From: Gammaproteobacteria bacterium
GTDB taxonomy: Bacteria > Gemmatimonadota > Gemmatimonadetes > Longimicrobiales > Gaopeijiaceae
Length of the DNA stretch: 64,000 nt
Assembly: GCA_028819075.1 (NCBI GenBank)
Contig: JAPPMM010000045.1
Span: 1-64,000 of the forward strand
Direction of reading: 5' to 3'
The notes below the pieces were generated by a model. That model saw only the letters and a program-made list of their open reading frames with translations, ran no database searches and was not told where the DNA came from. This document shows, piece after piece, positions 1-64,000 of this stretch (its first letter is position 1; every line of letters begins with the position of its first letter). The position numbers and the translations under genes are program-made.

Positions 1-187
1 ACCCGCAATCGGCGGGAGTCAAACGGCTGGAATCCGCCCATCCAATCTCGTAAGTGCAACTTCCATAGGAAGATGCGAATTCACTCGCGTCCGCCGGACG
101 GGCGAATCGTCGTCACGGACGTGAGACGCCTGGCTTTTCCCCACCCGCGAGGGCGCAGCGATCTTCTCGGACGGCATTCGCAAGATC

Positions 188-865
188 ATGCGCACCGACC
201 TGTCGTCGGAGGAGGCGCGAGTCGAGCCGTTCGTGGAAGCATGGGCGCCGCCGGAAACCGAAGCGAGGTTCGGGAGTCTATCCGAGGTGGCGAGCGGCCC
301 TGTATGGGGATTCGTGCCGCCTCTGGTCTTTGACGCGCTGCCGGGGGGCGGGATCGCGTTTTCGGATTCTTCCACGTATGCGATCAAGGTGACCGGGCCG
401 TCCGGCCAGGTGTTGCGGATCCTACGCCGCCCAATCGTCCCGCAGCCGGTCACCGGTCGGCTGAGGCGGGCGGAGATTGACCGCCAGTTGGCGGAATTGA
501 CCTCGGACGACGATCCGGGGCTTGGCAACGTCCCTCCGACCGCTCGGGCGATGCTGGCAGGATTTCGCGCGGGCCAGGAGCAAGCGATCGAAGAGATGCA
601 GTTCTTTCCGGAAGTGCCGGTGCTGTACGCGTTGCGCACCACCTGGGAAGGCAATCTGTGGGTTCAACGACGCGGAGAGGAACCGGACGTAGACCTCGGT
701 CCGATCGACGTGCTTACACCGAGTGGCCGCTATCTGGGCACGCTCGACGGGCGGATGCGGATGCCGGACGAATTCGGCCCCGGTGGCCTCGTAGCCTTCA
801 TCGAAAAAGATGAGTACGATGTTCCGGTCATCGAGGTGAAGAGACTGCCGCCGGGAATTCGCTGA
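188..865 (+). CDS. C-terminal part of a six-bladed beta-propeller protein, 5' end disrupted
   Basis: 225 codons from the first in-frame ATG. The composition resembles the end of the propeller lipoproteins later in this window: a GNLWVQR segment, then GRYLGTL, then a closing strand. The coding signal continues upstream of the ATG as DAWLFPTREGAAIF back to an in-frame TGA at 122-124. Frame +1 just before it reads DGRIVVTD, which is also propeller-like. So the true start is probably lost to a frameshift near 118-124 or to truncation, and residue 1 here is not a real N-terminus. No signal peptide is present in what remains. The role is unknown; full-length relatives are probably secreted or lipid-anchored. 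Confidence 0.55.
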   Translation: MRTDLSSEEARVEPFVEAWAPPETEARFGSLSEVASGPVWGFVPPLVFDALPGGGIAFSDSSTYAIKVTGPSGQVLRILRRPIVPQPVTGRLRRAEIDRQLAELTSDDDPGLGNVPPTARAMLAGFRAGQEQAIEEMQFFPEVPVLYALRTTWEGNLWVQRRGEEPDVDLGPIDVLTPSGRYLGTLDGRMRMPDEFGPGGLVAFIEKDEYDVPVIEVKRLPPGIR

Positions 866-870
866 GACGA

Positions 871-2247
871 ATGGCTTCAGAAGAATCTCTACCGGGATTC
901 AGGCCCCAGGCGATCCCCCGACGCAGCTTTCTTCGCCGATCTGCGGGGGCGCTGGCGCTGGCTCCGGTGGTGCCGGTTGGGCAGCTCGCCCTGCTGGGCG
1001 GGCGGGATGGCGCGGGCGCTGAGCACACGACCGGCCCGGCGGCGGAAGCGGCTTTGCGACCGACCGGCCAGACAGCACCCCAAGAGGCCTGGGTCGCCCG
1101 CGCCCGCGCCGAAATCCCGGCCTCGACCGGCAGCCTCTACTTCCAGACCGGCGGCATCGGCCCCTCCCCCGAGGCGGTTATCGACCACGTCCAGGAGCGT
1201 CTCGCCTTCCAGAACGAAAGCCCCGCCGAGCCCCGCATCGCAACCGACATGGGCCGCATCGAACCCGACCTGCGGGCGCAGCTCGGGCGCGTATTCGGCG
1301 CCGGAACCGATGAGGTCGCGCTCACCCACAGCACCTCGGAGGGAATCTCCATCGTCGCATGGAGCCTCAACTGGATGCCGGGCGACGAGGTCGTGATCTC
1401 CAACACGGAGCATCCCGCAAACGTCATCCCGTGGTACGTCCTGCGGGACCGGTTCGGGATCGTGATCCGTGAGATCGACCTGAGCACGGGGACGGGACTC
1501 CTCGACGAGGTGCGCGGCCAGCTCTCGGACCGCACGCGCATGGTGAGCGTCAGCCATGTGTCCCGGAACAACGGACGGACGCTGCGTACCGATGAATCCG
1601 CCGAACTGGGCGCGCTGCTCCGCTCCCGCGCCGTGCGCTACCACCTCGACGGCGCGCAGGGCCCCGGCTGCGTCCCCACCGACTTCCGCGCACTCGGCTG
1701 CGACTGCTATTCCACCTGCGGCCACAAGTGGCTCCTGGGACCCAAGGGGACAGGCGCGCTCTTCGTACGGCGGGAGGTGCTCGACGACGTCCAGCTCAGT
1801 TGGGCAGGCTCGCACAGTCACGCAACCATGGACTACGAAGGCGCCTACACCCTGCTTCCGAGCGCCGCCCGCTACGAATTCGGCACGCGCGCCCTCGCGG
1901 ACTTCGCCGGTTTCGCGCGCGCTGTGGAGTGGATGGAGGACGTCGGTCTGGCGCGGGTCGAGGAGCGGATCCAGTCCCTGGTCGACCACGCGATCGAGGC
2001 GGTCGACGGCACGGACGGGCTGGGCGTGTCGTCCCCGCGCACGCGGCCGGACCGGTCGGGCGTGTTCGTCATCGAACTGCCCGAAGGGTGCGACGCCACG
2101 CAGCTCTACAACGAACTGCGCGAAGACGATGGGATCCTCGCGTCGCCCGTCCGGCAGCCGCGCGATTTCCGGCTGTCGATCCACTTCTTCAACACCCGCG
2201 ACGAGATCGACGCGGCGATCGCCGCGATTGGGGCGCGGTGCGGGTGA
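871..2247 (+). CDS. Tat-exported aminotransferase class V-fold PLP enzyme
   Basis: 458 aa. The N-terminus carries a twin-arginine motif (RRSFLRR, residues about 17-23) followed by an Ala/Leu-rich stretch, so export by Tat as a folded, cofactor-loaded protein is likely. The body is fold-type I PLP enzyme, class V (isopenicillin N epimerase / cysteine desulfurase-like): an STSEGIS phosphate-contact region, HLDGAQGPG containing the cofactor-pairing Asp, and CGHKWLLGP with the predicted Schiff-base lysine at about residue 286. The substrate is not predictable. It starts 5 bp after the propeller gene. The window holds two more genes of this architecture (29459-30733 and the right edge). Confidence 0.85.
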   Translation: MASEESLPGFRPQAIPRRSFLRRSAGALALAPVVPVGQLALLGGRDGAGAEHTTGPAAEAALRPTGQTAPQEAWVARARAEIPASTGSLYFQTGGIGPSPEAVIDHVQERLAFQNESPAEPRIATDMGRIEPDLRAQLGRVFGAGTDEVALTHSTSEGISIVAWSLNWMPGDEVVISNTEHPANVIPWYVLRDRFGIVIREIDLSTGTGLLDEVRGQLSDRTRMVSVSHVSRNNGRTLRTDESAELGALLRSRAVRYHLDGAQGPGCVPTDFRALGCDCYSTCGHKWLLGPKGTGALFVRREVLDDVQLSWAGSHSHATMDYEGAYTLLPSAARYEFGTRALADFAGFARAVEWMEDVGLARVEERIQSLVDHAIEAVDGTDGLGVSSPRTRPDRSGVFVIELPEGCDATQLYNELREDDGILASPVRQPRDFRLSIHFFNTRDEIDAAIAAIGARCG

Positions 2248-2289
2248 GTATGGGACCCCAGACGTTGTGGATCACGGAATGCGAAATGT

Positions 2290-2381
2290 CGACCAATCGA
2301 GAGGCCGATCAACGTCCGAATGAAAGGTTGGTGTCCGTCCAAACGAAAGAATATCGTTCGTCCAAACGAAAATACCAAGCG
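2290..2381. repeat. Tandem 23 bp-phased direct repeats, left flank of the ATPase cassette (4 units)
   Basis: Units begin at 2290, 2313, 2336 and 2359, spaced exactly 23 bp. The conserved core reads CGTCCAAACGAAAG on the + strand. Units 3 and 4 carry CGTCCAAACGAAA perfectly; units 1 and 2 are degenerate (about 11 and 12 of 14). The stretch is visibly A-rich against its GC-rich surroundings. It lies just past the stop of the minus-strand ATPase gene (2403). The same repeat in the same orientation and phase lies on the other side of that gene (3654-3743). Confidence 0.9.
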
Positions 2382-2402
2382 GTATCCCACGCCACGGACA
2401 GG

Positions 2403-3653
2403 CTATCCGGCGCCCTCCATGAGCTGCCGCAGCGGCACCGCAAACAGCCGATCGCCAAACGGCACCGTGGCTTCCCCATCGTACAGGACCACGCCAGCGG
2501 CGAATCGCTCTCGCAGTGCCTCCCGGAGCTTGCGGAGACCGCGAAAGTCCCCTGTTCCCACCGTCCCCGACGCCTTGACCTCGACGCCCGCGACCCCGGT
2601 AGCACCACGCTCGATGACGATGTCCACCTCCGCCCCGTCCTTGTTGCGGAAGTGGTGGAAGGACATGCGCGCATCGTTCCAGCTGGCCTGTCGCCGAAGT
2701 TCCTGGAACACGAAGGTCTCGAGAAGCTGGCCGAGCAAGGTACGGTCGTAAGCCAGAGCCGGACCGTCCAGGCCAAGAAGCGAAGAGGCGATTCCAGTGT
2801 CGCACAGGTGTAACTTCGGCCGCTTGATGAGCCGGCTCAAGCGGTTGCTGTGCCAGGCCGGAACGCGCTCCACAAGGAAGACCCGCTCAAGCAGCGTCGT
2901 GTAGTCGCGTATCGTCGGCCGACTCACCTCGAAAGGCGCGGCCAGGTCGCTCGCGTTGAACATCCTCGCGGTCTGGCTTGCGGCGGCCGCGAGCAGCCGC
3001 GGAAGGATGTCGAGCTTCCGGATGCTCGCGAGGTCGCGTACATCGTGCTGGACCAAGGCATTGACGTGATCGTTGTACCAGTTGGCGCGCCGACGGCCCG
3101 GCGGACGGGTAAGCGCTGCCGGATACCCGCCGGCGACGATGCGAGCAGGAAGGCGGTCACCCAGCCGGGCAGTGTGTCCGATCGCGAATTCGGCTGCGAA
3201 CAGCGCATCCAGGAAACCGGAGTCACTCTGTTCCAGCTCGCACTGCGCCAGCGGATGGAGCCGGAGCGTCTGAAGGCGGCCAGCCAGCGATTCCGAGAGT
3301 TTCGGCACCAGGAGCACATGCGTGGAGCCGGTGAGCAGGAATCGTCCGGGGACGCGCCGCCGGTCGATCTCCATCTTGAGGGCCGTGAACAGCGAAGGCG
3401 CTCGCTGCACTTCGTCCAGAATGACTCGCGCGGGGAGGGCAGCGGCGAACCCCAGCGGATCCTCCTCGGCGGCGCCGCGAACCACATCGTCGTCGAAGGT
3501 GACGTACCTGTATCCGCGCGACGCTCCCACGATCCGCGCCAACGTGGTCTTGCCGCACTGGCGGGGCCCGTGAATCAGGACCGCCGGCGAGTCGGCGAGC
3601 GCGTCAAGCAGGTGCGGCTCGACGAAACGGGGATACAACGTGGTGTCGATCAT
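2403..3653 (-). CDS. ATP-binding protein with C-terminal DUF4143 domain
   Basis: 416 aa from the ATG at 3653; the frame stays open upstream but that stretch is the repeat array. AAA+-type N-terminal domain: Walker A GPRQCGKT (residues 29-36), Walker B VILDEVQ (Asp80-Glu81), sensor-like LLTGST (107-112). A middle winged-helix-like segment (about 225-265) is followed by a DUF4143 C-terminus. There Asp344 and Glu358-Val-Lys360 are spaced like the D...ExK of PD-(D/E)XK folds, to which DUF4143 is usually assigned. Catalytic competence is not established. Proteins of this kind are widespread solitary genes of unknown function. The setting is striking: 22-23 bp repeats abut the start codon and follow the stop, suggesting self-regulation or a mobile cassette. 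Confidence 0.88.
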   Translation of the reverse strand: MIDTTLYPRFVEPHLLDALADSPAVLIHGPRQCGKTTLARIVGASRGYRYVTFDDDVVRGAAEEDPLGFAAALPARVILDEVQRAPSLFTALKMEIDRRRVPGRFLLTGSTHVLLVPKLSESLAGRLQTLRLHPLAQCELEQSDSGFLDALFAAEFAIGHTARLGDRLPARIVAGGYPAALTRPPGRRRANWYNDHVNALVQHDVRDLASIRKLDILPRLLAAAASQTARMFNASDLAAPFEVSRPTIRDYTTLLERVFLVERVPAWHSNRLSRLIKRPKLHLCDTGIASSLLGLDGPALAYDRTLLGQLLETFVFQELRRQASWNDARMSFHHFRNKDGAEVDIVIERGATGVAGVEVKASGTVGTGDFRGLRKLREALRERFAAGVVLYDGEATVPFGDRLFAVPLRQLMEGAG

Positions 3654-3743
3654 CGTCCAAACGTAGCGTTTGTATCGTCTAAACGAAAGAACAATGTTCG
3701 TCCAAACGAAAACGCTACGGTCGTTCAAACCAACAAACCAAGC
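3654..3743. repeat. Tandem 22-23 bp-phased direct repeats, right flank/promoter side of the ATPase gene (4 units)
   Basis: Units begin at 3654, 3676, 3699 and 3722 (spacing 22, 23, 23), with the core CGTCCAAACGAAA seen on the left flank. The unit at 3699 is perfect, that at 3676 has one change, and those at 3654 and 3722 are partial. The first unit touches the ATG of the minus-strand ATPase, so the array occupies its promoter/leader. The last unit and the last unit of the left array (2359) both run into ACCAAGC, matching at about 18 of 22 positions. The two flanks therefore look like copies of one block. Confidence 0.9.
3662..3719. promoter_or_regulatory. 10 bp inverted repeat enclosing two array units
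   Basis: CGTAGCGTTT (3662-3671) and its exact reverse complement AAACGCTACG (3710-3719) bracket 38 bp containing the repeat units at 3676 and 3699. It sits immediately upstream of the ATPase start and could be a dimer-of-dimers operator or a cruciform/hairpin. The arms are seen; the function is inferred. Confidence 0.6.
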
Positions 3744-3846
3744 ACCTGCACCGGAAATTGTCAAACATCGCCTTCCGCGGCTATGATATGCGCGCCCGAA
3801 CCGAAAGGAGGCAAGGCTGCCGGCAACCCGCAGGATCCCCACGTAT

Positions 3847-5013
3847 GTGTGGACGTTTCTGGCTCTGCTGGCGGGTCTGACGGCAGGGGGTCTTCTCCCG
3901 GGCCCTCTCGCCCCCGTCGCCGACGCCACCGCCACGCTCATCGCGTGGGTGGTCGCCATTGTGCCGCTCCTGATCCTCGCGGCCCTGAGCCCGGCCATCG
4001 CCACCCTGGTGCGGCGCGGGCTGGCGGGTCGTTTCGCGGGAGCGGTGGTTCTCTGGTACGTCTTCACGTCGACCGTCGCGGGGCTCATCGCCCTCATCAC
4101 TTCCGCGGTCATCTTCCGCATTCCGCTGACCACGGGCGGCCGGGGCGTGTGGACCGAAGCCGCGACGATGCTCGAGAGCCTCGGGGCGGGAGGCGCCTCG
4201 TGGCCGCTCCTGGCGATCCTCGCGGGCGTCCTGCTGGGGCTCTGGGGCGCCCGCCACGACCCGACGTACCGGGTGCTCAAGCGCATCGCCGACGCCATCG
4301 AAAGCGCGGGCAGCGGGCTCGCCTATGTGATGCTGCCGCTCATCCTCGCCTTCGGCATCACCCTGGGCGTCCGCTTCGGGGCGCGGCTGGGGCTGTCCCA
4401 CTACCTCACCATGACGGCCTACACGGGCGCGCTCGTGCTCGTCTGGTGGACGTTCTACACGTTCGTGCTCGTGCGCCGGGTCGGGCGCCGGCCCGTAGGA
4501 CCGGTGCTGAGCGGATACTACGTCCCCACGGCCGTGTTCGCCGCGGGCACGTGCTCGTCGCTGGCGACGCTCCCCGTCAACCTCGCCAACGCCAAGCGGG
4601 TCGGCGTGCGCGACGAGGTGGCCGACTTCGTGCTGCCGTTCGGCGCGGTGGTGAACCTGGACGCCAGCGCGCTGGCCTACGTCGCCTACGGGCCCTTCGT
4701 CGTGAGCCACGTCTTCGGCCTGGAACTCAGTTGGATGATGATGCTGGCCGCGTGGCCCGCCGTCGTGCTCTTCACCATCGCCGCTCCGGGGCTGCCCGCG
4801 GGGATGGGGACGGCGCTCTGGAGCGCGACCCTCTTCGCGAGCATTCTGGGGCTCGAGGGCCCGGCGCAGGGTGAGTTCATCGCGAGCTGGATCGCCCTCT
4901 CCGGAGGCATCCCCGACATGCTGCGCACCGCGACCAACTGTACCGGGGACGGCTACACCGCGATCATCTTCGATGGCCGGTTCGACGAGTTCTTCGGGAG
5001 GAGACGTGGCTGA
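3847..5013 (+). CDS. Dicarboxylate/amino acid:cation symporter (DAACS/SLC1 family)
   Basis: 388 aa from GTG 3847, polytopic membrane protein. Family features include the serine-rich re-entrant loop region around AAGTCSSLATLPVN and the substrate/cation site region PFGAVVNLDASALAY (family usual: GATINMDGTAL), with NCTGDGYTAI near the C-terminus. It probably imports a C4-dicarboxylate or acidic amino acid with Na+ or H+. An AAAGGAGG at 3804-3811 lies 5 nt before an in-frame CTG at 3817. Starting there adds LPATRRIPTY, giving the positive-inside end expected before TM1, so CTG may be the real start. The stop is followed by a duplicated gene-start motif belonging to the next gene. Confidence 0.85.
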   Translation: MWTFLALLAGLTAGGLLPGPLAPVADATATLIAWVVAIVPLLILAALSPAIATLVRRGLAGRFAGAVVLWYVFTSTVAGLIALITSAVIFRIPLTTGGRGVWTEAATMLESLGAGGASWPLLAILAGVLLGLWGARHDPTYRVLKRIADAIESAGSGLAYVMLPLILAFGITLGVRFGARLGLSHYLTMTAYTGALVLVWWTFYTFVLVRRVGRRPVGPVLSGYYVPTAVFAAGTCSSLATLPVNLANAKRVGVRDEVADFVLPFGAVVNLDASALAYVAYGPFVVSHVFGLELSWMMMLAAWPAVVLFTIAAPGLPAGMGTALWSATLFASILGLEGPAQGEFIASWIALSGGIPDMLRTATNCTGDGYTAIIFDGRFDEFFGRRRG

Positions 5014-5051
5014 GGTGGGCGTGACTGCAGCGGGCAGCGGCGGAGGCGGGA

Positions 5052-6028
5052 ATGTCTGAGGTGGGCGTGGACCTGTCCCCCGGCGCGCGGCGGCTCGTGC
5101 ACGTGAACGGACGCGTCCAGCCGGGCGAGGCGGTGCTGGTGGTGACCGACCCCACGATGCGGCGCTACGCGGATGCCGTCGCCGGCGCCGCGCGCGAGGC
5201 CGGGGCGGCCGTCACCGTCAGCGTCATCCCGGTGCGGGACCAGGACGGCCAGGAGCCGCCCCCGTCCGTCGCGCGCGCCATGACCCAGGCGGCCGTGATC
5301 TTCTCCCCGGTCCGCATCTCCATCACCCACACGCGGGCGATGCGGGCGGCCCTCGAAGCGGGCGCGCGGGTGTGCATGATGACCGCGTACACCGACGCGA
5401 TCATGACCAGCCCCGCCCTGCTCGAGACCGACTTCGAGGCGCAGGCCCACGTCTGCCGCCGGCTGGGCGCCGCGTTCACGGAGGGCCGGACGGTCCGCCT
5501 CACCTCCCCGCGCGGCACCGACCTCCGCTTCGGTATCGAGGGCCGGGCCGCCAACGTGCTGACCAACATCCCCGATCCCGGGCAGTTGGCGCCCGTCCCC
5601 GACATCGAGGTCAACGTGGTGCCGGTCACGGGTTCCGCCGAGGCACGATCGTCGCCGACGCCTCCGTACCCTATCTCGGCATCGGCATTCTGGAAGAGCC
5701 CATCGTCTGCTCGGTGCGCGCGGGCTACATCGTGAAGATGACCGGCGGCGCGCAGGCCGATTCCCTGCGCGAGCACCTGAAGTCGTTCGGCGACCGGCAC
5801 TGCTTCAACGTCGCGGAGCTGGGCGTGGGCCTGAACCCGAACGCCCGCCTCACGGGGGAGATGCTGGAGGACGAAGGCGTGATGGGCACGATCCACATCG
5901 GCATCGGCACGAGCCACACGCTCGGAGGGGAGATCGTCGCCCCCACCCACTACGACCTGCTCATGTGGCAGCCGACCATCTCCGTCGACGGACGTATCGT
6001 GCAGCAGGACAAGCAGGTGCTGGTGTAA
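5052..6028 (+). pseudogene. M29-type aminopeptidase / NicX-like metalloprotein, interrupted by a frameshift
   Basis: The first frame (5052 to about 5640) reads a plausible N-terminal domain ending VNVVPVTGSAE. The homologous continuation GTIVADASVPYLG runs in the next frame to the TAA at 6026-6028. One missing base in GAGGCACG (about 5640-5646) explains the shift. The second half carries the metal-site region expected of the aminopeptidase T family (and of the related 2,5-dihydroxypyridine dioxygenase): AELGVGLN with Glu, GTIHIGIG with His, and HYD near the end. Without the shift the product would be about 325 aa. Whether this is a real mutation or an assembly/base-call error cannot be told here. 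Confidence 0.75.
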
Positions 6029-6115
6029 GGCGGCCACCACCGATAGCGACGCGACGGGGCCCGGTGTCCTCCGCCAAGGGGGAGTCGTCGATGAGCCGGG
6101 AGGACCGCGCGCTCG

Positions 6116-6493
6116 TCAGACCGCCATGGTCAGGACGTCATACAGACGCATGCGCTCGTCTCTTGTGACGAGGACAAGCCCTTCGGCTTGCGCCTGCGCA
6201 ATCAGCATCCGGTCGAACGGGTCACGATGATGCAGCGGCAGAACCGCGGCTCTCTCGACGTGCTCGAAGGTCAGCGGAAGGTGCTCGAACTGCTTCGCCT
6301 CGACCACCGCGCTCAGGCTGTCCGGCGCGACGAGCCGACCCTTGGCCTTCCTGACCGCGATTTCCAAACCTGACACCGCACTTACGAAGACCTCGTTTCC
6401 GGGATCGGCGATGGCATCCCGGGCGGTCTCGTCGATTTCACCCCAATCCGACACCCACCACAGAAACGTGTCCGTGTCCAGGAGAAGGCGCAT
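6116..6493 (-). CDS. PIN-domain toxin, VapC-like
   Basis: 125 aa, the usual VapC length. Acidic residues of the PIN RNase site are in the expected places: Asp6 (LLLDTDT), Glu44 (SGLEIAV), Asp94 (HHRDPFDRM) and Asp112 (VTRDERM). VapC toxins are Mg2+-dependent RNases that often cut initiator tRNA or the rRNA sarcin-ricin loop; the target here is unknown. Its start lies 2 bp after the stop of the antitoxin gene (6496-6747), the standard antitoxin-toxin order. Confidence 0.92.
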   Translation of the reverse strand: MRLLLDTDTFLWWVSDWGEIDETARDAIADPGNEVFVSAVSGLEIAVRKAKGRLVAPDSLSAVVEAKQFEHLPLTFEHVERAAVLPLHHRDPFDRMLIAQAQAEGLVLVTRDERMRLYDVLTMAV

Positions 6494-6495
6494 CG

Positions 6496-6747
6496 TCAGT
6501 CGGTGCCCGGGAAGAGCGTGTAGTTTTCGAAGGCCTCGACGATCTCTTCATCGTCCGCGTCGAAGTCGGGCCCGATGCGGATCTGGCCCTCCAGCCCACC
6601 CGGCTGCCGGCGTTCCAGTCGCTCCCGATACGGAATCAGCCGCAGCCACGGCTGTCCCGACTTGCAGATCACGACCTCCTCGCCTTGCCACGCCCGTCTC
6701 GCCAGACGCGACAGCTGCGACTTCGCCTCGTGCATGTTGACCTTCAT
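6496..6747 (-). CDS. Phd/YefM-type antitoxin of a VapBC-like pair
   Basis: 83 aa. The N-terminus MKVNMHEAKSQLSRLA is the signature of Phd/YefM DNA-binding antitoxins, and the GEEVVICKSGQPWLRLIPY segment completes that fold. The acidic C-terminal tail (DFDADDEEIVEAFENY) would wrap around and block the PIN toxin. It is transcribed ahead of the toxin. A perfect 11 bp inverted repeat lies 23 bp upstream of its start (6770-6802) and is the natural candidate for the autoregulatory operator. Confidence 0.9.
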   Translation of the reverse strand: MKVNMHEAKSQLSRLARRAWQGEEVVICKSGQPWLRLIPYRERLERRQPGGLEGQIRIGPDFDADDEEIVEAFENYTLFPGTD

Positions 6748-6769
6748 TGGGCTTTCACCGGCCGGAGAT

Positions 6770-6802
6770 AGTATCTAGCTAGACCAAGCTAAGCTAGATA
6801 CT
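6770..6802. promoter_or_regulatory. 11 bp perfect inverted repeat upstream of the antitoxin gene
   Basis: AGTATCTAGCT (6770-6780) and AGCTAGATACT (6792-6802) are exact reverse complements separated by 11 nt. The right arm overlaps the stop codon of the upstream HAD gene. There is no T-run, so an intrinsic terminator is less likely than an operator for the Phd-like antitoxin. Confidence 0.65.
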
Positions 6803-7411
6803 GGCGATCACGCCGTCCAGCTTCCTCAGATCGTCGACCACCGCGACAGCGAGCTTCTCCGCCCCGCCCCCATCCAGCCCCGCCGGATTGTGCCACACGA
6901 CCTTGAGGCCCGCCGCGACCGCGCCCCGGATGTCGCGCGGCGAACCGGCCACGAACAACACCTCGGCCGAGGGGACGCCGAGGGCTTCCACGCCCGCGTC
7001 ATACATGCGCGGGTCGGGCTTGTAGAACCCTGCCGATTCGGCCGTGACGACCGAGCGAAAAGGGGCTCCGACCAGCTCGGCCGCGCGCACGCCCAGCACC
7101 TGGGAGCAGTTGGTCGCGACGCCGATCGGCATTCTTCGGGCAATTCGCCGCAACGCCGCTCCCGCCCCCGGCCACGGGGCCAGTTCGTCCCAGCGCGCCT
7201 CCAGCTCGCCGGCGAACGCGCGCGGCAGGCCGACGGCGGCCGCCGACTCCTCCACGAGATCCAGGTACGGCACGTAGGCGCCGGTCCCGTACGTGAGCCG
7301 CAAGTACTCGAAGCGCCAACGACGCCCGCGCTCCTCGCTCCCCGCGATGTCGTCCCAGAGCGACCACGAGTCGATCAGCGCCGAGAGCAGGTCGAAGAGG
7401 ACGGCTTTCAC
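6794..7411 (-). CDS. HAD-superfamily hydrolase (haloacid dehalogenase-like, subfamily IA)
   Basis: 205 aa. Motif I is in KAVLFDLLSALIDS (nucleophile Asp7), motif II in IGVATNCS, motif III lysine in AGFYKPDPRMY, and motif IV in EVLFVAGSPRDIRGA. The helical cap between motifs I and II is of C1 type. YKPDPRMY resembles 2-haloacid dehalogenases, but phosphatase activity on a small metabolite is equally possible. The gene stop lies inside the inverted repeat that precedes the antitoxin gene. Confidence 0.85.
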   Translation of the reverse strand: MKAVLFDLLSALIDSWSLWDDIAGSEERGRRWRFEYLRLTYGTGAYVPYLDLVEESAAAVGLPRAFAGELEARWDELAPWPGAGAALRRIARRMPIGVATNCSQVLGVRAAELVGAPFRSVVTAESAGFYKPDPRMYDAGVEALGVPSAEVLFVAGSPRDIRGAVAAGLKVVWHNPAGLDGGGAEKLAVAVVDDLRKLDGVIASI

Positions 7412-7427
7412 GGAATCTCCGCGCGCC

Positions 7428-8819
7428 TCATCCCCCGAGGTCCACTATCCGGAGATTCCGCCAGCGCACCTTGATCCCGCCGCCATCGTGGATCTGGAGC
7501 GCGATCGACCCCTCGGCTTCGCCGATCTGTGCATCCTCGAAATCCACCATGCGGGTCCCGTTCAGCCAGGTCGTGACCCGGTCGCCCACCGCCCGGACCC
7601 GCAGCGTGTTCCAGTCGCCCATCTTCAGCGCAGCGTCGAGCGCCGGATCGGGCTGCACCAGCCAGCCGCGCCCGTAGGACTCGTAGATCCCGCCGGTGAA
7701 GAGTCCCGGCGGCGCCACTTCGGCCTGCCAGCCGGTCACGACCGTGCCCTCCACGCTGGAGCGGAAGAACACACCGCTGTTGCCGTCCGCCTCCTGCCTG
7801 AAGTCGACGGTCAGATCGAAGTCTTTAAATAACTGTTCTGTCGTCAGGTAGCCGTATTCGGCATCAGGGCCGCTTTCGCACACCAGTTCCCCGTTCTCGA
7901 CATACCAGCGCTCGGTTCCGTGCACGCGCCAGCCGTCGAGGTCCTCGCCGTTGAAGAGCGAAACCGGCCCCAGCGGAAGAATCTTGATGTTGCGATAGAA
8001 GACGTTGCGCCCGTGGTCCTGGAGCCCGATGGGACCCGAGGCCGCGCGCCCGTAGCGCGGATAGGGCGCGAACTTGCTGGCCCCGACCAGTGCCTCCCAC
8101 TCCGGCGAGCCGAGCTCGTACTCCACCGTCTTCACGCCGTTCAGCCAGTGCTCCACATGGTTGTTCGCGATGCGGATGCGGCCCTCGTTCCACTCGCCGG
8201 GGCCGTGCAGGGTCTTCTCGCCCGCGGCGTGCAGGTCGTAGTTGTCGCCGGTGAGGTGGGTGCGCATGTCCATCGTGCCCATCTCGATATACGCGGTGTC
8301 GTCGAGCACCTGATACTCGGGGGCGTTGAACCAGATCTCGGCGCCTTCCTCCTCGATCACGCGGTAGAGGACGCCGCTGTTGGCCACCTCCGAGAGCATG
8401 AACTCGAATCTGAGGTCGAAGTCCGCGAAGGACTCGGTGGTGACGATGTCGCCGCCCACCGGGACATCGGGATCCACGGCGGTTGCTCCGACCACAAGCA
8501 CGCCGTCGATCACCGCCCAACCCGTGTCGGGGAAGGACTCGCGGTTGTAGCCGCGCCAGCCATCCGTGGTCTCGCCGTCGAAGAGGAGGCGCCAGCCGGC
8601 GTCGCGCTCGGCGTCGGTGAGGGTGTTGGGGGCTGCAGCCTGTGCCGTCCCCGGAGCGGCCATGTCGGAATCGGGCGTGGTCTGCTCCGGAGCGTCGGCG
8701 GCATCTGCGCACGCCGCGGCCAGGACGCACCCCGCGAACAGCGCCACCGCGAGCAGCCCGCTGACTTGCGATCCCGCTCTTCCTCCAGCCATGAAGCCAT
8801 GTCTCATCGTCTTACGCAT
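7428..8819 (-). CDS. Lipoprotein with two DUF1080 (3-keto-disaccharide hydrolase) domains
   Basis: 463 aa from the ATG at 8819, chosen because it starts a signal peptide with a lipobox-like LAAAC (Cys about 37). Two tandem DUF1080 domains follow, each opening with the family phrase: LLFDGETTDGWRGYN (first) and LFNGEDLDGWRVHG (second), each with a late WNxxxIRxxxxxxxxWLNG strand pair. DUF1080 has a concanavalin-like fold; characterised members hydrolyse 3-keto-glucosides made by Gfo/Idh-type oxidoreductases. An exported Gfo/Idh/MocA protein is encoded nearby (13161-14582), so a joint role in extracytoplasmic sugar oxidation and cleavage is plausible but inferred. It ends 16 bp before the HAD gene. 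Confidence 0.87.
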   Translation of the reverse strand: MRKTMRHGFMAGGRAGSQVSGLLAVALFAGCVLAAACADAADAPEQTTPDSDMAAPGTAQAAAPNTLTDAERDAGWRLLFDGETTDGWRGYNRESFPDTGWAVIDGVLVVGATAVDPDVPVGGDIVTTESFADFDLRFEFMLSEVANSGVLYRVIEEEGAEIWFNAPEYQVLDDTAYIEMGTMDMRTHLTGDNYDLHAAGEKTLHGPGEWNEGRIRIANNHVEHWLNGVKTVEYELGSPEWEALVGASKFAPYPRYGRAASGPIGLQDHGRNVFYRNIKILPLGPVSLFNGEDLDGWRVHGTERWYVENGELVCESGPDAEYGYLTTEQLFKDFDLTVDFRQEADGNSGVFFRSSVEGTVVTGWQAEVAPPGLFTGGIYESYGRGWLVQPDPALDAALKMGDWNTLRVRAVGDRVTTWLNGTRMVDFEDAQIGEAEGSIALQIHDGGGIKVRWRNLRIVDLGG

Positions 8820-8835
8820 TTGTGTATTCCATCCA

Positions 8836-11800
8836 TCAAGGCACCGGTTCCGGCAATCCATAGCTGACCAGCACGCGCTCGCGAGGCACGGCCCTGGAAC
8901 GCCCGTCAGCTGCCACCGTCGCACCGGCCGCTTCGGCGGCCTCGCCCCGCAGGATGGACCGGATCCGTCCGGTTGCGCGGTCCGTCACGATGGCCACCGG
9001 CGACGCGCGCGTCTCCCGGTCCAGCGTCGCGGTGCCTTCCGGTCCGGAGAGCACGATGCGCTCCAGTGCGGCGATGCGATCCTCGGCAAACGGGAGAAGG
9101 AAGAAGAAGCTGCCGCCGCCCTCCGAGACCATCTCCATGTCGAAGTCGAGCGCGAACGCGCGGCTGCCATCCGTGGAAAAGCCTTCGACGCGATAGGGAC
9201 CGGACCCCGAGGGCAGCTGCGCCGGCGCGTCGAGCGCGAACGCGGGATCCAGGTGAAGTTGGCCCTCGGCGCTCACGTGGCCGCGCAGCAGCAGCCGGCT
9301 TCCCCGGGGTTCGTCCCGGGCGGCCAGAGCGCGTGGGCTGGTCTCCGCGCGGAGCCGGTACTCGAGCGCCTTCCTGAAGTTGTAGTCGCTGATCCATTGC
9401 GGATGGCAGTAGGACATCAGGTCGTGCGTCGAGGAGTCCACCAGCTCCTCGGATCGGGCGTCGTAGCCGAGCACGCCGATACTGCCGTCCGGATAGGGGT
9501 AATCCGGATCGATCTGCCATGGATTCCCGCAGGGCGAGTGCATGAGGCTCATGCTGTGACCCAGTTCGTGCGCGAAGACCTCGGCATCGGGGACGCCGAG
9601 CCCGACCCGGCCCTCCACCAGGGCGATCCCCCGAATGCCTTCGTCTCCGTCGCGGTTCACCACGCCATACCAGTATCCGCGGCCGCCCTCGGCCTTCCGG
9701 ACCAGCTCGATGTCCTCGAGGATGACGATCCATTCCGCGCCCTTCGAGGCATCCGGGGCCGATGCGATTCTGAGCGGCTCGCGCACGGTCAGGTTGAGTT
9801 CACCGACCGGCAGCACAGCCCGCATGAACTTCACCGGCGGAGCTTCGGCGTCCTTGACCCATTCCCGCACGTTCGCGTCCGCGCTGGATCCGGTCACGAC
9901 GGGTACGATGGTGAGATCCAGGGGCGGCAACTCGCGCACGTCGAGGGGAACCCGCACTTCATCCAGCGTCGCTCTGGGCATGGTGCTGTCGGGATCGATC
10001 CGCACGGCCATCTCGACTCCGGGACGCAGCGCCGCCGCCGGGATCGCAGCTTGATACCACTGGTCCAGTTGCCCTGGAAGGCTCTCGGCCAGGCCGCGGG
10101 ACGATTCAAGCGCCATGTCGGCCGCGTGGGCCTCGCTGCCATCCACGACGAACGCGGCGCGGGCACTCGGCCTGAAGTCGTTGGCCCGGTCCGCGGTGGC
10201 CAGAACCCGCACAAGCCCGGGACGCCCGGCGATGAGCGGAACCCCGCCGCCGACGCCCTGGGTGGCCTGCGACAGGTGTGCTTCCGCGACTGACACCGAG
10301 AAGATCCCGTCGCAGGTCGGCCCGGAGCGGGTCTCCACCGACTCGAGCCAGGTCTGGAACCATGCCACCTCGGGGGCGCAGGCGCCGCTGTTTCTCCAGT
10401 TGAAGTCGGAAAGCGAACTCAGGCTGGTCAGGATGCCTGGGAGCGCGCCTCCCAGTTCGTTGTCGGACAGGTCCAGGCGTTCCAGCGTCCCGAGCTGCGC
10501 GAGATCGCGTGGGACCGGTCCCGAAAACCCGTTGCCCGACAGGTCGAGGGCCTCGAGTTCCAGCAGGTTTCCGAGGTCCGGGGGCAGACGGCTCGTCAGC
10601 GCGTTGCCCTCCAGGTCCAGACGCTTCAGGTCCAGGAAGTCGCCCACCGCGGGAGGGAGCGTGCCCGAAAGCCCGTTGTCGGGGAGGTCCAGCGCCGTGA
10701 GCAGGCTGTCCTCCACGGTCACGCCGAACCACGAAGCCACGGGTGCATCCCTGAGCCAGTTCGCGTTGTTGGTCCAGCCCGCACCGCCGGTCGCCTCGAA
10801 GAACGCCGTGAAGATCTCGCGCGGCGGGAGCGTACAGCCAGGGCCTCCCTGGTGGTTGAGGATACTCGCCAGCCATGACTGGAATACGCGATCGCGCGGG
10901 GCGCACAGGGCGGTGGCCTGCCAATTGAAGTCGTCCAACCGGACCTGCATGAGTTCGCGGGGAAGCGCCCCGGTGAGACCGGCGTTTCTGAACACCGAGA
11001 GGTACTCCAGGTTCGGCAAATTCCCGAGCTGGGGCGGCAGTGCGCCGGTCAGCAGATTGTTGCCCACCGCCAGCGATTCCAGGTTCGTCAGGCGGCCGAG
11101 TCGCGGCGGGATCAGGCCGAAGAGCCGGTTGGTGCCGAGGCTCAGCCGGACCAGTCCGGTCATCCGCGTAACGCTCGTGGGTATGGGCCCGGTCAGGAAG
11201 TAGTTGCTGGCGAGATCGAGGAATTCCAGGTCGTCCAGGTCATCCATCCACGCGGGGATGCCTCCTTCGAACTGGTTGCCGGACAGATCCAGGTGGCGCA
11301 GTTGGCGAAGCTGCCGGACGACCGAAGGAATCGGGCCGTCGAGCGAGTTGCAGGTCAGCGACAGGTATTCGAGCGCGCGGAGCCTGGCGAATGCGGACGG
11401 GATCGTGCCGGTGAACTTGTGTCCCCGGAGATCCAGCTCCTTCAGGCGGACCAGATTCCCGAGTTGCGGCGGGAGCCGTCCCGAGAGCACATACCGCGGA
11501 CGCGGGGGCGTGAGCGTGAGATCGTAGCTCACCGCGAGGTTCAGGCTCTCGAGTCGGATCAGGTTGCCCAGCTCGGGTGGAAGCGTGCCCGTAAGCCGGT
11601 TTCGCGAGAGCGACAGTGTTTTCAGGTTCGCGAGCTTTCCCAGTTCCGGCGGGATCGACCCCGACAGTTCGTTCGAGTCGAGAGAGAGCGTCTCGAGATT
11701 GGCAAGTTCGCCGAGTTCGGGCGGAATGGGTCCCGCCAACCGGTTGCCACCGTTCCGGAGGCCGGTCGCAAAGCTGAGCGGCGCACCCATCGGGATGTCG

Positions 11801-13161
11801 GTCACCAAGCCGGCTCCGTGCTCGCGGCCTGCGTCGGTGCGCCTCGCCCACGAGAGCCAATGCAGGCTTCCGCCTCCCCGTGCGGATCCGGACCAGCCGA
11901 TGTCGCTTCCGTTGCGCGCACTCGACTCGGGAGGACTGGACGGCCGATAGCACCAGGTCTGGGGGACCGTAGCGGCGTCGAGCAGGAGCTCCCTGAGCTC
12001 ATCGAGGCGACCGAGTTCGGGCGGAATGTGCCCCTCCAGGTTGTTGGCGACCAGGTCAAGACCGACGACCCGTCCGTCAGCGTCGGTATCGACACCGTAC
12101 CAGTCCCCCAGCGGCGCGTCGCTGAGCCAGTTGCGGTTGTTCCTCCAGAAACGGCCTTCGGTCGCGTCGTACACGGCTTCGAGGATCGCGCGGTCCTTGG
12201 CGGCGCCCGCAAGCAGGCTCACCGTCACCGCCGCGCTTCCCGCGACCGATGCGGTCGTGGCCGTCACCACGCCGGTCCCTTCACGTACCGCGGTCACTAG
12301 GCCCGTGGCGCTCACGCGCGCCGCCCCGCGGTCGTTCGACCACTCGAATTCCATGTCGGGCACTTCCGCCCCGTTCGCGTCCAGCGCCCGGGCAGCGAGC
12401 TGCGCCGTGGTGCCGACGGAGAAGAGCGTCACCCAGCCAGGCAACACCTGCACCTCCGCCACGGCCTGTTCCACGTTCACCGTCGCCTCGCCGGACACCG
12501 TCCCGGTGGTGGCCGTCACCACCGCGCTCCCGTTCCTCACCGCCGTCACCAGGCCGTCCCTGTCCACCGCAGCCACCGAATCGTTGCTCGACCACTCGAA
12601 CACGTGTGTCCCCGGCACCCCCCGACCTTGCGAGTCGAGGGCCTCGGCCTCCAGCCGCAACGTGTCCCCGATGGCAATCAGCGTGGCCGAGTCGGGCGAC
12701 ACCCGTACCTGCGCCACCATCTGCTCGACGGTCACGGTCGCGACCCCCGTCGCCGCGCCGCTCGCGGCCGTCACCACCGCGCTCCCGTTCCCGATCGCCG
12801 TCACCAGGCCGAAACCGTCCACCCGCACCACCGACGCGTCGGTGGTCGTGTACGCGATCGGAACCCCGGTCATCGGGTCACCGTTCTGGTTGAGCACCGT
12901 GGCGGCGAGTCGAATCGTGTCGCCCAGCGCGTCCAGCGTCACCGACGAGGGTTCCAGGGTGACGGTCGTGGCGACCAGCCCGGGCGGCGGGGGCGGAGCC
13001 AGCACCGCGGGCACTTCGTCTCCGCAGTTGACGATCAGGCACAGGATGGCTGCCAGGCAGAGGACTCTCGAGCGGCGGTAGTTCGCCGCCCGGGCCGTCC
13101 CTCTCGCCGGATCGGGTCCAGCCGGCACGGATGTCATCCCGCTCGTCGGAGCCAGATCCAT
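8836..13161 (-). CDS. Giant lipoprotein: Big2 repeats, plant-type LRRs and a metzincin-like protease domain
   Basis: 1441 aa from ATG 13161, whose start overlaps the oxidoreductase stop (TGATG). An alternative ATG at 13137 sits closer to the signal peptide. The lipobox is LIVNC (Cys about 46). In order: a Pro linker; three bacterial Ig-like (Big2) repeats, each with VxxDxxGLVTAxxxG; an LRR cap (AVYDATEGRFWRNNRNW); many LRRs of the plant type LxGxIPxxLGxLxxL; a second cap (FFEATGGAGWTNNANW) with more LRRs; a linker. Then comes a zinc-protease motif HELGHSMSLMH at about residue 1198, followed by HDLMSYC, a possible Met-turn. It is probably a surface adhesin/protease. The substrate is unknown. 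Confidence 0.85.
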   Translation of the reverse strand: MDLAPTSGMTSVPAGPDPARGTARAANYRRSRVLCLAAILCLIVNCGDEVPAVLAPPPPPGLVATTVTLEPSSVTLDALGDTIRLAATVLNQNGDPMTGVPIAYTTTDASVVRVDGFGLVTAIGNGSAVVTAASGAATGVATVTVEQMVAQVRVSPDSATLIAIGDTLRLEAEALDSQGRGVPGTHVFEWSSNDSVAAVDRDGLVTAVRNGSAVVTATTGTVSGEATVNVEQAVAEVQVLPGWVTLFSVGTTAQLAARALDANGAEVPDMEFEWSNDRGAARVSATGLVTAVREGTGVVTATTASVAGSAAVTVSLLAGAAKDRAILEAVYDATEGRFWRNNRNWLSDAPLGDWYGVDTDADGRVVGLDLVANNLEGHIPPELGRLDELRELLLDAATVPQTWCYRPSSPPESSARNGSDIGWSGSARGGGSLHWLSWARRTDAGREHGAGLVTDIPMGAPLSFATGLRNGGNRLAGPIPPELGELANLETLSLDSNELSGSIPPELGKLANLKTLSLSRNRLTGTLPPELGNLIRLESLNLAVSYDLTLTPPRPRYVLSGRLPPQLGNLVRLKELDLRGHKFTGTIPSAFARLRALEYLSLTCNSLDGPIPSVVRQLRQLRHLDLSGNQFEGGIPAWMDDLDDLEFLDLASNYFLTGPIPTSVTRMTGLVRLSLGTNRLFGLIPPRLGRLTNLESLAVGNNLLTGALPPQLGNLPNLEYLSVFRNAGLTGALPRELMQVRLDDFNWQATALCAPRDRVFQSWLASILNHQGGPGCTLPPREIFTAFFEATGGAGWTNNANWLRDAPVASWFGVTVEDSLLTALDLPDNGLSGTLPPAVGDFLDLKRLDLEGNALTSRLPPDLGNLLELEALDLSGNGFSGPVPRDLAQLGTLERLDLSDNELGGALPGILTSLSSLSDFNWRNSGACAPEVAWFQTWLESVETRSGPTCDGIFSVSVAEAHLSQATQGVGGGVPLIAGRPGLVRVLATADRANDFRPSARAAFVVDGSEAHAADMALESSRGLAESLPGQLDQWYQAAIPAAALRPGVEMAVRIDPDSTMPRATLDEVRVPLDVRELPPLDLTIVPVVTGSSADANVREWVKDAEAPPVKFMRAVLPVGELNLTVREPLRIASAPDASKGAEWIVILEDIELVRKAEGGRGYWYGVVNRDGDEGIRGIALVEGRVGLGVPDAEVFAHELGHSMSLMHSPCGNPWQIDPDYPYPDGSIGVLGYDARSEELVDSSTHDLMSYCHPQWISDYNFRKALEYRLRAETSPRALAARDEPRGSRLLLRGHVSAEGQLHLDPAFALDAPAQLPSGSGPYRVEGFSTDGSRAFALDFDMEMVSEGGGSFFFLLPFAEDRIAALERIVLSGPEGTATLDRETRASPVAIVTDRATGRIRSILRGEAAEAAGATVAADGRSRAVPRERVLVSYGLPEPVP

Positions 13162-14582
13162 CAGGCGAGTCTCATCGCGTCGGGATCCCAGCGCACGATC
13201 CGGTCCTCGAAATAGCTGAGGTTGCACGCCAGCGCCGGAGCCGCCGCGCGCAGGCCGAAGACGGCATCCTCGATGACCGGCGGGCCTCCGCGGATCGCCT
13301 GGAAGAAGTTGAAGAAGTGATCGACGTGCGCGCCCCGGTAGCCGCGCTCGACCTCATAGCGGGCCTCCGCCGGCGGAAGCATGCGCACGCGCGCGGGGAG
13401 ACCGCCTTCGCCCGCCGCCGCCTCGGCCATCTTCTCCTGCGAGAAGGCGTCCATGGGATCGACCGCTACGTTCTTGCGCAGCACCACGTCGGTCCAGGTC
13501 ACGTCCATGGCGCCCTCGCTTCCCACCAGCCGAAGGAAGGTGCTGCCCGAGGTGCCGTCCACGAAGTTGACGCGCAGCGAAAGATTGAACCCCGGATGCG
13601 CGTCCGTCTCCGGATAGTCGAAGACGCCGAGGAGCACGTCCGGCACCTCCCGCCCGTCCTTCCAGTAGCGCAGCCCTCCCGCGGCCTGGATGCGCGTGGG
13701 TCCACGCGAAGAGACCACGAAGTGGAGGCTGGAGAAGAGGTGGACGAAGAGGTCGCCGGCGACCCCCGTGCCATAGTCGCGATAGTTGCGCCAGCGGAAG
13801 ACCCGCAGGGGGTCGTAGGGCCGTTCGGGGGCCGGACCCAGGAAGCGCTCCCAGTCGACGGTCTCCTCCGAGGCGTCGGGCGGGATGGGGTACTGCCATG
13901 CCCCGATGGGATCGTTGCGCGCCCAGAAGCCCTCCGCATAGTTGAGATGCCCGATGGCGCCCTGCTCGTACAGCTCCTTCGCCTTCTCGTTGCCGAGCGA
14001 GCTCATCCCCTGACTGCCCACCTGGAATACGCGTCCCGATTCCTCCTGGGCGCGGATCAGATCGTGGCCTTCGGCGATGTCGTGCACCATCGGCTTCTCG
14101 CAGTAGACCGCCTTCCCCGCCCTGAGCGCGTCAATGGAGATGGGCTGATGCCAATGGTCAGGCGTGCCCACGATGACCGCGTCGATGTCGTCTCGGACGA
14201 GGACTTCCCGGTAGTCACGGGTGGTGAAGATGTCGCCATGGCGCTCGCGGGCAGCGTCGAGGCGCCCGTCGAAGATGTCGCAAGCGGCCACGAGTTCGAC
14301 GCCGGGGATGCGCAGCGCCGTGTCCACGTCGGCAATGCCCATCCCGCCCGCGCCGATGACGGCCAGGCCGACGCGGTCGGAGGGGGCAACCTGACCGGGC
14401 GGAATCGGTTCCCGGGACAGCGTCCGGCGGACGGTTCGACTTCCTTCGGCTGCAAGCGCCGAAGGGAGACCCGCGGCGAGTGCGGACCCGGCTACCGCGG
14501 ACTTCACGAAGTCCCGGCGGGTCCGGGAGCGAGGTTCGGATCTTGACAGTGAACGGGGCTTCGTTCTTCCGGTTTCGGTCAT
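13161..14582 (-). CDS. Tat-exported Gfo/Idh/MocA family oxidoreductase
   Basis: 473 aa from ATG 14582. A Tat signal (RTRRDFVKSAVAG, about residues 20-32) precedes a Rossmann domain with GLAVIGAGGMGIADV and then the conserved EKPMVHD segment with the catalytic-region lysine. The C-terminal alpha/beta domain is typical of glucose-fructose oxidoreductase and inositol dehydrogenase relatives. Such proteins are exported folded with tightly bound NAD(P). The likely substrate is a sugar or polyol, not identifiable further. The stop codon overlaps the start of the giant LRR lipoprotein by one base. Confidence 0.88.
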   Translation of the reverse strand: MTETGRTKPRSLSRSEPRSRTRRDFVKSAVAGSALAAGLPSALAAEGSRTVRRTLSREPIPPGQVAPSDRVGLAVIGAGGMGIADVDTALRIPGVELVAACDIFDGRLDAARERHGDIFTTRDYREVLVRDDIDAVIVGTPDHWHQPISIDALRAGKAVYCEKPMVHDIAEGHDLIRAQEESGRVFQVGSQGMSSLGNEKAKELYEQGAIGHLNYAEGFWARNDPIGAWQYPIPPDASEETVDWERFLGPAPERPYDPLRVFRWRNYRDYGTGVAGDLFVHLFSSLHFVVSSRGPTRIQAAGGLRYWKDGREVPDVLLGVFDYPETDAHPGFNLSLRVNFVDGTSGSTFLRLVGSEGAMDVTWTDVVLRKNVAVDPMDAFSQEKMAEAAAGEGGLPARVRMLPPAEARYEVERGYRGAHVDHFFNFFQAIRGGPPVIEDAVFGLRAAAPALACNLSYFEDRIVRWDPDAMRLA

Positions 14583-14664
14583 GATGAAAACGCGTGTGGA
14601 AGTCCGTGCGAGAGCGCTGTTCGCCAACGCTTGCGTCCGACAACCTAATTACACGTCGATCCGG

Positions 14665-15666
14665 TCAGCAAAGGTCGGATTTGTCGATGACACCGTCGGG
14701 CAGCAGGAGCCGATCGGCGATCGCGGCGATCTCCTCGGCCTCGCGCCAAGCCTGCTCCAGGCGCCACAGCTCACCTTCGAGCGCGCGCCGCTCATCTTCC
14801 TCGTGGAGGGCCATCTCCAGCGCGAGCCGGACCGGACCGGGCATCCTGACCAGAGAGCCGGGAGTTCCGTGGCGAAGATAGCCCTCGCTTCGGATCGCGA
14901 TCTGCTCGAGGAATGCGTGCGCATGCCCGCGTTCGCTGATCTCCGAGACGGCGGCCTCCACCGTGCGCGCCTCGCCGCCAAGAGCGTTGAGGGCTGGGAG
15001 CGTGGCTCGGAGCACGCGCAGCGCGTCCTCTCCTTCAAACCACTCCGCCGAAGTGATGTCGAAGCGCTGAGGCAGCGCCAGCACCCGAAAGAGAGACTCG
15101 TCGTCGGTCGGCCGGATGCGCATCTCACGGAGACCACGGGCGCTCATCCGCCTGAGCAGCCCATCTTCCGGCCGAAAGCGGATTGAGGGACGAACGTAAT
15201 TTAACAGATTCACCCAGTAGGCTCCCTCGAAGGCCAGGAGCGCACCCACGGCACCTCCCGCGACGCCCGCCACGGCCACCCCACCGGCCAGCCCCAAGCC
15301 CGCCACGGTCCACCGCAGGATGCCGCGCCTGCGCCTGCGCCCGAACTGGTCTCCGTAGCGCCAAGCGGCGAACTCCGCCCGCAGCGGCTTCCCGATCCGC
15401 ACCAGTTCCAGCCCCTCGGGGTGGCGCGCCAAGCCGACGTTCTCCGAAGACATGCGCGTGCGGGTGTCGCGAAAGAGCTTGTCGCATGTCTCGACCGCTT
15501 CCCAGCGTTCCTCCAGCGGCGTCAGATTCCAGCGCTCGCACCTCCGGCATACGACCCAGAGACGTCCCCTGGCCGCGTCGAAGGCGAGCCGTCGCCCCAC
15601 TGGAAAGGTCTCGACGACCTCGTTGGCGCCCAGGGACCGCTGGCAGAACATACATGTGGTATACAT
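14665..15666 (-). CDS. Zinc-ribbon membrane-associated protein of unknown function
   Basis: 333 aa from the ATG at 15666, picked because it places MYTTCMFCQ at the N-terminus. Two CxxC pairs (Cys5/Cys8 and Cys40/Cys43) form a likely treble-clef or ribbon zinc site. A Gly/Ala-rich hydrophobic hairpin (about residues 118-150) suggests one or two membrane passes or membrane association. The C-terminal third is charged and helical (ALHEEDERRALEGELWRLEQAW). I do not recognise a family. It is divergent from the ABC exporter genes with a 96 bp shared upstream region. Confidence 0.7.
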   Translation of the reverse strand: MYTTCMFCQRSLGANEVVETFPVGRRLAFDAARGRLWVVCRRCERWNLTPLEERWEAVETCDKLFRDTRTRMSSENVGLARHPEGLELVRIGKPLRAEFAAWRYGDQFGRRRRRGILRWTVAGLGLAGGVAVAGVAGGAVGALLAFEGAYWVNLLNYVRPSIRFRPEDGLLRRMSARGLREMRIRPTDDESLFRVLALPQRFDITSAEWFEGEDALRVLRATLPALNALGGEARTVEAAVSEISERGHAHAFLEQIAIRSEGYLRHGTPGSLVRMPGPVRLALEMALHEEDERRALEGELWRLEQAWREAEEIAAIADRLLLPDGVIDKSDLC

Positions 15667-15762
15667 GGCATTCGGGCCTGCTTCTGAACATTCCGGCTCC
15701 ACAAACGTACCTGCCAACGGCCATCGAAGTCATCTCAAGCCTCTTCAGCAGAGCGCCGATAC

Positions 15763-16701
15763 GTGAACGAAACAGCAGTCCGGCTGTCGGGCGTCACCAA
15801 GTCGTTCGGGGCGCACACGGCGGTTTCCGACTTCGACCTCGACATCCCCCGGGGCACGATCCTCGGATTGCTCGGCCCGAACGGATCGGGCAAGACGACG
15901 ACGATCCGCATGATCATGGCCATCCTGCTGCCGGACGAGGGCTCTGTCGAACTGCTCGGCGGCTCACCCGACATGAAACGCAGGGGCCGGGTCGGATATC
16001 TGCCCGAGGAACGGGGCGTCTACCCGAAGATGAAGGTGATCGAGCAGCTCGTTTTCCTCGGTGAACTCCGCGGTCTGGCGCGGCGCGATGCGCGGCGGCG
16101 GGCGACGCAATGGCTGGACCGGCTGGGTCTCGAGGACTGGGCGGCCAAGAAGGTGCAGGATCTCTCGAAGGGGATGCAGCAGAAGGTTCAGTTCATCGGT
16201 ACGATCCTTCACGACCCGGACCTCCTCATCCTCGACGAGCCCTTCAGCGGGCTGGACCCGATCAATCAGGACGTGCTGGAGTCGATCGTCCGCGAGGAGA
16301 GGGAACGCGGCAAGACCATTCTCTTCTCCACTCACCTCATGGAGCAGGCGGAGCGGCTGTGCGAGCGCGTCTGCATGATCTCCCGGTCCCGCAAGGTGCT
16401 CGACGGCGACCTCAGGGAGCTCAAGCGGCGGGAGCGGACGGGCGCGATGGCCGTGGAATTCGAAGGCGATGCCGGCTGGCTCCATCGGGCAGGCGTTGTC
16501 GACGCCGAGAAGGTGAACGGCGCCTGGCACATCCCGCCGGGCCGGATCTCCCATCACGAGCTGCTCGGCGCCGCCATGCGCGAAGGCGTGAACCTGCGCC
16601 GCTTCGAGGTGCTGGAGCCCCGCCTGCACGAGATCTTCGTGCGCCACGCAGGGGAGGAATCGACCGAACCGGCGATGCTGCCCAAGGGAGGCGCTCGGTG
16701 A
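15763..16701 (+). CDS. ABC transporter ATP-binding protein, NatA-like
   Basis: 312 aa from GTG 15763. Walker A GPNGSGKTT (about 38-46), signature LSKGMQQK, Walker B LLILDEPFSGLDP, and switch His in FSTHLMEQ. A C-terminal extension of about 80 aa after the nucleotide-binding domain is usual for DrrA/NatA-type exporters. It pairs with the permease immediately downstream (the TGA overlaps the GTG start of the partner). The likely role is export of Na+, a drug or a lipid-like compound; the cargo is not determinable. Confidence 0.92.
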   Translation: MNETAVRLSGVTKSFGAHTAVSDFDLDIPRGTILGLLGPNGSGKTTTIRMIMAILLPDEGSVELLGGSPDMKRRGRVGYLPEERGVYPKMKVIEQLVFLGELRGLARRDARRRATQWLDRLGLEDWAAKKVQDLSKGMQQKVQFIGTILHDPDLLILDEPFSGLDPINQDVLESIVREERERGKTILFSTHLMEQAERLCERVCMISRSRKVLDGDLRELKRRERTGAMAVEFEGDAGWLHRAGVVDAEKVNGAWHIPPGRISHHELLGAAMREGVNLRRFEVLEPRLHEIFVRHAGEESTEPAMLPKGGAR

Positions 16702-17957
16702 GACAGGTCTGGGTGGTGCTGCGGCGGGAGTACCTGGAGCGGGTCAGGACGAAGGGTTTCATCATCGGCACGATCGCCCTTCCGCTCTTCATGATCGGGA
16801 TCATGGGGCTCAACATCTTCATTGCGGTGCAGGCCGCGGACTCCGACCGCGAGCTGGCCCTGGTGGACTTCACGGGCAGCATCGGCGAGGAGGTGGCCGG
16901 GCGGCTCGACGGACTGGGCTACGACGTCGAGGTAATGGGATCGGACGTCAGCCTGGAAGAACTGGATCGCCAGGTCATCGACGACGAACTGGAAGCCTAC
17001 CTGGTGCTCGACGACCGCACGCTGTCGGAGGGGGTGTTCGCCTACCACGGGCAGGACTCGCCCGGCATCACGCGCGTGGCCCTCTTCGAGTCCGCGGTGA
17101 ACGACGTCGCGCTGGAAAGCTACCTGGCGACGATCGGTACCGGGGAAGAGCTGCGGTCGCTCATCGAAGGCGGGCGGCTGGAATTCGAATCGGTCGTCGA
17201 AGTGGAAGACCAGGCGGAGGCCGAGGCGGCCCGGATGTCGGGGATGGCCTTCGGCTTTGGCGGAGCCTTCTTTCTGTACATGGCCACGCTCCTCTACGGG
17301 GCCTTCGTGCTCCGGTCCGTCCTCGACGAGAAGCGGAACCGGGTGGTGGAGGTGGTGATCTCGTCGGTTACCCCGTGGCGGCTCCTGCTGGGCAAGGTGC
17401 TCGGCGTGGGATCGATGGGGCTGACCCAGATGGGGATCTGGGCGGCGTCCGCGGGCATCCTGCTTCTCGTCGCGGCACCGATCATCGCGGTCCAGATCCC
17501 GAACGCGGACCTTGAGCTCTTCACGCAGGTCCTGCCGGGGCCGGGCGCCCTGGTGCTCCTCATCGTTTTCTTCCTTCTCGGCTACTTCCTCTATGCGTCC
17601 CTGTTCGCGGCGGTCGGGGCCATGTGCGCCACCGAGGAGGAAGCCGGACACGCCCAGTTCCCGGTGATCATGCTGCTCATCATCCCGTTGATCCTGCAGT
17701 CGGCCACCCTCGGGGGAGGCACGATGCCGTGGATGGACTGGGTGGCGCTCTTTCCGTTCTTCAGCCCGATCATGATGTTCCCGCGCGCATTGCAGGGAGC
17801 GGTGCCCTGGTGGATGACGGGGCTGTCGCTCGTCTTCATGGCCGGCGCCGTGGTGGGCACGTCGTGGGTGGCCGGGAGGATCTATCGCGTCGGGATTCTC
17901 ATGCAGGGGAAGCGGCCCACCCTGCGCGAGCTGGTGAGGTGGGTGAAGGAGGCCTAG
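16698..17957 (+). CDS. ABC-2 type permease, NatB-like
   Basis: 419 aa from the GTG at 16698, which overlaps the ATPase stop (GTGA). N-terminal RREYLERVRTKGF leads into TM1 (about 20-43), then an extracytoplasmic domain of about 170 residues, then a cluster of five or so TM helices in the second half. This layout (one TM, large outer domain, TM bundle) is that of NatB/YhaP-type ABC-2 permeases. It forms a two-gene exporter with 15763-16701. The TAG stop is the first codon of a short repeat related to one after ribBA (17955-17980). Confidence 0.9.
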   Translation: MRQVWVVLRREYLERVRTKGFIIGTIALPLFMIGIMGLNIFIAVQAADSDRELALVDFTGSIGEEVAGRLDGLGYDVEVMGSDVSLEELDRQVIDDELEAYLVLDDRTLSEGVFAYHGQDSPGITRVALFESAVNDVALESYLATIGTGEELRSLIEGGRLEFESVVEVEDQAEAEAARMSGMAFGFGGAFFLYMATLLYGAFVLRSVLDEKRNRVVEVVISSVTPWRLLLGKVLGVGSMGLTQMGIWAASAGILLLVAAPIIAVQIPNADLELFTQVLPGPGALVLLIVFFLLGYFLYASLFAAVGAMCATEEEAGHAQFPVIMLLIIPLILQSATLGGGTMPWMDWVALFPFFSPIMMFPRALQGAVPWWMTGLSLVFMAGAVVGTSWVAGRIYRVGILMQGKRPTLRELVRWVKEA

Positions 17958-17980
17958 CAGCTCACGGACTGCCAGCCGGG
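17955..17980. repeat. REP-like short repeat at a gene end (copy 1)
   Basis: The 26 nt beginning with the permease stop TAG match, in 22 positions, the reverse complement of 40001-40026, where the TAG is the stop of ribBA. The shared core is GGACTGCCAGCC. The first part (TAGCAG..C) also resembles the terminal inverted repeats of the element at 51790-51963. It lies between two convergent genes. Confidence 0.5.
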
Positions 17981-17981
17981 T

Positions 17982-18989
17982 TCATTCGTGCCGTGCGAGC
18001 CAGGTGCGGAGGCGCTCAGCCTCCCTCGCGGCGGACGAGTCGAGTTCCGCCTGATAGAGCCGGCTGCGTACGACAAAAAGGTCCATTTCGTCCGGCGGCG
18101 CGTCCCGAGAGAGGATCTCCCGCACCTTGCCGAGGAAGAAGCTGCCCCAGTCCGGCCTGCGCCCGTCGACGTCGGTGAAGCCGTACTCCTTCGCCAGCTC
18201 CCAGCTCGAGTAGAGCCCGCCGCTCTTCCGGGCAACCTCGGGGTCGGCGGCGAGCGCCGCGATCGCACGGCCGACGAAGCACGGCGTCTCGGACTCGGCG
18301 AAGTACTCGTCCTTCTCGATGGCGTCGCGCCAGTTGCCCTCGGAGACCCCGAAGTGGTCGAGCACCGCCTCCGAGCGCAGGAATCCGGGGGTGACCGCCA
18401 GTGCCGTCACGTTGTGGGCGTGGAGGTCGCCGGCCATCGCGTAGGCGAGCCGCACGACCGCGTTCTTGGCGAGGTCGTAGAAGAGGTTGCCGCGGTAGCC
18501 GAAGGTGTCGCCGTCCGTGACCTCGACGATGAGCCCGGTGTCGCGTTCGACCATCGCCGGCACGCCGTGGCGGCTGGTGATGATGTGGGTGTGGACGGCG
18601 CGCTCGAGCAGCTCCGGCCCCTTGGCGGTGGAGAGCTCCCAGAAGGGTGTTCCCCACTCGGTGAGCGCGTCGCCGCCCCAGATGTCGTTGACCAGGATGT
18701 CCAGCCGGCCTGCCTCAGCGCGGATGCGCGCGAAGAGCCGCTCGACTTCCGACTCGATGGTGTGGTCGGCGCGGACGGCGATGCCACGGCCTCCTTCCGC
18801 CGTGACGAGCTCCGCTGTCTCCTCCAGCGTCTCGGGGCGGCCGGGGGTGGCGGGGCGGCCTTGGACGCTGCGGCCCGTGCAGTACACCGTCGCGCCCGCG
18901 GCCCCCAGCATGCGCGCGATGCCTCGGCCTGCGCCTCGCGTGGCGCCGGCGACGACGGCTACCTGGCCCTGGAGTGGAAGGACCGGCAC
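17982..18989 (-). CDS. Short-chain dehydrogenase/reductase
   Basis: 335 aa. The start is set by AAGGAGG four bases before GTG 18989; a longer open frame upstream lacks this. The dinucleotide site GATRGAGRGIA is near residues 15-25, an NDIWGGD motif takes the place of the usual NNAG, and the catalytic YxxxK is in NLFYDLAKN. It resembles SDR oxidoreductases with a C-terminal extension beyond the core of about 250 residues. Cofactor and substrate are unknown. Convergent with the ABC permease and divergent from the propeller lipoprotein at 19159. Confidence 0.87.
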   Translation of the reverse strand: MPVLPLQGQVAVVAGATRGAGRGIARMLGAAGATVYCTGRSVQGRPATPGRPETLEETAELVTAEGGRGIAVRADHTIESEVERLFARIRAEAGRLDILVNDIWGGDALTEWGTPFWELSTAKGPELLERAVHTHIITSRHGVPAMVERDTGLIVEVTDGDTFGYRGNLFYDLAKNAVVRLAYAMAGDLHAHNVTALAVTPGFLRSEAVLDHFGVSEGNWRDAIEKDEYFAESETPCFVGRAIAALAADPEVARKSGGLYSSWELAKEYGFTDVDGRRPDWGSFFLGKVREILSRDAPPDEMDLFVVRSRLYQAELDSSAAREAERLRTWLARHE

Positions 18990-19025
18990 GGTGCCTCCTT
19001 CGCTCTGGAGGATGGGAGTTGGTTG

Positions 19026-19039
19026 TCTTCGCTCGAAGA
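19026..19039. promoter_or_regulatory. 6 bp dyad in a divergent promoter region
   Basis: TCTTCG and CGAAGA separated by 2 nt lie between the divergent SDR and propeller genes, 37 bp upstream of the SDR start. It could be an operator. The arms are short, so chance is possible. Confidence 0.3.
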
Positions 19040-19158
19040 TACAGCGACTTGCAGCTGCGGCGTCCCGCGACCCATGGTACGCCGATGCCGACACAAAGCG
19101 CGATGAACCGAAGCGAGCGTCGCCCCGGGACAACCCGAGCGAGCCGCGCGAGCCGCCC

Positions 19159-20409
19159 ATGGGCCCTGTAGTGGACCCCGTAGTGCGTTTGAAGCGACTC
19201 ATCGCAGTGGCGATGGTCACCGCAGCCACGTTTGGCTGCAGCGCGGACTCGCGCGTCGCCAGCGATTGGGCGGGCACCATCTACGACAGCGCCGGGGTGA
19301 CCGTCGTCGCCAACCCCATAGCCGGCCTGTGGACGGAAGCCACGGCCTGGAGGCTCGAGGAGGAACTGCGCATCGGCGTGGTGGACGGCGATCCGATGCG
19401 GGAGTTCGGGTCGATCAGAGGTCTGGCGGTTGACGACTCCGGCCGCATCTACGTTCTCGATTCGATGGCCCGCGAAATCCGGGTCTTCGACCCTGACGGC
19501 AAGTTCCTCAGCGCATTCGGCCAGCGGGGGAGCGGACCGGGCGAACTGAGCTCGCCATCCGCCGTATTGATCGGCGGGGGCGACACGATCCTGGTACCGG
19601 ATGTCCTCAATGGACGGGTACAGAGGTTCCTCACGGATGGATCGCCCGCCGGCCATTCCCCAATGGACCTGGCGGGCGGGATCCCTATCGACTGGCGCGC
19701 CCGGGATGGGCTCCTGCTTGAAGTACTCAGGCCACATCCCTCATCTGCCACCGGCGACGCGTCCCGGACCCTGTTACTGCTTCGGAACAGTGGCGGCGAG
19801 GTGGTCGACACGTTGCTCGAAATGGAGGAGAGCGGAGCGCTCGAGTATCGCAACGGCATGGCGCACATGGTCGCGTTTTCGCCTGAGCCGCGATGGACAT
19901 TGCTCGAAGATGGTCGCCTGGCAAGCGGGCGTCTCTCGGCCTACCGGCTGGAGATTCGGGATCTGACTGGCCGCTTGGAGCGCGTCGTCACCAAGTCGTT
20001 CGAACCCAGGCCTCTACGCGACTCCGACCGGCGGGCGCTGCGCGAGCGCATACGAGCGTCCTACGGGCGTGGCCCTCTGTCCGCCGACAGGGAACACATG
20101 ATCCGCACCATGGAGTTCGGAACGCACTTCCCCGCGTTCGCGAACCTGTTCGGAGGCCCTCACGGAACCCTCTGGGTGCAGCGGGCGCTTCAGGTGTCGG
20201 CGTTCGGACCCGACGACGATGTGGAGTTCGGCCTGCACGCGTTCGCCACGCCCGAGCACGACACCTTCGACCGCGAAGGACGCTACCTGGGCACGATGAC
20301 ACCACCCAGGGGTTTCGATCCGATGATGTCCCGGGGGGAGCATCTCTACGGCGTGCAGCGCGACGATCTCGACGTGCAGTACGTCGTGCGGCTGAGGGTC
20401 GTGCGGTGA
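19159..20409 (+). CDS. Six-bladed beta-propeller lipoprotein
   Basis: 416 aa from ATG 19159; GTG 19183 is an alternative that leaves the same signal peptide. The signal peptide ends in a lipobox-like TFGCS (Cys about 27). The body shows NHL/six-bladed propeller repeats: FGSIRGLAVDDSGRIYVLDS, IRVFDPDGKFLSAFGQRGSGPGEL, then later blades ending in GRYLGTM and DDLDVQYVVRLRVV. It is probably an outer-membrane or periplasmic scaffold; ligand unknown. The next gene, 55 bp downstream, encodes a paralogue. Confidence 0.85.
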   Translation: MGPVVDPVVRLKRLIAVAMVTAATFGCSADSRVASDWAGTIYDSAGVTVVANPIAGLWTEATAWRLEEELRIGVVDGDPMREFGSIRGLAVDDSGRIYVLDSMAREIRVFDPDGKFLSAFGQRGSGPGELSSPSAVLIGGGDTILVPDVLNGRVQRFLTDGSPAGHSPMDLAGGIPIDWRARDGLLLEVLRPHPSSATGDASRTLLLLRNSGGEVVDTLLEMEESGALEYRNGMAHMVAFSPEPRWTLLEDGRLASGRLSAYRLEIRDLTGRLERVVTKSFEPRPLRDSDRRALRERIRASYGRGPLSADREHMIRTMEFGTHFPAFANLFGGPHGTLWVQRALQVSAFGPDDDVEFGLHAFATPEHDTFDREGRYLGTMTPPRGFDPMMSRGEHLYGVQRDDLDVQYVVRLRVVR

Positions 20410-20464
20410 AGTCGCCGCTGGCAACGGTCCGCGCGACGAGGCGTGACGACGCAACTTTGCGGGG

Positions 20465-21751
20465 ATGAAGATGAAGACTCGCGGATTACTCGCGACCATT
20501 CTGGCCGCGACGGCGATCTTCATGGCAGGCGCCGCGTGCGACTCCTCCTCCCCGTCTGTGCGCACCATCCACACCGACTCGGCCGGCATCCCCATCGCAA
20601 CGGCCGTCGAGCCGCTGTGGGGCCGCGGTGAAGGTTGGACCGTCGAACCCGAGCCGCTCCTCGAAATCGGCACCATCACCGGTGCGCCCGAGTACCAGCT
20701 TACCGATGTGGTCGCGGCCGTGCGTCTGAGCAACGGCGACATCGTGGTCGCCGAGCGGGCTGCTTCGGAACTGCGCGGCTATGACGCAGCAGGGAACTTC
20801 CGGTGGCGGGCGGGGAGGTCCGGGGAAGGACCAGGTGAGTTCAGGAGTCTCGACTTCGTCGGAACCACGGCCGGTGATTCACTGGTGACCTACGACGGAG
20901 CTCTGCTGCGGGCCCAGCTCTTCGACCCGCAGGGCCGCCTGGCGCGAAGCTACCGGGTGGCGATCACCGAGGGCGAGGGCGCCAACAGGGCGGCGGTGGC
21001 CGACAAGGCGGTGGGCGTCGTGGACGGTCTGCTCATCGTTCGCTTCGCCGAGTACGGTGACGAGGTTCCCAACGGCGTCGTCCGATGGCCCCTGGAGCGC
21101 TTGGCGACGGTCGACCTTGATGACGGCGCCGGGAGGTCGCTGATCGTGCTGCCGGGGAACGAAGCGTCTGCGCGGGTCCGGGAGGACGGAGGCTGGTCCC
21201 TCAGCACTTATGTCTTCGCCAGGGGGCCGGAGTTCGGTGCCGCGGACGGGCGCCTTGCGGTGATCGACACGGAAGCCTGGTCGGTGCGCCTGATCTCACC
21301 CCACGATGGAGCGATCACGGCAGTCTATCGGCGTGATGTGGCCCCCCGCGACGCGACCACCGCCCTCTTCGATCTCCATCTGGACGGCATCATGGAGATA
21401 GCCTTTCCGGATCCGGACCAGGCCGCTGCGGAACGCGTTGCGGGGTTGCGGCGGATGTGGCGGGGAATGCCGCGGGCGCCGCACCTACCCGTTCTCCGGT
21501 CCGTTCACGTGGATGAGACCGGGCACTTGTGGCTCCAGCCGTACTACGTGGCCGGCGCCGACCCCCCGCCCTTCGAGATCCTCGCCCCGGACGGCACCTG
21601 GCTCGGCAGCGTGTCGCTGCCCCCCGGCCTCCACCGGGCCTTCATCCAGTACCAGGCGCCCTACATGGAGATCGGCGACGACTACCTACTCGGCGTCTGG
21701 ACCGACGAACTGGACGTTCAGTACGTCCGCATGTACCGGATCGACAAATAG
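20465..21751 (+). CDS. Six-bladed beta-propeller lipoprotein (tandem paralogue)
   Basis: 428 aa from ATG 20465, with a second in-frame ATG two codons later. The signal peptide ends in AGAACD (lipid-anchored Cys about 25). The blade pattern matches the preceding gene: VRLSNGDIVVAERAASELRGYDAAG, GRSGEGPGEF, and the shared C-terminus DELDVQYVRMYRI (compare DDLDVQYVVRLRV upstream). Tandem placement and shared ends point to duplication followed by divergence. It is convergent with the PII gene, separated by 6 bp. Confidence 0.85.
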   Translation: MKMKTRGLLATILAATAIFMAGAACDSSSPSVRTIHTDSAGIPIATAVEPLWGRGEGWTVEPEPLLEIGTITGAPEYQLTDVVAAVRLSNGDIVVAERAASELRGYDAAGNFRWRAGRSGEGPGEFRSLDFVGTTAGDSLVTYDGALLRAQLFDPQGRLARSYRVAITEGEGANRAAVADKAVGVVDGLLIVRFAEYGDEVPNGVVRWPLERLATVDLDDGAGRSLIVLPGNEASARVREDGGWSLSTYVFARGPEFGAADGRLAVIDTEAWSVRLISPHDGAITAVYRRDVAPRDATTALFDLHLDGIMEIAFPDPDQAAAERVAGLRRMWRGMPRAPHLPVLRSVHVDETGHLWLQPYYVAGADPPPFEILAPDGTWLGSVSLPPGLHRAFIQYQAPYMEIGDDYLLGVWTDELDVQYVRMYRIDK

Positions 21752-21757
21752 TCGGGG

Positions 21758-22102
21758 TCAGCCGATCGCGGGGGAGCCCTCCTCTCCGGTCCGGATCCGG
21801 TAGCACTCCGCCAGTTCCAGCACGAAGATCACACCGTCGCCGATGTTCCCCGAGCGCGCGCCCTTGATGATCGCCTTCCTGGTCCGTTCCAGGAAGTTGT
21901 CGTTCACGGCGATCTCGAAGCGCACCTTCTTGCGGAGCCTCACCTCGAAGTCCGCTCCCCGGTAGGTCTCCGTGAACCCTCCCTGCTGCCCGCAGCCGAG
22001 GGCGTTGGTCACCGACATCCGTCCCACCTCCACCTCGGCCAGGGCTTCCTTGACGCTGTGCAGCCGATCGGGCTGAACGTACGCAATCACGAGTTTCATC
22101 AT
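21758..22102 (-). CDS. glnB: PII nitrogen-signal protein without the uridylylation tyrosine
   Basis: 114 aa, the normal PII length. B-loop SGNIGDGVIFV and C-loop RIRTGEEG are intact, consistent with ATP/ADP and 2-oxoglutarate binding. In the T-loop, TETYRGADFEV keeps the first tyrosine (Tyr47) but has Phe52 at the place of Tyr51 of enterobacterial GlnB, the residue uridylylated by GlnD. Signalling is therefore probably by ligand and conformational change only. It lies 25 bp downstream of amt, the classic amtB-glnK pairing in reversed order, so it probably gates the transporter. It could equally be named glnK. Confidence 0.93.
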   Translation of the reverse strand: MMKLVIAYVQPDRLHSVKEALAEVEVGRMSVTNALGCGQQGGFTETYRGADFEVRLRKKVRFEIAVNDNFLERTRKAIIKGARSGNIGDGVIFVLELAECYRIRTGEEGSPAIG

Positions 22103-22127
22103 GCACTCCCGTTTCGGGTGGGTGGCC

Positions 22128-23429
22128 TTAGCGAGCCGTGAAGATGGTGTAGTCCGGGTAGGCTTCCATGTTGTGCTCGGCCAGGTCCAGGCCCCGCCGT
22201 TCCTCCTCCGGACTCACCCGGAGGCCGATGGTACTCCTGAGGACGAGGAAGATGAGGGCGGCGGCCGGGAAGGCGATGGCGCCGCACGCCGCCACGCCCA
22301 CCAACTGGGTGAGGACGCTGTGATCCGCGCTGAAGATCCCCACGGCGAGCGTCCCCCAGACGCCGCAGGTCAGGTGCACGGAGATCGCCCCGACGGGATC
22401 GTCGAGCCTCGCGCGATCGAACGTCTCGACGGAGATGACGACGATGACCCCCGCGACGAGGCCGATGATGACCGCGGCCGTAACGCTCACCACATCCGCG
22501 CCGGCGGTGACCCCGACGAGCCCGGCGAGCGCCCCGTTCAGGACCATCGAGGCGTCCGGATGCCTGTGGACCACCCAGGTCGTCGCCATGGCCCCGACGA
22601 TGCCGGCGGCGGCCGCGAGCGAGGTGGTGACGAGCACGTACGAGACCAGTCCCGGGTCGGCGCTCAGCACCGAACCCCCGTTGAAGCCGAACCACCCCAG
22701 CCAGAGGAGGAACATCCCCATGACAGCGAGCGGAAGATTGTGGCCGAGGATCGGCCGGATCTCGCCATTGACGTATTTCCCCAGCCGGGGACCGAGGAAG
22801 ATCACGCCCGCGAGCGCCGCCCAGCCGCCCACGGAGTGGACGATCGTCGAACCGGCGAAATCGTAGAACCCCAGCCCGTCCAGCCAGCCACCGCCCCACT
22901 TCCACGACCCGACCACGGGATAGACGAACATGACGTAGATCGTCGCGAAGAGGAGGAACGAACCGAGCTTCACCCGCTCCGCCACGGCCCCGGACACGAT
23001 CGTTGCCGCCGTGGCGGCGAACATCGCCTGGAACAGGAAGTCCGTCCAGTAGGTGTAGCCCGGGTTGTACTCAGCCGTCACGCCGGCGGCGTCCGTCCCG
23101 ATGCCCATCCCGGTGAAGCCGAGGAAGCCGCCGAGCGCGAACTCGTCCGGATACATCAGGTTGAACCCCACCAGGGTGTAGGTGAGGAGCCCGATGGCGA
23201 TGATCCCCATGTTCTTGAAGAGGATGTTGACGGTGTTCTTCGACTGGGTCAGCCCGGATTCCAGGGTTGCGAACCCCAGGTGCATGACGAAGACGAGGAA
23301 GGTCGCCACCATCATCCAGGTGTTGTTGACCGCGAAGAGCGCGTCGGCCGCTGAGCCCGTCTGCGCGGCAGCCGCATCGGGGAAGGCGGCAAGGAGCACG
23401 ACTGACGCAAGCGTCATGAGGAACCGCAT
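22128..23429 (-). CDS. amt: Ammonium transporter (Amt/MEP/Rh family)
   Basis: 433 aa. A cleavable-looking signal (LASVVLLAAFPDAAAAQ) is followed by about 11 TM helices. Family markers: AVNNTWMMVATFLVFVMHLGFATLESG in the first TM region, DFAGSTIVHSVGGWAAL in the middle, and WLGWFGFNGGS. The conserved pore histidines lie in the HSVGG and later helices. It conducts NH3/NH4+ and is inhibited by the PII protein encoded just downstream. Upstream lie a -24/-12 promoter (23524-23537) and two palindromes, so expression is probably sigma-54 dependent. Confidence 0.94.
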   Translation of the reverse strand: MRFLMTLASVVLLAAFPDAAAAQTGSAADALFAVNNTWMMVATFLVFVMHLGFATLESGLTQSKNTVNILFKNMGIIAIGLLTYTLVGFNLMYPDEFALGGFLGFTGMGIGTDAAGVTAEYNPGYTYWTDFLFQAMFAATAATIVSGAVAERVKLGSFLLFATIYVMFVYPVVGSWKWGGGWLDGLGFYDFAGSTIVHSVGGWAALAGVIFLGPRLGKYVNGEIRPILGHNLPLAVMGMFLLWLGWFGFNGGSVLSADPGLVSYVLVTTSLAAAAGIVGAMATTWVVHRHPDASMVLNGALAGLVGVTAGADVVSVTAAVIIGLVAGVIVVISVETFDRARLDDPVGAISVHLTCGVWGTLAVGIFSADHSVLTQLVGVAACGAIAFPAAALIFLVLRSTIGLRVSPEEERRGLDLAEHNMEAYPDYTIFTAR

Positions 23430-23523
23430 GGTTCACCTCCCGGGAGTCGGTCCAGCGTGGGCGCGGGCGCGCGGATTCGTCCGCGGGCTGCTCGGTCCGC
23501 GACCGGTTCGGGGCCGTGCATGG

Positions 23524-23537
23524 GCAAGCGGCGTGCC
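23524..23537 (-). promoter_or_regulatory. Sigma-54 (-24/-12) promoter of amt-glnB
   Basis: On the minus strand the 14 nt read GGCACG-CCGC-TTGC, matching the consensus TGGCACG-N4-TTGC with the GG and GC elements exactly 10 nt apart. The base before GG is C rather than T. Predicted transcription start is near 23513, giving an amt leader of about 84 nt. The gene immediately upstream encodes an AAA+ sigma-54 activator. Confidence 0.72.
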
Positions 23538-23626
23538 GGGGACGTGCTGGGTGCGCAACCCTTTGCCGCCAATATTCTTACGAGATGTGCCGCAGGCGGA
23601 TGGGGGCACGGCCGCAAACACCCGTT

Positions 23627-23642
23627 CCTACATTTTGGTAGG
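23627..23642. promoter_or_regulatory. Candidate activator-binding palindrome 1 upstream of amt
   Basis: CCTACATTTTGGTAGG: arms CCTAC/GTAGG around 6 nt. The centre is about 120 bp upstream of the predicted transcription start. It shares CTAC-N6-GTAG with the second palindrome 28 bp away. Position and pairing are those of enhancer-type upstream activating sequences. Confidence 0.6.
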
Positions 23643-23654
23643 ATTGAGAAGGAA

Positions 23655-23670
23655 GCTACAGAATTGTAGG
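23655..23670. promoter_or_regulatory. Candidate activator-binding palindrome 2 upstream of amt
   Basis: GCTACAGAATTGTAGG: arms CTACA/TGTAG around 4 nt. The centre is about 150 bp upstream of the predicted amt start and 11 bp from the activator stop codon. Same CTAC-N6-GTAG core as palindrome 1. It differs from the textbook NifA (TGT-N10-ACA) and NtrC sites. Confidence 0.6.
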
Positions 23671-23680
23671 TCGCGGGCGG

Positions 23681-25186
23681 TCAGCGTCTGGAGAGACCGT
23701 ACTTGGCGACGCGAAGCCCCATCACCCGCTCGGTGATGCCGAGCTGTCGGGCGGCGGCGGCGCGATTGCCGCGACTCACCTTGAGGGCGTCGACGATCAG
23801 CTCCTTCTCGAGCGCATCCAACTGGACCTTGAGCGGCCCCGAACGCCCGGCGCCCGGGGTGGCCATCTGGAGGCTGGGCGGGAGGATGCGGGCGTGGATC
23901 ACGTCACCATCAGCCAGAAGCACGGCTCGCTCGATGGCGTTCTCCAGTTCGCGCACGTTCCCCGGCCAGTGGTAGGCCATGAGCAGATCGATGGCGGGGG
24001 TGGAGAGGCGGACGATCGCGCGCCCGTGCCGCCTGTTGTACATCTCGACGAAGTGGTCCGCGAGCAGGATGATGTCGGTCCGGCGGTCGCGCAGCGGCGG
24101 CACGTGAATCGGGAAGACGTTCAGCCGATAGTAGAGGTCCGTCCGGAAGCGGCCGTCCTCGATGTCCGCCTCCAGATCGCGGTTGGTTGCGGCGACCACC
24201 CGGACATCGGTCTTGAGCATCCTGTTGCCGCCAACCCGTTCGAACTCGTGCTCCTGCAGCACGCGAAGAAGGCGGATCTGCACGGACGGGGGAAGATCGC
24301 CGATCTCGTCGAGGAAGATCGTCCCGCCCGAAGCCCGCTCGAAACGGCCGGCCCGCTGCTGGAGTGCACCCGTGAACGCGCCGCGCTCATGGCCGAACAG
24401 CTCGCTTTCGACGAGCCCCTCGGGGAGCGCCGCGCAGTTGACGCGGACGAAGGGCCCTTCGGACCGCTGGCTTCCGTAGTGCACGGCCTGGGCGATCAGT
24501 TCCTTCCCGGTGCCGCTCTCGCCGCGGATGAGCACGGTGGCGTCGCTCCCCGCAACCTGGCCGATCATCTCGAACACCGGGACCATCTCCCGCGAGTTGC
24601 CGACGATGTTGTCGGGCCGGTACCTGTCGGCCAGCTCCCGCCGAAGGCGCCGGTTCTCGGCAACCAGTGCCTTCTCCTCTTCCGCGAACTGCCGGAGCCG
24701 CACGGCGTGGGCGATGAGGGAAGCCAGCACCGAGAGGATCTGGATGTCCTCGTCGAACGAGGCCGCCTCGCCGCAGGGGCGTTCGGCGCTCAGTGCTCCG
24801 ATCGTTTCGTTGCCGTGCCGCACCGGAACGCAGACGAAGCCGGTCCCGTCGCGCTCCTCCAGGGGGCGGGCCCGGCTCAGAAAGCGCGGCTCGGTGGCGA
24901 CCGACGGAATGACGACAGGGACGCCCGTCTCGACGACGCGTCCAGTGATGCCCTCACCGAGCCTGTATCGCGCGCGCTCCCGCTGGTCGTCCGTCAGGCC
25001 CACCGCCTCGTGTAGCAGGATCTCGGACGTCCGGCGGTTCAGAACGGTGAGCGTCGCGCACTCGAGCTCCATGCGCCGCGAAAGCGCGCCGAGGATGGGC
25101 CGCACCGACGAGCCCAGGTCCGCCGTCTCGTCCAGGATGGTGCTGACCTCGCGGAGGAGCGCGAGGGGGTGCGACTCGGCCGTCAT
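23681..25186 (-). CDS. GAF domain sigma-54 activator, NifA-like (GAF-AAA+-Fis)
   Basis: 501 aa from ATG 25186, which overlaps the amidohydrolase stop (ATGA). GAF sensor domain about 10-165, linker helix 166-190, AAA+ domain with Walker A GESGTGKE (222-229), the sigma-54-contact GAFTGA (269-274) and Walker [11 protein letters not shown] (Asp293). The C-terminal Fis-type helix-turn-helix has [27 protein letters not shown]-type spacing, ending like NifA ([12 protein letters not shown]). No nif genes are seen. It lies directly upstream of amt-glnB with two palindromes and a -24/-12 promoter between, so ammonium transport is the most economical target. The signal bound by the GAF domain is unknown. 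Confidence 0.9.
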
Positions 25187-26652
25187 CGTCCCGCTGGCCC
25201 CGCCCGCGGTGCTCCGAGCACGAAGTCCCGCCGGTAGTACGGGGTACCGCGCTTCACCGTCAGTACCACCGAACGCAGGCTCTCCGGCCCGGCCAGCGGG
25301 TCCTCCCGCAGGAAGACGATGTCGGCGTGCTTGCCGGGCTCGATCGTGCCGATCGAGTCCTCCAGCCCCAGCGCAACCGCGCCATGATGGCTCGCCGCCT
25401 TCAGCACGTCCGGCATCGGCATGCCCACGTCGTCGTGCAGATGGCGGATTTCGTCGAAGAGCGCCGGGAAATCGGAGGTGGGCGGAGTCATGCCGTCGGT
25501 CCCGGTCGCGACCATGACGCCCGCCTCCCAAGCCCGGCGGGTGAGCGCGATCGCGTCGGCGGTCTCGCACCCGGCACGCACGCCGCGCCGGCGCCGGTCG
25601 ATGGGCGGTCGCCGGGGCCCCGGACCTGCCCCCGCCCTGTCCGCTGTCTCACCGGGAGCGGGCGCGTTGACCGTGTCGATCGCCGCCATGCGCCTCAGTC
25701 CGACCTGGACGACGACCCGGATGGTCGCGTCCAGCACCGTGCCGTGCCGCCTCATGAGGGCGAACACCGAGTCCACCGCGGGGTGGTTGAGGTCCACATC
25801 GACGAACCCGGTGCGGCGCCCCTCCTGCCCCTCGCGAAAGACGTCGTCCGGAATCGCCGCGCTGCCGACGCTGCACACGTGCGACATCGAGCGCACGCCC
25901 GTCCCGGCCACCTCGAGCGCACGCGCCGGCCCGACGTGCGTATGCGACCACACCGGGATCCCCTGCCTGCCGGCTTCGGCGGTGATCGCGGCCAACAGGT
26001 CTCCGTCGATCGCCGCATAGGTCTTGATACCGGTCGCCCACGTGCCCCGCGCCAGCGCCACGGCCTGCGCCAGATCGGTCTCCTCCGTGACGGCCTGCAT
26101 CCACGACACCTCGCCGGGCGTCTCGCCCGCCGCCGATGAGACCGTGCGCGGATCGGTGAAGAACACCGGTCCCGCCATGAGCGCCGAGAAGTACAGGTCG
26201 GGCGCGTCGATCTCCTTGACGAGGGATGCGCGCTGCAGGTCCATGAGCGAACGCACGTCGCCCGCCATGTCCCGCGCCGTCGTGATCCCCGCATAGAGCT
26301 GGCGGTTGAGGATGAACTCGGCCCGCCCACGGTTGGCCATCGTGGCCACGTGGGTATGCGACTCGACCAGACCGGGGATGGCGAACCACCCGCTCGCATC
26401 GATCACCTCGGCGCCCTCGCGTAGCTCGTCGGTCAGGTCCGCAGCCGGGACGACGGCGGCGATCCCTTCCCCTTCCACCACGATGGCTAAGCCCGTCCGG
26501 GCCGAGGCTCCGGTGCCGTCGATCACCGTCGCCCCGTCGAAGATGGTTCTGGGCGGGGCGGAGGCCTGCCCCGGCGGGCCGGCCTGGGCTCCGAGCGTTA
26601 CCGGCAGCGCCAGCCCCATGGCGATCAGGATCGGGATAACGCGGCCGGTCAT
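25183..26652 (-). CDS. Secreted amidohydrolase family protein (imidazolonepropionase/prolidase-like)
   Basis: 489 aa from ATG 26652 (ATGA overlap with the propeller stop), giving signal peptide [20 protein letters not shown]. Amidohydrolase TIM-barrel features: [11 protein letters not shown] and beta-sandwich start, metal ligands in [11 protein letters not shown] (HxH, about residues 95-97), WSHTHVG, and the late TDGMTPP with the catalytic Asp. C-terminal [21 protein letters not shown] is the family closing segment. A Pro/Arg-rich low-complexity insert (about residues 352-375) is unusual. Relatives include cytosolic imidazolonases and secreted Xaa-Pro dipeptidases; the substrate is open. Confidence 0.87.
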
Positions 26653-27830
26653 TTCGCACTCCTCTCCGAGACGGCAATGACATCCACTTTCGGCCACGGA
26701 TCGTTCGCGAACAATGCCATGCGTCCGCCGTGCCAATCGATCAGACCCGGATATGGAAAGTCGATCTCGCCAACCGCGCCCGAGGTTGGGTCGATGACAT
26801 AGCTGTGAATCGCCTTCGGGGCATCCGCATCGACGGCTTCCTGGTCGTACAGACTCAATTGCACCAGAAGATGCGAAGCGACCGGCGCCACCGCGTACAG
26901 CATGTGCATCTCGCTGCGCCCCGGGGTCAACCCCATGGCCACGGAACCCGATTCCGCATTCTCGACGATTCCCATGGGCCGATGATCCGGCAGCCGGGCG
27001 ATCCAGCGCAACACGCCATCCGTTCCATACATGTGCACTTCGTTCAGGCGCGTCGGCACCCAGGCGATGCCACCGATCTCCGGAAGGCAGGCGAGCCGGC
27101 CCTCCGTCGTCGCATCGCGGACGATCGGGTTGTCCCAGCGGTAGGAGATCCCGAACGACGCAACCACCTCGTCCTGTTCCAGCCGATGAATGAAGCCGGA
27201 CGCCTCATCCCTCAGGGCAAGCAGGTACAGGCCATCGTCCATGAAGCAAGCGTCCATGGGGAAGAACGGGACGGGGACATCCCGCGTCCACGACCACTCC
27301 CCCTCCATTCGGTCGAACACATGGATCATCTGCCGCTCATCGGCCACGAAGATGCGATCTTCGGACAGCGCGAGGCCCCGCGGGAAGGCCAGTTCCCCCG
27401 GGCCCTGGCCCGGCCTCCCGACCCGCACGTGCGTTCGCGCCGGGATGTTCAACACGTGCACCACGTTCAACTGGTCATCGAGGACGAAGATCTCGTCGCC
27501 CCGAAGCTGCGCCATCGCGATCCTGCCGATGAGTCCGGCTTCCGGCGTTTCCCGGGCGCCGAAGGCGGCGACCAGCGAGTCGGGTCCCGTCTCGAGATTC
27601 ACCCATACCGGCGCCTCCTGCACGTCTGCGACGAGGCCGGGATGAAATGCGCTCGCCAGGCTGTCCGGCAGGGGATGTTCGATGCCTGGGGTCTCGAGGG
27701 TGCAGCCGGAGGCGAGCCCCCACATCGCCAGGGCCATCAGCAGCCAGACGCGAACTCTGTACGAGGCCGTGGAAGATGGACCGACGCTATCGACCCCGCC
27801 CCTCGTCGACCGAATCCGGCGAAGCCTCAT
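26649..27830 (-). CDS. Beta-propeller lipoprotein
   Basis: 393 aa from ATG 27830, overlapping the upstream stop (ATGA). The signal peptide ends in LASGCT (Cys about 37). Propeller-like repeats: AQLRGDEIFVLDDQLNVVHVLN, GRPGQGPGELAFPRGLALSEDRIFVADERQMIHVFD, MDACFMDDGLYLLALRD. The GxGPGEL phrase is shared with the propeller proteins at 19159 and 20465. Its overlap with the amidohydrolase and the sigma-54 activator genes means all are made from one transcript. The role is probably structural or ligand-binding on the outside. Confidence 0.82.
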   Translation of the reverse strand: MRLRRIRSTRGGVDSVGPSSTASYRVRVWLLMALAMWGLASGCTLETPGIEHPLPDSLASAFHPGLVADVQEAPVWVNLETGPDSLVAAFGARETPEAGLIGRIAMAQLRGDEIFVLDDQLNVVHVLNIPARTHVRVGRPGQGPGELAFPRGLALSEDRIFVADERQMIHVFDRMEGEWSWTRDVPVPFFPMDACFMDDGLYLLALRDEASGFIHRLEQDEVVASFGISYRWDNPIVRDATTEGRLACLPEIGGIAWVPTRLNEVHMYGTDGVLRWIARLPDHRPMGIVENAESGSVAMGLTPGRSEMHMLYAVAPVASHLLVQLSLYDQEAVDADAPKAIHSYVIDPTSGAVGEIDFPYPGLIDWHGGRMALFANDPWPKVDVIAVSERSAK

Positions 27831-28228
27831 CCCGAGGCGCGGGCCTCCGCCGAGCCCCGCAAACGCGCGGCCCGGATGAACAGGCGCGCCGACACGACCC
27901 AGAGCACCACGAAGAACCCGTTCAGGCCCAGGATCTCGACCACGGAACTGACCGGGGAGTGCTGCTTGCCGATGATCAGGGCGATCACGGCCACCAGCGC
28001 CTGGGCGAGCGCCGCCGCGACCATCGCGCGCGCCAATCCGCGCGGCCGGAAGCGGGCGATCACGGCCCCCATCATGCCGACGGCGAGCACGCCCCCGTAC
28101 GAACGGTCGAAGGGATCGCCCTCCACGCCGATGAGCCCGACCGCACCGATGATCCAGAGCAGGATGAGCCCCGTCGCGAGCGCGGCGACGATGGCGAGTC
28201 GGTACGCCGACCTCGGTTCGGACTTCAT
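27827..28228 (-). CDS. Small four-helix membrane protein, unknown function
   Basis: 133 aa from ATG 28228, preceded by GGAGAAAGCC as ribosome-binding site; a longer frame upstream lacks one. Four predicted TM helices: about 10-30, 42-58, 64-84 and 95-113, with an Arg-rich cytosolic end (ARLFIRAARLRGSAEAR). I recognise no family. It is the first gene of a four-gene overlapping operon ending in the sigma-54 activator, and is divergent from the HDAC-like gene. Confidence 0.75.
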   Translation of the reverse strand: MKSEPRSAYRLAIVAALATGLILLWIIGAVGLIGVEGDPFDRSYGGVLAVGMMGAVIARFRPRGLARAMVAAALAQALVAVIALIIGKQHSPVSSVVEILGLNGFFVVLWVVSARLFIRAARLRGSAEARASG

Positions 28229-28264
28229 GGCTTTCTCCGGCTGGGGCGACCGTCTCAGGCAATC

Positions 28265-28294
28265 TTTCGGGCGACTCGACAACAGAAGTATTAT
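28265..28294 (+). promoter_or_regulatory. Weak sigma-70-like promoter for the deacetylase gene
   Basis: TATTAT at 28289-28294 is a good -10 in otherwise GC-rich sequence, with TTTCGG at 28265-28270 as a poor -35 at 18 bp spacing. The predicted leader is about 38 nt before the ATG at 28339. Confidence 0.35.
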
Positions 28295-28338
28295 GCCCGC
28301 CGGAGGAAAAGCGATCCCGGTCGACAAGTGGGGTGGTC

Positions 28339-29403
28339 ATGGACAGGCGCGATTTTGTGAAATCCTCAGCCGCGGCGCTCGGGGCCCTGCCCGTCCTGGC
28401 GACACCGCTTTCCGCGCACGGCGGACCCTTCGGCGCGGGCACGGCCGCTTCCCCGCCGAGCCACGAGCGCCCGTCCGCGACGCCTGGACAGGCCACCGGA
28501 ACCGCCCTCATCTACGACCCGCGCTACCTCGATCACGTGCTCATTCGACCGAACGGCTCCCGCCCGCCCGAGATCCCGGAGCGGCTGGTGCGCATGCGGG
28601 CCGAACTGGAGGCGCGCGGGCTCACCGAGGCGACCGTGCCCATCGCACCCACCGTCGATCCCCTGCTCCGCATCCGCGCTCACCACACCGGCGAACACGT
28701 AGATTCGGTGCGCCAGCTGGGCGTGAGCGCGAACGTGGCCGAACTCGCGGTGTCCGGCGCCCTGACCGGCGTGGACGTGGTCGCCGAGGGCCGGGCGCGC
28801 AACGTCTTCTGCGCCATCCGGCCTCCGGGGCACCACGCCAACAACACCGGCGCCGAAGAGGGCTTCTGCTACTACAGCAACGCGGCCATCGCGGCGAAGT
28901 ACGCCCAGGAGATCCACGGTCATGAGAAGGTCCTGGTCATCGACTGGGACTACCACCACGGCAACGCCACCCAGAACGCCTTCTACGACGACCCTTCGGT
29001 GCTCTTCTTCTCATCCCACGACTGGAACGCGTATCCCGGAACCGGCGATCCTTCGCTCGCCGGAGAGGGAGACGGCGCGGGCCTGAACATCAACGTGCAT
29101 CTGGAGTGCGGCTCCAGCGACGCCGACATGCTGCGCTACTGGGACAACGCGCTCTCGCCCGCGGTGGCGGCCTTCGACCCCGATTTCGTGATCGTGTCAG
29201 CGGGCTTCGACAGCCGCCGCGACGATCTGCTGGGATGCTTCGACCTCACCGACGACGCCTTCCGGCGCATGACCCGCATGGCGATGGACTACGCCGATAG
29301 CTGCTGCGACGGACGGCTCGTGTCGCTGCTCGAGGGCGGATACAACCTGGACGGGACCGCGCTCGCCGCTGCGGCGCACGTGGAGACGCTGCTGGAGCAC
29401 TGA
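28339..29403 (+). CDS. Tat-exported histone deacetylase-family (HDAC/AcuC-like) protein
   Basis: 354 aa from ATG 28339 (GTG 28333 also possible). A Tat motif DRRDFVKSSAA at the very N-terminus is followed by an Ala-rich segment. The deacetylase core is complete: charge-relay histidines in RPPGHHANN (about 165-166), zinc ligands in DWDYHHGN (Asp204, His206) and AGFDSRRDD (Asp291), and the GGYNLDG loop with the catalytic-site tyrosine. Bacterial homologues act on acetylpolyamines, acetoin-related or other small N-acetyl substrates, normally in the cytosol. Tat export is unusual and suggests an extracellular amide substrate. Confidence 0.9.
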   Translation: MDRRDFVKSSAAALGALPVLATPLSAHGGPFGAGTAASPPSHERPSATPGQATGTALIYDPRYLDHVLIRPNGSRPPEIPERLVRMRAELEARGLTEATVPIAPTVDPLLRIRAHHTGEHVDSVRQLGVSANVAELAVSGALTGVDVVAEGRARNVFCAIRPPGHHANNTGAEEGFCYYSNAAIAAKYAQEIHGHEKVLVIDWDYHHGNATQNAFYDDPSVLFFSSHDWNAYPGTGDPSLAGEGDGAGLNINVHLECGSSDADMLRYWDNALSPAVAAFDPDFVIVSAGFDSRRDDLLGCFDLTDDAFRRMTRMAMDYADSCCDGRLVSLLEGGYNLDGTALAAAAHVETLLEH

Positions 29404-29458
29404 CTCCAGTCCGCGGTCCGCGTCCCGTCCGGCGCCTGCGGGGGCGCTGGCGAACGTC

Positions 29459-30733
29459 CTAGACCATCCGCGAGAGCACCCCCAGCAGGCGGTCCACGTC
29501 CTCGCGGTTGTTGAACATCGCCACGGCGGCGCGGAGCAGCCTTCCCTCTTCCTGGAACGTGATGGCGATGCCCTCGTCGGCGAGAGCCTTCGCCAGCGCT
29601 TCATGTTCCAGGCCGTGGTAGAAGCTGACGATCGGCGAAGAATTACGGGGAGGGGTGAAGAGTTGCATCCCCAGCGCTTCCGCTCCGTCGCGCAGTTCGC
29701 CGGCCAGCGCGTGGGTGTGCCCGGCGATGCGGTCCAGTCCCACCCGGGCGAGGAAGTCGAGCGCGGCCGCCATGGCGGCCACCGGACCGTTGGCCAGGCT
29801 CCCGTACTCGAACTTGGCGGCGCTGCTGCGCAGGCGGTAGCGATGCCCCGGCAGGGTTTCGGCCACCTGCCGATGCCCGTAGCGGTCGGGCGCCATCCAG
29901 TCCAGGTGCTCGCGGCGGACGAAGAACGGGGCGCAGCCGAAGTCCGCGTGCAGCCACTTGTAGCCGTTTGCGCCAGCGAAGTCGACGCCCTCCTCCCTCA
30001 GGTTCACGGGGAAGGTGCCCAGCGCCTGGACGGCATCGGTGTAGAGATAGGCTCCGTGCGCGTGCGCCAGCTCGGCGAGCGCGGGCAGATCGTGGCGGAA
30101 GCCGTTCCGGTTGGACACCCACGCCACGCTGACGAGCCGGGTGCGCGCGTCCGTCCGGCGCGCAAAGTCCTCGGTCGTGACCACGCCGTCGCGCGACGGC
30201 ACCACCCGCAGTTCGACGCCCATCCGCTGCTCCAGTTGCCGGTGGAGCACGTAGGTGGAGACGAAGTGCAGCTCGTCGACCACGATGTTGTCGCCCTCGC
30301 GCCAGTCGAGCGCGCTCGCGACGATGTTCTCCGCGTCGGTCGTGGAATAGAGCAGGGCCACCTCGTCCTCGTCGGCCCCGAACAGCCCGGCGAAGCCGGC
30401 GACGGCCCTCTGCCGCGGCGAAGGGCCGGAACCTCCGCCCTGTCTCCGCATCTTGCCGTCCGCGTACGCGTACAGCGCGTCGCGCACGGGGATCGGGATG
30501 GGCCCGACGGAAGCCGTGTTGAGGTACGCGAGTTCCTCGGTCACGGGGAAGCTGGCGCGGACGCCGAGCGGATCGTCGAGAGCGAGACTCGGGGGCGCGG
30601 GGCTGGCCGATGGGGTGCCCGATGCGGACTCGGCCCCTTCGGCGATGCGGGCCGCCAGCCCTCCGGCGGGAAGCGCGGCCAGACCGGCGGCCGCTGTGGT
30701 GCGGATGAAGTTTCGGCGGTCGAGCGGCGTCAT
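29459..30733 (-). CDS. Tat-exported aminotransferase class V-fold PLP enzyme (second copy)
   Basis: 424 aa from ATG 30733, chosen because it directly precedes the Tat motif (DRRNFIRTT). Class V features: TTDAENI near the cofactor phosphate, YTDAVQALG with the cofactor Asp, and NGYKWLHADFGCAPFFV with the predicted PLP lysine. Closest by eye to the enzymes at 871-2247 and at the right edge. The substrate is unknown; isopenicillin N epimerase-like or cysteine desulfurase-like labels are only fold-level. It is convergent with the HDAC-like gene (55 bp between stops). Confidence 0.86.
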   Translation of the reverse strand: MTPLDRRNFIRTTAAAGLAALPAGGLAARIAEGAESASGTPSASPAPPSLALDDPLGVRASFPVTEELAYLNTASVGPIPIPVRDALYAYADGKMRRQGGGSGPSPRQRAVAGFAGLFGADEDEVALLYSTTDAENIVASALDWREGDNIVVDELHFVSTYVLHRQLEQRMGVELRVVPSRDGVVTTEDFARRTDARTRLVSVAWVSNRNGFRHDLPALAELAHAHGAYLYTDAVQALGTFPVNLREEGVDFAGANGYKWLHADFGCAPFFVRREHLDWMAPDRYGHRQVAETLPGHRYRLRSSAAKFEYGSLANGPVAAMAAALDFLARVGLDRIAGHTHALAGELRDGAEALGMQLFTPPRNSSPIVSFYHGLEHEALAKALADEGIAITFQEEGRLLRAAVAMFNNREDVDRLLGVLSRMV

Positions 30734-30851
30734 GCGGCTCCTCCCCTGACGGTCGCCCGCTTCCACTCGGGCGATAACTGGCTGCGACCCGCGAATCGGG
30801 CGCGGACAGGCTAATCGTAGGGTTGGGACGGAGCGGTGGCCAGCCGCCAGC

Positions 30852-31298
30852 CTACTTGGTCACGAACATCTTGATGACGCTCGAACGACCGTTGACCTCC
30901 AGTACGAGGAGATAGATCCCGGACGCAACCTGGTTGCCTTCGAGGTCGCGCCCATCCCAGTAGGCCTCGTATTCCCCCGGTGTTTCGTACTCCATGTCGG
31001 ACACGGGGAAGCCGTCGCTGCCCGGGTTGCGCAGGGCCGTGGGGGAGGCGACCAACTGCTGGAGCACGTTGTAGATGCGAATCGACACGACGACCGGCTC
31101 CCCGCCCGAAAACAACTCGTCACCCAACGAGAAGGGGATGCGGGTCTCCGGGTTGAACGGATTCGGATAGTTCTGACGCAACTCGAATCCGGGATTCTGC
31201 TGGCGTCCCCGATCACCCGTTTCCTGGGCCGAGGTAGGATCCAGACCAACGAGCGGGATGAGGAGGAGGCCTGTCAAGACGCGTAGGAAGCGTCTCAT
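30852..31298 (-). CDS. Stand-alone FlgD Ig-like / T9SS-sorting-type module with signal peptide
   Basis: 148 aa. The signal peptide (LRVLTGLLLIPLVGLDPTSAQ) is followed directly by the module usually found only at the C-terminus of large secreted proteins: ELRQNYPNPFNPETRIPFSL, VSIRIYNVLQQLV, YWDGRDLEGNQVASGIYLLVL, and the closing IKMFVTK. This is the FlgD Ig-like/type A sorting-domain pattern. Here it makes up the whole mature protein. It may be the remnant of a longer protein, or a free-standing surface subunit. A hairpin abuts its ribosome-binding site (31311-31328). Confidence 0.8.
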   Translation of the reverse strand: MRRFLRVLTGLLLIPLVGLDPTSAQETGDRGRQQNPGFELRQNYPNPFNPETRIPFSLGDELFSGGEPVVVSIRIYNVLQQLVASPTALRNPGSDGFPVSDMEYETPGEYEAYWDGRDLEGNQVASGIYLLVLEVNGRSSVIKMFVTK

Positions 31299-31310
31299 AT
31301 CAACCCCTCC

Positions 31311-31328
31311 GCACAGTTTTTTCTGTGC
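31311..31328 (-). promoter_or_regulatory. Hairpin adjoining the ribosome-binding site of the FlgD-like gene
   Basis: Minus strand: GCACAG-AAAAAA-CTGTGC, a perfect 6 bp stem with an A6 loop, followed at once by GGAGGGG and the ATG at 31298. It may modulate translation, or (read on the plus strand with a T6 loop) be unrelated. It is not a terminator in the minus direction, since no U-run follows. Confidence 0.45.
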
Positions 31329-31519
31329 AGTAGCTTAGGAACGATAGCCCTCCCAGGCATCCTTGAAAAAATGAATCTGCACCACCACGGCATGGTACGA
31401 GCGCCTCACCCTTTCTGTCAACATCGACGGGCGCCGGCGTGGCGTACCTGGTTGCTTCGATAGGACACCGCTCAGGCTCGAAATGTTCAACTCTTCCGTC
31501 AGGCCGCGAGACGCGTCGC

Positions 31520-33424
31520 TCACGGGCTCGGACCCGGGCTGGCGGGCACTTCCCGCCCGCTGCCGCGCCGAACCGTGACTCCGAGCCGGTCGAAGCAGGC
31601 GAGCAGAGGGAGCAGGTGCCGGCGGGTGACGGGCAGAACGTCGCGGAAGTCTGCGGGACCGAGGCCGGATCGGCCCGCGAGCCGTTCCTGAACGTCCCGT
31701 GCCCCCCGTTCGACCGCGTCTGCGTCGGCGAAGAAGTCGTCGTTCAACACGACGATGTCGCCCGCCTGTTCCATCAGCTTGAGGATGGGCCACAGGTCTG
31801 GATGGTCGCGGAGCGCGGCGGGAAGGTCGCGGATGGAGGGCGGAGAGAGACCCGCGGCCCGGTATTGCTCCGCCAGGCGCGACCGCACGCCTTGCTGCTC
31901 CGCGGTGAGGGAGGGCGTGAAGCCGGGCTTGCGCACCAGGTCGCGGCGGACCTCCAGTTCGCCCTTTTCCGCCAGGTGCGCGAGCAGGGCATCGGCCAGT
32001 TCCGCGCCCGCGCCGGCGGGCAGAGCCTCGCGCGCCTCGGCGAGCGGCATGCCGGGTCTGAGCGGCTGGGCTCGGTGGTAGCGGGCGACCTGGCGTTGGA
32101 GTAGGCGTCGGCCCTGGTCGGCCACCGTTCCCGAATAGAGCGCCCGGCCAGTCGCGAAGCCGGTCTCGTCCTCGCCGGAGGCAAGCGTCCCCGGCGGATC
32201 GCCGGTGCGGATGGGGAGTTCCTCCTCCGGGACGCCCGCCCACCCGGCCAGGTCGAGCGCCGCCCGGCGGCGGAGGCCCCCGTCCGGTCCCACAATCGCC
32301 TCGAGCAGTTCGCCCTCCCTGCCCCGCAGCCGCGTCCGCGGCGGCGGTGACGGCTCGGCCACGATGCCCCCGCCGATGGTGGTCATCGGCGAGTAGGAGC
32401 GCAGGACCACGTGGTCGCGCGCTCTCGCCACCAGGGGCGCCTCCAGCCGAAGCTGCGCCCACGCCACCTCACCCGCCACCATCTCGGCGCAGTCGAGCAG
32501 GAAGACCCGTGCCATCACCTCGGACGTGCCCAGGTGCACCCGCACCCGCTGGCCCCGCTCGATGCCCCAGGCGGTGTCGGGGAGCAGTTCGATGCGCGCT
32601 GTTACCCGGTCGGCGGCCACCCATGGATCGGCGCCGACCACCACCTGTCCGCGCCCCACCGCCTCCCTGCCCACGCGGCTGCCGGCGAGGGCGACGGCCG
32701 TGCGCTCCCCCGCGCGCGCCGTCCGCACCGAACGCCCGTGCACCTGCAGGCCGCGCACCCGCGCCGCCAGCCCGCCCGGCTCGAGCCTGACGCGCTGGTC
32801 GAGGGACAGCGACCCCGACCAGAGCGTGCCCGTCACCACGGTTCCGGTGCCGCGCACCGTGAAGACCCGGTCCACCGGCAGGCGCACGATGTCGTCGTCC
32901 AGGCGCGCATGCGCCCTCGCGCCCTCGCGCGCGAGCGCTGCCTGCAGCTCGTCCAGGCCCGCCCCGGTCACCGCGGAGGTCGGCACGATGGGCGCATCTG
33001 CATGCGGCGTGCCGGCGAGCAGCTCGCGGACGTCGTCCAGCGCGAGCTCCAGCCATTCCTCCTCCACGAGGTCGATGCGGCTGAGCGCCACGACCACCCG
33101 CTCGACCCCGAGCAGGCGCACGATCGCCAAGTGCTCGCGCGTTTGCGGCATGGTGGCCTCGTCCGCCGCCACGACCAGCAGCACCAGGTCCATCCCGGTG
33201 GCGCCCGCCAGCATGTTGCGGATGAAGGACTCGTGGCCGGGGACGTCGACCACACCGAAGGCCAGATCTTCGCTCACCGGGAGTTCGGCGAACCCGAGGT
33301 CGATGGTGATGCCGCGCCGCTTCTCCTCGGCCAGCCGGTCCGTGTCCACCCCGGTGAGCGCCTGGACGAGAGCGGTTTTGCCGTGGTCGATGTGCCCGGC
33401 AGTGCCGAGGATCAGCCGGCGCAT
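31520..33424 (-). CDS. selB: Selenocysteine-specific elongation factor SelB
   Basis: 634 aa. Translation GTPase with G1 [11 protein letters not shown] (7-17), switch region RGITIDLGF, and G3 DVPGHE (60-65). The G4 element reads SRID (115-118) where NKxD/TKxD is usual, so a Lys is replaced by Arg. EF-Tu-like domains 2 and 3 follow, then winged-helix domains, the last ending in [17 protein letters not shown], typical of the SECIS-binding region. SelB carries Sec-tRNA to UGA codons, which implies that the organism makes selenoproteins. No selA, selD or selC is visible in this window. Next upstream is recO, 15 bp away. Confidence 0.93.
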
Positions 33425-33439
33425 GGGCTCTCGCGCGGT

Positions 33440-34183
33440 TCAGACAGCTTCGCCAACGACGCTCTCGAGAAAGGGAAAGGAGGGCAGCGGACGGGACCCG
33501 CAAATGTGATGGTGCACGTAGTTGCGCAGCACCTTCAGGTGCTGGGTGACGCGGTCGAGCCCGTCCACCGGTTCTCCCAGGAGAAGTGTCCTCAGCTGTT
33601 CCCGCGCGCGCGGCCCGATGCGGGGAGCCTCGGAGGCCGGCCCCGCGCAACGCGGGCAGCGCACCCCTCCCGCCGCATGGTCCAGGCGGCCAACGGCGGC
33701 GGTGTCCAGTCCGTCCCCGCACGCCACGCATACGGTGAGTTCAGGAGCGTACCCCATCAACGATACCAACGCCCAGGCGCCGGACAGGATGAGGACCGCG
33801 ATCATCTCCGGAGGAGCCTCGGCCAGGCGCCCCAGCGACGCGTCGAGTCCGGCGAAGAGGGCCCCGCTCGGCTCCTCGCCGGCGTGGTGCAGCACCAGGT
33901 CGGCGAGCAGCGACGCCCCCGCGAACCGCCGCACATCGCCGGCCAGAGCCCGGTGCGCGTGCATGACCGAGAACTCGCGATAGTTCTGGAGGTCCCGGTT
34001 GCTGCGGTAGTAGAGCACGAGAACCCCCGAGGAGAAGATCTCGGGAGGGGTTCCGCGCCTGCGCAGGCCCCGCGCCATCACGCTCACCAGGCCTCGCTCG
34101 CGCGTAAAGAATCGGAGGATCAGGCTGGTTTCGCTGAACGGATGGGACTTGAGCAGGATGGCGCGCGTGGAAAGGAGCGACAT
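33440..34183 (-). CDS. recO: DNA repair protein RecO
   Basis: 247 aa. N-terminal OB-fold ([38 protein letters not shown]), then a helical domain with a zinc site made of Cys152-VA-Cys155 and Cys176-PR-Cys179. RecO loads RecA on SSB-coated single-stranded DNA with RecR during recombinational repair. The length is normal. It lies 3 bp downstream of the membrane-protein gene and upstream of selB. Confidence 0.94.
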
Positions 34184-34186
34184 CCT

Positions 34187-35407
34187 CTAACCCCGGGAAT
34201 CGTCGGTGAGCCCAATGCGCGCCAGCAACCGCTCGCGCCTGCGCCGATAGGCCTTCCGGGCCTTGCTCCCCACCTTCCCCTCTCGCGCATACGCTTCGTC
34301 CAGAATGGCCACTTCGCGAAGCAGCCTGCGCCGCTCATCGGCGGCGGAAGCCGTCGCCGCCGCAGGATCGCGGTAGACCGCGTACAGCCCGAGCCATGCG
34401 AGCACGACGGTCAGGATGACCGCCATCCATTCCAGCGGAAGTCCCTCCGCTTCCTCCGCCAGGAGCAGGCCCACCGCGTCATCAACGATGTCGCCGGCGG
34501 CGTAGCGCCGATAGGTCACGCCCTCCTCCACCTCGATGGGCGGGAGCGGCTGGAGCCCGGTGACGGCGGTCGGCGGAGAAGGTTCGAGGACCAGCAGCTC
34601 CATGGTCTCGGTGAGTCCCGGAAGCGGCGCGACGAACTGGTGGCCGGGGACCGTGTAGCGGACCGCGTACAGGCGCTCGCCCGGCGGCACCGGAGCCGCG
34701 ACGAACATGCGTCCGTCGGCGAAACGCACCGCGTCCTCCGCGAGATCACTCTCGCCGACTTCGAAGTCCTGCGCGCCGCCCAGCAACGGATACGACCACA
34801 CCGGCTCGCCATTCGCGGGGATCAGGGTGCGGAAGCCGTCGTTGCGGATCTGGATGAGGTCCACCGCGCTCCACCCCGTGCCCACGTCCTGCAGGAAGAG
34901 GTTGCGCACCGAGACCGTGAAATCCGCGCCGCCCGGCGGGGCGGGTTCGGTCTCGTACACACGGATGACGTACGTGCTGTCGAGCTGGATGACGCTGTTT
35001 ACGGGGATGCCGAAGTAGAGGATGTCCTCGTAGAGGGTCGACGCGAAGAAGACGGTTCCCGATTCCGGGTCCGGGACGCGGGGCAGCTCGAAGGCGAAGG
35101 ATCCGTCGTCTGCGACCACGACGGAGTCGATTTCGCTTCCTCCCCCGAGCGCCACTTCGTGCAGCGTCACCAGCCCGGACCCGACTCCGGCGTCGCCAAG
35201 CAGCACCCTGCCCCGGAGCGTCGCGGTAGCCTGCTCGCTGGTCGCGGCGGCCGCGCCGGCTTCCTGCGACGACGGATGCGTCGCCGATGGCGGGCGTGCA
35301 TCACCGGTCGACGCCGTCGCTGCGTGGGCAGGGATGGCCCCGAAGCCCGGCGCAGAGAGGAACGCGGCCAGCAGGAGCGCCCGCGAGTCAGGGCGTAAAG
35401 CGGCCAA
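34187..35407 (-). CDS. Exported protein with Ig-like fold and C-terminal membrane anchor
   Basis: 406 aa using TTG 35407 as start; the open frame extends to 35500 but that would read through the preceding gene and spoil the signal peptide (ALRPDSRALLLAAFLSAPGFGAIPAHA). The body holds a carboxypeptidase-regulatory-like beta domain (TATLRGRVLLGDAGVGSGLVTLHEV... VVVADDGSFAFELP), more beta-rich sequence, then one TM helix (WMAVILTVVLAWLGLYAVY) and a basic helical tail (ILDEAYAREGKVGSKARKAYRRRRERLLARIG) of the kind seen in CcmI/CcmH-type proteins. Function unknown. It overlaps the BFN gene end by 20 bp. Confidence 0.72.
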   Translation of the reverse strand: MAALRPDSRALLLAAFLSAPGFGAIPAHAATASTGDARPPSATHPSSQEAGAAAATSEQATATLRGRVLLGDAGVGSGLVTLHEVALGGGSEIDSVVVADDGSFAFELPRVPDPESGTVFFASTLYEDILYFGIPVNSVIQLDSTYVIRVYETEPAPPGGADFTVSVRNLFLQDVGTGWSAVDLIQIRNDGFRTLIPANGEPVWSYPLLGGAQDFEVGESDLAEDAVRFADGRMFVAAPVPPGERLYAVRYTVPGHQFVAPLPGLTETMELLVLEPSPPTAVTGLQPLPPIEVEEGVTYRRYAAGDIVDDAVGLLLAEEAEGLPLEWMAVILTVVLAWLGLYAVYRDPAAATASAADERRRLLREVAILDEAYAREGKVGSKARKAYRRRRERLLARIGLTDDSRG

Positions 35408-35909
35408 AGTCCTCGGGATGAAGCTTGCGCAGGTGTTCCTTGAGCTCCTCCGCGTCCATTCCCGGCGGAGACTCCTCCTCGCCTTCCCCCGAGGCCGCAT
35501 CTTCCTCGTCCGTCACCTCGATCGAGGTCTTGTGGAGGAGATCCTCCTGGGCGAAGATGCGCGCCTCGGTCCGGAGCGCGACCGCGATCGAGTCCGAGGG
35601 CCTCGCGTCGATGGAAACGACGTCGCCGTCCCGCTGCACGATCAGCTCGGCGTAGAAGGTGTTGTCGAGGACGCGGGTGATGAGCACCCGCTTGAGAGTG
35701 CCGCCGAGCCCGCCGATCACCGAGACGATGAGGTCGTGGGTGAGGGGTCGGCTGAACTTCATGCTGGCCAGCTCCATCGCGATCGAGCTGGCCTCCCCCG
35801 GACCGATCCAGATCGGCAGCACCCGTTCGCCCTCCACCTCCCGCAGGATGACTACCGGCGTGTTGGATGAGGGGTCAAGCCCCAGGCTCTGTACCCTGAC
35901 CTCGACCAA
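35388..35909 (-). CDS. Bifunctional nuclease family protein (BFN/DUF151)
   Basis: 173 aa. The BFN domain (about 1-130) shows VVILREVEGERVLPIWIGPGEASSIA, LTHDLIVSVIGGLGGTLKRVLITRVLDNTFYAEL and VSIDARPSDSIAVALR, all diagnostic. A Glu-rich linker and a short helix (MDAEELKEHLRKLHPEDF) end the protein, resembling the C-terminal acidic region in many BFN proteins. Plant and archaeal-type members have nuclease activity; bacterial roles are little known. Confidence 0.92.
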   Translation of the reverse strand: MVEVRVQSLGLDPSSNTPVVILREVEGERVLPIWIGPGEASSIAMELASMKFSRPLTHDLIVSVIGGLGGTLKRVLITRVLDNTFYAELIVQRDGDVVSIDARPSDSIAVALRTEARIFAQEDLLHKTSIEVTDEEDAASGEGEEESPPGMDAEELKEHLRKLHPEDFGRFTP

Positions 35910-35978
35910 CGGTCCTCCTCGCGGGACGCTACCCCGCCGGCCGTCCCGGACGACCGCAGCAGCAATGCGCGTTGGCGC

Positions 35979-37427
35979 TCAGTAGCGGTAGTGGTCGGGC
36001 TTGTACGGGCCGCCGACCGGCACGTCGATGTATTCCGCCTGCTCGGGAGTGAGCGTCGTGAGCCGCGCTCCCAGTTTGTCCAGATGCAGTCGCGCCACCT
36101 TTTCGTCCAGGATCTTGGGAAGGGTGTAGACCCGTTTCGCGTACTCGTCGGTCTCGCGCTTCTGCCAGAGTTCGATCTGCGCCATGCACTGGTTGGTGAA
36201 GCTGGTGCTCATGACGAAGCTCGGGTGGCCCGTGGCGCATCCGAGGTTGACAAGGCGGCCGCGCGCGAGAAGGACGATGCTCTTGCCGTCCGGCCAGGTG
36301 ATCTTGTCGACCTGCGGCTTGATCTCGGTCCACTCCAGGCCCGCCAGCCCGGCCACTTCGATTTCGGAGTCGAAATGGCCGATGTTGCAGACGATGGCGC
36401 CGTCCTTCATGCGGTCCATGTGGCCGCGGGTGATTGCGGAGACGTTGCCCGTGGCGGTGACGAAGATGTCGCCGAAGGCGCAGGCCTCGTCCATGGTCAC
36501 CACCTGGTGGCCCTCCATCGCGGCCTGCAGCGCGTTGATGGGGTCGATCTCGGTGACGTAGAGGGTGGCGCCGAGCCCGGCGAAGGCCTGCACGCACCCC
36601 TTGCCGACATCGCCGTATCCCAGCACGACGCACTTCTTGCCCGCCACCATGATGTCGGTGGCGCGCTTGATGCCGTCGACCAGCGACTCGCGGCAGCCGT
36701 ACAGGTTGTCGAACTTGGACTTGGTGACCGAGTCGTTGACGTTGATGGCCGGGAACAGAAGGGTGCCTTCCTCGGCCATGCGGTAGAGCCGGTGCACACC
36801 GGTGGTGGTCTCCTCGCTCACGCCCCGCACGTCGGCCGCGAGCGACCTCCAGAAGTGCGGATCCTCTTCCAGCACCCGGTCGAGCAGCCGGCCGATCTCC
36901 TCCTCTTCCTCGGAGGCTCCGGGCGCGCGCGCGACCCCGGCTTCCGCCTGCAGCTCGCGTTCGACCCCCTGGTGGATCAGGAGCGTGGCGTCCCCGCCGT
37001 CGTCGACGATGAGGTCAGGACCGCCCTCGGGGTGCGCGAGGGCCATCCAGGTGCACCACCAGTACTCCTCCAGCGTCTCTCCTTTCCATGCGAAGACGGG
37101 CACGCCCGCGTCGGCCATCGCGGCCGCGGCGTGGTCCTGGGTGGAGAAGATGTTGCAGGACGCCCAGCGCACCTCCGCGCCAAGCTCCACGAGGGTCTCG
37201 ATGAGCACGGCGGTCTGAATGGTCATGTGCAGGGAGCCCGAGACGCGGGAGCCCGCGAGGGGCTTCTCGCCGGCGTACTCCTCGCGGAGCGCCATCAGCC
37301 CGGGCATCTCCCTGCGGGCGAGCTCGATCTCCTGGCGGCCCCATTCGGCGAGACCCGGGTCCTTGACCTTGAAGGGCGGCCGTGAGACGGCGGGCCGGGC
37401 CGGTCGGGATTTCGTAAGCGTAGACAT
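35979..37427 (-). CDS. ahcY: S-adenosylhomocysteine hydrolase
   Basis: 482 aa from ATG 37427. Substrate segment [17 protein letters not shown], active-site [12 protein letters not shown] and [24 protein letters not shown]-binding [15 protein letters not shown], and C-terminal [24 protein letters not shown]. It contains the roughly 40-residue insert common in bacterial enzymes. It splits S-adenosylhomocysteine into adenosine and homocysteine, relieving inhibition of methyltransferases. It follows metK by 74 bp, so synthesis and recycling of SAM are adjacent. Confidence 0.97.
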
Positions 37428-37443
37428 TCTTGCTGGATGGACC

Positions 37444-37455
37444 CCCGCTTGCGGG
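37444..37455. promoter_or_regulatory. Short GC hairpin in the ahcY leader
   Basis: CCCGC/GCGGG (37444-37448 and 37451-37455), 17 bp upstream of the ahcY start. Probably a CCCG stem with a tetraloop. I checked for SAH or SAM riboswitch cores around it and saw none that I can support. Confidence 0.3.
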
Positions 37456-37501
37456 TGAAGTTCCGGCAGTTCGACGCAGGGCGGAGCCCGGCCGCCCCGG
37501 G

Positions 37502-38689
37502 TCACATCCCCAGCGCCTGCCTCAACTCTTCGACCTGGTCGGTCTTCTCCCAGCGGAACAGCTCGACCCCCGTGCCGTCCTTCCAGCGCACGCACTCGGG
37601 CTTGCGGCCGAAGTGGCCGTGGACGGCGGTGGGGGTGAAGACGGGACGCCGGAGGCCCAGGCGGTCGATGATGGCGGCGGGACGAAAGTCGAACACCTGC
37701 TGCACGGCGGCCGCGATGTGCTCGTCCGCCGTCCCGCAGGTGGCCGTGCCGAAGGTCTCGACCGCCACCGAGACCGGCCGCGCCCTGCCGATTGCGTAGG
37801 CAAGCTGGATCTCGCAGCGGCGCGCGATCCCGGCGGCGACCACGTTCCGGGCCGCCCAGCGCGCGGCATAGGCCCCGGAGCGGTCGACCTTGGTGGAGTC
37901 CTTGCCGCTGAACGCGCCGCCTCCGTGGCGGGCGGCGCCCCCGTAGGTGTCGACGATGATCTTGCGGCCGGTCAGGCCCACGTCTCCATAGGGACCGCCG
38001 ATCACGAACCGGTCGGAGGGGTTGATGTGGCGGATGCACCCTTGCCACTCGAAACCGGCCGCGGCGAACACGGGGGCGATGACCTTCTCGGTGATTCCCT
38101 CCCGGATCTCCTCGTCGGCGGCGTCATCGTCGTGCTGGGCGCTGACCACGACGGTGTGCACGCGCACGGGACGGTCGCCGTCGTACTCCATGGTGACCTG
38201 GGTCTTGCCGTCCGGCCGCAGCCAGGGCAGCAGGCCCGACGTCCGTACGAAGGTGAGCCGATGGGCGAGCTGATGGGCCAGGAGGATGGGGGCGGGCATC
38301 AGCTCGTCGGTCTCGTCGGTGGCGTAGCCGAACATGAGTCCCTGGTCGCCCGCCCCGCCGTCGTCCACGGCTGCCCCGATGTCCGGCGATTGCGGGTCGA
38401 TCCTCGACTCGACCCGGCAGCTGTGGCCGTCGATGCCGTATTCGTCGCGGGTGTAGCCGGCCGCAAGGATGGTCTCGCGGACGATCTGCGTGTAGTCGAG
38501 GTCGCCGGCCGTCGTCGTGATCTCGCCCGCAACCAGGGCGAAGTTGGTCGAGACCAGGGTTTCGCACGCCACCCGGGCCCGCGGATCCTGCGCCAGGATG
38601 TGGTCGAGGATGGCGTCGGAGATCTGGTCGGCGAGCTTGTCCGGGTGCCCTCCGGTGACCGACTCGGAGGTGAAGAGTTTCGTGCTCAC
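37502..38689 (-). CDS. metK: S-adenosylmethionine synthetase (methionine adenosyltransferase)
   Basis: 395 aa from GTG 38689, overlapping the hpf stop (GTGA). Signatures: [40 protein letters not shown], the phosphate-binding [19 protein letters not shown], and [10 protein letters not shown] near the end. It makes SAM from ATP and methionine. The downstream gene is ahcY. Confidence 0.97.
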
Positions 38690-38988
38690 CGGCCGGCCCA
38701 GTGCTCCACCTGCTGGGTTCGGCCGCGGCGCAGGATCTTGCTCAGGCGATCGGCCACCTGGTCGAGCGCGGTCGCGAAATCACGCGCCTCCCCGCGGGCG
38801 ACGACAGGCTCATGTCCGTTGAGGGAGAGAAAGGCTTCCACGCGGTGAACGTGGCGCTCAACCCGGAACACGACCTCGGCGGAGGTCAGGCGCGGGTCGA
38901 AACGGACCAGCTTGCCGATCTTCCGGTCGGCCCGTTTGGTCACGTATTCGGGCACGTCGCAGCCGCGAGCGACCGTGTTCACTTTCAT
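38686..38988 (-). CDS. hpf: Ribosome hibernation promoting factor, short form (HPF/RaiA)
   Basis: 100 aa. Beta-alpha-beta-beta-beta-alpha fold of the S30EA family: [47 protein letters not shown], then [29 protein letters not shown]. There is no C-terminal dimerisation domain, so it is the short form. It binds the 30S decoding centre of idle ribosomes. Coupled to metK by a GTGA overlap. Confidence 0.88.
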
Positions 38989-39026
38989 ATCTCTTCCAAC
39001 CCTGGTTCCAGTGGGTTTGATTTGGG

Positions 39027-39052
39027 CCCCGTCGAAGGTAGAAAGGACGGGG
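39027..39052 (-). promoter_or_regulatory. Hairpin between nusB and hpf
   Basis: CCCCGTC (39027-39033) pairs with GACGGGG (39046-39052), a perfect 7 bp stem with a 12 nt loop. It lies about 40 bp upstream of the hpf ATG. There is no U-run, so attenuation or mRNA processing is more likely than simple termination. Confidence 0.35.
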
Positions 39053-39076
39053 GCACAGGTCTACGGGCCACGCCGG

Positions 39077-39520
39077 TCAGCGTTCATCGACGACCGTGCG
39101 CGCCTTCATCACCGCGTCCAGCACGCCGTTGACGAAGCGGTCCGAATGCTCGCTTCCGTAGCGCTGCGCCAGCCGTACCCCTTCCTGGATCGCGACTGCG
39201 GGCGGCACCCCGTCCAGGAAGAGCATCTCGGTCACCGAAAGGAACAGAATGCAGCGGTCCACGCGGGCGAGCCGTTCGATCCGCCAGTTGTCCAGCGCCT
39301 CGCTGACCGCCGCGCGCACCTCTTCCTCGTGCCGGGCGAAGCCGCGCACGACCCGCGCCAGATGAGCCTGGCAGGCGGGCGCCACCCGCCGGTTGGCCAG
39401 CGTGGTCTCAAGGGCATCAAGGACAGACTCGCTGTCCGCCGCCTCCCAGCGATAGAGCACCTGGAGCGCCCATGCCCGCGCGCGGGTGCGGTTGCGGCGG
39501 GGTCGCTCGGCGAAGGCCAT
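39077..39520 (-). CDS. nusB: Transcription antitermination factor NusB
   Basis: 147 aa. All-helical NusB fold: RRNRTRARAWALQVLYRWEA at the start, RIERLARVDRCILFLSVTEMLFLDGVPPAVAIQEGVRLAQRYGSEHSDRFVNGVLDAV at the end. It binds boxA RNA with NusE for rRNA antitermination. It lies 6 bp after ribH; ribH-nusB linkage is common across bacteria. Confidence 0.96.
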   Translation of the reverse strand: MAFAERPRRNRTRARAWALQVLYRWEAADSESVLDALETTLANRRVAPACQAHLARVVRGFARHEEEVRAAVSEALDNWRIERLARVDRCILFLSVTEMLFLDGVPPAVAIQEGVRLAQRYGSEHSDRFVNGVLDAVMKARTVVDER

Positions 39521-39526
39521 GCCCCT

Positions 39527-40000
39527 TCAGGCGAGCCCGTCGAACAGCATCGCCATCTCGACCGCGGCCGACGCGACCTCTCCACCCTTGTCCATTTCCT
39601 TCGGATCGGCGCGGCGCTCAGCCTGCGCGCGGGTGTCGGTGGTCAGCACGCCGAACACGACGGGGACCGGCGACGAGCGCGCGACCTCGCCCAGCCCGTA
39701 CGCCGCCTCGCCCGCCACGTAGTCGAAGTGCGGAGTCTCGCCGCGGATGACGCACCCGAGCGCGATGATGCCGTGATGGCCGGCACGCGTCGCCAGGCGC
39801 GCCGCGGTCTGCGGAAGCTCCCAGGCTCCAGGGACCCGGTAGACGTCGATGTCCCCGGTCGCAACACCGTGTTCGGCCAGACGAGCCAGGGCCCCGGAGA
39901 GCAGGCTGTCGGTGATCTCCGGGTTGAAGCGGGCCGCCACGACGGCGAAGCGCTTTCCCGATCCGTCGAGCGATGCGCTGAAGGTGTTTGAGCCGGTCAT
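39527..40000 (-). CDS. ribH: 6,7-dimethyl-8-ribityllumazine synthase
   Basis: 157 aa. FAVVAARFNPEITDSLLSGAL, YRVPGAWELPQTAARLA, IALGCVIRGETPHFDYV and PVVFGVLTTDT cover the active-site segments, including the conserved His in TPHFDYV. It joins 5-amino-6-ribitylaminouracil with dihydroxybutanone phosphate. It follows ribBA and precedes nusB. Confidence 0.97.
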   Translation of the reverse strand: MTGSNTFSASLDGSGKRFAVVAARFNPEITDSLLSGALARLAEHGVATGDIDVYRVPGAWELPQTAARLATRAGHHGIIALGCVIRGETPHFDYVAGEAAYGLGEVARSSPVPVVFGVLTTDTRAQAERRADPKEMDKGGEVASAAVEMAMLFDGLA

Positions 40001-40026
40001 CCGGGCTGGCAGTCCACGGGCTGCTA
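40001..40026. repeat. REP-like short repeat at the ribBA end (copy 2)
   Basis: On the minus strand it begins with the TAG stop of ribBA and matches 17955-17980 in 22 of 26 positions. The TAGCAGCCCGTGGA part also matches the terminal inverted repeats of the 51790-51963 element. It fills the 23 bp gap between ribBA and ribH. Confidence 0.5.
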
Positions 40027-41223
40027 TATGAGGTGGCCGAGCTTGGCGCGCTTGGTGTCGAGATAGCGCTCGTTGAAGTCCGAAGGCTCGATCTCGAGCG
40101 GCACCCGTCCGGTCACGTGCAGGCCGTATCCCTCCAGGCCGACGATCTTGCGGGGATTGTTGGTGAGAAGGCGGATCGAGCTGAGGCCAAGATCGAGCAG
40201 GATCTGAGCCCCAATGCCGTAGTCGCGCAGATCGGGCTCGAAGCCGAGGGTGCGATTGGCCTCGACCGTATCCTGCCCGCCGTCCTGGAGCTGATAGGCC
40301 TTCAGCTTGTTGTGCAGGCCGATCCCCCTGCCCTCCTGCTTAAGATAGACGATGGCACCGCGCCCCTCCTCCTGCACCTGGCGCATCGCGGCGCGCAACT
40401 GCTGGCCGCAGTCGCAGCGGATGGAGCCGAAGACGTCCCCGGTCAGGCATTCCGAGTGCATGCGCACCAGCACGTCCGCCCGCCCGTCGATTTGGCCCTT
40501 CACCAGGGCCACGTGCTCGCGGTCGTCGAGCGGGCTGCGGAAGCCGATCACGTCGAAGGAGCCGACGCCGGTGGGGAGCCGGGCGGTGGCCACCCGCTCC
40601 ACCAGCCGCTCCTTGGCCAGCCGATAGGCGACCAGTTCGGCCACCGTGATGAAGAGCAGGTCGTGCTCCCGCGCGAACTGTTCCAGCTGGGGACGGCGCG
40701 CCATGGTGCCGTCCTGGCTGAGGATCTCGCAGATGACGCCCGCGGGCTCGAATCCGGCAAGGCGGGCCAGGTCCACGGAGGCCTCCGTCTGCCCCACGCG
40801 GCGCAGCACGCCGCCGGGGACGGCGCGCAGCGGAAAGACGTGGCCGGGGCGGCGCAGGTCGCCCGGGCGGCTCGCGGGATCGATCAGCACTTCGATGGTT
40901 TTGGCGCGGTCGAAGGCGCTGATGCCGGTGGTGACCCCGTACTTGCGGTGCGCGTCCACCGAAACCGTGAAGGCGGTGCCCTGCGGGTCGGTGTTGTCCT
41001 CGGTCATGGGCGGAAGGCCGAGTTCGCTGGCCCGCTCGCGCGTCAGGGCCACGCAGATGAGGCCGCGCGCGTGCTTGGTCATGAAGTTGACGACTTCGGG
41101 CGTGGCGGCGGCGGCCGCGCACACCAGGTCGCCCTCGTTCTCCCGGTCCTCGTCGTCGGCGACGATGACCATCCTGCCTTCGCGAATGGCGCGGATGGCA
41201 GCTTCCACGCGGGAGTGCGGCAC
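40024..41223 (-). CDS. ribBA: Bifunctional DHBP synthase / GTP cyclohydrolase II
   Basis: 399 aa. The N-terminal half has the RibB acidic metal motif VADDEDRENEGDL (about 21-33) and the MTKHARGLICVALT segment. The C-terminal half is GTP cyclohydrolase II: LVRMHSECLTGDVFGSIRCDCG with the three zinc cysteines, YLKQEGRGIGL, DLRDYGIGAQIL and LLTNNPRKIVGLEGYGL. It supplies both precursors of riboflavin. Confidence 0.97.
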   Translation of the reverse strand: MPHSRVEAAIRAIREGRMVIVADDEDRENEGDLVCAAAAATPEVVNFMTKHARGLICVALTRERASELGLPPMTEDNTDPQGTAFTVSVDAHRKYGVTTGISAFDRAKTIEVLIDPASRPGDLRRPGHVFPLRAVPGGVLRRVGQTEASVDLARLAGFEPAGVICEILSQDGTMARRPQLEQFAREHDLLFITVAELVAYRLAKERLVERVATARLPTGVGSFDVIGFRSPLDDREHVALVKGQIDGRADVLVRMHSECLTGDVFGSIRCDCGQQLRAAMRQVQEEGRGAIVYLKQEGRGIGLHNKLKAYQLQDGGQDTVEANRTLGFEPDLRDYGIGAQILLDLGLSSIRLLTNNPRKIVGLEGYGLHVTGRVPLEIEPSDFNERYLDTKRAKLGHLI

Positions 41224-41228
41224 GGGGC

Positions 41229-41852
41229 TCAGCCTTGCGGAGAATCCGGGGTGTGAACTGACAGGAGCTTACCCACGTACTTCCCGATCAGGTCCCCCTC
41301 GACGTTGACCGGGGCTCCGGGGGCCAGGTCGGCCAGGTTGGTGTGCTCCCAGGTGAAGGGCACGATCGCGATCCGCACGAGGTCGGGATCGGGCAGCTCG
41401 CTGACCGTCAGGCTCACCCCGTTGAGGGTGATCGAGCCGTGCAGGATGGTGGCGCGGGCCACTTCGCGGGGGATGCGGAAGGTGAGGAGGCGAGCGCCGT
41501 CCCCGGGGGCGGGATCGGTCCGGGAGACCAGCGATCCGACCCCGTCGACGTGCCCCTGCACCAGATGGCCGCCGAGACGGTCGCCCAGGCGGAGCGCCCG
41601 CTCGAGGTTGACGCGGGTACCGGCCTGGTAGGCGCCGGCGATGGTGCGCGCCAGGGTGGCGGGCACCACGTCCACGGCGAAGGTGGCGGCTTCGAGAGCG
41701 GCGACGGTCAGGCACGCCCCGTCGACCGCCACCGAGGCGCCGTCGGTGAGGTCGGGCGCGATGCCCGGGGCACGAATGGTCATCCGCCGGCCCTCCGGCC
41801 GGGTCGTGACCGCCACGACCGTTCCGATCTCCTCCACCAGCCCGGTGAACAT
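41229..41852 (-). CDS. ribE: Riboflavin synthase, alpha subunit
   Basis: 207 aa. Starts MFTGLVEEIG, the family hallmark, with a second copy of the barrel beginning LGGHLVQGHVDGVG. VAVDGACLTV and ITLNGVSLTV are the matching substrate loops of the two barrels. It dismutates two lumazines to riboflavin. The start overlaps the ribD stop by one base (TGATG). Called ribC in some species. Confidence 0.96.
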   Translation of the reverse strand: MFTGLVEEIGTVVAVTTRPEGRRMTIRAPGIAPDLTDGASVAVDGACLTVAALEAATFAVDVVPATLARTIAGAYQAGTRVNLERALRLGDRLGGHLVQGHVDGVGSLVSRTDPAPGDGARLLTFRIPREVARATILHGSITLNGVSLTVSELPDPDLVRIAIVPFTWEHTNLADLAPGAPVNVEGDLIGKYVGKLLSVHTPDSPQG

Positions 41853-42988
41853 CAGCCGTCCCGGTCGAGGACCCAGAGAAGGTCGCGCGCGAACGCGGCC
41901 GGCGGCCCGGCGGGTCGCCATCCCTCCCAGGCCGCCTCGTCCATCCCCGGGAAGGCCGGGACCGAGCCGGATCCCAACGTGAGCGGGGCCAGGAAGAGGT
42001 AGAGACGCTGCACGCGGCGCTCGCGCAGGAGCGAGGAGGCGAGCACCCCGCCTCCCTCGCAGAGGATGGAGGTGATGCCCGCCCGGTAACAGGTAGTCAG
42101 CACCGCGCCCAGGTCGAGGCCGCTGGCCGAGCGGGGAACGGCGTGGACGGTGGCGCCCCGCCGCCCAAGGGCGCGCGCCCGGTCCGCGGGCGCGTCCACA
42201 CCCGTGAAGACGCGCACCCGCCCGCCGCCGTGGTCCCGCAGGAGCCGGGCTTCCGGAGCCATGCGGGCAAGGGAGTCCAGCACGATGCGGTCGGGCGCGC
42301 GGCGGGGCTCGAGCCGCCCGCGAGCCGTGAGGCGGGGGTCGTCGATCTTCATGGTGTTCGCTCCCACCATGATCGCGTCGAAGCCGGCGCGCAGGTAGTG
42401 CACATGCTCGCGCGCCGCCGGCCCGGTCAGTCCGGTCTGCTCGCCCGCGCGCGAGATGCGTCCGTCCAGGCTGAGCGCGAGCTTGAGGGCAACGTACGGC
42501 GACCCGTTGCGCGCGACATGGAAGAAGGCGGGACTGGACGACGCGGCCCGGGCGCTGGAGAAGGCAGGCCCGTCTACGAGTATCCCGCCGGCACGCAGCA
42601 CGGCGCCCCCCCCTGCTCCGACGCCCGGATCGGCGGCGCCGAAGACCACACGCCTGATCCCGGCGTCGAGGAGGGCACCCGTGCAGGGGGGCGTACGGCC
42701 CATGTGGGCGCACGGCTCGAGGCTGGTGTAGACGGTGGCGTCCCGGGCACTCTCGCCCGCCTCGGCGAGCGCGTGCACTTCCGCGTGCGGCCCGCCCAGT
42801 TCGCGGTGCCATCCCTCTCCCACCACCTCGCCCTTCTGCACCACGACGCACCCGACCATCGGGTTGGGCGACACCCGGCCCCATCCACGCCGTGCGAGTT
42901 CGACGGTTCGCTCCAGAAAGGTCAGATCCGCTTCCGACACACGATCATTCGGCGCCGGGGCGAGCCGGCCAGTCCCGCTCTCGGTCAT
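41852..42988 (-). CDS. ribD: Bifunctional riboflavin deaminase/reductase RibD
   Basis: 378 aa. The deaminase domain carries His68-Ala-Glu70 and zinc cysteines Cys93 and Cys102 in PCAHMGRTPPC. The reductase domain follows: PYVALKLALSLDGRI, DAIMVGANTMKIDDPRLTAR and ILCEGGGVLASSLL. First gene of ribD-ribE-ribBA-ribH. I see no FMN riboswitch in front of it; the OMP-like gene ends 13 bp upstream. Confidence 0.96.
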   Translation of the reverse strand: MTESGTGRLAPAPNDRVSEADLTFLERTVELARRGWGRVSPNPMVGCVVVQKGEVVGEGWHRELGGPHAEVHALAEAGESARDATVYTSLEPCAHMGRTPPCTGALLDAGIRRVVFGAADPGVGAGGGAVLRAGGILVDGPAFSSARAASSSPAFFHVARNGSPYVALKLALSLDGRISRAGEQTGLTGPAAREHVHYLRAGFDAIMVGANTMKIDDPRLTARGRLEPRRAPDRIVLDSLARMAPEARLLRDHGGGRVRVFTGVDAPADRARALGRRGATVHAVPRSASGLDLGAVLTTCYRAGITSILCEGGGVLASSLLRERRVQRLYLFLAPLTLGSGSVPAFPGMDEAAWEGWRPAGPPAAFARDLLWVLDRDG

Positions 42989-43001
42989 GCGCCCATCTCC
43001 G

Positions 43002-43949
43002 CTATCGCGTAATCCGCAGGCTCAGGGACCCGAACATGCTGCCGGCGCTCGGATCGAAGGGTTGCACCGAGGGATCCGGCAGGCCATCGAACCCCGCGGC
43101 CCAACCGATCTCGCCCGCCACCACAAGCACCTGCCAGGTGCGGGAGATACCCATGTGCAGGAGCAGACGATCGAATGGGGGGCCGTCGAGCGTCACGCTG
43201 CGCGGCTGACGGCCCGATTCGGGGCCCTCGATGGTTACGGTTCCCGAGTACCGGTCCCATCCCGCGCCGGCAACGATGCCCGCGGCCGAAAACTCCTTGC
43301 CGACCAGGGCACGGACGGAGGTTGCCGCAGGTTCGAGTCGCACGGTGATCGCTCGCGCAGCCCCCAGCCGGACATCTCCGAGGAAGCGTCTCACGACGGA
43401 GACCGAGACACCCGGAACGTCGAAGGACTCGCGGAGCAGCCCGAGACGGGCACCGACTCCGGCCGAGTAGGCGTCGCCCTCAAAGCCGTGCGCCTGCGGA
43501 AGCCGGAGTACGCCGACGGAAGCGACAAGATCCAGCGACAGAAAGCCTCCGTACTGCGGCGCCCAGCGGAAGCCGTCGAACAGCCCGACCGCGCCCTCGA
43601 GCGAGGCATGGGAGACGGTGGCGCGGAGTTCCGGAAGTTCGAGGGCAAGGGCTTCAACGAGGTCGGGAAGCGGGATGCGGGCACCCGTGAAGCGGGCGCT
43701 CAGCGCCATGCGCGGACCCAATCCACGCCGCCATCCCAGGGTACTCGAAGTCCCCGGGATGTCACTGCCCGCCGATGCGGCCAGGCCGATGCCCGATGCG
43801 GCCGCCTGGTATCCCACGGCTCCGGCGGCGCACCAGTTTGCCCCCCCGGACGCGTCGCTGCAGCGGGCGGTGAGTTCCGCGGCCGATTGCGCGCGCACGG
43901 GTGCAACAAGGCTCAGGAGAGCGAGCATCAGCCCCGCGTCCAGCCTCAC
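43002..43949 (-). CDS. Probable outer-membrane beta-barrel protein, unknown function
   Basis: 315 aa from GTG 43949, overlapping the purM stop. The signal peptide is LMLALLSLVAPVRAQSA. A two-Cys segment (ARCSDASGGANWCAAG) is followed by alternating hydrophobic/polar strands (MALSARFTGARIPL, GGFLSLDLVASVGVLRL, YSAGVGARLGLL) typical of small barrels, and it ends SMFGSLSLRITR. No family recognised. Its position inside the purine/riboflavin run is probably transcriptional convenience. Confidence 0.7.
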   Translation of the reverse strand: MRLDAGLMLALLSLVAPVRAQSAAELTARCSDASGGANWCAAGAVGYQAAASGIGLAASAGSDIPGTSSTLGWRRGLGPRMALSARFTGARIPLPDLVEALALELPELRATVSHASLEGAVGLFDGFRWAPQYGGFLSLDLVASVGVLRLPQAHGFEGDAYSAGVGARLGLLRESFDVPGVSVSVVRRFLGDVRLGAARAITVRLEPAATSVRALVGKEFSAAGIVAGAGWDRYSGTVTIEGPESGRQPRSVTLDGPPFDRLLLHMGISRTWQVLVVAGEIGWAAGFDGLPDPSVQPFDPSAGSMFGSLSLRITR

Positions 43950-44983
43950 ACCAACTCCACTCCCGAACCCCGGACGACTTCCCCAGCGATCCAAGCCTCC
44001 TCCCCCCGGTCCCGCAGGCGGGAGACGAGGCCGTCGGCATCCGCAGGCGCGACCACCACCAGCATGCCCACGCCCATGTTGAAGACCCGGTACATCTCCT
44101 CACGCGCCACGCCACCCGCGCGCGCCAGCACGTCGAAGACGGGGGGAGGTCGCCAACTGAAGGTGTCGACCTGCGCCCCCAGCCCCGCCCCGAGCGAACG
44201 CGGCAGGTTGCCGGGGATGCCCCCGCCGGTGACGTGCGCCAGCGCGCGAACGGCGCCGCGTTCGAGCTCCGGGGTGAGAGACGCCAGATAGCTCCGGTGC
44301 ACCGCCAGCAGCGTGTCCGCGACCGTCCCCCCGGAATCGGGGAACGGGCTGTCGGCGTCGAGCCCCAGGACGTCGAAGACGATGCGGCGGGCCAGCGTGT
44401 ACCCGTTGGTGTGGAGTCCCGTTGAGGCCAGTGCCACCAGCGCATCCCCGGCCCGCGTGCGCGAACCATCGAGCAGCGCGTCCCGCTCCGCGATGCCGAC
44501 GATGAACCCGGCCAGGTCGTATTCGCCGGGGGCGTAGAAGTCGGGCATCTGCGCCGTCTCGCCTCCCAGCAGAGCGCAGCCGTTGTCACGGCACGCACGC
44601 GCGACCCCGGTAACTACCTGGCCCACCACCCCGGCGTCCATATCGCCGGTGGCGAGGTAGTCCATGAAGAAGAGCGGCCGCGCGCCCTGGACCAGGATGT
44701 CGTTGACGCAGTGGTTGACCAGGTCCGCCCCCACCGTGTCGTGGCGGCCGGAGAGGAACGCCACCTTGAGCTTGGTGCCCACCCCGTCCGCGCTCGACAC
44801 CAGCACCGGCGCGTCCATTCCGCCCGGCACCGCGTACATGCCCCCGAACGAGCCCATCCCCGAGAGGGTGTGCCGGTCGTGGGTGCTCGCCACCAGCGAC
44901 TTGATGGCCCTCTTCGCCCGGTCCGCGGCGTCCAGGTCGACGCCCGCGGCGCGGTAGTCCAGTCTCGGGGAATCGTCAGGCAA
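43946..44983 (-). CDS. purM: Phosphoribosylformylglycinamidine cyclo-ligase (AIR synthetase)
   Basis: 345 aa using TTG 44983, preceded by AAAGGAG at 6 nt. DYRAAGVDLDAADRAKRAI at the start, VSSADGVGTKLKVAF, DLVNHCVNDILVQGARPLFFMDYLA, CALLGGETAQMPDFY and GGGIPGNLPRSL are the ATP-binding and substrate regions. It makes aminoimidazole ribotide in purine synthesis. It overlaps the PfkB gene by 8 bp. Confidence 0.97.
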   Translation of the reverse strand: MPDDSPRLDYRAAGVDLDAADRAKRAIKSLVASTHDRHTLSGMGSFGGMYAVPGGMDAPVLVSSADGVGTKLKVAFLSGRHDTVGADLVNHCVNDILVQGARPLFFMDYLATGDMDAGVVGQVVTGVARACRDNGCALLGGETAQMPDFYAPGEYDLAGFIVGIAERDALLDGSRTRAGDALVALASTGLHTNGYTLARRIVFDVLGLDADSPFPDSGGTVADTLLAVHRSYLASLTPELERGAVRALAHVTGGGIPGNLPRSLGAGLGAQVDTFSWRPPPVFDVLARAGGVAREEMYRVFNMGVGMLVVVAPADADGLVSRLRDRGEEAWIAGEVVRGSGVELV

Positions 44984-45905
44984 GGCTCGCTCCTTTCGGC
45001 GAGGTTTCGAAAGCAGCCTGCTCGCCGAGGATGCGCGCCCGCTCGGCTACCTCCCCGACATCCAGCTTCCGAAGACGGTCGAGGGCGAAGGACTCGACGG
45101 CGAAGGAGCCCATGACGGAGGCATGTACGAGCGCCTCGCGCAGTGCATCCATGCTGCTGCGGGACACCCCCGCCAGATATCCTGCGAATCCGCCGGCAAA
45201 GGCATCGCCCGCTCCCGTCGGGTCCACCACACGCGACACAGGAAAGGCGGGGCACCGGAAAGCGGCCTCTCCGTCGAAGAGCCGCGCGCCCCGCGCACCC
45301 TCCTTTATGATCACCCGTCGGGGCCCGCGTTCGCGTACCCAGCGTGCGGCCCGCACCGGATCGGCAATGCCGGAAAGCTGATGGACTTCGGTGTCGTTCA
45401 CCATCAGAACATCGATACGCTCGAGAAGCGACATGAGCGCGTCCCGCTCCCGCTCGATCCAGTAGTTCATGGTGTCACACACCACCAGCTCGGGTTTCTC
45501 AACCTGGTCGAGCACCTCTCCCTGGAGAATCGGGTGGATGTTGCCCAGCGAAACGATGCGCGCCTTGCGGAAGGACGAGGGGATGGCCGGGCTGAAGTCG
45601 GCGAAGACGCCGAGGGTCGTGAAGGTGGTCTCCCGGGCGCTGAAGTCGGCGTTGTAGGTCCCTCCCCAGCGAAAACTCTCCCCGCGCGCGACTTGAAGCC
45701 CCGAGAAGTCGACGCCCCGCTCCTGCAGAAAGTCCAGTTCCGCCAGCGGGAAGTCGTCGCCGACCACCGCCACCACCTGGACCGGCTGATAGAGGCTCGC
45801 CGCCGCCGCGAAGAACGAAGCCGACCCTCCGAGCACCTCCTCGGCCCTCCCGAACGGCGTCTCGACCGTGTCGAGGGCTATGCTTCCCACAATCAGGGTC
45901 GACAT
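44976..45905 (-). CDS. PfkB-family carbohydrate/nucleoside kinase
   Basis: 309 aa from ATG 45905. N-terminal VGSIALDTVETPFGRAEEVLGGSASFFAAAAS has the GG substrate hinge; C-terminal VVDPTGAGDAFAGGFAGYLA contains the anion hole and catalytic Asp (GAGD). VVAVVGDDFP and LMVNDTEVHQLSG are usual PfkB elements. The substrate could be ribose, adenosine or another sugar; the neighbouring purM hints at a nucleoside but proves nothing. Confidence 0.9.
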   Translation of the reverse strand: MSTLIVGSIALDTVETPFGRAEEVLGGSASFFAAAASLYQPVQVVAVVGDDFPLAELDFLQERGVDFSGLQVARGESFRWGGTYNADFSARETTFTTLGVFADFSPAIPSSFRKARIVSLGNIHPILQGEVLDQVEKPELVVCDTMNYWIERERDALMSLLERIDVLMVNDTEVHQLSGIADPVRAARWVRERGPRRVIIKEGARGARLFDGEAAFRCPAFPVSRVVDPTGAGDAFAGGFAGYLAGVSRSSMDALREALVHASVMGSFAVESFALDRLRKLDVGEVAERARILGEQAAFETSPKGASLA

Positions 45906-45916
45906 GCCCGGCCGCC

Positions 45917-47614
45917 TCAGCTCACGCGCCGCGCCATGCGGGTCGGAGCCTGTACGCCCACGAGGGTGAGCGCGTTGCGCAGCACCACGCGCACGGCCCC
46001 GGTGAGGGCGAGACGCGCCGCCCTCAGCGCCGGGTCTCCGGCCAGCACCGCGAGGTCGGGATTGCGGGTCGGATTGCCGGCGTGATACCACGAGTTGACC
46101 ATGCCGGAGGTGTGTTCGAGGTACTCGCACACCAGGTGCGGCGCCCGCGCTCGCGCTGCCCGGCGCACCAGCTCCGGGAACTCGCCCAGCCGCCCCATCA
46201 GCTCGCGCTCGCGCGGATGCTCCAGCAGGGACAGGTCGAGACCCTCGGGGGTGAGCTGGTCCGGCGTCATGGAGTCGGGATCCATCCGCGCCTTGCGGAA
46301 AATGCTGCACATGCGTGCGTGCGCATACTTGCTCTTGTAGACCGGGTTGCGGTCGGAATGGTCGAGGGCGGCGTCCAGATCGAAGACCAGGTGCGCCTCC
46401 GGCTTGCGCATCAGGAAGAAGTAGCGCGCGACATCCACGCCGACGGCGTCGACCAGCTCTCGCAGCGTGGTGTAGCCCCCGGAGCGCTTGGAGAGCTTCA
46501 CCTCCACCCCGCTGCGCTCGACGGTCACCATCTGGTGAAGGAGGTACTCGGGGTATCCCCGCGGCCGGCCGAGCGCCTGCAGTCCGGCGCGCACCCGGTC
46601 GACGGTTCCGTGATGGTCCGAGCCCTGCACGTTGATGACCTCGTGGAAGCCGCGCCGCCACTTGCTCATGTGATAGGCGACGTCGGGGAGGAAGTAGGTG
46701 GGGCTGCCGTCGCTCTTGACCATCACCCTGTCCTTCTGGTCGCCGAAGGCCGTGGTGGTGAGCCACATGGCGCCATCGCGATCGTACACGTGCCCGGTCT
46801 CGCGCAGCGCCGCGATGGTCGCGTCGACCGCCCCGTCCGTGTAGAGCGAGGATTCGAGGAAGTAGCGGTCGAAGCGCACGCCGAAGTGGGCGAGATCGCG
46901 GTCCTGTTCTTCGCGCAGCACGCGCACCGCGAAGCGCCGGCAGACGGCGTGCCGTTCCTCCGGCTCGGCATCCACCCACCGGTCGCCCTCCGCTTGCGCG
47001 AGCCGCTCCGCGATCTCGACGACGTAGGCCCCGTGGTATCCATCGTCCGGGAAGTCGGCCTGGACGCCGAAGTGGTGCAGATAGCGGCAGGCGACGCTCT
47101 CCCCCAGCCGCTCGATCTGGCGGCCCGCGTCGTTGTAGTAGTACTCCCGGTACGCCGCCCAGCCGGTCCAGTCGAGCAGGTTGGCCAGCGTGTCGCCGAG
47201 CGCGGCCTGGCGCCCGTGGCCCAGGTGCAGCGGACCGGTGGGGTTGGCGGAGACGAACTCCACCATGATGGATCTGCCCTGCCCGTCCCCGGAGCGCCCA
47301 TAGAGTTCACCCCGGCGGAGAATCTCCACGACGACCGAGGATACCCGCGAGGCCGAGAGGCGGAAGTTCAGGAAGCCCGGGCCGGCGACCTCCACCGAGG
47401 CGATCCCGGTGCCGTCCAGCTCGAGCCGTCCCGCGATCTCGTCCGCGATGGCGCGCGGAGGCCGCCGGAGCCGGGAGGCGAGGGTGAGCGCGACGGAGGA
47501 AGCGATGTCGCCGTGGTCCGGGTCGCGCGGCCGCTCCAGCCGGACTTCGTGTCCCGTCACTCCCATCCCGGCGAGCGCCTGCTCGAGGATGTCGCGCAGC
47601 GCCCCCCGGCTCAT
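45917..47614 (-). CDS. argS: Arginyl-tRNA synthetase
   Basis: 565 aa. N-terminal additional domain, then the class I HIGH variant HLGH in NPTGPLHLGHGRQAALGD, and the KMSKS region as VKLSKRSGGYTTLRELVDAVG. C-terminal anticodon-binding DALR-type helical domain ends ALTLVGVQAPTRMARR, the normal ArgRS terminus. The ATG overlaps the stop of the FmdB gene (ATGA). Confidence 0.97.
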   Translation of the reverse strand: MSRGALRDILEQALAGMGVTGHEVRLERPRDPDHGDIASSVALTLASRLRRPPRAIADEIAGRLELDGTGIASVEVAGPGFLNFRLSASRVSSVVVEILRRGELYGRSGDGQGRSIMVEFVSANPTGPLHLGHGRQAALGDTLANLLDWTGWAAYREYYYNDAGRQIERLGESVACRYLHHFGVQADFPDDGYHGAYVVEIAERLAQAEGDRWVDAEPEERHAVCRRFAVRVLREEQDRDLAHFGVRFDRYFLESSLYTDGAVDATIAALRETGHVYDRDGAMWLTTTAFGDQKDRVMVKSDGSPTYFLPDVAYHMSKWRRGFHEVINVQGSDHHGTVDRVRAGLQALGRPRGYPEYLLHQMVTVERSGVEVKLSKRSGGYTTLRELVDAVGVDVARYFFLMRKPEAHLVFDLDAALDHSDRNPVYKSKYAHARMCSIFRKARMDPDSMTPDQLTPEGLDLSLLEHPRERELMGRLGEFPELVRRAARARAPHLVCEYLEHTSGMVNSWYHAGNPTRNPDLAVLAGDPALRAARLALTGAVRVVLRNALTLVGVQAPTRMARRVS

Positions 47615-48045
47615 TGCTCCGAACCGGCTTGGGCCCGACTGCCCGCACCGCTCGCGGACCGGGAACCGCCCGAATCAGCTCCCGATGCTGAACCGGCCCG
47701 ACCGGCGCCCGAGGACGTCTTGCCCGAATCCGAGGACGACGTTTCCGCCGTCTTCGCTTCGCCCTTCTTCGGGGATTCGCCCGCACCGTCGCCGGCAGCC
47801 CTTGCGCCGGATGCCGCGGCAGGCTCTTTACCCGCGTCGGCCGCGGCCCTGTCGCGGTAATCCTGACTGCGGTGATCGGTGATGTAGAAGCCTTCGCCCT
47901 TGAAGATGAAGCCGGCCCCGCCGGAGATCCTGCGCCGGGCAGCCGAGCCGCAGTCGGGGCAGCTGGAGACCGGCTCGTCCGACATTCTCTGGAAGACCTC
48001 GAAGGCCTGTCCGCAGCCGCTACACTGGTAGTCGTAGGTAGGCAT
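47611..48045 (-). CDS. FmdB-type zinc ribbon protein with low-complexity tail
   Basis: 144 aa from ATG 48045. MPTYDYQCSGCGQAFEVFQ and SSCPDCGSAARRRISGGAGFIFKGEGFYITDHRSQDY are the FmdB regulatory zinc-ribbon family; CxxC pairs at about 8-11 and 29-32. From about residue 70 on, the sequence is Ala/Gly/Ser/Lys-rich and disordered. The role of these small proteins is poorly known. It is followed at once by argS. Confidence 0.85.
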   Translation of the reverse strand: MPTYDYQCSGCGQAFEVFQRMSDEPVSSCPDCGSAARRRISGGAGFIFKGEGFYITDHRSQDYRDRAAADAGKEPAAASGARAAGDGAGESPKKGEAKTAETSSSDSGKTSSGAGRAGSASGADSGGSRSASGAGSRAQAGSEQ

Positions 48046-48104
48046 GGATGATGAATCGCGGGGTTGGTTCGACCCGCCAAGGTAATCGTGTTTGCGGAGG
48101 ACGC

Positions 48105-49676
48105 CTATTGCCCTGCGTAGCTCCCCCATTCGCGCGCGAGGACTTCGCTGATCTCGCCCAGGGTCGCGCGGGCGCGCACGGCGGCCACCATGGGCGGCAC
48201 CAGGTTGGCGTCCGTGCGCGCCGCCTCCCGCACCTGGTCGAGGGCGCGGGCGGCTGTGCGGCCATCGCGGCGGGCGCGCAGCTCCTCCAGCCTGGCGCGC
48301 TGCCCGGCCTCGAGCACCCGGTAGTCGGGGCCGCGGCGGGGCGGGTCCGCGCCCTCTTCGACGTGGCGGTTTACTCCGACCACGACCTTCTCGCCCGACT
48401 CGACCGCGAGCTGGGTGCGGTACGCCGACCGGTGGATGTGGTCGCGCATGTAGTCGAGGGACTGCGCGGCCCCGCCCGTGGCGGCGATGCGCTCCAGGTG
48501 AACGCGCGCCCGCGACTCGATCGTATCGGTAAGCGCTTCAACGAAATAGCTCCCCCCGAGAGGATCGACCGTGCGGGCCACCCCGCTCTCGCGCAACAGG
48601 ATCTGTTGGGCGCGCAGGGCAATGCGGGCGGACTCCTCGGTGGGGAGCGCGAGAGCCTCGTCGTATCCGTTGGTGTGCAGCGACTGCGTACCCCCCAGCA
48701 CCGCCGCGAGCGCCTGCAGGGTGGTGCGGGTCACGTTGTTGAGGGGTTGCTGAGCGGTCAGCGTCGACCCACCCGTCTGGGTGTGGAAGCGCAGCCGCGC
48801 GCTCCGGTCGGAGGCCCCGAACTGCTCGCGCATCAGCCGCGCCCACAGCCGGCGGGCGGCGCGGAACTTGGCCACCTCCTCGAGCAGGTCGCTGTGCGCG
48901 GCGAAAAAGAAGGAAAGGCGCGGGGCGAAGTCCTCGAGCGCGACTCCGGATTCCAGCGCGCGGCGCACGTACTCGAGCCCGTTGGCGAAGGTGAAGGCGA
49001 CCTCCTGGGGGGCGGTCGAGCCGGCCTCGCGGATGTGGTACCCGGAGATCGACACCGGATTCCACCTGGGCAGCTCGCGCGAACAGAACGCGATGACGTC
49101 CGACACCAGGCGGAGCGAGGGCTCAGCCGGATAGATGTAGGTGCCCCGGGCGATGTACTCCTTGAGGATGTCGTTCTGCACCGTCCCGGCCAGCTGCGCA
49201 CGCGGCACTCCCCGCTCGTCGGCCAGCGCGACGTAGAGCGCGAGCAGGGTGGCCGCGGTCGAGTTTATGGTCATGGAGGTGGAGACGTCCTCCAGCGGAA
49301 TCCCCTCGAAGAGAAGGCGCATGTCCTCGATGGAATCGATCGCCACCCCGACCCGCCCGACCTCGCCGGCGGCCATGGGGTGGTCCGAGTCGTAGCCCAT
49401 CTGCGTGGGGAGGTCGAAGGCGACCGAGAGCCCGGTAGTGCCGCTCTCGAGCAGGTAGCGGTAGCGCCGGTTGGTCTCGGCCGCGGTGCCGAAGCCGGCA
49501 TACTGGCGCATGGTCCAGGGACGCCCGCGGTACATGGTGCGGTGGATGCCGCGCGTAAACGGGAACTCCCCCGGCTGGCCGGGATCGTCGCGGGGCGCGG
49601 GATCCGACGAATCGGGGCCGTACACCCGTTCGACCGGGATGCCGCTGTCGGTAACCGGGCGCGGATCGTCACTCAC
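48105..49676 (-). CDS. Methylmalonyl-CoA mutase, large-subunit catalytic domain only
   Basis: 523 aa from GTG 49676 (GTGA overlap with the biotin carrier gene). TIM-barrel domain with acyl-CoA contacts [55 protein letters not shown], and the product-side [15 protein letters not shown]. The cobalamin-binding domain (DxHxxG) is absent, so it must pair with a separate B12 subunit encoded elsewhere, as in acyl-CoA mutases of split type. Together with the carboxylase genes upstream it would convert propionyl-CoA to succinyl-CoA. It could also be an ethylmalonyl- or isobutyryl-CoA mutase. Confidence 0.9.
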
Positions 49677-50284
49677 GGCGCCGTCTCGCCGCCTGAGTCG
49701 CCCGGCGAGCGATCCCGGCCGTCCGCGGCGCCATTGTGGCCTCCGTCCTGCTCGAACTCGACCAGGACGTCGCCGCGCCTGACGGATTCCCCGGCGGCGA
49801 CGTGGACGCGGCGAACCCGTCCCGCGGCGCGTGCGCGCAACTCGTTTTCCATCTTCATCGCTTCCACGATCAGCAATCCCTGGCCCTCCGCGACCTTCTG
49901 ACCTTCCTCGACGTCGACCCGCAGCACGAGCCCCGGCATGGGTGCGCGCACAGGTTCGAGGCCAGCGGCAGGGGACATCCCGTCGCTCCGCGCCCGGCGC
50001 AGGCGCCAGCTCCGCTCATCCGTTACCTCGACCCGGAAGGCGCGGCCGCGGTGATGGATCTCCCAACTGGTTTCGCCGATCCGTACGCCGAATACGCGGT
50101 GAGGGCGGTCGTCCATCGACAGTATGAGAGACCGGCCACACCCTCCTTCGAGCACCCGCGCCTCGTCGCCGGCACCTTCCAGCCGCACGGTGTCGCCGTC
50201 CACCTGCACCGGCAGGACGCGTCCCTCGACGGCAACATGGAAGCGCACGGACTTCGTCGGATCCGCGCCCCCCGCCCCGCTCAC
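49673..50284 (-). CDS. Biotin carboxyl carrier subunit of acyl-CoA carboxylase
   Basis: 203 aa from GTG 50284, overlapping the biotin carboxylase stop (GTGA). The N-terminal half (about 10-110) resembles the BT domain of propionyl-CoA carboxylase alpha subunits. The C-terminal biotinyl domain has the attachment motif EAMKMEN (biotinylated Lys near residue 143) in [18 protein letters not shown]...VEAMKMEN. In many organisms this is fused to the biotin carboxylase; here the chain is split. Confidence 0.92.
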
Positions 50285-51786
50285 GGCAGCACCGCCCACT
50301 TCGCGCCCGCTCTGCGCCAGGCCGAGAAAGCCGGACGCCCGTCCACATGCGCTCTCCGGGCCGGGTCCGGCCCCCGCTCCCTGTCCGCGAACAGCGCCGC
50401 GGCCGCCGCGACCACGGCCAGCTCGCCGGCATCGATGTCGCCGGCCGTGAGTTCGGGGTGGTCTTCGATGAAGCGGATGCTCAGGTCGCCTCGCCGGAAG
50501 GCGGCATGCCGCATAACCCGCTGGTGAAAGGGCACACCGGTGGGTACTCCCACGATGGTCAGTTCCTCGAGCGCGCGCGCCATGCGCCGCACCGCCGAGG
50601 CGCGGTCGGGTCCCCAGGCGACCAGCTTGCCCAGCAGCGGATCGTAGTGGCGGCCGATCTCGAACCCGGCGCGAATGCCGCCGTCCCAGCGCACCCCCGG
50701 CCCTGCCGGAACCTCGAGCACGTCCACCCGCCCGGTCGCGGGCAGGAAGCCCTGGAAGGGGTCCTCGCTCGTGATGCGGCACTCGATGGCGTGGCCGTCC
50801 AGGCGCACATCCTCCTGCGTGAAGGGGAGCGTCTCTCCCGCCGCCACCCGAAGCTGCCACTCGACGAGGTCGATGCCGGTCACCAGCTCGGTCACCGGAT
50901 GCTCGACCTGCAGGCGGGTGTTCATCTCCAGGAAATGGAAGTCACCGTCGAGGTAGAGGAACTCTACCGTGCCCGCGCCTACGTAGTCGACTGCGCGGGC
51001 GGCCCGCACCGCCGCCTCGCCCATGCGTGCCCTCAGCCCGGGCGTGCCCACCGGAGAGGGCGACTCCTCCACCAGCTTCTGGTGCCGCCGCTGGATGGAG
51101 CACTCGCGCTCCCCCAGATGGACCAGGTTGCCGTGCTCGTCGCCCAGCACCTGCACCTCGATGTGCCGGGGCGCGTCCAGGTACCGCTCAAGGTAGACCG
51201 CCGGATCGCCAAAGGCCGCCTGCGCCTCGCGGCCGGCCGCTGCGAGCGCCCGCTCGAGCTCGTCCGGCCCCTCCACCACGCGCATCCCCTTGCCGCCGCC
51301 CCCGGCCGCCGCCTTCAGCAGCACCGGAAAGCCGATCTCGCGGGCCTGTCGGTGGACCTCATCCAGATCGCGCACCGGGCCCGGTGAACCCGGAATCACC
51401 GGGGTGCCCGCCGCCCGCATCAGCCTGCGGGCGCGCACCTTGTCGCCCATCGCCGCGATGGTCCGGGGCTTCGGCCCGATGAACACCAGCCCGGCGTCCC
51501 GCACCGCGCGCGCGAACACGGCCCGCTCCGACAGGAAGCCGTATCCCGGGTGCACCGCCCGGGCCCCCGAGCGCGCCGCGACCTCGAGCAGGCGATCGAT
51601 GCGAAGGTAGCTCTCGGCGGAGGGCGCGGGCCCGATTTCGTGGGCCTCGTCGGCCGCAAGCACGTGCGGCGCGCCCCGGTCCGCCGCCGAATACACCGCG
51701 ATGCTCCTCACGCTCAGCTCCCGGCAGGCGCGCACGATGCGCAGCGCGATCTCGCCCCGGTTGGCGATCAGAACCGATTCGAACAC
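50281..51786 (-). CDS. Biotin carboxylase subunit of acyl-CoA (probably propionyl-CoA) carboxylase
   Basis: 501 aa from GTG 51786 (FESVLIANRGEIALRI follows, the normal N-terminus). ATP-grasp features: PGYGFLSER, KAAAGGGGKGMRVV (Gly-rich loop), ERECSIQRRHQKLVEESPSP, and FLEMNTRLQVEHPVTE with catalytic Glu/Arg. The final 40-50 residues are unusual low-similarity sequence. It carboxylates biotin on the carrier encoded next. The gene start is 3 bp from the terminal inverted repeat of a small inserted element. Confidence 0.93.
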   Translation of the reverse strand: MFESVLIANRGEIALRIVRACRELSVRSIAVYSAADRGAPHVLAADEAHEIGPAPSAESYLRIDRLLEVAARSGARAVHPGYGFLSERAVFARAVRDAGLVFIGPKPRTIAAMGDKVRARRLMRAAGTPVIPGSPGPVRDLDEVHRQAREIGFPVLLKAAAGGGGKGMRVVEGPDELERALAAAGREAQAAFGDPAVYLERYLDAPRHIEVQVLGDEHGNLVHLGERECSIQRRHQKLVEESPSPVGTPGLRARMGEAAVRAARAVDYVGAGTVEFLYLDGDFHFLEMNTRLQVEHPVTELVTGIDLVEWQLRVAAGETLPFTQEDVRLDGHAIECRITSEDPFQGFLPATGRVDVLEVPAGPGVRWDGGIRAGFEIGRHYDPLLGKLVAWGPDRASAVRRMARALEELTIVGVPTGVPFHQRVMRHAAFRRGDLSIRFIEDHPELTAGDIDAGELAVVAAAAALFADRERGPDPARRAHVDGRPAFSAWRRAGAKWAVLP

Positions 51787-51789
51787 CCT

Positions 51790-51963
51790 AGCAGTCCGTG
51801 GATGAATCCGCGCGAGCACCGAGAGCGGCGAGGCGCCGGGCTGGCAAGGCGCTTTGAAGGGCCAATAGCAGCGCTCTTGGTCCGAAAAGCAACGCAGAGC
51901 GAAGCGATCCAGCGCGGATGCATCGCCGCTCGAATGCCGGGGGGAGTTCGTCCACGGGCTGCT
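51790..51963. mobile_element. 174 bp MITE-like element with terminal inverted repeats
   Basis: The left end AGCAGTCCGTGGATGAA (51790-51806) and right end TTCGTCCACGGGCTGCT (51947-51963) are inverted repeats, 15 of 17 matching. A second inner inverted pair (GATGAATCCGCGC near the left end, GCGCGGATGCATC near the right) strengthens folding. There is no transposase. It fills the gap between the two carboxylase subunit genes. No convincing target-site duplication was seen. Partial relatives occur at 40001-40026 and 17955-17980. Confidence 0.6.
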
Positions 51964-51969
51964 GCCTCC

Positions 51970-53514
51970 TCAGAGCGGAATGTTGCCGTGTTTCCTGGAC
52001 GGGTTGGCGTCGCGCTTGTTCTCGAGGATGTCGAGGGCGCCGGCCAGCCGGGCGCGGGTCTCGCGCGGATCGATGACGTCGTCGACGTACCCGCGGGCCG
52101 CGGCGATGTAGGGATGCGCGAAGCGCTCGCGGTACTCCTCCATCCGCGCCTCGAGCGCGGCCTCCGGGTCGTCGGCCCTCGCGATCTCCTTGCGGAAGAG
52201 GATCTCGACCGCGCCCTTGGGCCCCATCACCGCGATCTCCGCGCTGGGCCACGCGAGGCTCAGATCTCCACGGATGTGCCGTGAGTTCATCACGTCGTAG
52301 GCGCCCCCGTACGCCTTGCGCGTGATGACGGTGACCCGGGGGACGGTGGCCTCGGCGAAGGCGTACAGCAGCTTGGCGCCGTGGCGGATGATGCCCCCGT
52401 GCTCCTGGCCCACGCCCGGAAGGAACCCCGGCACGTCCTCGAACACCACCAGCGGGATGTTGAAGGCGTCGCAGAAGCGCACGAAGCGTGCCCCCTTGTC
52501 CGACGAATCGATGTCCAGCACCCCCGCCAGCACCGCCGGCTGATTGGCCACCACGCCCACCGCGTGCCCTCCCAGATGGGCGAAACCGGTGATCAGGTTG
52601 GGGGCGAAGAGGGCGTGCACCTCGTAGAACACGCCGTCGTCCACGACGCGCCCGATGACCTCCTTCATGTCGTAGGGCTTGTTGGGGTTGGACGGGACGA
52701 CATCCAGGAGCGCTTCGTCCCCACGATCCACCGGGTCTTCCGTCGGCCGGCGCGGGGCGGGTTCGGCGTTGTTCTGCGGGATGTAGCGAAAGAGCTCGCG
52801 CACGGAGGCAAGGGTGTCGGGTTCGGATTCGCCCACGAAATGCGCCACCCCCGAAGTCGACGCGTGGGTGCCGGCACCTCCCAGGCTCTCCATGTCCACG
52901 TCCTCGTGGGTCACCGTGCGCACCACCTCCGGCCCGGTGACGAACATGAAGCTGGTGCCGCGCACCATGTAGACGAAATCCGTGATCGCCGGCGAGTAGA
53001 CCGCCCCGCCCGCGCAGGGCCCCATGATGACGCTGATCTGCGGAATCACGCCCGAAGCCAGCGTGTTGCGCAGAAAGATGTCCGCGTAGCCCCCCAGTGA
53101 GACCACACCCTCCTGGATGCGGGCGCCCCCGGAATCGTTCAGCCCCACGACCGGCGCTCCGGTCTTCAGCGCCAGGTCCTGCACCTTCACGATCTTCTCG
53201 GCATGGGCTTCCGACAGCGAGCCCCCGAAGACGGTGAAGTCCTGGGAGAAGACATAGACCAGGCGTCCGTCGATGCGCCCGTGTCCGGTGACCACCCCGT
53301 CCCCGAGCACTTTGCGCTCCTCCAGTCCGAACCCGGTCGCGCGATGGGTGACGAAGCGGTCGAGCTCCACGAAGCTCCCGGGATCCAGAAGCAGATCGAG
53401 ACGCTCGCGGGCCGAGAGCTTGCCGCGCGCGTGCTGTGCCGCCAGGCGCTCGTCCCCTCCGCCCTGCTCCGCTTCCCGGCGCAGGCCCTTCAGGCGCTCC
53501 AGCTGCTCGCGCAT
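51970..53514 (-). CDS. Acyl-CoA (propionyl-CoA) carboxylase, carboxyltransferase subunit
   Basis: 514 aa from ATG 53514. Crotonase-fold halves: [24 protein letters not shown] and [26 protein letters not shown] in the first; [54 protein letters not shown] in the second, with the acyl-CoA and biotin oxyanion loops. Ends [11 protein letters not shown], the usual PccB terminus. With the biotin carboxylase and carrier genes downstream it forms a three-polypeptide carboxylase. Propionyl-CoA specificity is inferred from similarity and from the mutase in the same operon. Confidence 0.93.
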
Positions 53515-53581
53515 GCTCACGGGCGGGGAAGTTCGGGCAGGACCGGCGTCACCCGGGTGAGGGCGGGCGCACACCGGGACA

Positions 53582-54787
53582 TCAGTAGACCCGGACCAGC
53601 TCCCGATCCCGGATCACGACGACCTCGTAGACCCGCGTGATGCGCCCGTTTTCCACGGCGAGGGTTCCGGTCGCCCCCTCGAAGCCGTCGATCTCCTCGA
53701 GCGCGGCGCGCACTTCGTCCGGGGCGCGTGCGCCCGTGCGGAATGCCGCAAGCAGCAGGCCCATGATGTCCCACCCGAGCGCGGGAACGTCGCTGCGCAG
53801 GGACTTCCGGTGAACCGTCTCGTACGCCCGCACGAAGTCCTCGTACGCCGGTTCCGGGCGTCCCGGCGGGCGGGCGGTCACCGTAAGGACGCCTTCGGTG
53901 AAGTTGACGTCGACATCGCGCAGCACGTCGGGTGTCGACCATCCGGCGGTCCCGAGCACGTCGACGCTCAGCGAATCGTCCAGCCCATAGTGCTGTACCT
54001 GGCCCGCCACCTGCGGGATGTCCATCGCGGGCAGGGACGGCAGCGGAAGCAGCACCGCATCCGGATCGATGCGGATCAGCTCTCCCACCTCCGCGCGAAA
54101 GTCGACCTGTCCCGGGGGATAGTAGAAGGCCCCGGCCAGAGCCCCGCCTCCTAGGCGGAACGCCTCGCGGAAGGTCTCCACCTCGAAGCGCGCGTACGCG
54201 GTGGAGGGAGCGATCGCCACAACGCGCCGGATGCCCTGCTCCCATGCCGCCCGGCCCAGCGCTCTGGCGGGACCGGGATCCGGTCCGGCCAGCGAATAGA
54301 CGCCGGCCTGGCCCTCCGGCAGTTCCCGGGCGGCGGGCGCGATCATCGGCACCGGTCGCCTGCGGCCCTCGGCCACCCGAGCCACCGCGGCATCCTGCAG
54401 CGGCCCCACGATCGCCGACAGGCCCGCCGCCTCCAGCTCGGCGAGCGCCCGGCGGGCCTGGTCGACCCCTCTGCCGCTGTCGATAACCTGCACGACAGGC
54501 AGACCGTCGCGCTCCGAAGCCGAGGCGACCGCGGCGCGCACCCCCTCCTCGATCAACTCGGAATACTCCCGCATGAACGGTGAGCCCGACATGGGAAGCA
54601 TGACCCCCACCACGGGAGCCGCGAGCTCCGGCTCGGGCTCGGGCACCTCGGATTCGGGCGCGGTCAGTGGTGGGGGTTCCACCTCCGGCGGCGGGGGCTC
54701 GGGCGCCGGCGGCCCTGTCGCCACCGGCACGCAGCCGGCTATGACCGTGAGGACGGCCTGGGCTCGGACACGGAGCGGGCTAGCCAT
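53582..54787 (-). CDS. Lipoprotein with periplasmic-binding (ABC substrate-binding/LpoA-like) domain
   Basis: 401 aa from ATG 54787 (GTG 54790 adjacent). The signal peptide ends in VIAGCV (Cys about 19), then a Pro/Glu-rich linker of about 40 residues, then a type I periplasmic-binding fold: [79 protein letters not shown]. It resembles branched-chain amino acid binding proteins and the LpoA class of cell-wall synthase activators. No permease genes adjoin it, which favours a cell-envelope role. Confidence 0.82.
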
Positions 54788-54799
54788 CACGGATAGGCG

Positions 54800-56818
54800 C
54801 TACCCCTCGTCGTCAGGCCGGGCGGCGATCGTCTCGTCCACGGCCTCCCCATCGTCCACGGCCTCCCCATCATCCACGGCCTCCCCACCGCCGACCTCTT
54901 CGGCCTCGCCGGCCGCGGCTTCCGGGTCGTCCGCGGCTTCCCCACCGTCCTCTGGCGCATACTCGGTGTCGTCCTCCTCGGTGATGCGCCGGCGGGGCTC
55001 CGCCATGACCTCCACCACGATTCTGCGGTTGGCGGCATCCGACTCGAGCACCTTGAGGTCGACCTCGTCCCCGGGCCCGTAGTAGTCCTCGAGCGACTGG
55101 TTATCCCGCACACGACTGTGCGAGATGGGGACGAAGGCCTCGACGTTTTCGCCCAGGTCGACCACGACCCCCTTCTCCTGAACCCGCACGACACGGCCTT
55201 CGCACTCCACGCCCGGTGCAAAGCGCTCCGAGAGCCAGGGCCAGGGATCGTCGAGAACCTGCTTGATCCCGAGCGAGATGCGCTTGTTCTCGCCATCCAC
55301 ATCGAGAACCATCACTTCCAGTTCCTGGCCCTTGTTCACGATCTCCGAAGGATGCTCAACGCGCTTGGTCCAGCTCATGTCCGACACGTGAACCAACCCG
55401 TCGATGCCCGGCTCGATCTCGACGAAGGCGCCGAACGAAGTCAGGTTGCGCACCTTGCCCTGCAGCCGCGTCCCGGTGGGATACTTGAGCGGGAGGGCCA
55501 GCCAGGGATCCTCCTCGATCTGCTTCATGCCCAGCGAGATCTTCTCGGCCGCCGGATCCACCTTCAGCACGACGGCTTCGATCTCGTCCGCGATGGAGAC
55601 CAGCTTCGAGGGATGGCGGATGTTGCGCGTCCACGACATCTCCGAGATGTGGACGAGCCCTTCGACGCCCTTCTCCAGCTCGACGAAAGCGCCGTAGTTC
55701 GTGATCGACACCACCTTGCCGTGTACGCGCACGCCGACCGGGTACTTGAGGTCGATGTCGGTCCACGGATAGGGAAGCAACTGCTTGAGCCCGAGCGAGA
55801 TCCTCTCCCGCTTCCAGTCGATGTCGAGGACCTTGACGTCGAGCTCCTGGCCGATGCTCACCATGTCGGAGGGGTGTCCCACGCGTCCCCACGACATATC
55901 CGTGATGTGCAGGAGCCCGTCCAGCCCGCCGAGGTCGATGAAGGCGCCGAAATCGGTGATGTTCTTGATGATGCCGGCCCGCACCTGGCCCACCAGCAGT
56001 TCCTTGACCAGGGTCTCGCGCTTCTTGCCGCGCTCGGCCTCCAGGATCACCCGCCGCGATACCACGATGTTGCGGCGCCTCTTGTTCAGCTTGATGATCT
56101 TGAAGTCGTAGACGTCGCCAACCAGGTCTTCGATGTTGGGCACCCGGCGGAGGGCGATCTGCGAGCCCGGCAGAAAGGCGTCCACGCCCATGAGGTCCAC
56201 GGTCATGCCGCCCTTGATCTTGCGCACCAGCGTGCCCTCGATCGGCGAACCGCTCTCGTAGGCTTCGCGGATCTTCTCCCAGACCCGAAGGAAATCGGCC
56301 TTCTTCTTCGACAGGACCACCACCCCGTCGTCGTCCTCGAGGCTCTCGAGCAGGACCTCGACCTCGTACCCGGGCGCAAGGGCTTCGTTGTCCCGGAACT
56401 CCTCCCGCGGGACCGCGCCCTCGCTCTTGAAGCCGAATTCCAGGATGACGGTGGCATCCGTCACCCGCACGACCTTCGCGCGTACGATCTCTCCCTCGCG
56501 CACCTCCTGGATGCCGGACTGGAAATCCTGGAGCATGGTGCCGAAGTCGTCGCGCGACATCGACGGATCGTCGTCGCCCCCGGGGTCGTCCGAGAGGCCG
56601 AACCCGGTATCGCCACGCGGATCGGCGAAGAGCTCGTCCGGGGCGTCGAACGCCGCGAAGTCCCCGAAGGCCTGGCTCGGGGACGGATTGACTCGGGCGG
56701 TATCGCCGGAACCTCCACCCTCATTGGAATCGGTTCCCTGAGAATCGCCGGAGGGGAGGGCGGAGGAGGGTACGGATTCCGGTGAAGGGGAGTGAGTGCC
56801 TTCTGTCTGGTCGGTCAT
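54800..56818 (-). CDS. rpsA: 30S ribosomal protein S1
   Basis: 672 aa from ATG 56818. A disordered acidic N-terminal region of about 95 residues, then six S1 (OB) repeats: three classic ones read SFGAFVEI/TNYGAFVEL/TDFGAFIDL with GLVHxSDMSW. The C-terminus is an acidic low-complexity tail containing a GEAVDD repeat encoded by an 18 bp tandem duplication. S1 helps mRNA bind the small subunit. Placement after aroA-cmk is conserved in many bacteria. Confidence 0.95.
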   Translation of the reverse strand: MTDQTEGTHSPSPESVPSSALPSGDSQGTDSNEGGGSGDTARVNPSPSQAFGDFAAFDAPDELFADPRGDTGFGLSDDPGGDDDPSMSRDDFGTMLQDFQSGIQEVREGEIVRAKVVRVTDATVILEFGFKSEGAVPREEFRDNEALAPGYEVEVLLESLEDDDGVVVLSKKKADFLRVWEKIREAYESGSPIEGTLVRKIKGGMTVDLMGVDAFLPGSQIALRRVPNIEDLVGDVYDFKIIKLNKRRRNIVVSRRVILEAERGKKRETLVKELLVGQVRAGIIKNITDFGAFIDLGGLDGLLHITDMSWGRVGHPSDMVSIGQELDVKVLDIDWKRERISLGLKQLLPYPWTDIDLKYPVGVRVHGKVVSITNYGAFVELEKGVEGLVHISEMSWTRNIRHPSKLVSIADEIEAVVLKVDPAAEKISLGMKQIEEDPWLALPLKYPTGTRLQGKVRNLTSFGAFVEIEPGIDGLVHVSDMSWTKRVEHPSEIVNKGQELEVMVLDVDGENKRISLGIKQVLDDPWPWLSERFAPGVECEGRVVRVQEKGVVVDLGENVEAFVPISHSRVRDNQSLEDYYGPGDEVDLKVLESDAANRRIVVEVMAEPRRRITEEDDTEYAPEDGGEAADDPEAAAGEAEEVGGGEAVDDGEAVDDGEAVDETIAARPDDEG
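54841..54894. repeat. Three 18 bp tandem repeats in the rpsA 3' end
   Basis: Units at 54841, 54859 and 54877 read CGGCCTCCCCATCGTCCA with one or a few changes each. They encode GEAVDD tandemly in the acidic S1 tail. Copy number is likely to vary between strains by slippage. Confidence 0.85.
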
Positions 56819-57047
56819 TGGTTGTCGTCCCTGGCGCACCCCCTGGAGGGAGCGCCGTTTCTGGCCGGTCCCGTATGTCGCGGGCCGGGTTCGGGGTTTA
56901 CGGGATCCAGGAGGAGGGGAGAAACCGGCCGGGCGGGCTTCCGGGTTCGCCGGAGGCCGGGATCGGCACTGCGTTCCTCCAGCAGAGGTACGGGCAAACG
57001 GCTATTTTTCAGCACGTTAAGGTATGCGTCGCCGGTCAGTGCGTCAA

Positions 57048-59108
57048 TCATTCCGCGGAAGTGGGAATCCTCGCGTGCCGGTGGCCGGCCCGGGAGCGCA
57101 CCACGCCGAGGATTGCCTCGACCTGCTCTTCGAACGAGAGGCGGGTTCCGTCGACTTCGAACGCGTCGGCCGCCTTCTTCAGCGGTGCAATCCCGCGGGT
57201 GGCGTCGATGCGGTCACGGGCGCGCAGGCGGGCCGCCTCCGCCGCCACCGCACCGTCCGAGTCCGGATCGCGCCCCTTGTCGCGCAGGCGGCGGCGGGCG
57301 CGTTCGGTGACATCGGCGACCAGGAAGATCTTCGCCTCCGCATCCGGGAACACTACCGTGCCCAGGTCGCGCCCGTCGCCCACCAGTGACCCCTCCTTCC
57401 CCGCCTGCCGCTGGCGGTCGAGCAGCCACCCGCGCACCGCGGGCAGCCGCGCGACGGCGGAAACGTGAGCGTCGACTTCGGGGCTCCTCAGTTCGGTTGT
57501 CAGGGCGCGCGCGCCGAGCATCATCCGAAATGCGGATCCGGCGGCCACCATCCGCACGGGATGAGCGTTCAGGTCCGACTCCGTCAGCGCGGGCCATGAG
57601 TCCGGCGGCCGGCCCGACTCGAGCAGGGCGCAGGTGAGGGCCCGGTAGAGCGCGCCCGAGTCCAGGTGGCGGAAGCCCAGCCGGCGCGCCACCTCGCGGG
57701 CGGTGGTGGACTTGCCGGAACCGGCCGGGCCGTCGATGACGATCACCGGTCCCCGCTCGCGCCCACGGAGGGGTCGCCCCGGCTCCAGGTCCTTCTCGCT
57801 CGAATCCGGGACGGAGGGTCGCCCGGCCGGCCTGGAAGCGCGCTCGAGCATCTCCCAGAAGCCGGGGTAGCTGACGCCCACGGCCGCCGGCGCGTCAACG
57901 GTGATGGCGTTTCCGGCGAGCGCGCCGAGCACGCCGAAGGCCATCGCGATGCGGTGGTCGCCGCGCGCCTCGACTGCACCGGACAGGGGGCGGCCGGTCC
58001 CTTCGATCACCAGGCCGTCGGGAAGCTCCTCCACCTCCACGCCCAGGTTCGACAGGTTGGCCGCCAGCGCGCCCAGCCGGTCGGATTCCTTGACCCGCAG
58101 CTCCTCCGCGCCGGTGATGCGCGTGATGCCCCTGGCGCGGGCGGCGAGCACCGCCAGGACGGGCACCTCGTCGATGAGTCCCGGAATCTCCTCGCGCTCC
58201 ACCACGGTCCCGGTCAGGTCCGACGCGTGGACGATCAGGTCGCCGGCGGGCTCGCCGCCTTCCGGCGCGGACCCGATCTCCACTTCGATGCGAGCGTTCA
58301 TCCTCTGCAGTACGGGAAGGAGTCCGGTCCGTGTCGGGTTGAGCCCGATACCGCGGAGCACGATCCCTTCCCCCGCCCCACCCAGCAGAGCGAGCGCGAG
58401 CGGAAAGGCTGCGGACGAGAAGTCGCCCGGCACGGATACGTCCAGAGGATCGAGGGCGGGCGGCGCGGCGGTCAGGCGCAACCGGTTGGCGCCGCCCTTC
58501 GGGGAACTGGCCAGCGCACACCCCGCGGCTGCCAGCATGCGCTCGGTGTGGTCGCGCGAGAAGCCCGGCTCGAGGAGCCGCACCGGCACGCCGCCGGTCA
58601 CCCCTGCGAGCAGGAGCGCGCTCTTGAGCTGGGCGCTGGCCACGGGGAGGCGATAGTCGAGGGCGCGCAGGGGGCCGCCGGCAATGCGCAGTGGGAGTCT
58701 GCCGGGAGCGGCAAGCGGCTCGAAGCGCGCGCCCATCCGCGACAACGGGTCGGTCACTCGCCGCATCGGCCGGCGCCGCAGGGAATCGTCGCCGGTGAGG
58801 GTGGCCTCGAGCTCCTGTCCCGCCAGGACACCCAGCATCAGCCGCGCGGTGGTGCCGCTGTTGGCGCAGTCGAGGATCCGGCCCGGGGTACGCAGGCCGC
58901 GCACGCCCACTCCGGTGATGCGCAGTTCCCCATCGGCCGGCAGGGGCGGCACGCGCACGCCCAGTTCGCGGAGGATGGAGGCCGTGGCCTGGGGATCCTC
59001 TCCGGTAAGGATGCCGCGGATGCGGCTCTCGCCGGCCGCCAGCGCGGCCAGCAGCAGCGCCCGGTGGGAGATGGACTTGTCGCCGGGCACCCTCAGCTCG
59101 GTCGTCAC
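57048..59108 (-). CDS. aroA-cmk: Fused EPSP synthase (AroA) - cytidylate kinase (Cmk)
   Basis: 686 aa from GTG 59108. Residues about 1-430 are 5-enolpyruvylshikimate-3-phosphate synthase: ELRVPGDKSISHRALLLAALA, DCANSGTTARLMLGVL, RPMRRVTDPLSRMGA, GDHRIAMAFGVLGALA. After a roughly 25-residue linker, Cmk begins (VIVIDGPAGSGKSTTAREVARRLGFRHLDSGALYRA, about 455 on) and ends with the CMP-kinase lid IDATRGIAPLKKAADAFEVDGT. aroA and cmk are often adjacent upstream of rpsA; here they make one polypeptide. GTG start overlaps the tyrA stop. Confidence 0.94.
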   Translation of the reverse strand: MTTELRVPGDKSISHRALLLAALAAGESRIRGILTGEDPQATASILRELGVRVPPLPADGELRITGVGVRGLRTPGRILDCANSGTTARLMLGVLAGQELEATLTGDDSLRRRPMRRVTDPLSRMGARFEPLAAPGRLPLRIAGGPLRALDYRLPVASAQLKSALLLAGVTGGVPVRLLEPGFSRDHTERMLAAAGCALASSPKGGANRLRLTAAPPALDPLDVSVPGDFSSAAFPLALALLGGAGEGIVLRGIGLNPTRTGLLPVLQRMNARIEVEIGSAPEGGEPAGDLIVHASDLTGTVVEREEIPGLIDEVPVLAVLAARARGITRITGAEELRVKESDRLGALAANLSNLGVEVEELPDGLVIEGTGRPLSGAVEARGDHRIAMAFGVLGALAGNAITVDAPAAVGVSYPGFWEMLERASRPAGRPSVPDSSEKDLEPGRPLRGRERGPVIVIDGPAGSGKSTTAREVARRLGFRHLDSGALYRALTCALLESGRPPDSWPALTESDLNAHPVRMVAAGSAFRMMLGARALTTELRSPEVDAHVSAVARLPAVRGWLLDRQRQAGKEGSLVGDGRDLGTVVFPDAEAKIFLVADVTERARRRLRDKGRDPDSDGAVAAEAARLRARDRIDATRGIAPLKKAADAFEVDGTRLSFEEQVEAILGVVRSRAGHRHARIPTSAE

Positions 59109-59974
59109 TGGCCGGTCCGGCCGGCTTCGCCCGGGCCGCCGCCCGCGCGCCAGGAGCGAGTGGAGTTCATCCAGTCTTCAATGGCCTCCAGATCGCGGCG
59201 GTCGAGGGCGTCCGCGAACTCGCGCGCCACCCGCGAGAGGTCCCGGAGCGCGTCCCCGGCCTCGCTGCGCGCCAGCAGCGGAAGCCACATTTCCGGAGAA
59301 CTGCCCGCGAGGCGCACCATGTCGGCGCCGCCGGTGCCCAGGTCGGAAGGGGCGTGACCGGATTCCTCCAGAACGCGCGCAAGGGCGTTGGAGACCAGTT
59401 GGGGAAGGTGGCTGCACCACGACATGAGCCGGTCGTGCTCGCCGGCGGTGGTCCAGCGCGGACGGGCGCCCACGGCCCGCCAGAGCGTCTCCACGGCAGC
59501 CGCCCCCGCCCCCGTCCCCGTCAGCCAGACGGTCGCGCCCGCAAACAGGTCGGCCGCAGAGTGACCGAACCCCGACCCTTCCCCGCCTGCCATCGGGTGC
59601 GATCCGGTGTAGCGGGCGCTTTCGCCGAGGGCCCCCATCGCTTCCTCCACCGGGCCCTTCAGGCTGACCACGTCGGTCACGACCGCTCCTGCCCGCCAGC
59701 GGCCCCGGTGGTCCGCGAGCAGGCGCAGGGTCACGTCGAGGGGGGTGGCGTACACGACCAGGTCGGCGACCGCGAGGACGGCCTCCGGGTCGGTGGACCC
59801 CGCGTCGATCGCGCCCGCACGCTCGGCCAGCTCCAGATTGGACGCCGTCTGCGAGGTGGCGACGACGCGAGGCGGCCGGTCGAGGGACGCCAGCGCGCGG
59901 GCAAGCGACCCGCCGATCAGCCCGAGCCCCACGATGGCGACCGTGCGGAATCCATGGTCGGGTGTCGAACTCAC
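59105..59974 (-). CDS. tyrA: Prephenate dehydrogenase
   Basis: 289 aa from GTG 59974. Rossmann start VAIVGLGLIGGSLARALAS, VVYATPLDVTLRLLADH, VVTDVVSLKGPVEEAM, and the active-site SHPMAGGEGSGFGHSAADLFAGATVWLTG; a helical C-terminal domain contains SHLPQLVSNALA. It converts prephenate to hydroxyphenylpyruvate with NAD. Coupled both to rnz (upstream) and aroA-cmk (downstream). Confidence 0.94.
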   Translation of the reverse strand: MSSTPDHGFRTVAIVGLGLIGGSLARALASLDRPPRVVATSQTASNLELAERAGAIDAGSTDPEAVLAVADLVVYATPLDVTLRLLADHRGRWRAGAVVTDVVSLKGPVEEAMGALGESARYTGSHPMAGGEGSGFGHSAADLFAGATVWLTGTGAGAAAVETLWRAVGARPRWTTAGEHDRLMSWCSHLPQLVSNALARVLEESGHAPSDLGTGGADMVRLAGSSPEMWLPLLARSEAGDALRDLSRVAREFADALDRRDLEAIEDWMNSTRSWRAGGGPGEAGRTGQ

Positions 59975-60927
59975 GCAGCTCCCTCTCGCCCGCGGGCGGG
60001 TGGGGTGGCGGGGGGATCATCGCGGTAGGGGACTTCCAGGGTCAGCCCGTCCGCGGCCACGACCGTCGCGGGGAACACCCGGCGCGCCACGCGCTCGAGG
60101 CGCGCCGGCTGCTCCGAGTACCGCGCGGAGATGTGCGTGAGCGCGAGGCGGGCCACTCCGGCGTCGCGGGCGACGCGCGCGGCGCCCGCAGCGGTGGAGT
60201 GGAAGGTCGCGCGCGCCCGCGCCGTGTCATCGCCGGCGAACGTGCACTCATGGACGAGCAGGTCCGCCCCGGCCGCCGCCTCCACCGTCGAGCGCACGGG
60301 ACGCGTGTCGCCCGTGTAGACCACCGTCCGGCCGGCCCGGCCGGGTCCCACCACCTCTTCCGGCCGGACCGCCCGCCCTTCGACCTCCACCGTCTCGCCC
60401 CGATGCAGACGGCCGAAGGCGGGTCCTTCGGGGACGCCCAGGGCACGTGCCCTCTCGACATCGAACCGCCCCCGGCGATCGTCCTCGCGCAATACGTACC
60501 CGAGCGCCGGCATGCCGTGGTTCACCCGGAAGGCGCGCACCTCATAGCCGTCCCGGGAGACGCAGTCCCCCGGCCTGAGTTCCCGGACCTCGACCGGAAA
60601 GCTCAGGCGGTCGAATCCCAGGTGGACGGCATCCTCGAGCACCCGCCGGCCGGAGACCGGACAGGTGAGCAGCAGCGGATCTTCCCGCCCCTGCAGCGCC
60701 ATGGTGCGCAGCATCCCGGTCACGCCCACGAAGTGATCGGCGTGCATGTGTGTGATGAACACCGCCCAGAGCGAGAACCCCGTGCCGTAGCGCATCATCT
60801 GGCGCTGGGTGCCCTCGCCGCAGTCGAAGAGCATGAGGTCGCCCTCCCGCTGCACGGCGATCGCGCTCACGTTGCGGCGCACGGTCGGACACGCGGCCGA
60901 AGTGCCCAGAAACGTCACTCGCATCAT
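59971..60927 (-). CDS. rnz: Ribonuclease Z (tRNA 3'-processing endonuclease)
   Basis: 318 aa. Metallo-beta-lactamase core with His60-M-His62-A-Asp64-His65, DCGEGTQRQMMRYGTGF near the start (substrate segment), NHGMPALGYVL, VVYTGDTRPVRSTVEAA and the late LTHISARYS with the last metal ligand. It removes 3' trailers from tRNA precursors. The MR at residues 2-3 is followed by VTFLGTSAACPT, the standard N-terminus. Confidence 0.95.
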   Translation of the reverse strand: MMRVTFLGTSAACPTVRRNVSAIAVQREGDLMLFDCGEGTQRQMMRYGTGFSLWAVFITHMHADHFVGVTGMLRTMALQGREDPLLLTCPVSGRRVLEDAVHLGFDRLSFPVEVRELRPGDCVSRDGYEVRAFRVNHGMPALGYVLREDDRRGRFDVERARALGVPEGPAFGRLHRGETVEVEGRAVRPEEVVGPGRAGRTVVYTGDTRPVRSTVEAAAGADLLVHECTFAGDDTARARATFHSTAAGAARVARDAGVARLALTHISARYSEQPARLERVARRVFPATVVAADGLTLEVPYRDDPPATPPARGREGAA

Positions 60928-60951
60928 ACCTGGCGCGTGAGGCAGGCCCGG

Positions 60952-63192
60952 TCAGCTCCGCACGTCCAGCCGCACGAAGAGGTGCCGGCCGGGGGCGTCG
61001 ATGCCCGAGCCGTGAATGCGATACAACTCGTCGAAGAGGTTCTCGATCCCGGCGGAGATGCGCAAACGATCCCGCCAGGACGCGCCTCCCCGAAGGGAGT
61101 GGACATGGTACGCGGGCGTCCCCCCCTCCTGGATGCGGCTGTCGATCCGGTCGCGGAAGCCGAGCCGGTTCTGGCCACCCGCCATCTTGCCGAAGTACTC
61201 GATCCAGCCCGACCGTTCGTCGCGGGACCACGGCCAGCGCAGGCGATACGACAACGTCGCCGGGGGCACGCGGCTGAGCGGCTCCTCCGCGAGCATCCCG
61301 TCGCGCGCAACCACCGCATCTCCCAGGGTCCACGAAGCCGCAAGGTCCAGCTGCCCGCGGGCGGGGAGTCCGGCGGACAGGCCCGCTTCGACACCGTCGA
61401 TGGTCGCCGAGCCGATGTTCTGAATGGTGAGCACGGGAAGCAGGTCGGGTCCGAAGGTGCTCTGGCCCCGGAAGGTCCCGAAGCTGCGTTCGAGCAGGTC
61501 GTCGATTCCGATGCGGAAGACGGTCAGCTCGGCCGTCGCCGAACCTCGCATCCAGCTCGCCCCCAACTCGAGTGTGTAGCTGCGCTCCGGGCTCAGCTCC
61601 GGATTGGGCAGCGCGATGCCGCCGGGGACATCTCCGACCAGCGTGAGATCGTAGATGTTGGGCGCGCGGAAGGCCTGGGCCGCGCGCGCCCTGAGCGACA
61701 TCGCCTGCGCGGGGTGGTAGACCACGCCGAGTTCGCCGGTGACGTTTCCGACCCGCGAGTCCACGTCACCGCCGAAGTCGTCACCGACCCGCGTGGTCGT
61801 ACGATAGGTGCTGGCGCGCCCCCCGAACTGCACCCGGAACCTCCCCCAGGGTTCGTCGGCGAAGGCGTACAGCGCGGCGCCGCCGAAGCGGGAGCCATCG
61901 GGAAACCGACCGGTGGGCACGGCCTCCTCCCCGCTCCAGCGGAACGAGGAAGTCTCCACGCCCGTTGCCAGGTTCTCCTCCCGGCCGTGCGAGCGGGTGA
62001 CGTTGTCCCACACTTCCAGCCCGTAGGTCACGCCGCTCCGGCCATCGCCGTGTATCGCCTGCCCCTGGACGTCCAGTGCAACCGAACGCACGTCGTCGGA
62101 GACGTAGCGGACGCGGTCCGAGGGCATGACGATGTCATCCCTGAGCGATTGGCTCCTGATCGAGCGTCCCTCGCGCTGCACCTGCCACGATACCTGAACG
62201 TCCAGAGTGGACATCCAGGGCCGGCTCGTGGCCACGGTTCCCTTCATGCGCGCGAGCGACCGGTCCTGGGGCTCGAAGAGGTAGAGCGCGTTTCGTCCCA
62301 CTCCTCCCCCGGCCACTCCCGGAGCCCGGAAGTCGACGTAGCGATCGTAGCGCGGGACGTCGCTCTGCTCGGCATGCTGGCCGGCCATCTCGATGCGGAA
62401 CCGCCGGGTGGCCTGCAGGTCGAGGCGGAGGTCGCCACTCCACTGGTCGTAGCCGGTCGGATCCTGGGGCGGGAGGCCCCCGCCCGGCTTCAGGTGCGAC
62501 CAGGTGCCGAAGCCGGCGCCGCCGAAGAGCTCCAGACCCGACAGAAAGTCCGGCACGGCCGTTGCCGCCGAGAGCCGCGCACGACTCCCGCTGGTGGCTC
62601 CGTCGAAGGTATAGGAGCCCTCCGTCACCCAGTTCTCGCCCGGCTCGAGCAGGTCTCCGGCACGCCGGGTGATCACGTTGATCACCCCGCCCATGGCATC
62701 GGAGCCGTAGAGCGCCGACGAGGCTCCGCGCACCACCTCCATGCGCTCCATGATCTCCGGATCCACCGAGGACAGATACTGGCTCGGACCTTGACGGAAA
62801 GTGCCGTTGTTGAGGCGCACCCCATCGACCATCAGGAGCACCTGGCTGCCGGTGAGGGCGCGCACGAAGGCGGCCCCCTGCCCCGCGGTGGTCTGCTGGA
62901 CCAGCACGCCGGGCTCGGCGACAAGGGCATCGAGGAGGAGGCGGTTGGGCTGTTCGCGCAGTTCGGCCCGCCCCACCAGGCTAACCGACACGGCGAGTTC
63001 GTCGGTGGTGGTCGCCAGGCGGGTCGCGGTCACCACCAGGGGATCCAGCAGGAACGCCGTCGAGTCCGGATCCGTCTCGTCCGGCGGCGCCTGCGCCAGG
63101 GCGGGCAAGGCAGCGGCGAGAAGGGTGGCCGCGCAAACCAGGACGCAGACCCGGCAAGGCAACTTCGGCATCGCAATCCTCTTCCTGTTCAT
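60952..63192 (-). CDS. TonB-dependent outer-membrane receptor
   Basis: 746 aa from ATG 63192 (ATG 63171 is an alternative), signal peptide VLVCAATLLAAALPALAQA. The TonB-box-like DPLVVTATR precedes a plug domain: NRLLLDALVAEPGVLVQQ, RALTGSQVLLMVDGVRLNNGTF, MERMEVVRGASSALYGSDAMGGVINVIT. The rest is a 22-strand-type barrel, ending FVRLDVRS rather than in the usual aromatic residue. The ligand (siderophore, cobalamin, other) is not predictable. It lies upstream of rnz on the same strand. Confidence 0.92.
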   Translation of the reverse strand: MNRKRIAMPKLPCRVCVLVCAATLLAAALPALAQAPPDETDPDSTAFLLDPLVVTATRLATTTDELAVSVSLVGRAELREQPNRLLLDALVAEPGVLVQQTTAGQGAAFVRALTGSQVLLMVDGVRLNNGTFRQGPSQYLSSVDPEIMERMEVVRGASSALYGSDAMGGVINVITRRAGDLLEPGENWVTEGSYTFDGATSGSRARLSAATAVPDFLSGLELFGGAGFGTWSHLKPGGGLPPQDPTGYDQWSGDLRLDLQATRRFRIEMAGQHAEQSDVPRYDRYVDFRAPGVAGGGVGRNALYLFEPQDRSLARMKGTVATSRPWMSTLDVQVSWQVQREGRSIRSQSLRDDIVMPSDRVRYVSDDVRSVALDVQGQAIHGDGRSGVTYGLEVWDNVTRSHGREENLATGVETSSFRWSGEEAVPTGRFPDGSRFGGAALYAFADEPWGRFRVQFGGRASTYRTTTRVGDDFGGDVDSRVGNVTGELGVVYHPAQAMSLRARAAQAFRAPNIYDLTLVGDVPGGIALPNPELSPERSYTLELGASWMRGSATAELTVFRIGIDDLLERSFGTFRGQSTFGPDLLPVLTIQNIGSATIDGVEAGLSAGLPARGQLDLAASWTLGDAVVARDGMLAEEPLSRVPPATLSYRLRWPWSRDERSGWIEYFGKMAGGQNRLGFRDRIDSRIQEGGTPAYHVHSLRGGASWRDRLRISAGIENLFDELYRIHGSGIDAPGRHLFVRLDVRS

Positions 63193-63328
63193 GCCTTGGT
63201 TGCCCGGCGCCGCGCGGGGCGGGCGAGGTTTTCGAGGGATCGGCCGCGTTGGACTGGATGAGCTCCGAAAGCACGGAGACGACGCCGGAATAGCCCGTCC
63301 ACCGACGAAATGTTCCCGGTTGCGGGAC

Positions 63329-63407
63329 GCCCGTGGAGACGCGCAAGGCAGGCATCCCTCCACGCGTGAGGTCGTCCTCATGCCGCCGGCCGGCTGCCTC
63401 CACGGGC
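63329..63407. promoter_or_regulatory. Structured region upstream of the TonB receptor gene
   Basis: GCCCGTGGAG (63329-63338) and CTCCACGGGC (63398-63407) are a perfect 10 bp inverted repeat. The enclosed 59 bp contain a second hairpin, TGAGG-TCGT-CCTCA (63367-63380), and a self-complementary CCGGCCGG. It lies in the 289 bp between divergent genes. It could be a leader RNA on either strand; I could not match it to a known riboswitch. Confidence 0.45.
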
Positions 63408-63481
63408 AGGTGACATTCGATCCCGCTCGTCGTATCGTGCCTGCAACGGAGCGAGCCACCATCCTCTGCAGGAGAGACCCG

Positions 63482-64000
63482 ATGATGCCCAGTCGCCGCC
63501 AGTTTCTCGGTTCCATGGCCGTGCCCGCCGTGGCCGCCGCCGGACTCCCCCTATTGCCCGCCCGCCTTTCCGCGGACGCCCGCAAGGTCGCTGACGAGCT
63601 GGGCAACTGGTCCGGGTCACCCGCGCAGATCGCGCGCGACGAGGACTTCTGGGTCGAGGTTGCGCGCGCGTTCACCGTGGACCGGAGCCTCATCAACCTG
63701 AACAACGGAGGGGTGAGCCCCTCGCCGCGCTGGGTGCAGGAGGCGATGAAGCGCCACCTCGACTACTCCAACGAGGCGCCCACCTACACGATGTGGCAGA
63801 TTCTCGAGCCGCAGCGGGAGACGGTGCGCGCGCGCCTGGCACGCGAGTGGGGCGTGGATGCGGAGGAGATCGCCCTGACGCGAAACGCGTCGGAGGGTCT
63901 GCAGATCCTGCAGCATGGCTTCGACCTGCAGCCGGGCGACGAAGTCCTGACCACAACCCAGGACTACGGGCGCATGATCACCACCTTCCGGCAGCGGGAG
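63482..64000 (+). CDS. Tat-exported aminotransferase class V-fold PLP enzyme (third copy, cut by window edge)
   Basis: 173 codons from ATG 63482, open at the right edge. GCAGGAGAGA supplies a ribosome-binding site about 6 bp before the start. A Tat motif SRRQFLGSMAV sits at residues 4-14. The sequence shows class V features: LINLNNGGVSPSPRWVQEAM near the start, a domain resembling the other two copies, ALTRNASEGLQIL (cofactor phosphate contact), and LQPGDEVLTTTQDYG. The lysine segment lies beyond the edge. Divergent from the TonB receptor gene. Confidence 0.88.
   Translation, partial: MMPSRRQFLGSMAVPAVAAAGLPLLPARLSADARKVADELGNWSGSPAQIARDEDFWVEVARAFTVDRSLINLNNGGVSPSPRWVQEAMKRHLDYSNEAPTYTMWQILEPQRETVRARLAREWGVDAEEIALTRNASEGLQILQHGFDLQPGDEVLTTTQDYGRMITTFRQRE

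What the first reader, a model, noticed from the sequence alone, without database searches (positions are those of the whole stretch)
8836..13161. Giant Big2-LRR-metzincin lipoprotein
A single chain joins three Ig-like repeats, a long plant-type LRR domain with two separate cap segments, and a zinc protease motif (HELGHSMSLMH with a possible Met-turn HDLMSYC). LRRs usually bind proteins, so this may be a substrate-guided surface protease. The combination is not one I recognise.
Basis: partly seen in the sequence, partly recalled or inferred. Interest (0 to 1): 0.6.

Follow-up and report, generated by a model that had tools for sequence, protein, structure and literature searches.

The report
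LRR-targeted StcE-type surface protease
A lipoprotein of a sponge-associated bacterium joins a plant-style leucine-rich-repeat binding domain to a mucinase-type zinc protease; it is one of about 18 such genes in this genome, and the same design has spread through several phyla of sponge symbionts, which gives a concrete possible job to their 'eukaryotic-like' repeat proteins.

Summary
Window 8836-13161 (-) is one intact 1441-aa ORF: lipoprotein signal, three Big_2 domains, two capped plant-type LRR cassettes, and a C-terminal zinc-metalloprotease module. The HExxH lies in a real protease fold. Pfam calls Peptidase_M66 above its cut-off, and an AlphaFold2 model (pLDDT 82) has StcE as best PDB match (E=1.4e-13), far ahead of other metzincins.

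It is not a one-off. The genome has 19 such protease domains in 18 ORFs, all with LRRs N-terminal to the protease, plus two fragments. All 9 other genomes of the genus carry 4-21 copies. The window gene has a syntenic, full-length, purifying-selected ortholog in each, in a tight cluster with a Tat-exported glycoside-3-dehydrogenase-like enzyme and a 3-keto-disaccharide hydrolase. Named carriers are mostly sponge-symbiont MAGs (Gemmatimonadota, some other phyla). Single-copy relatives elsewhere in the order lack LRRs. Three further LRR lipoproteins end in a different, leishmanolysin-like metzincin.

Best reading: a family of surface glycoproteases whose LRR arm selects the target. Protease identity is well supported; LRR guidance and an O-glycoprotein substrate are inferred. 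No positive selection was seen on the LRR face. I found no published description of the LRR-M66 fusion. New variant of a known kind.

The parts
8836..13161 (-). Whole gene, 1441-aa lipoprotein: Big_2 x3 - LRR cassettes x2 - StcE/M66-type metalloprotease
   Evidence: translation, Pfam, syntenic orthologs
13024..13077 (-). Signal peptide and lipobox (residues 29-46, lipid Cys46, followed by GDE)
   Evidence: sequence, conserved in 9 orthologs
12226..12966 (-). Three Big_2 Ig-like domains (residues 66-312), presumed stalk
   Evidence: Pfam, own HMM
10834..12192 (-). LRR cassette 1 (residues 324-776): N-cap, plant-type repeats, two-Cys C-cap
   Evidence: solenoid predicted with high confidence
11749..11970 (-). 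'Island' inserted in LRR cassette 1 (residues 398-471); conserved in position, most variable main domain, no confident structure
10312..10821 (-). LRR cassette 2 (residues 781-950): N-cap, repeats, C-cap
8842..10299 (-). StcE/M66-like module (residues 955-1440): beta-rich domain, metzincin core, beta-rich domain
9538..9570 (-). Zinc motif HELGHSMSLMH (residues 1198-1208)
   Evidence: H, E, G, H, H invariant in 19 paralogous domains
9406..9423 (-). Met-turn DLMSYC (residues 1247-1252)
   Evidence: D, M, Y, C invariant in 19 paralogous domains
13161..14627 (-). Tat-exported Gfo/Idh/MocA oxidoreductase related to glycoside 3-dehydrogenases; its TGA overlaps the ATG of the protease gene (TGATG)
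   Evidence: synteny in 9 relatives
7428..8819 (-). 3-keto-disaccharide hydrolase lipoprotein (PF06439), starts about 17 nt after the protease gene
   Evidence: synteny in 9 relatives

Best explanation
The gene makes an outer-membrane, probably surface-displayed lipoprotein. The Big_2 domains lift it off the membrane. The LRR solenoid binds one particular protein partner, probably on sponge cells, in sponge matrix or on other mesohyl residents. The StcE-type zinc protease at the tip cuts the bound protein or its neighbour. By kinship with StcE, and because the gene sits between two enzymes of the 3-keto-glycoside pathway, the likeliest substrates are O-glycosylated (mucin- or proteoglycan-like) proteins, with released glycans processed by the neighbouring enzymes. 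Across the genome the same protease is repeated on different LRR arrays, giving a set of surface proteases with different fixed targets. Shown: ORF, domains, StcE-like predicted fold, conserved catalytic residues, purifying selection, synteny, paralog expansion. Inferred: surface exposure, activity, LRR-directed targeting, O-glycoprotein substrate, sponge-derived targets.
For: M66 above the Pfam cut-off and in most paralogs. Model pLDDT 82 with StcE (3ujz) at E 1.4e-13; the next metzincins are at about 2e-5. Catalytic residues invariant in 19 domains. About 18 copies here and 4-21 in all genus members. Fixed order Big_2(0-7)-[Ncap-LRR-Ccap](1-4)-protease; LRRs precede 92 of 109 protease domains. 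Single-copy relatives in the wider order have Ig-like or FN3-like N-termini and no LRR. LRR modules are also joined to a leishmanolysin-like metzincin, three genes, so LRR plus surface protease arose more than once. Conserved TGATG-coupled gene cluster with glycoside-3-dehydrogenase-like and 3-keto-disaccharide hydrolase genes. Named carriers are mostly sponge MAGs (jk18x = Caribbean Ircinia, PMC9531527; Rhopaloeides odorabile sampled in PMC8163846). StcE (M66) is a mucin-cleaving O-glycoprotease (PMC7542363).
Against: No enzymatic or binding data. Pfam M66 covers only the catalytic core (61 residues). The usual metzincin Gly of HExxHxxGxxH is Ser here, though Gly in close paralogs. No sign of diversifying selection on the LRR concave face (ratios 0.16 and 0.23). 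The lipobox has Asn at -1. Surface rather than periplasmic location is not shown. The 3-keto-glycoside neighbours may be a lineage accident; other sampled copies have different neighbours.
Confidence: 0.62

Rival explanations
1. Nutritional glycoprotease: the protein is mainly a scavenging enzyme that feeds the 3-keto-glycoside pathway, and the LRR only anchors it to abundant matrix glycoprotein or glycan without selecting a target.
For: Conserved, translationally coupled cluster with glycoside-3-dehydrogenase-like and 3-keto-disaccharide hydrolase genes in 10 genomes; strong purifying selection and no diversification of the LRR face.
Against: About 18 paralogs with different LRR arrays are more than a scavenging enzyme needs; sampled paralogs do not share these neighbours.
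Confidence: 0.2
2. Adhesin with self-release: the LRR and Big_2 parts are an adhesin of the 'eukaryotic-like protein' type, and the protease trims or sheds adhesins to control attachment.
For: Recent paralogs sit in a duplicated cluster between an FN3-array protein and an SdrD_B/CarboxypepD_reg stalk protein; eukaryotic-like repeats including LRRs are enriched in sponge symbionts (PMC8163846).
Against: The window copy has no such neighbours; StcE kin act on foreign O-glycoproteins.
Confidence: 0.1
3. Pseudoenzyme: the M66 module is a binding domain without protease activity.
For: Metzincin Gly replaced by Ser at HExxHxxSxxH in this copy.
Against: All catalytic residues and the Met-turn invariant in 19 domains; the catalytic core is among the most constrained parts (dN/dS 0.14).
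Confidence: 0.05

Closest known systems
StcE (MEROPS M66), secreted O-glycoprotease of enterohaemorrhagic E. coli; PDB 3ujz
   Same: Metzincin core with HExxH and Met-turn; best fold match, alignment spanning the whole module.
   Different: StcE is a T2SS-secreted protein (PMC7542363); the present protein is a lipoprotein with N-terminal Big_2 and LRR domains. Sequence identity in the fold alignment is 14%.
Plant LRR receptor kinase ectodomains (GSO1, MIK2, FLS2, BRI1)
   Same: Plant-type LRR consensus LxxLxLxxNxLxGxIPxxLGxL and strong sequence match; an island insert in the solenoid, as known for BRI1 (from memory).
   Different: No kinase or transmembrane helix; bacterial caps; the island shows no tested homology to that of BRI1.
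LRR 'eukaryotic-like proteins' of sponge symbionts (PMC8163846, PMC9531527)
   Same: LRR proteins enriched in sponge-associated MAGs.
   Different: There counted as repeats; here many are shown to be fused to metzincin proteases.
Leishmanolysin-like (M8) metzincins
   Same: Three LRR lipoproteins of this genome end in a domain whose only credible PDB match is leishmanolysin (E 7e-4).
   Different: A different protease family from the window gene.

Membership tests
Peptidase M66 (StcE family) | Pfam PF10462 above gathering score | tested here: met
   23.2 bits vs 20.6, but only profile positions 188-249 of 306; listed paralogs range from about 19 to 36 bits, some just below the cut-off
Peptidase M66 (StcE family) | StcE-type fold | tested here: met
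   AlphaFold2 model, best PDB match 3ujz, E 1.4e-13, probability 1.00; TM only 0.43/0.36 over the multi-domain chain
Peptidase M66 (StcE family) | Cleavage of O-glycosylated mucin-type substrates | not testable with these tools
   needs purified protein
Metzincin clan | HExxHxxGxxH plus Met-turn | tested here: met
   HExxH, third His and Met invariant; the Gly is Ser in this copy, Gly in close paralogs and most single-copy relatives
Bacterial lipoprotein | Signal peptide with lipobox Cys | tested here: met
   LIVN-C46; atypical Asn at -1, Cys conserved in all orthologs, VVSC in one
Plant-type LRR protein | Tandem 24-residue LxxLxLxxNxLxGxIPxxLG repeats with caps | tested here: met
   LRR_1 E 9e-39; solenoid pLDDT about 80-95
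Sponge-symbiont eukaryotic-like proteins | Encoded by sponge-associated bacteria | tested here: inconclusive
   A same-species genome matches RHO2_bin_50 and most named carriers are sponge MAGs; the window's own sample source is not stated

The most novel reading that the evidence does not exclude
A horizontally shared family of LRR-guided surface glycoproteases, expanded to about 20 copies per genome in sponge symbionts, is a major part of what the 'eukaryotic-like' LRR proteins of these bacteria do: each copy edits a different glycoprotein of the sponge or its community.
Probability: 0.35. Interest if true: 0.78.

Novelty: new variant of a known kind. Interest (0 to 1): 0.6.

Why it matters
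LRR and other eukaryotic-like repeats are a recognised signature of sponge symbionts, and their function is largely unknown. Here most plant-type LRR proteins of one genome turn out to be the front part of a metzincin protease. That changes the question from 'host mimicry by repeats' to a specific, testable one: which sponge or community proteins does each LRR hold, and does the protease cut them. It would also widen the StcE/M66 family from secreted enzymes to modular, tethered, possibly targeted proteases of symbionts, of use as O-glycoprotein tools.

Tried and rejected
1) Island as frameshift or insertion artefact: rejected; same position in all orthologs and in L039. 2) Arms-race diversification of the LRR face: not supported in orthologs or recent paralogs. 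3) HExxH by chance or a non-protease fold: rejected. 4) Unique architecture: rejected. 5) 'Gammaproteobacteria' as carriers: some such records (RHO2_bin_50; BD2-11 bin43) belong to the window's own species or genus by kinship, so their titles are misleading, and the phylum counts on the tree are affected. Transfer between phyla rests on long contigs (Latescibacterota 2.5-2.9 Mb; a 3.5-Mb Pseudohongiella chromosome). 6) LRR-plus-protease model: LRR good, protease part poor, probably because the alignment was shallow (12 rows); not used for the protease. 7) The phylum-wide search scored only three candidates per genome, so it shows presence, not copy number. 9) NCBIfam gave only sub-threshold LRR effector matches. 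10) A strict lipobox pattern found only 32 of 115 ORFs, but many of those are truncated and the pattern missed clear cases, so no rate is claimed.

Full report
WHAT IS THERE. The finding's ORF is real and its ends are exact: ATG at 13161, stop at 8836, minus strand, 1441 aa. Pfam finds three Big_2 domains, many LRR_1/LRR_8 repeats and Peptidase_M66 (23.2 bits, cut-off 20.6). The closest PDB sequences to the middle part are plant LRR receptor ectodomains. Models built here resolve two complete LRR cassettes, each with an N-cap and a two-cysteine C-cap (residues 324-776 and 781-950), and a C-terminal module at 955-1440. A 75-residue island interrupts cassette 1. It is present in all orthologs and at the same place in the 52% identical homolog L039, so it is not a sequencing error. 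It is the most variable main domain (dN/dS 0.42) and has no confident predicted structure.

IS IT A PROTEASE. The C-terminal module was aligned across the 19 copies in the same genome: the zinc motif residues and the Met-turn D-x-M-x-Y-C are invariant. An AlphaFold2 model from this alignment reached pLDDT 82 and pTM 0.84. Its best match in the PDB is StcE (E 1.4e-13, probability 1.00); other metzincins (profragilysin, ADAM8, snake-venom enzymes) follow at about 2e-5 and weaker. The usual Gly of HExxHxxGxxH is Ser in this copy but Gly in close paralogs and in most of the single-copy relatives.

A FAMILY, NOT A SINGLETON. The window's genome (4.4 Mb) holds 19 such protease domains in 18 ORFs plus two fragments. 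All 18 ORFs have LRRs before the protease; one ORF of 1998 aa carries two LRR-protease units in tandem. All nine other genomes of the genus have 4-21 copies; most of the rest of the family and order have 0-4 (one other genus has 11). Of 109 protease domains from this genome and the named loci, 92 have LRRs in front, 14 do not and 3 are truncated. With rare exceptions the order is Big_2, then one to four capped LRR cassettes, then the protease. Single-copy relatives from elsewhere in the order and family carry Ig-like or FN3-like N-termini and no LRR, which suggests that the LRR was added in the expanded lineages; the tree is unrooted, so the direction is inferred.

WHO CARRIES IT. Named loci are mainly Gemmatimonadota MAGs from sponges. 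The jk18x bins come from Caribbean Ircinia (PMC9531527), and PMC8163846 describes MAGs from Rhopaloeides odorabile and other reef sponges; that the RHO bins come from Rhopaloeides is my inference from their names. RHO2_bin_50 is of the window's own species, and the loci compared with it are 99.6-99.98% identical. Other carriers include Latescibacterota, Rhodothermota, Bacteroidota, an Opitutales bin, Acidobacteriota and a Pseudohongiella chromosome. In the tree several of them lie inside Gemmatimonadota groups with strong support, for example Opitutales L073 beside L077/L114 at 100, as transfer between co-resident symbionts would give; binning errors could explain the short contigs.

CONSTRAINT AND CONTEXT. 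The window gene has a full-length syntenic ortholog in all nine congeners (83-98% identity). Selection is purifying in every structured domain (dN/dS 0.15-0.29; island 0.42; signal region 0.66). The exposed concave positions of the LRRs are also constrained (0.16 in orthologs, 0.23 in recent paralogs), so each LRR array seems to have a fixed partner and I see no sign of an arms race. Upstream is a Tat-signal Gfo/Idh/MocA enzyme most like glycoside 3-dehydrogenases (142 bits, below that model's cut-off of 750); its stop overlaps the start of the protease gene as TGATG. Downstream, about 17 nt away, is a 3-keto-disaccharide hydrolase lipoprotein. This order is kept in the relatives. It suggests that glycans on the cleaved proteins are processed by the same gene cluster; that link is inference.

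INDEPENDENT PAIRING OF LRR AND PROTEASE. Three further LRR lipoproteins of the genome end in a different HExxH domain that is alike among the three (33-34% identity) and matches only leishmanolysin in the PDB with any credibility (E 7e-4); Pfam M8 is below its cut-off. That LRR arms are joined to two distinct metzincin classes favours a functional pairing (binding plus cutting) over accident.

LITERATURE. No held paper contains both 'peptidase M66' and 'leucine-rich repeat', and related searches gave nothing on such a fusion. Enrichment of LRR repeats in sponge symbionts is known (PMC8163846; PMC9531527), as is the O-glycoprotease activity of StcE (PMC7542363). The library is open-access only, so absence is not proof.

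VERDICT. Observation confirmed. The interpretation 'surface protease' is well supported as to protease and lipoprotein, with surface display inferred; 'substrate-guided' is plausible but untested. The combination is a new variant of a known kind (StcE-type M66 protease) that is frequent in one ecological group. Confidence in the full mechanism 0.62; interest 0.6.

Noticed in passing
L139:2703-5249 (-) (own contig C45, about 9 kb beyond the window end), L142:2064-5072 (+), L148:3-3467 (+): LRR lipoproteins of the same genome that end in a leishmanolysin-like metzincin instead of the M66-like one.
   Followed up: partly
L026:353-13478 (-); similar layout in L030: Some recent paralogs sit in a three-gene cluster: SdrD_B/CarboxypepD_reg stalk protein, LRR-protease, giant FN3 + F5/8C protein; parts of the neighbourhood recur around the genome and in relatives at about 85-90% DNA identity.
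   Followed up: partly
L031:397-6390 (-): A 1998-aa ORF with two complete LRR-protease units in tandem; the counterpart in L059 is split into two frames.
   Followed up: no
L145:2857-4833 (+): A close copy of the Big_2-LRR-protease type that stops inside the third LRR cassette, before any protease: probably a decayed gene.
   Followed up: no
L046, L050, L064 (RHO2_bin_50); L067, L092, L103 (BD2-11 bin43): Records titled or classed as Gammaproteobacteria/Pseudomonadota that belong to the window's own species or genus: misleading taxonomy in public records.
   Followed up: partly
window 11749-11970: Island insert in the LRR solenoid, conserved in position but variable in sequence, superficially like the island of plant BRI1; function unknown.
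   Followed up: partly
L023:8329-11958 (+): One family member (and near-identical copies in several sponge MAGs) carries a different LRR class (LRR_8/LRR_5-like, without IPxxLG) in front of the same protease.
   Followed up: no
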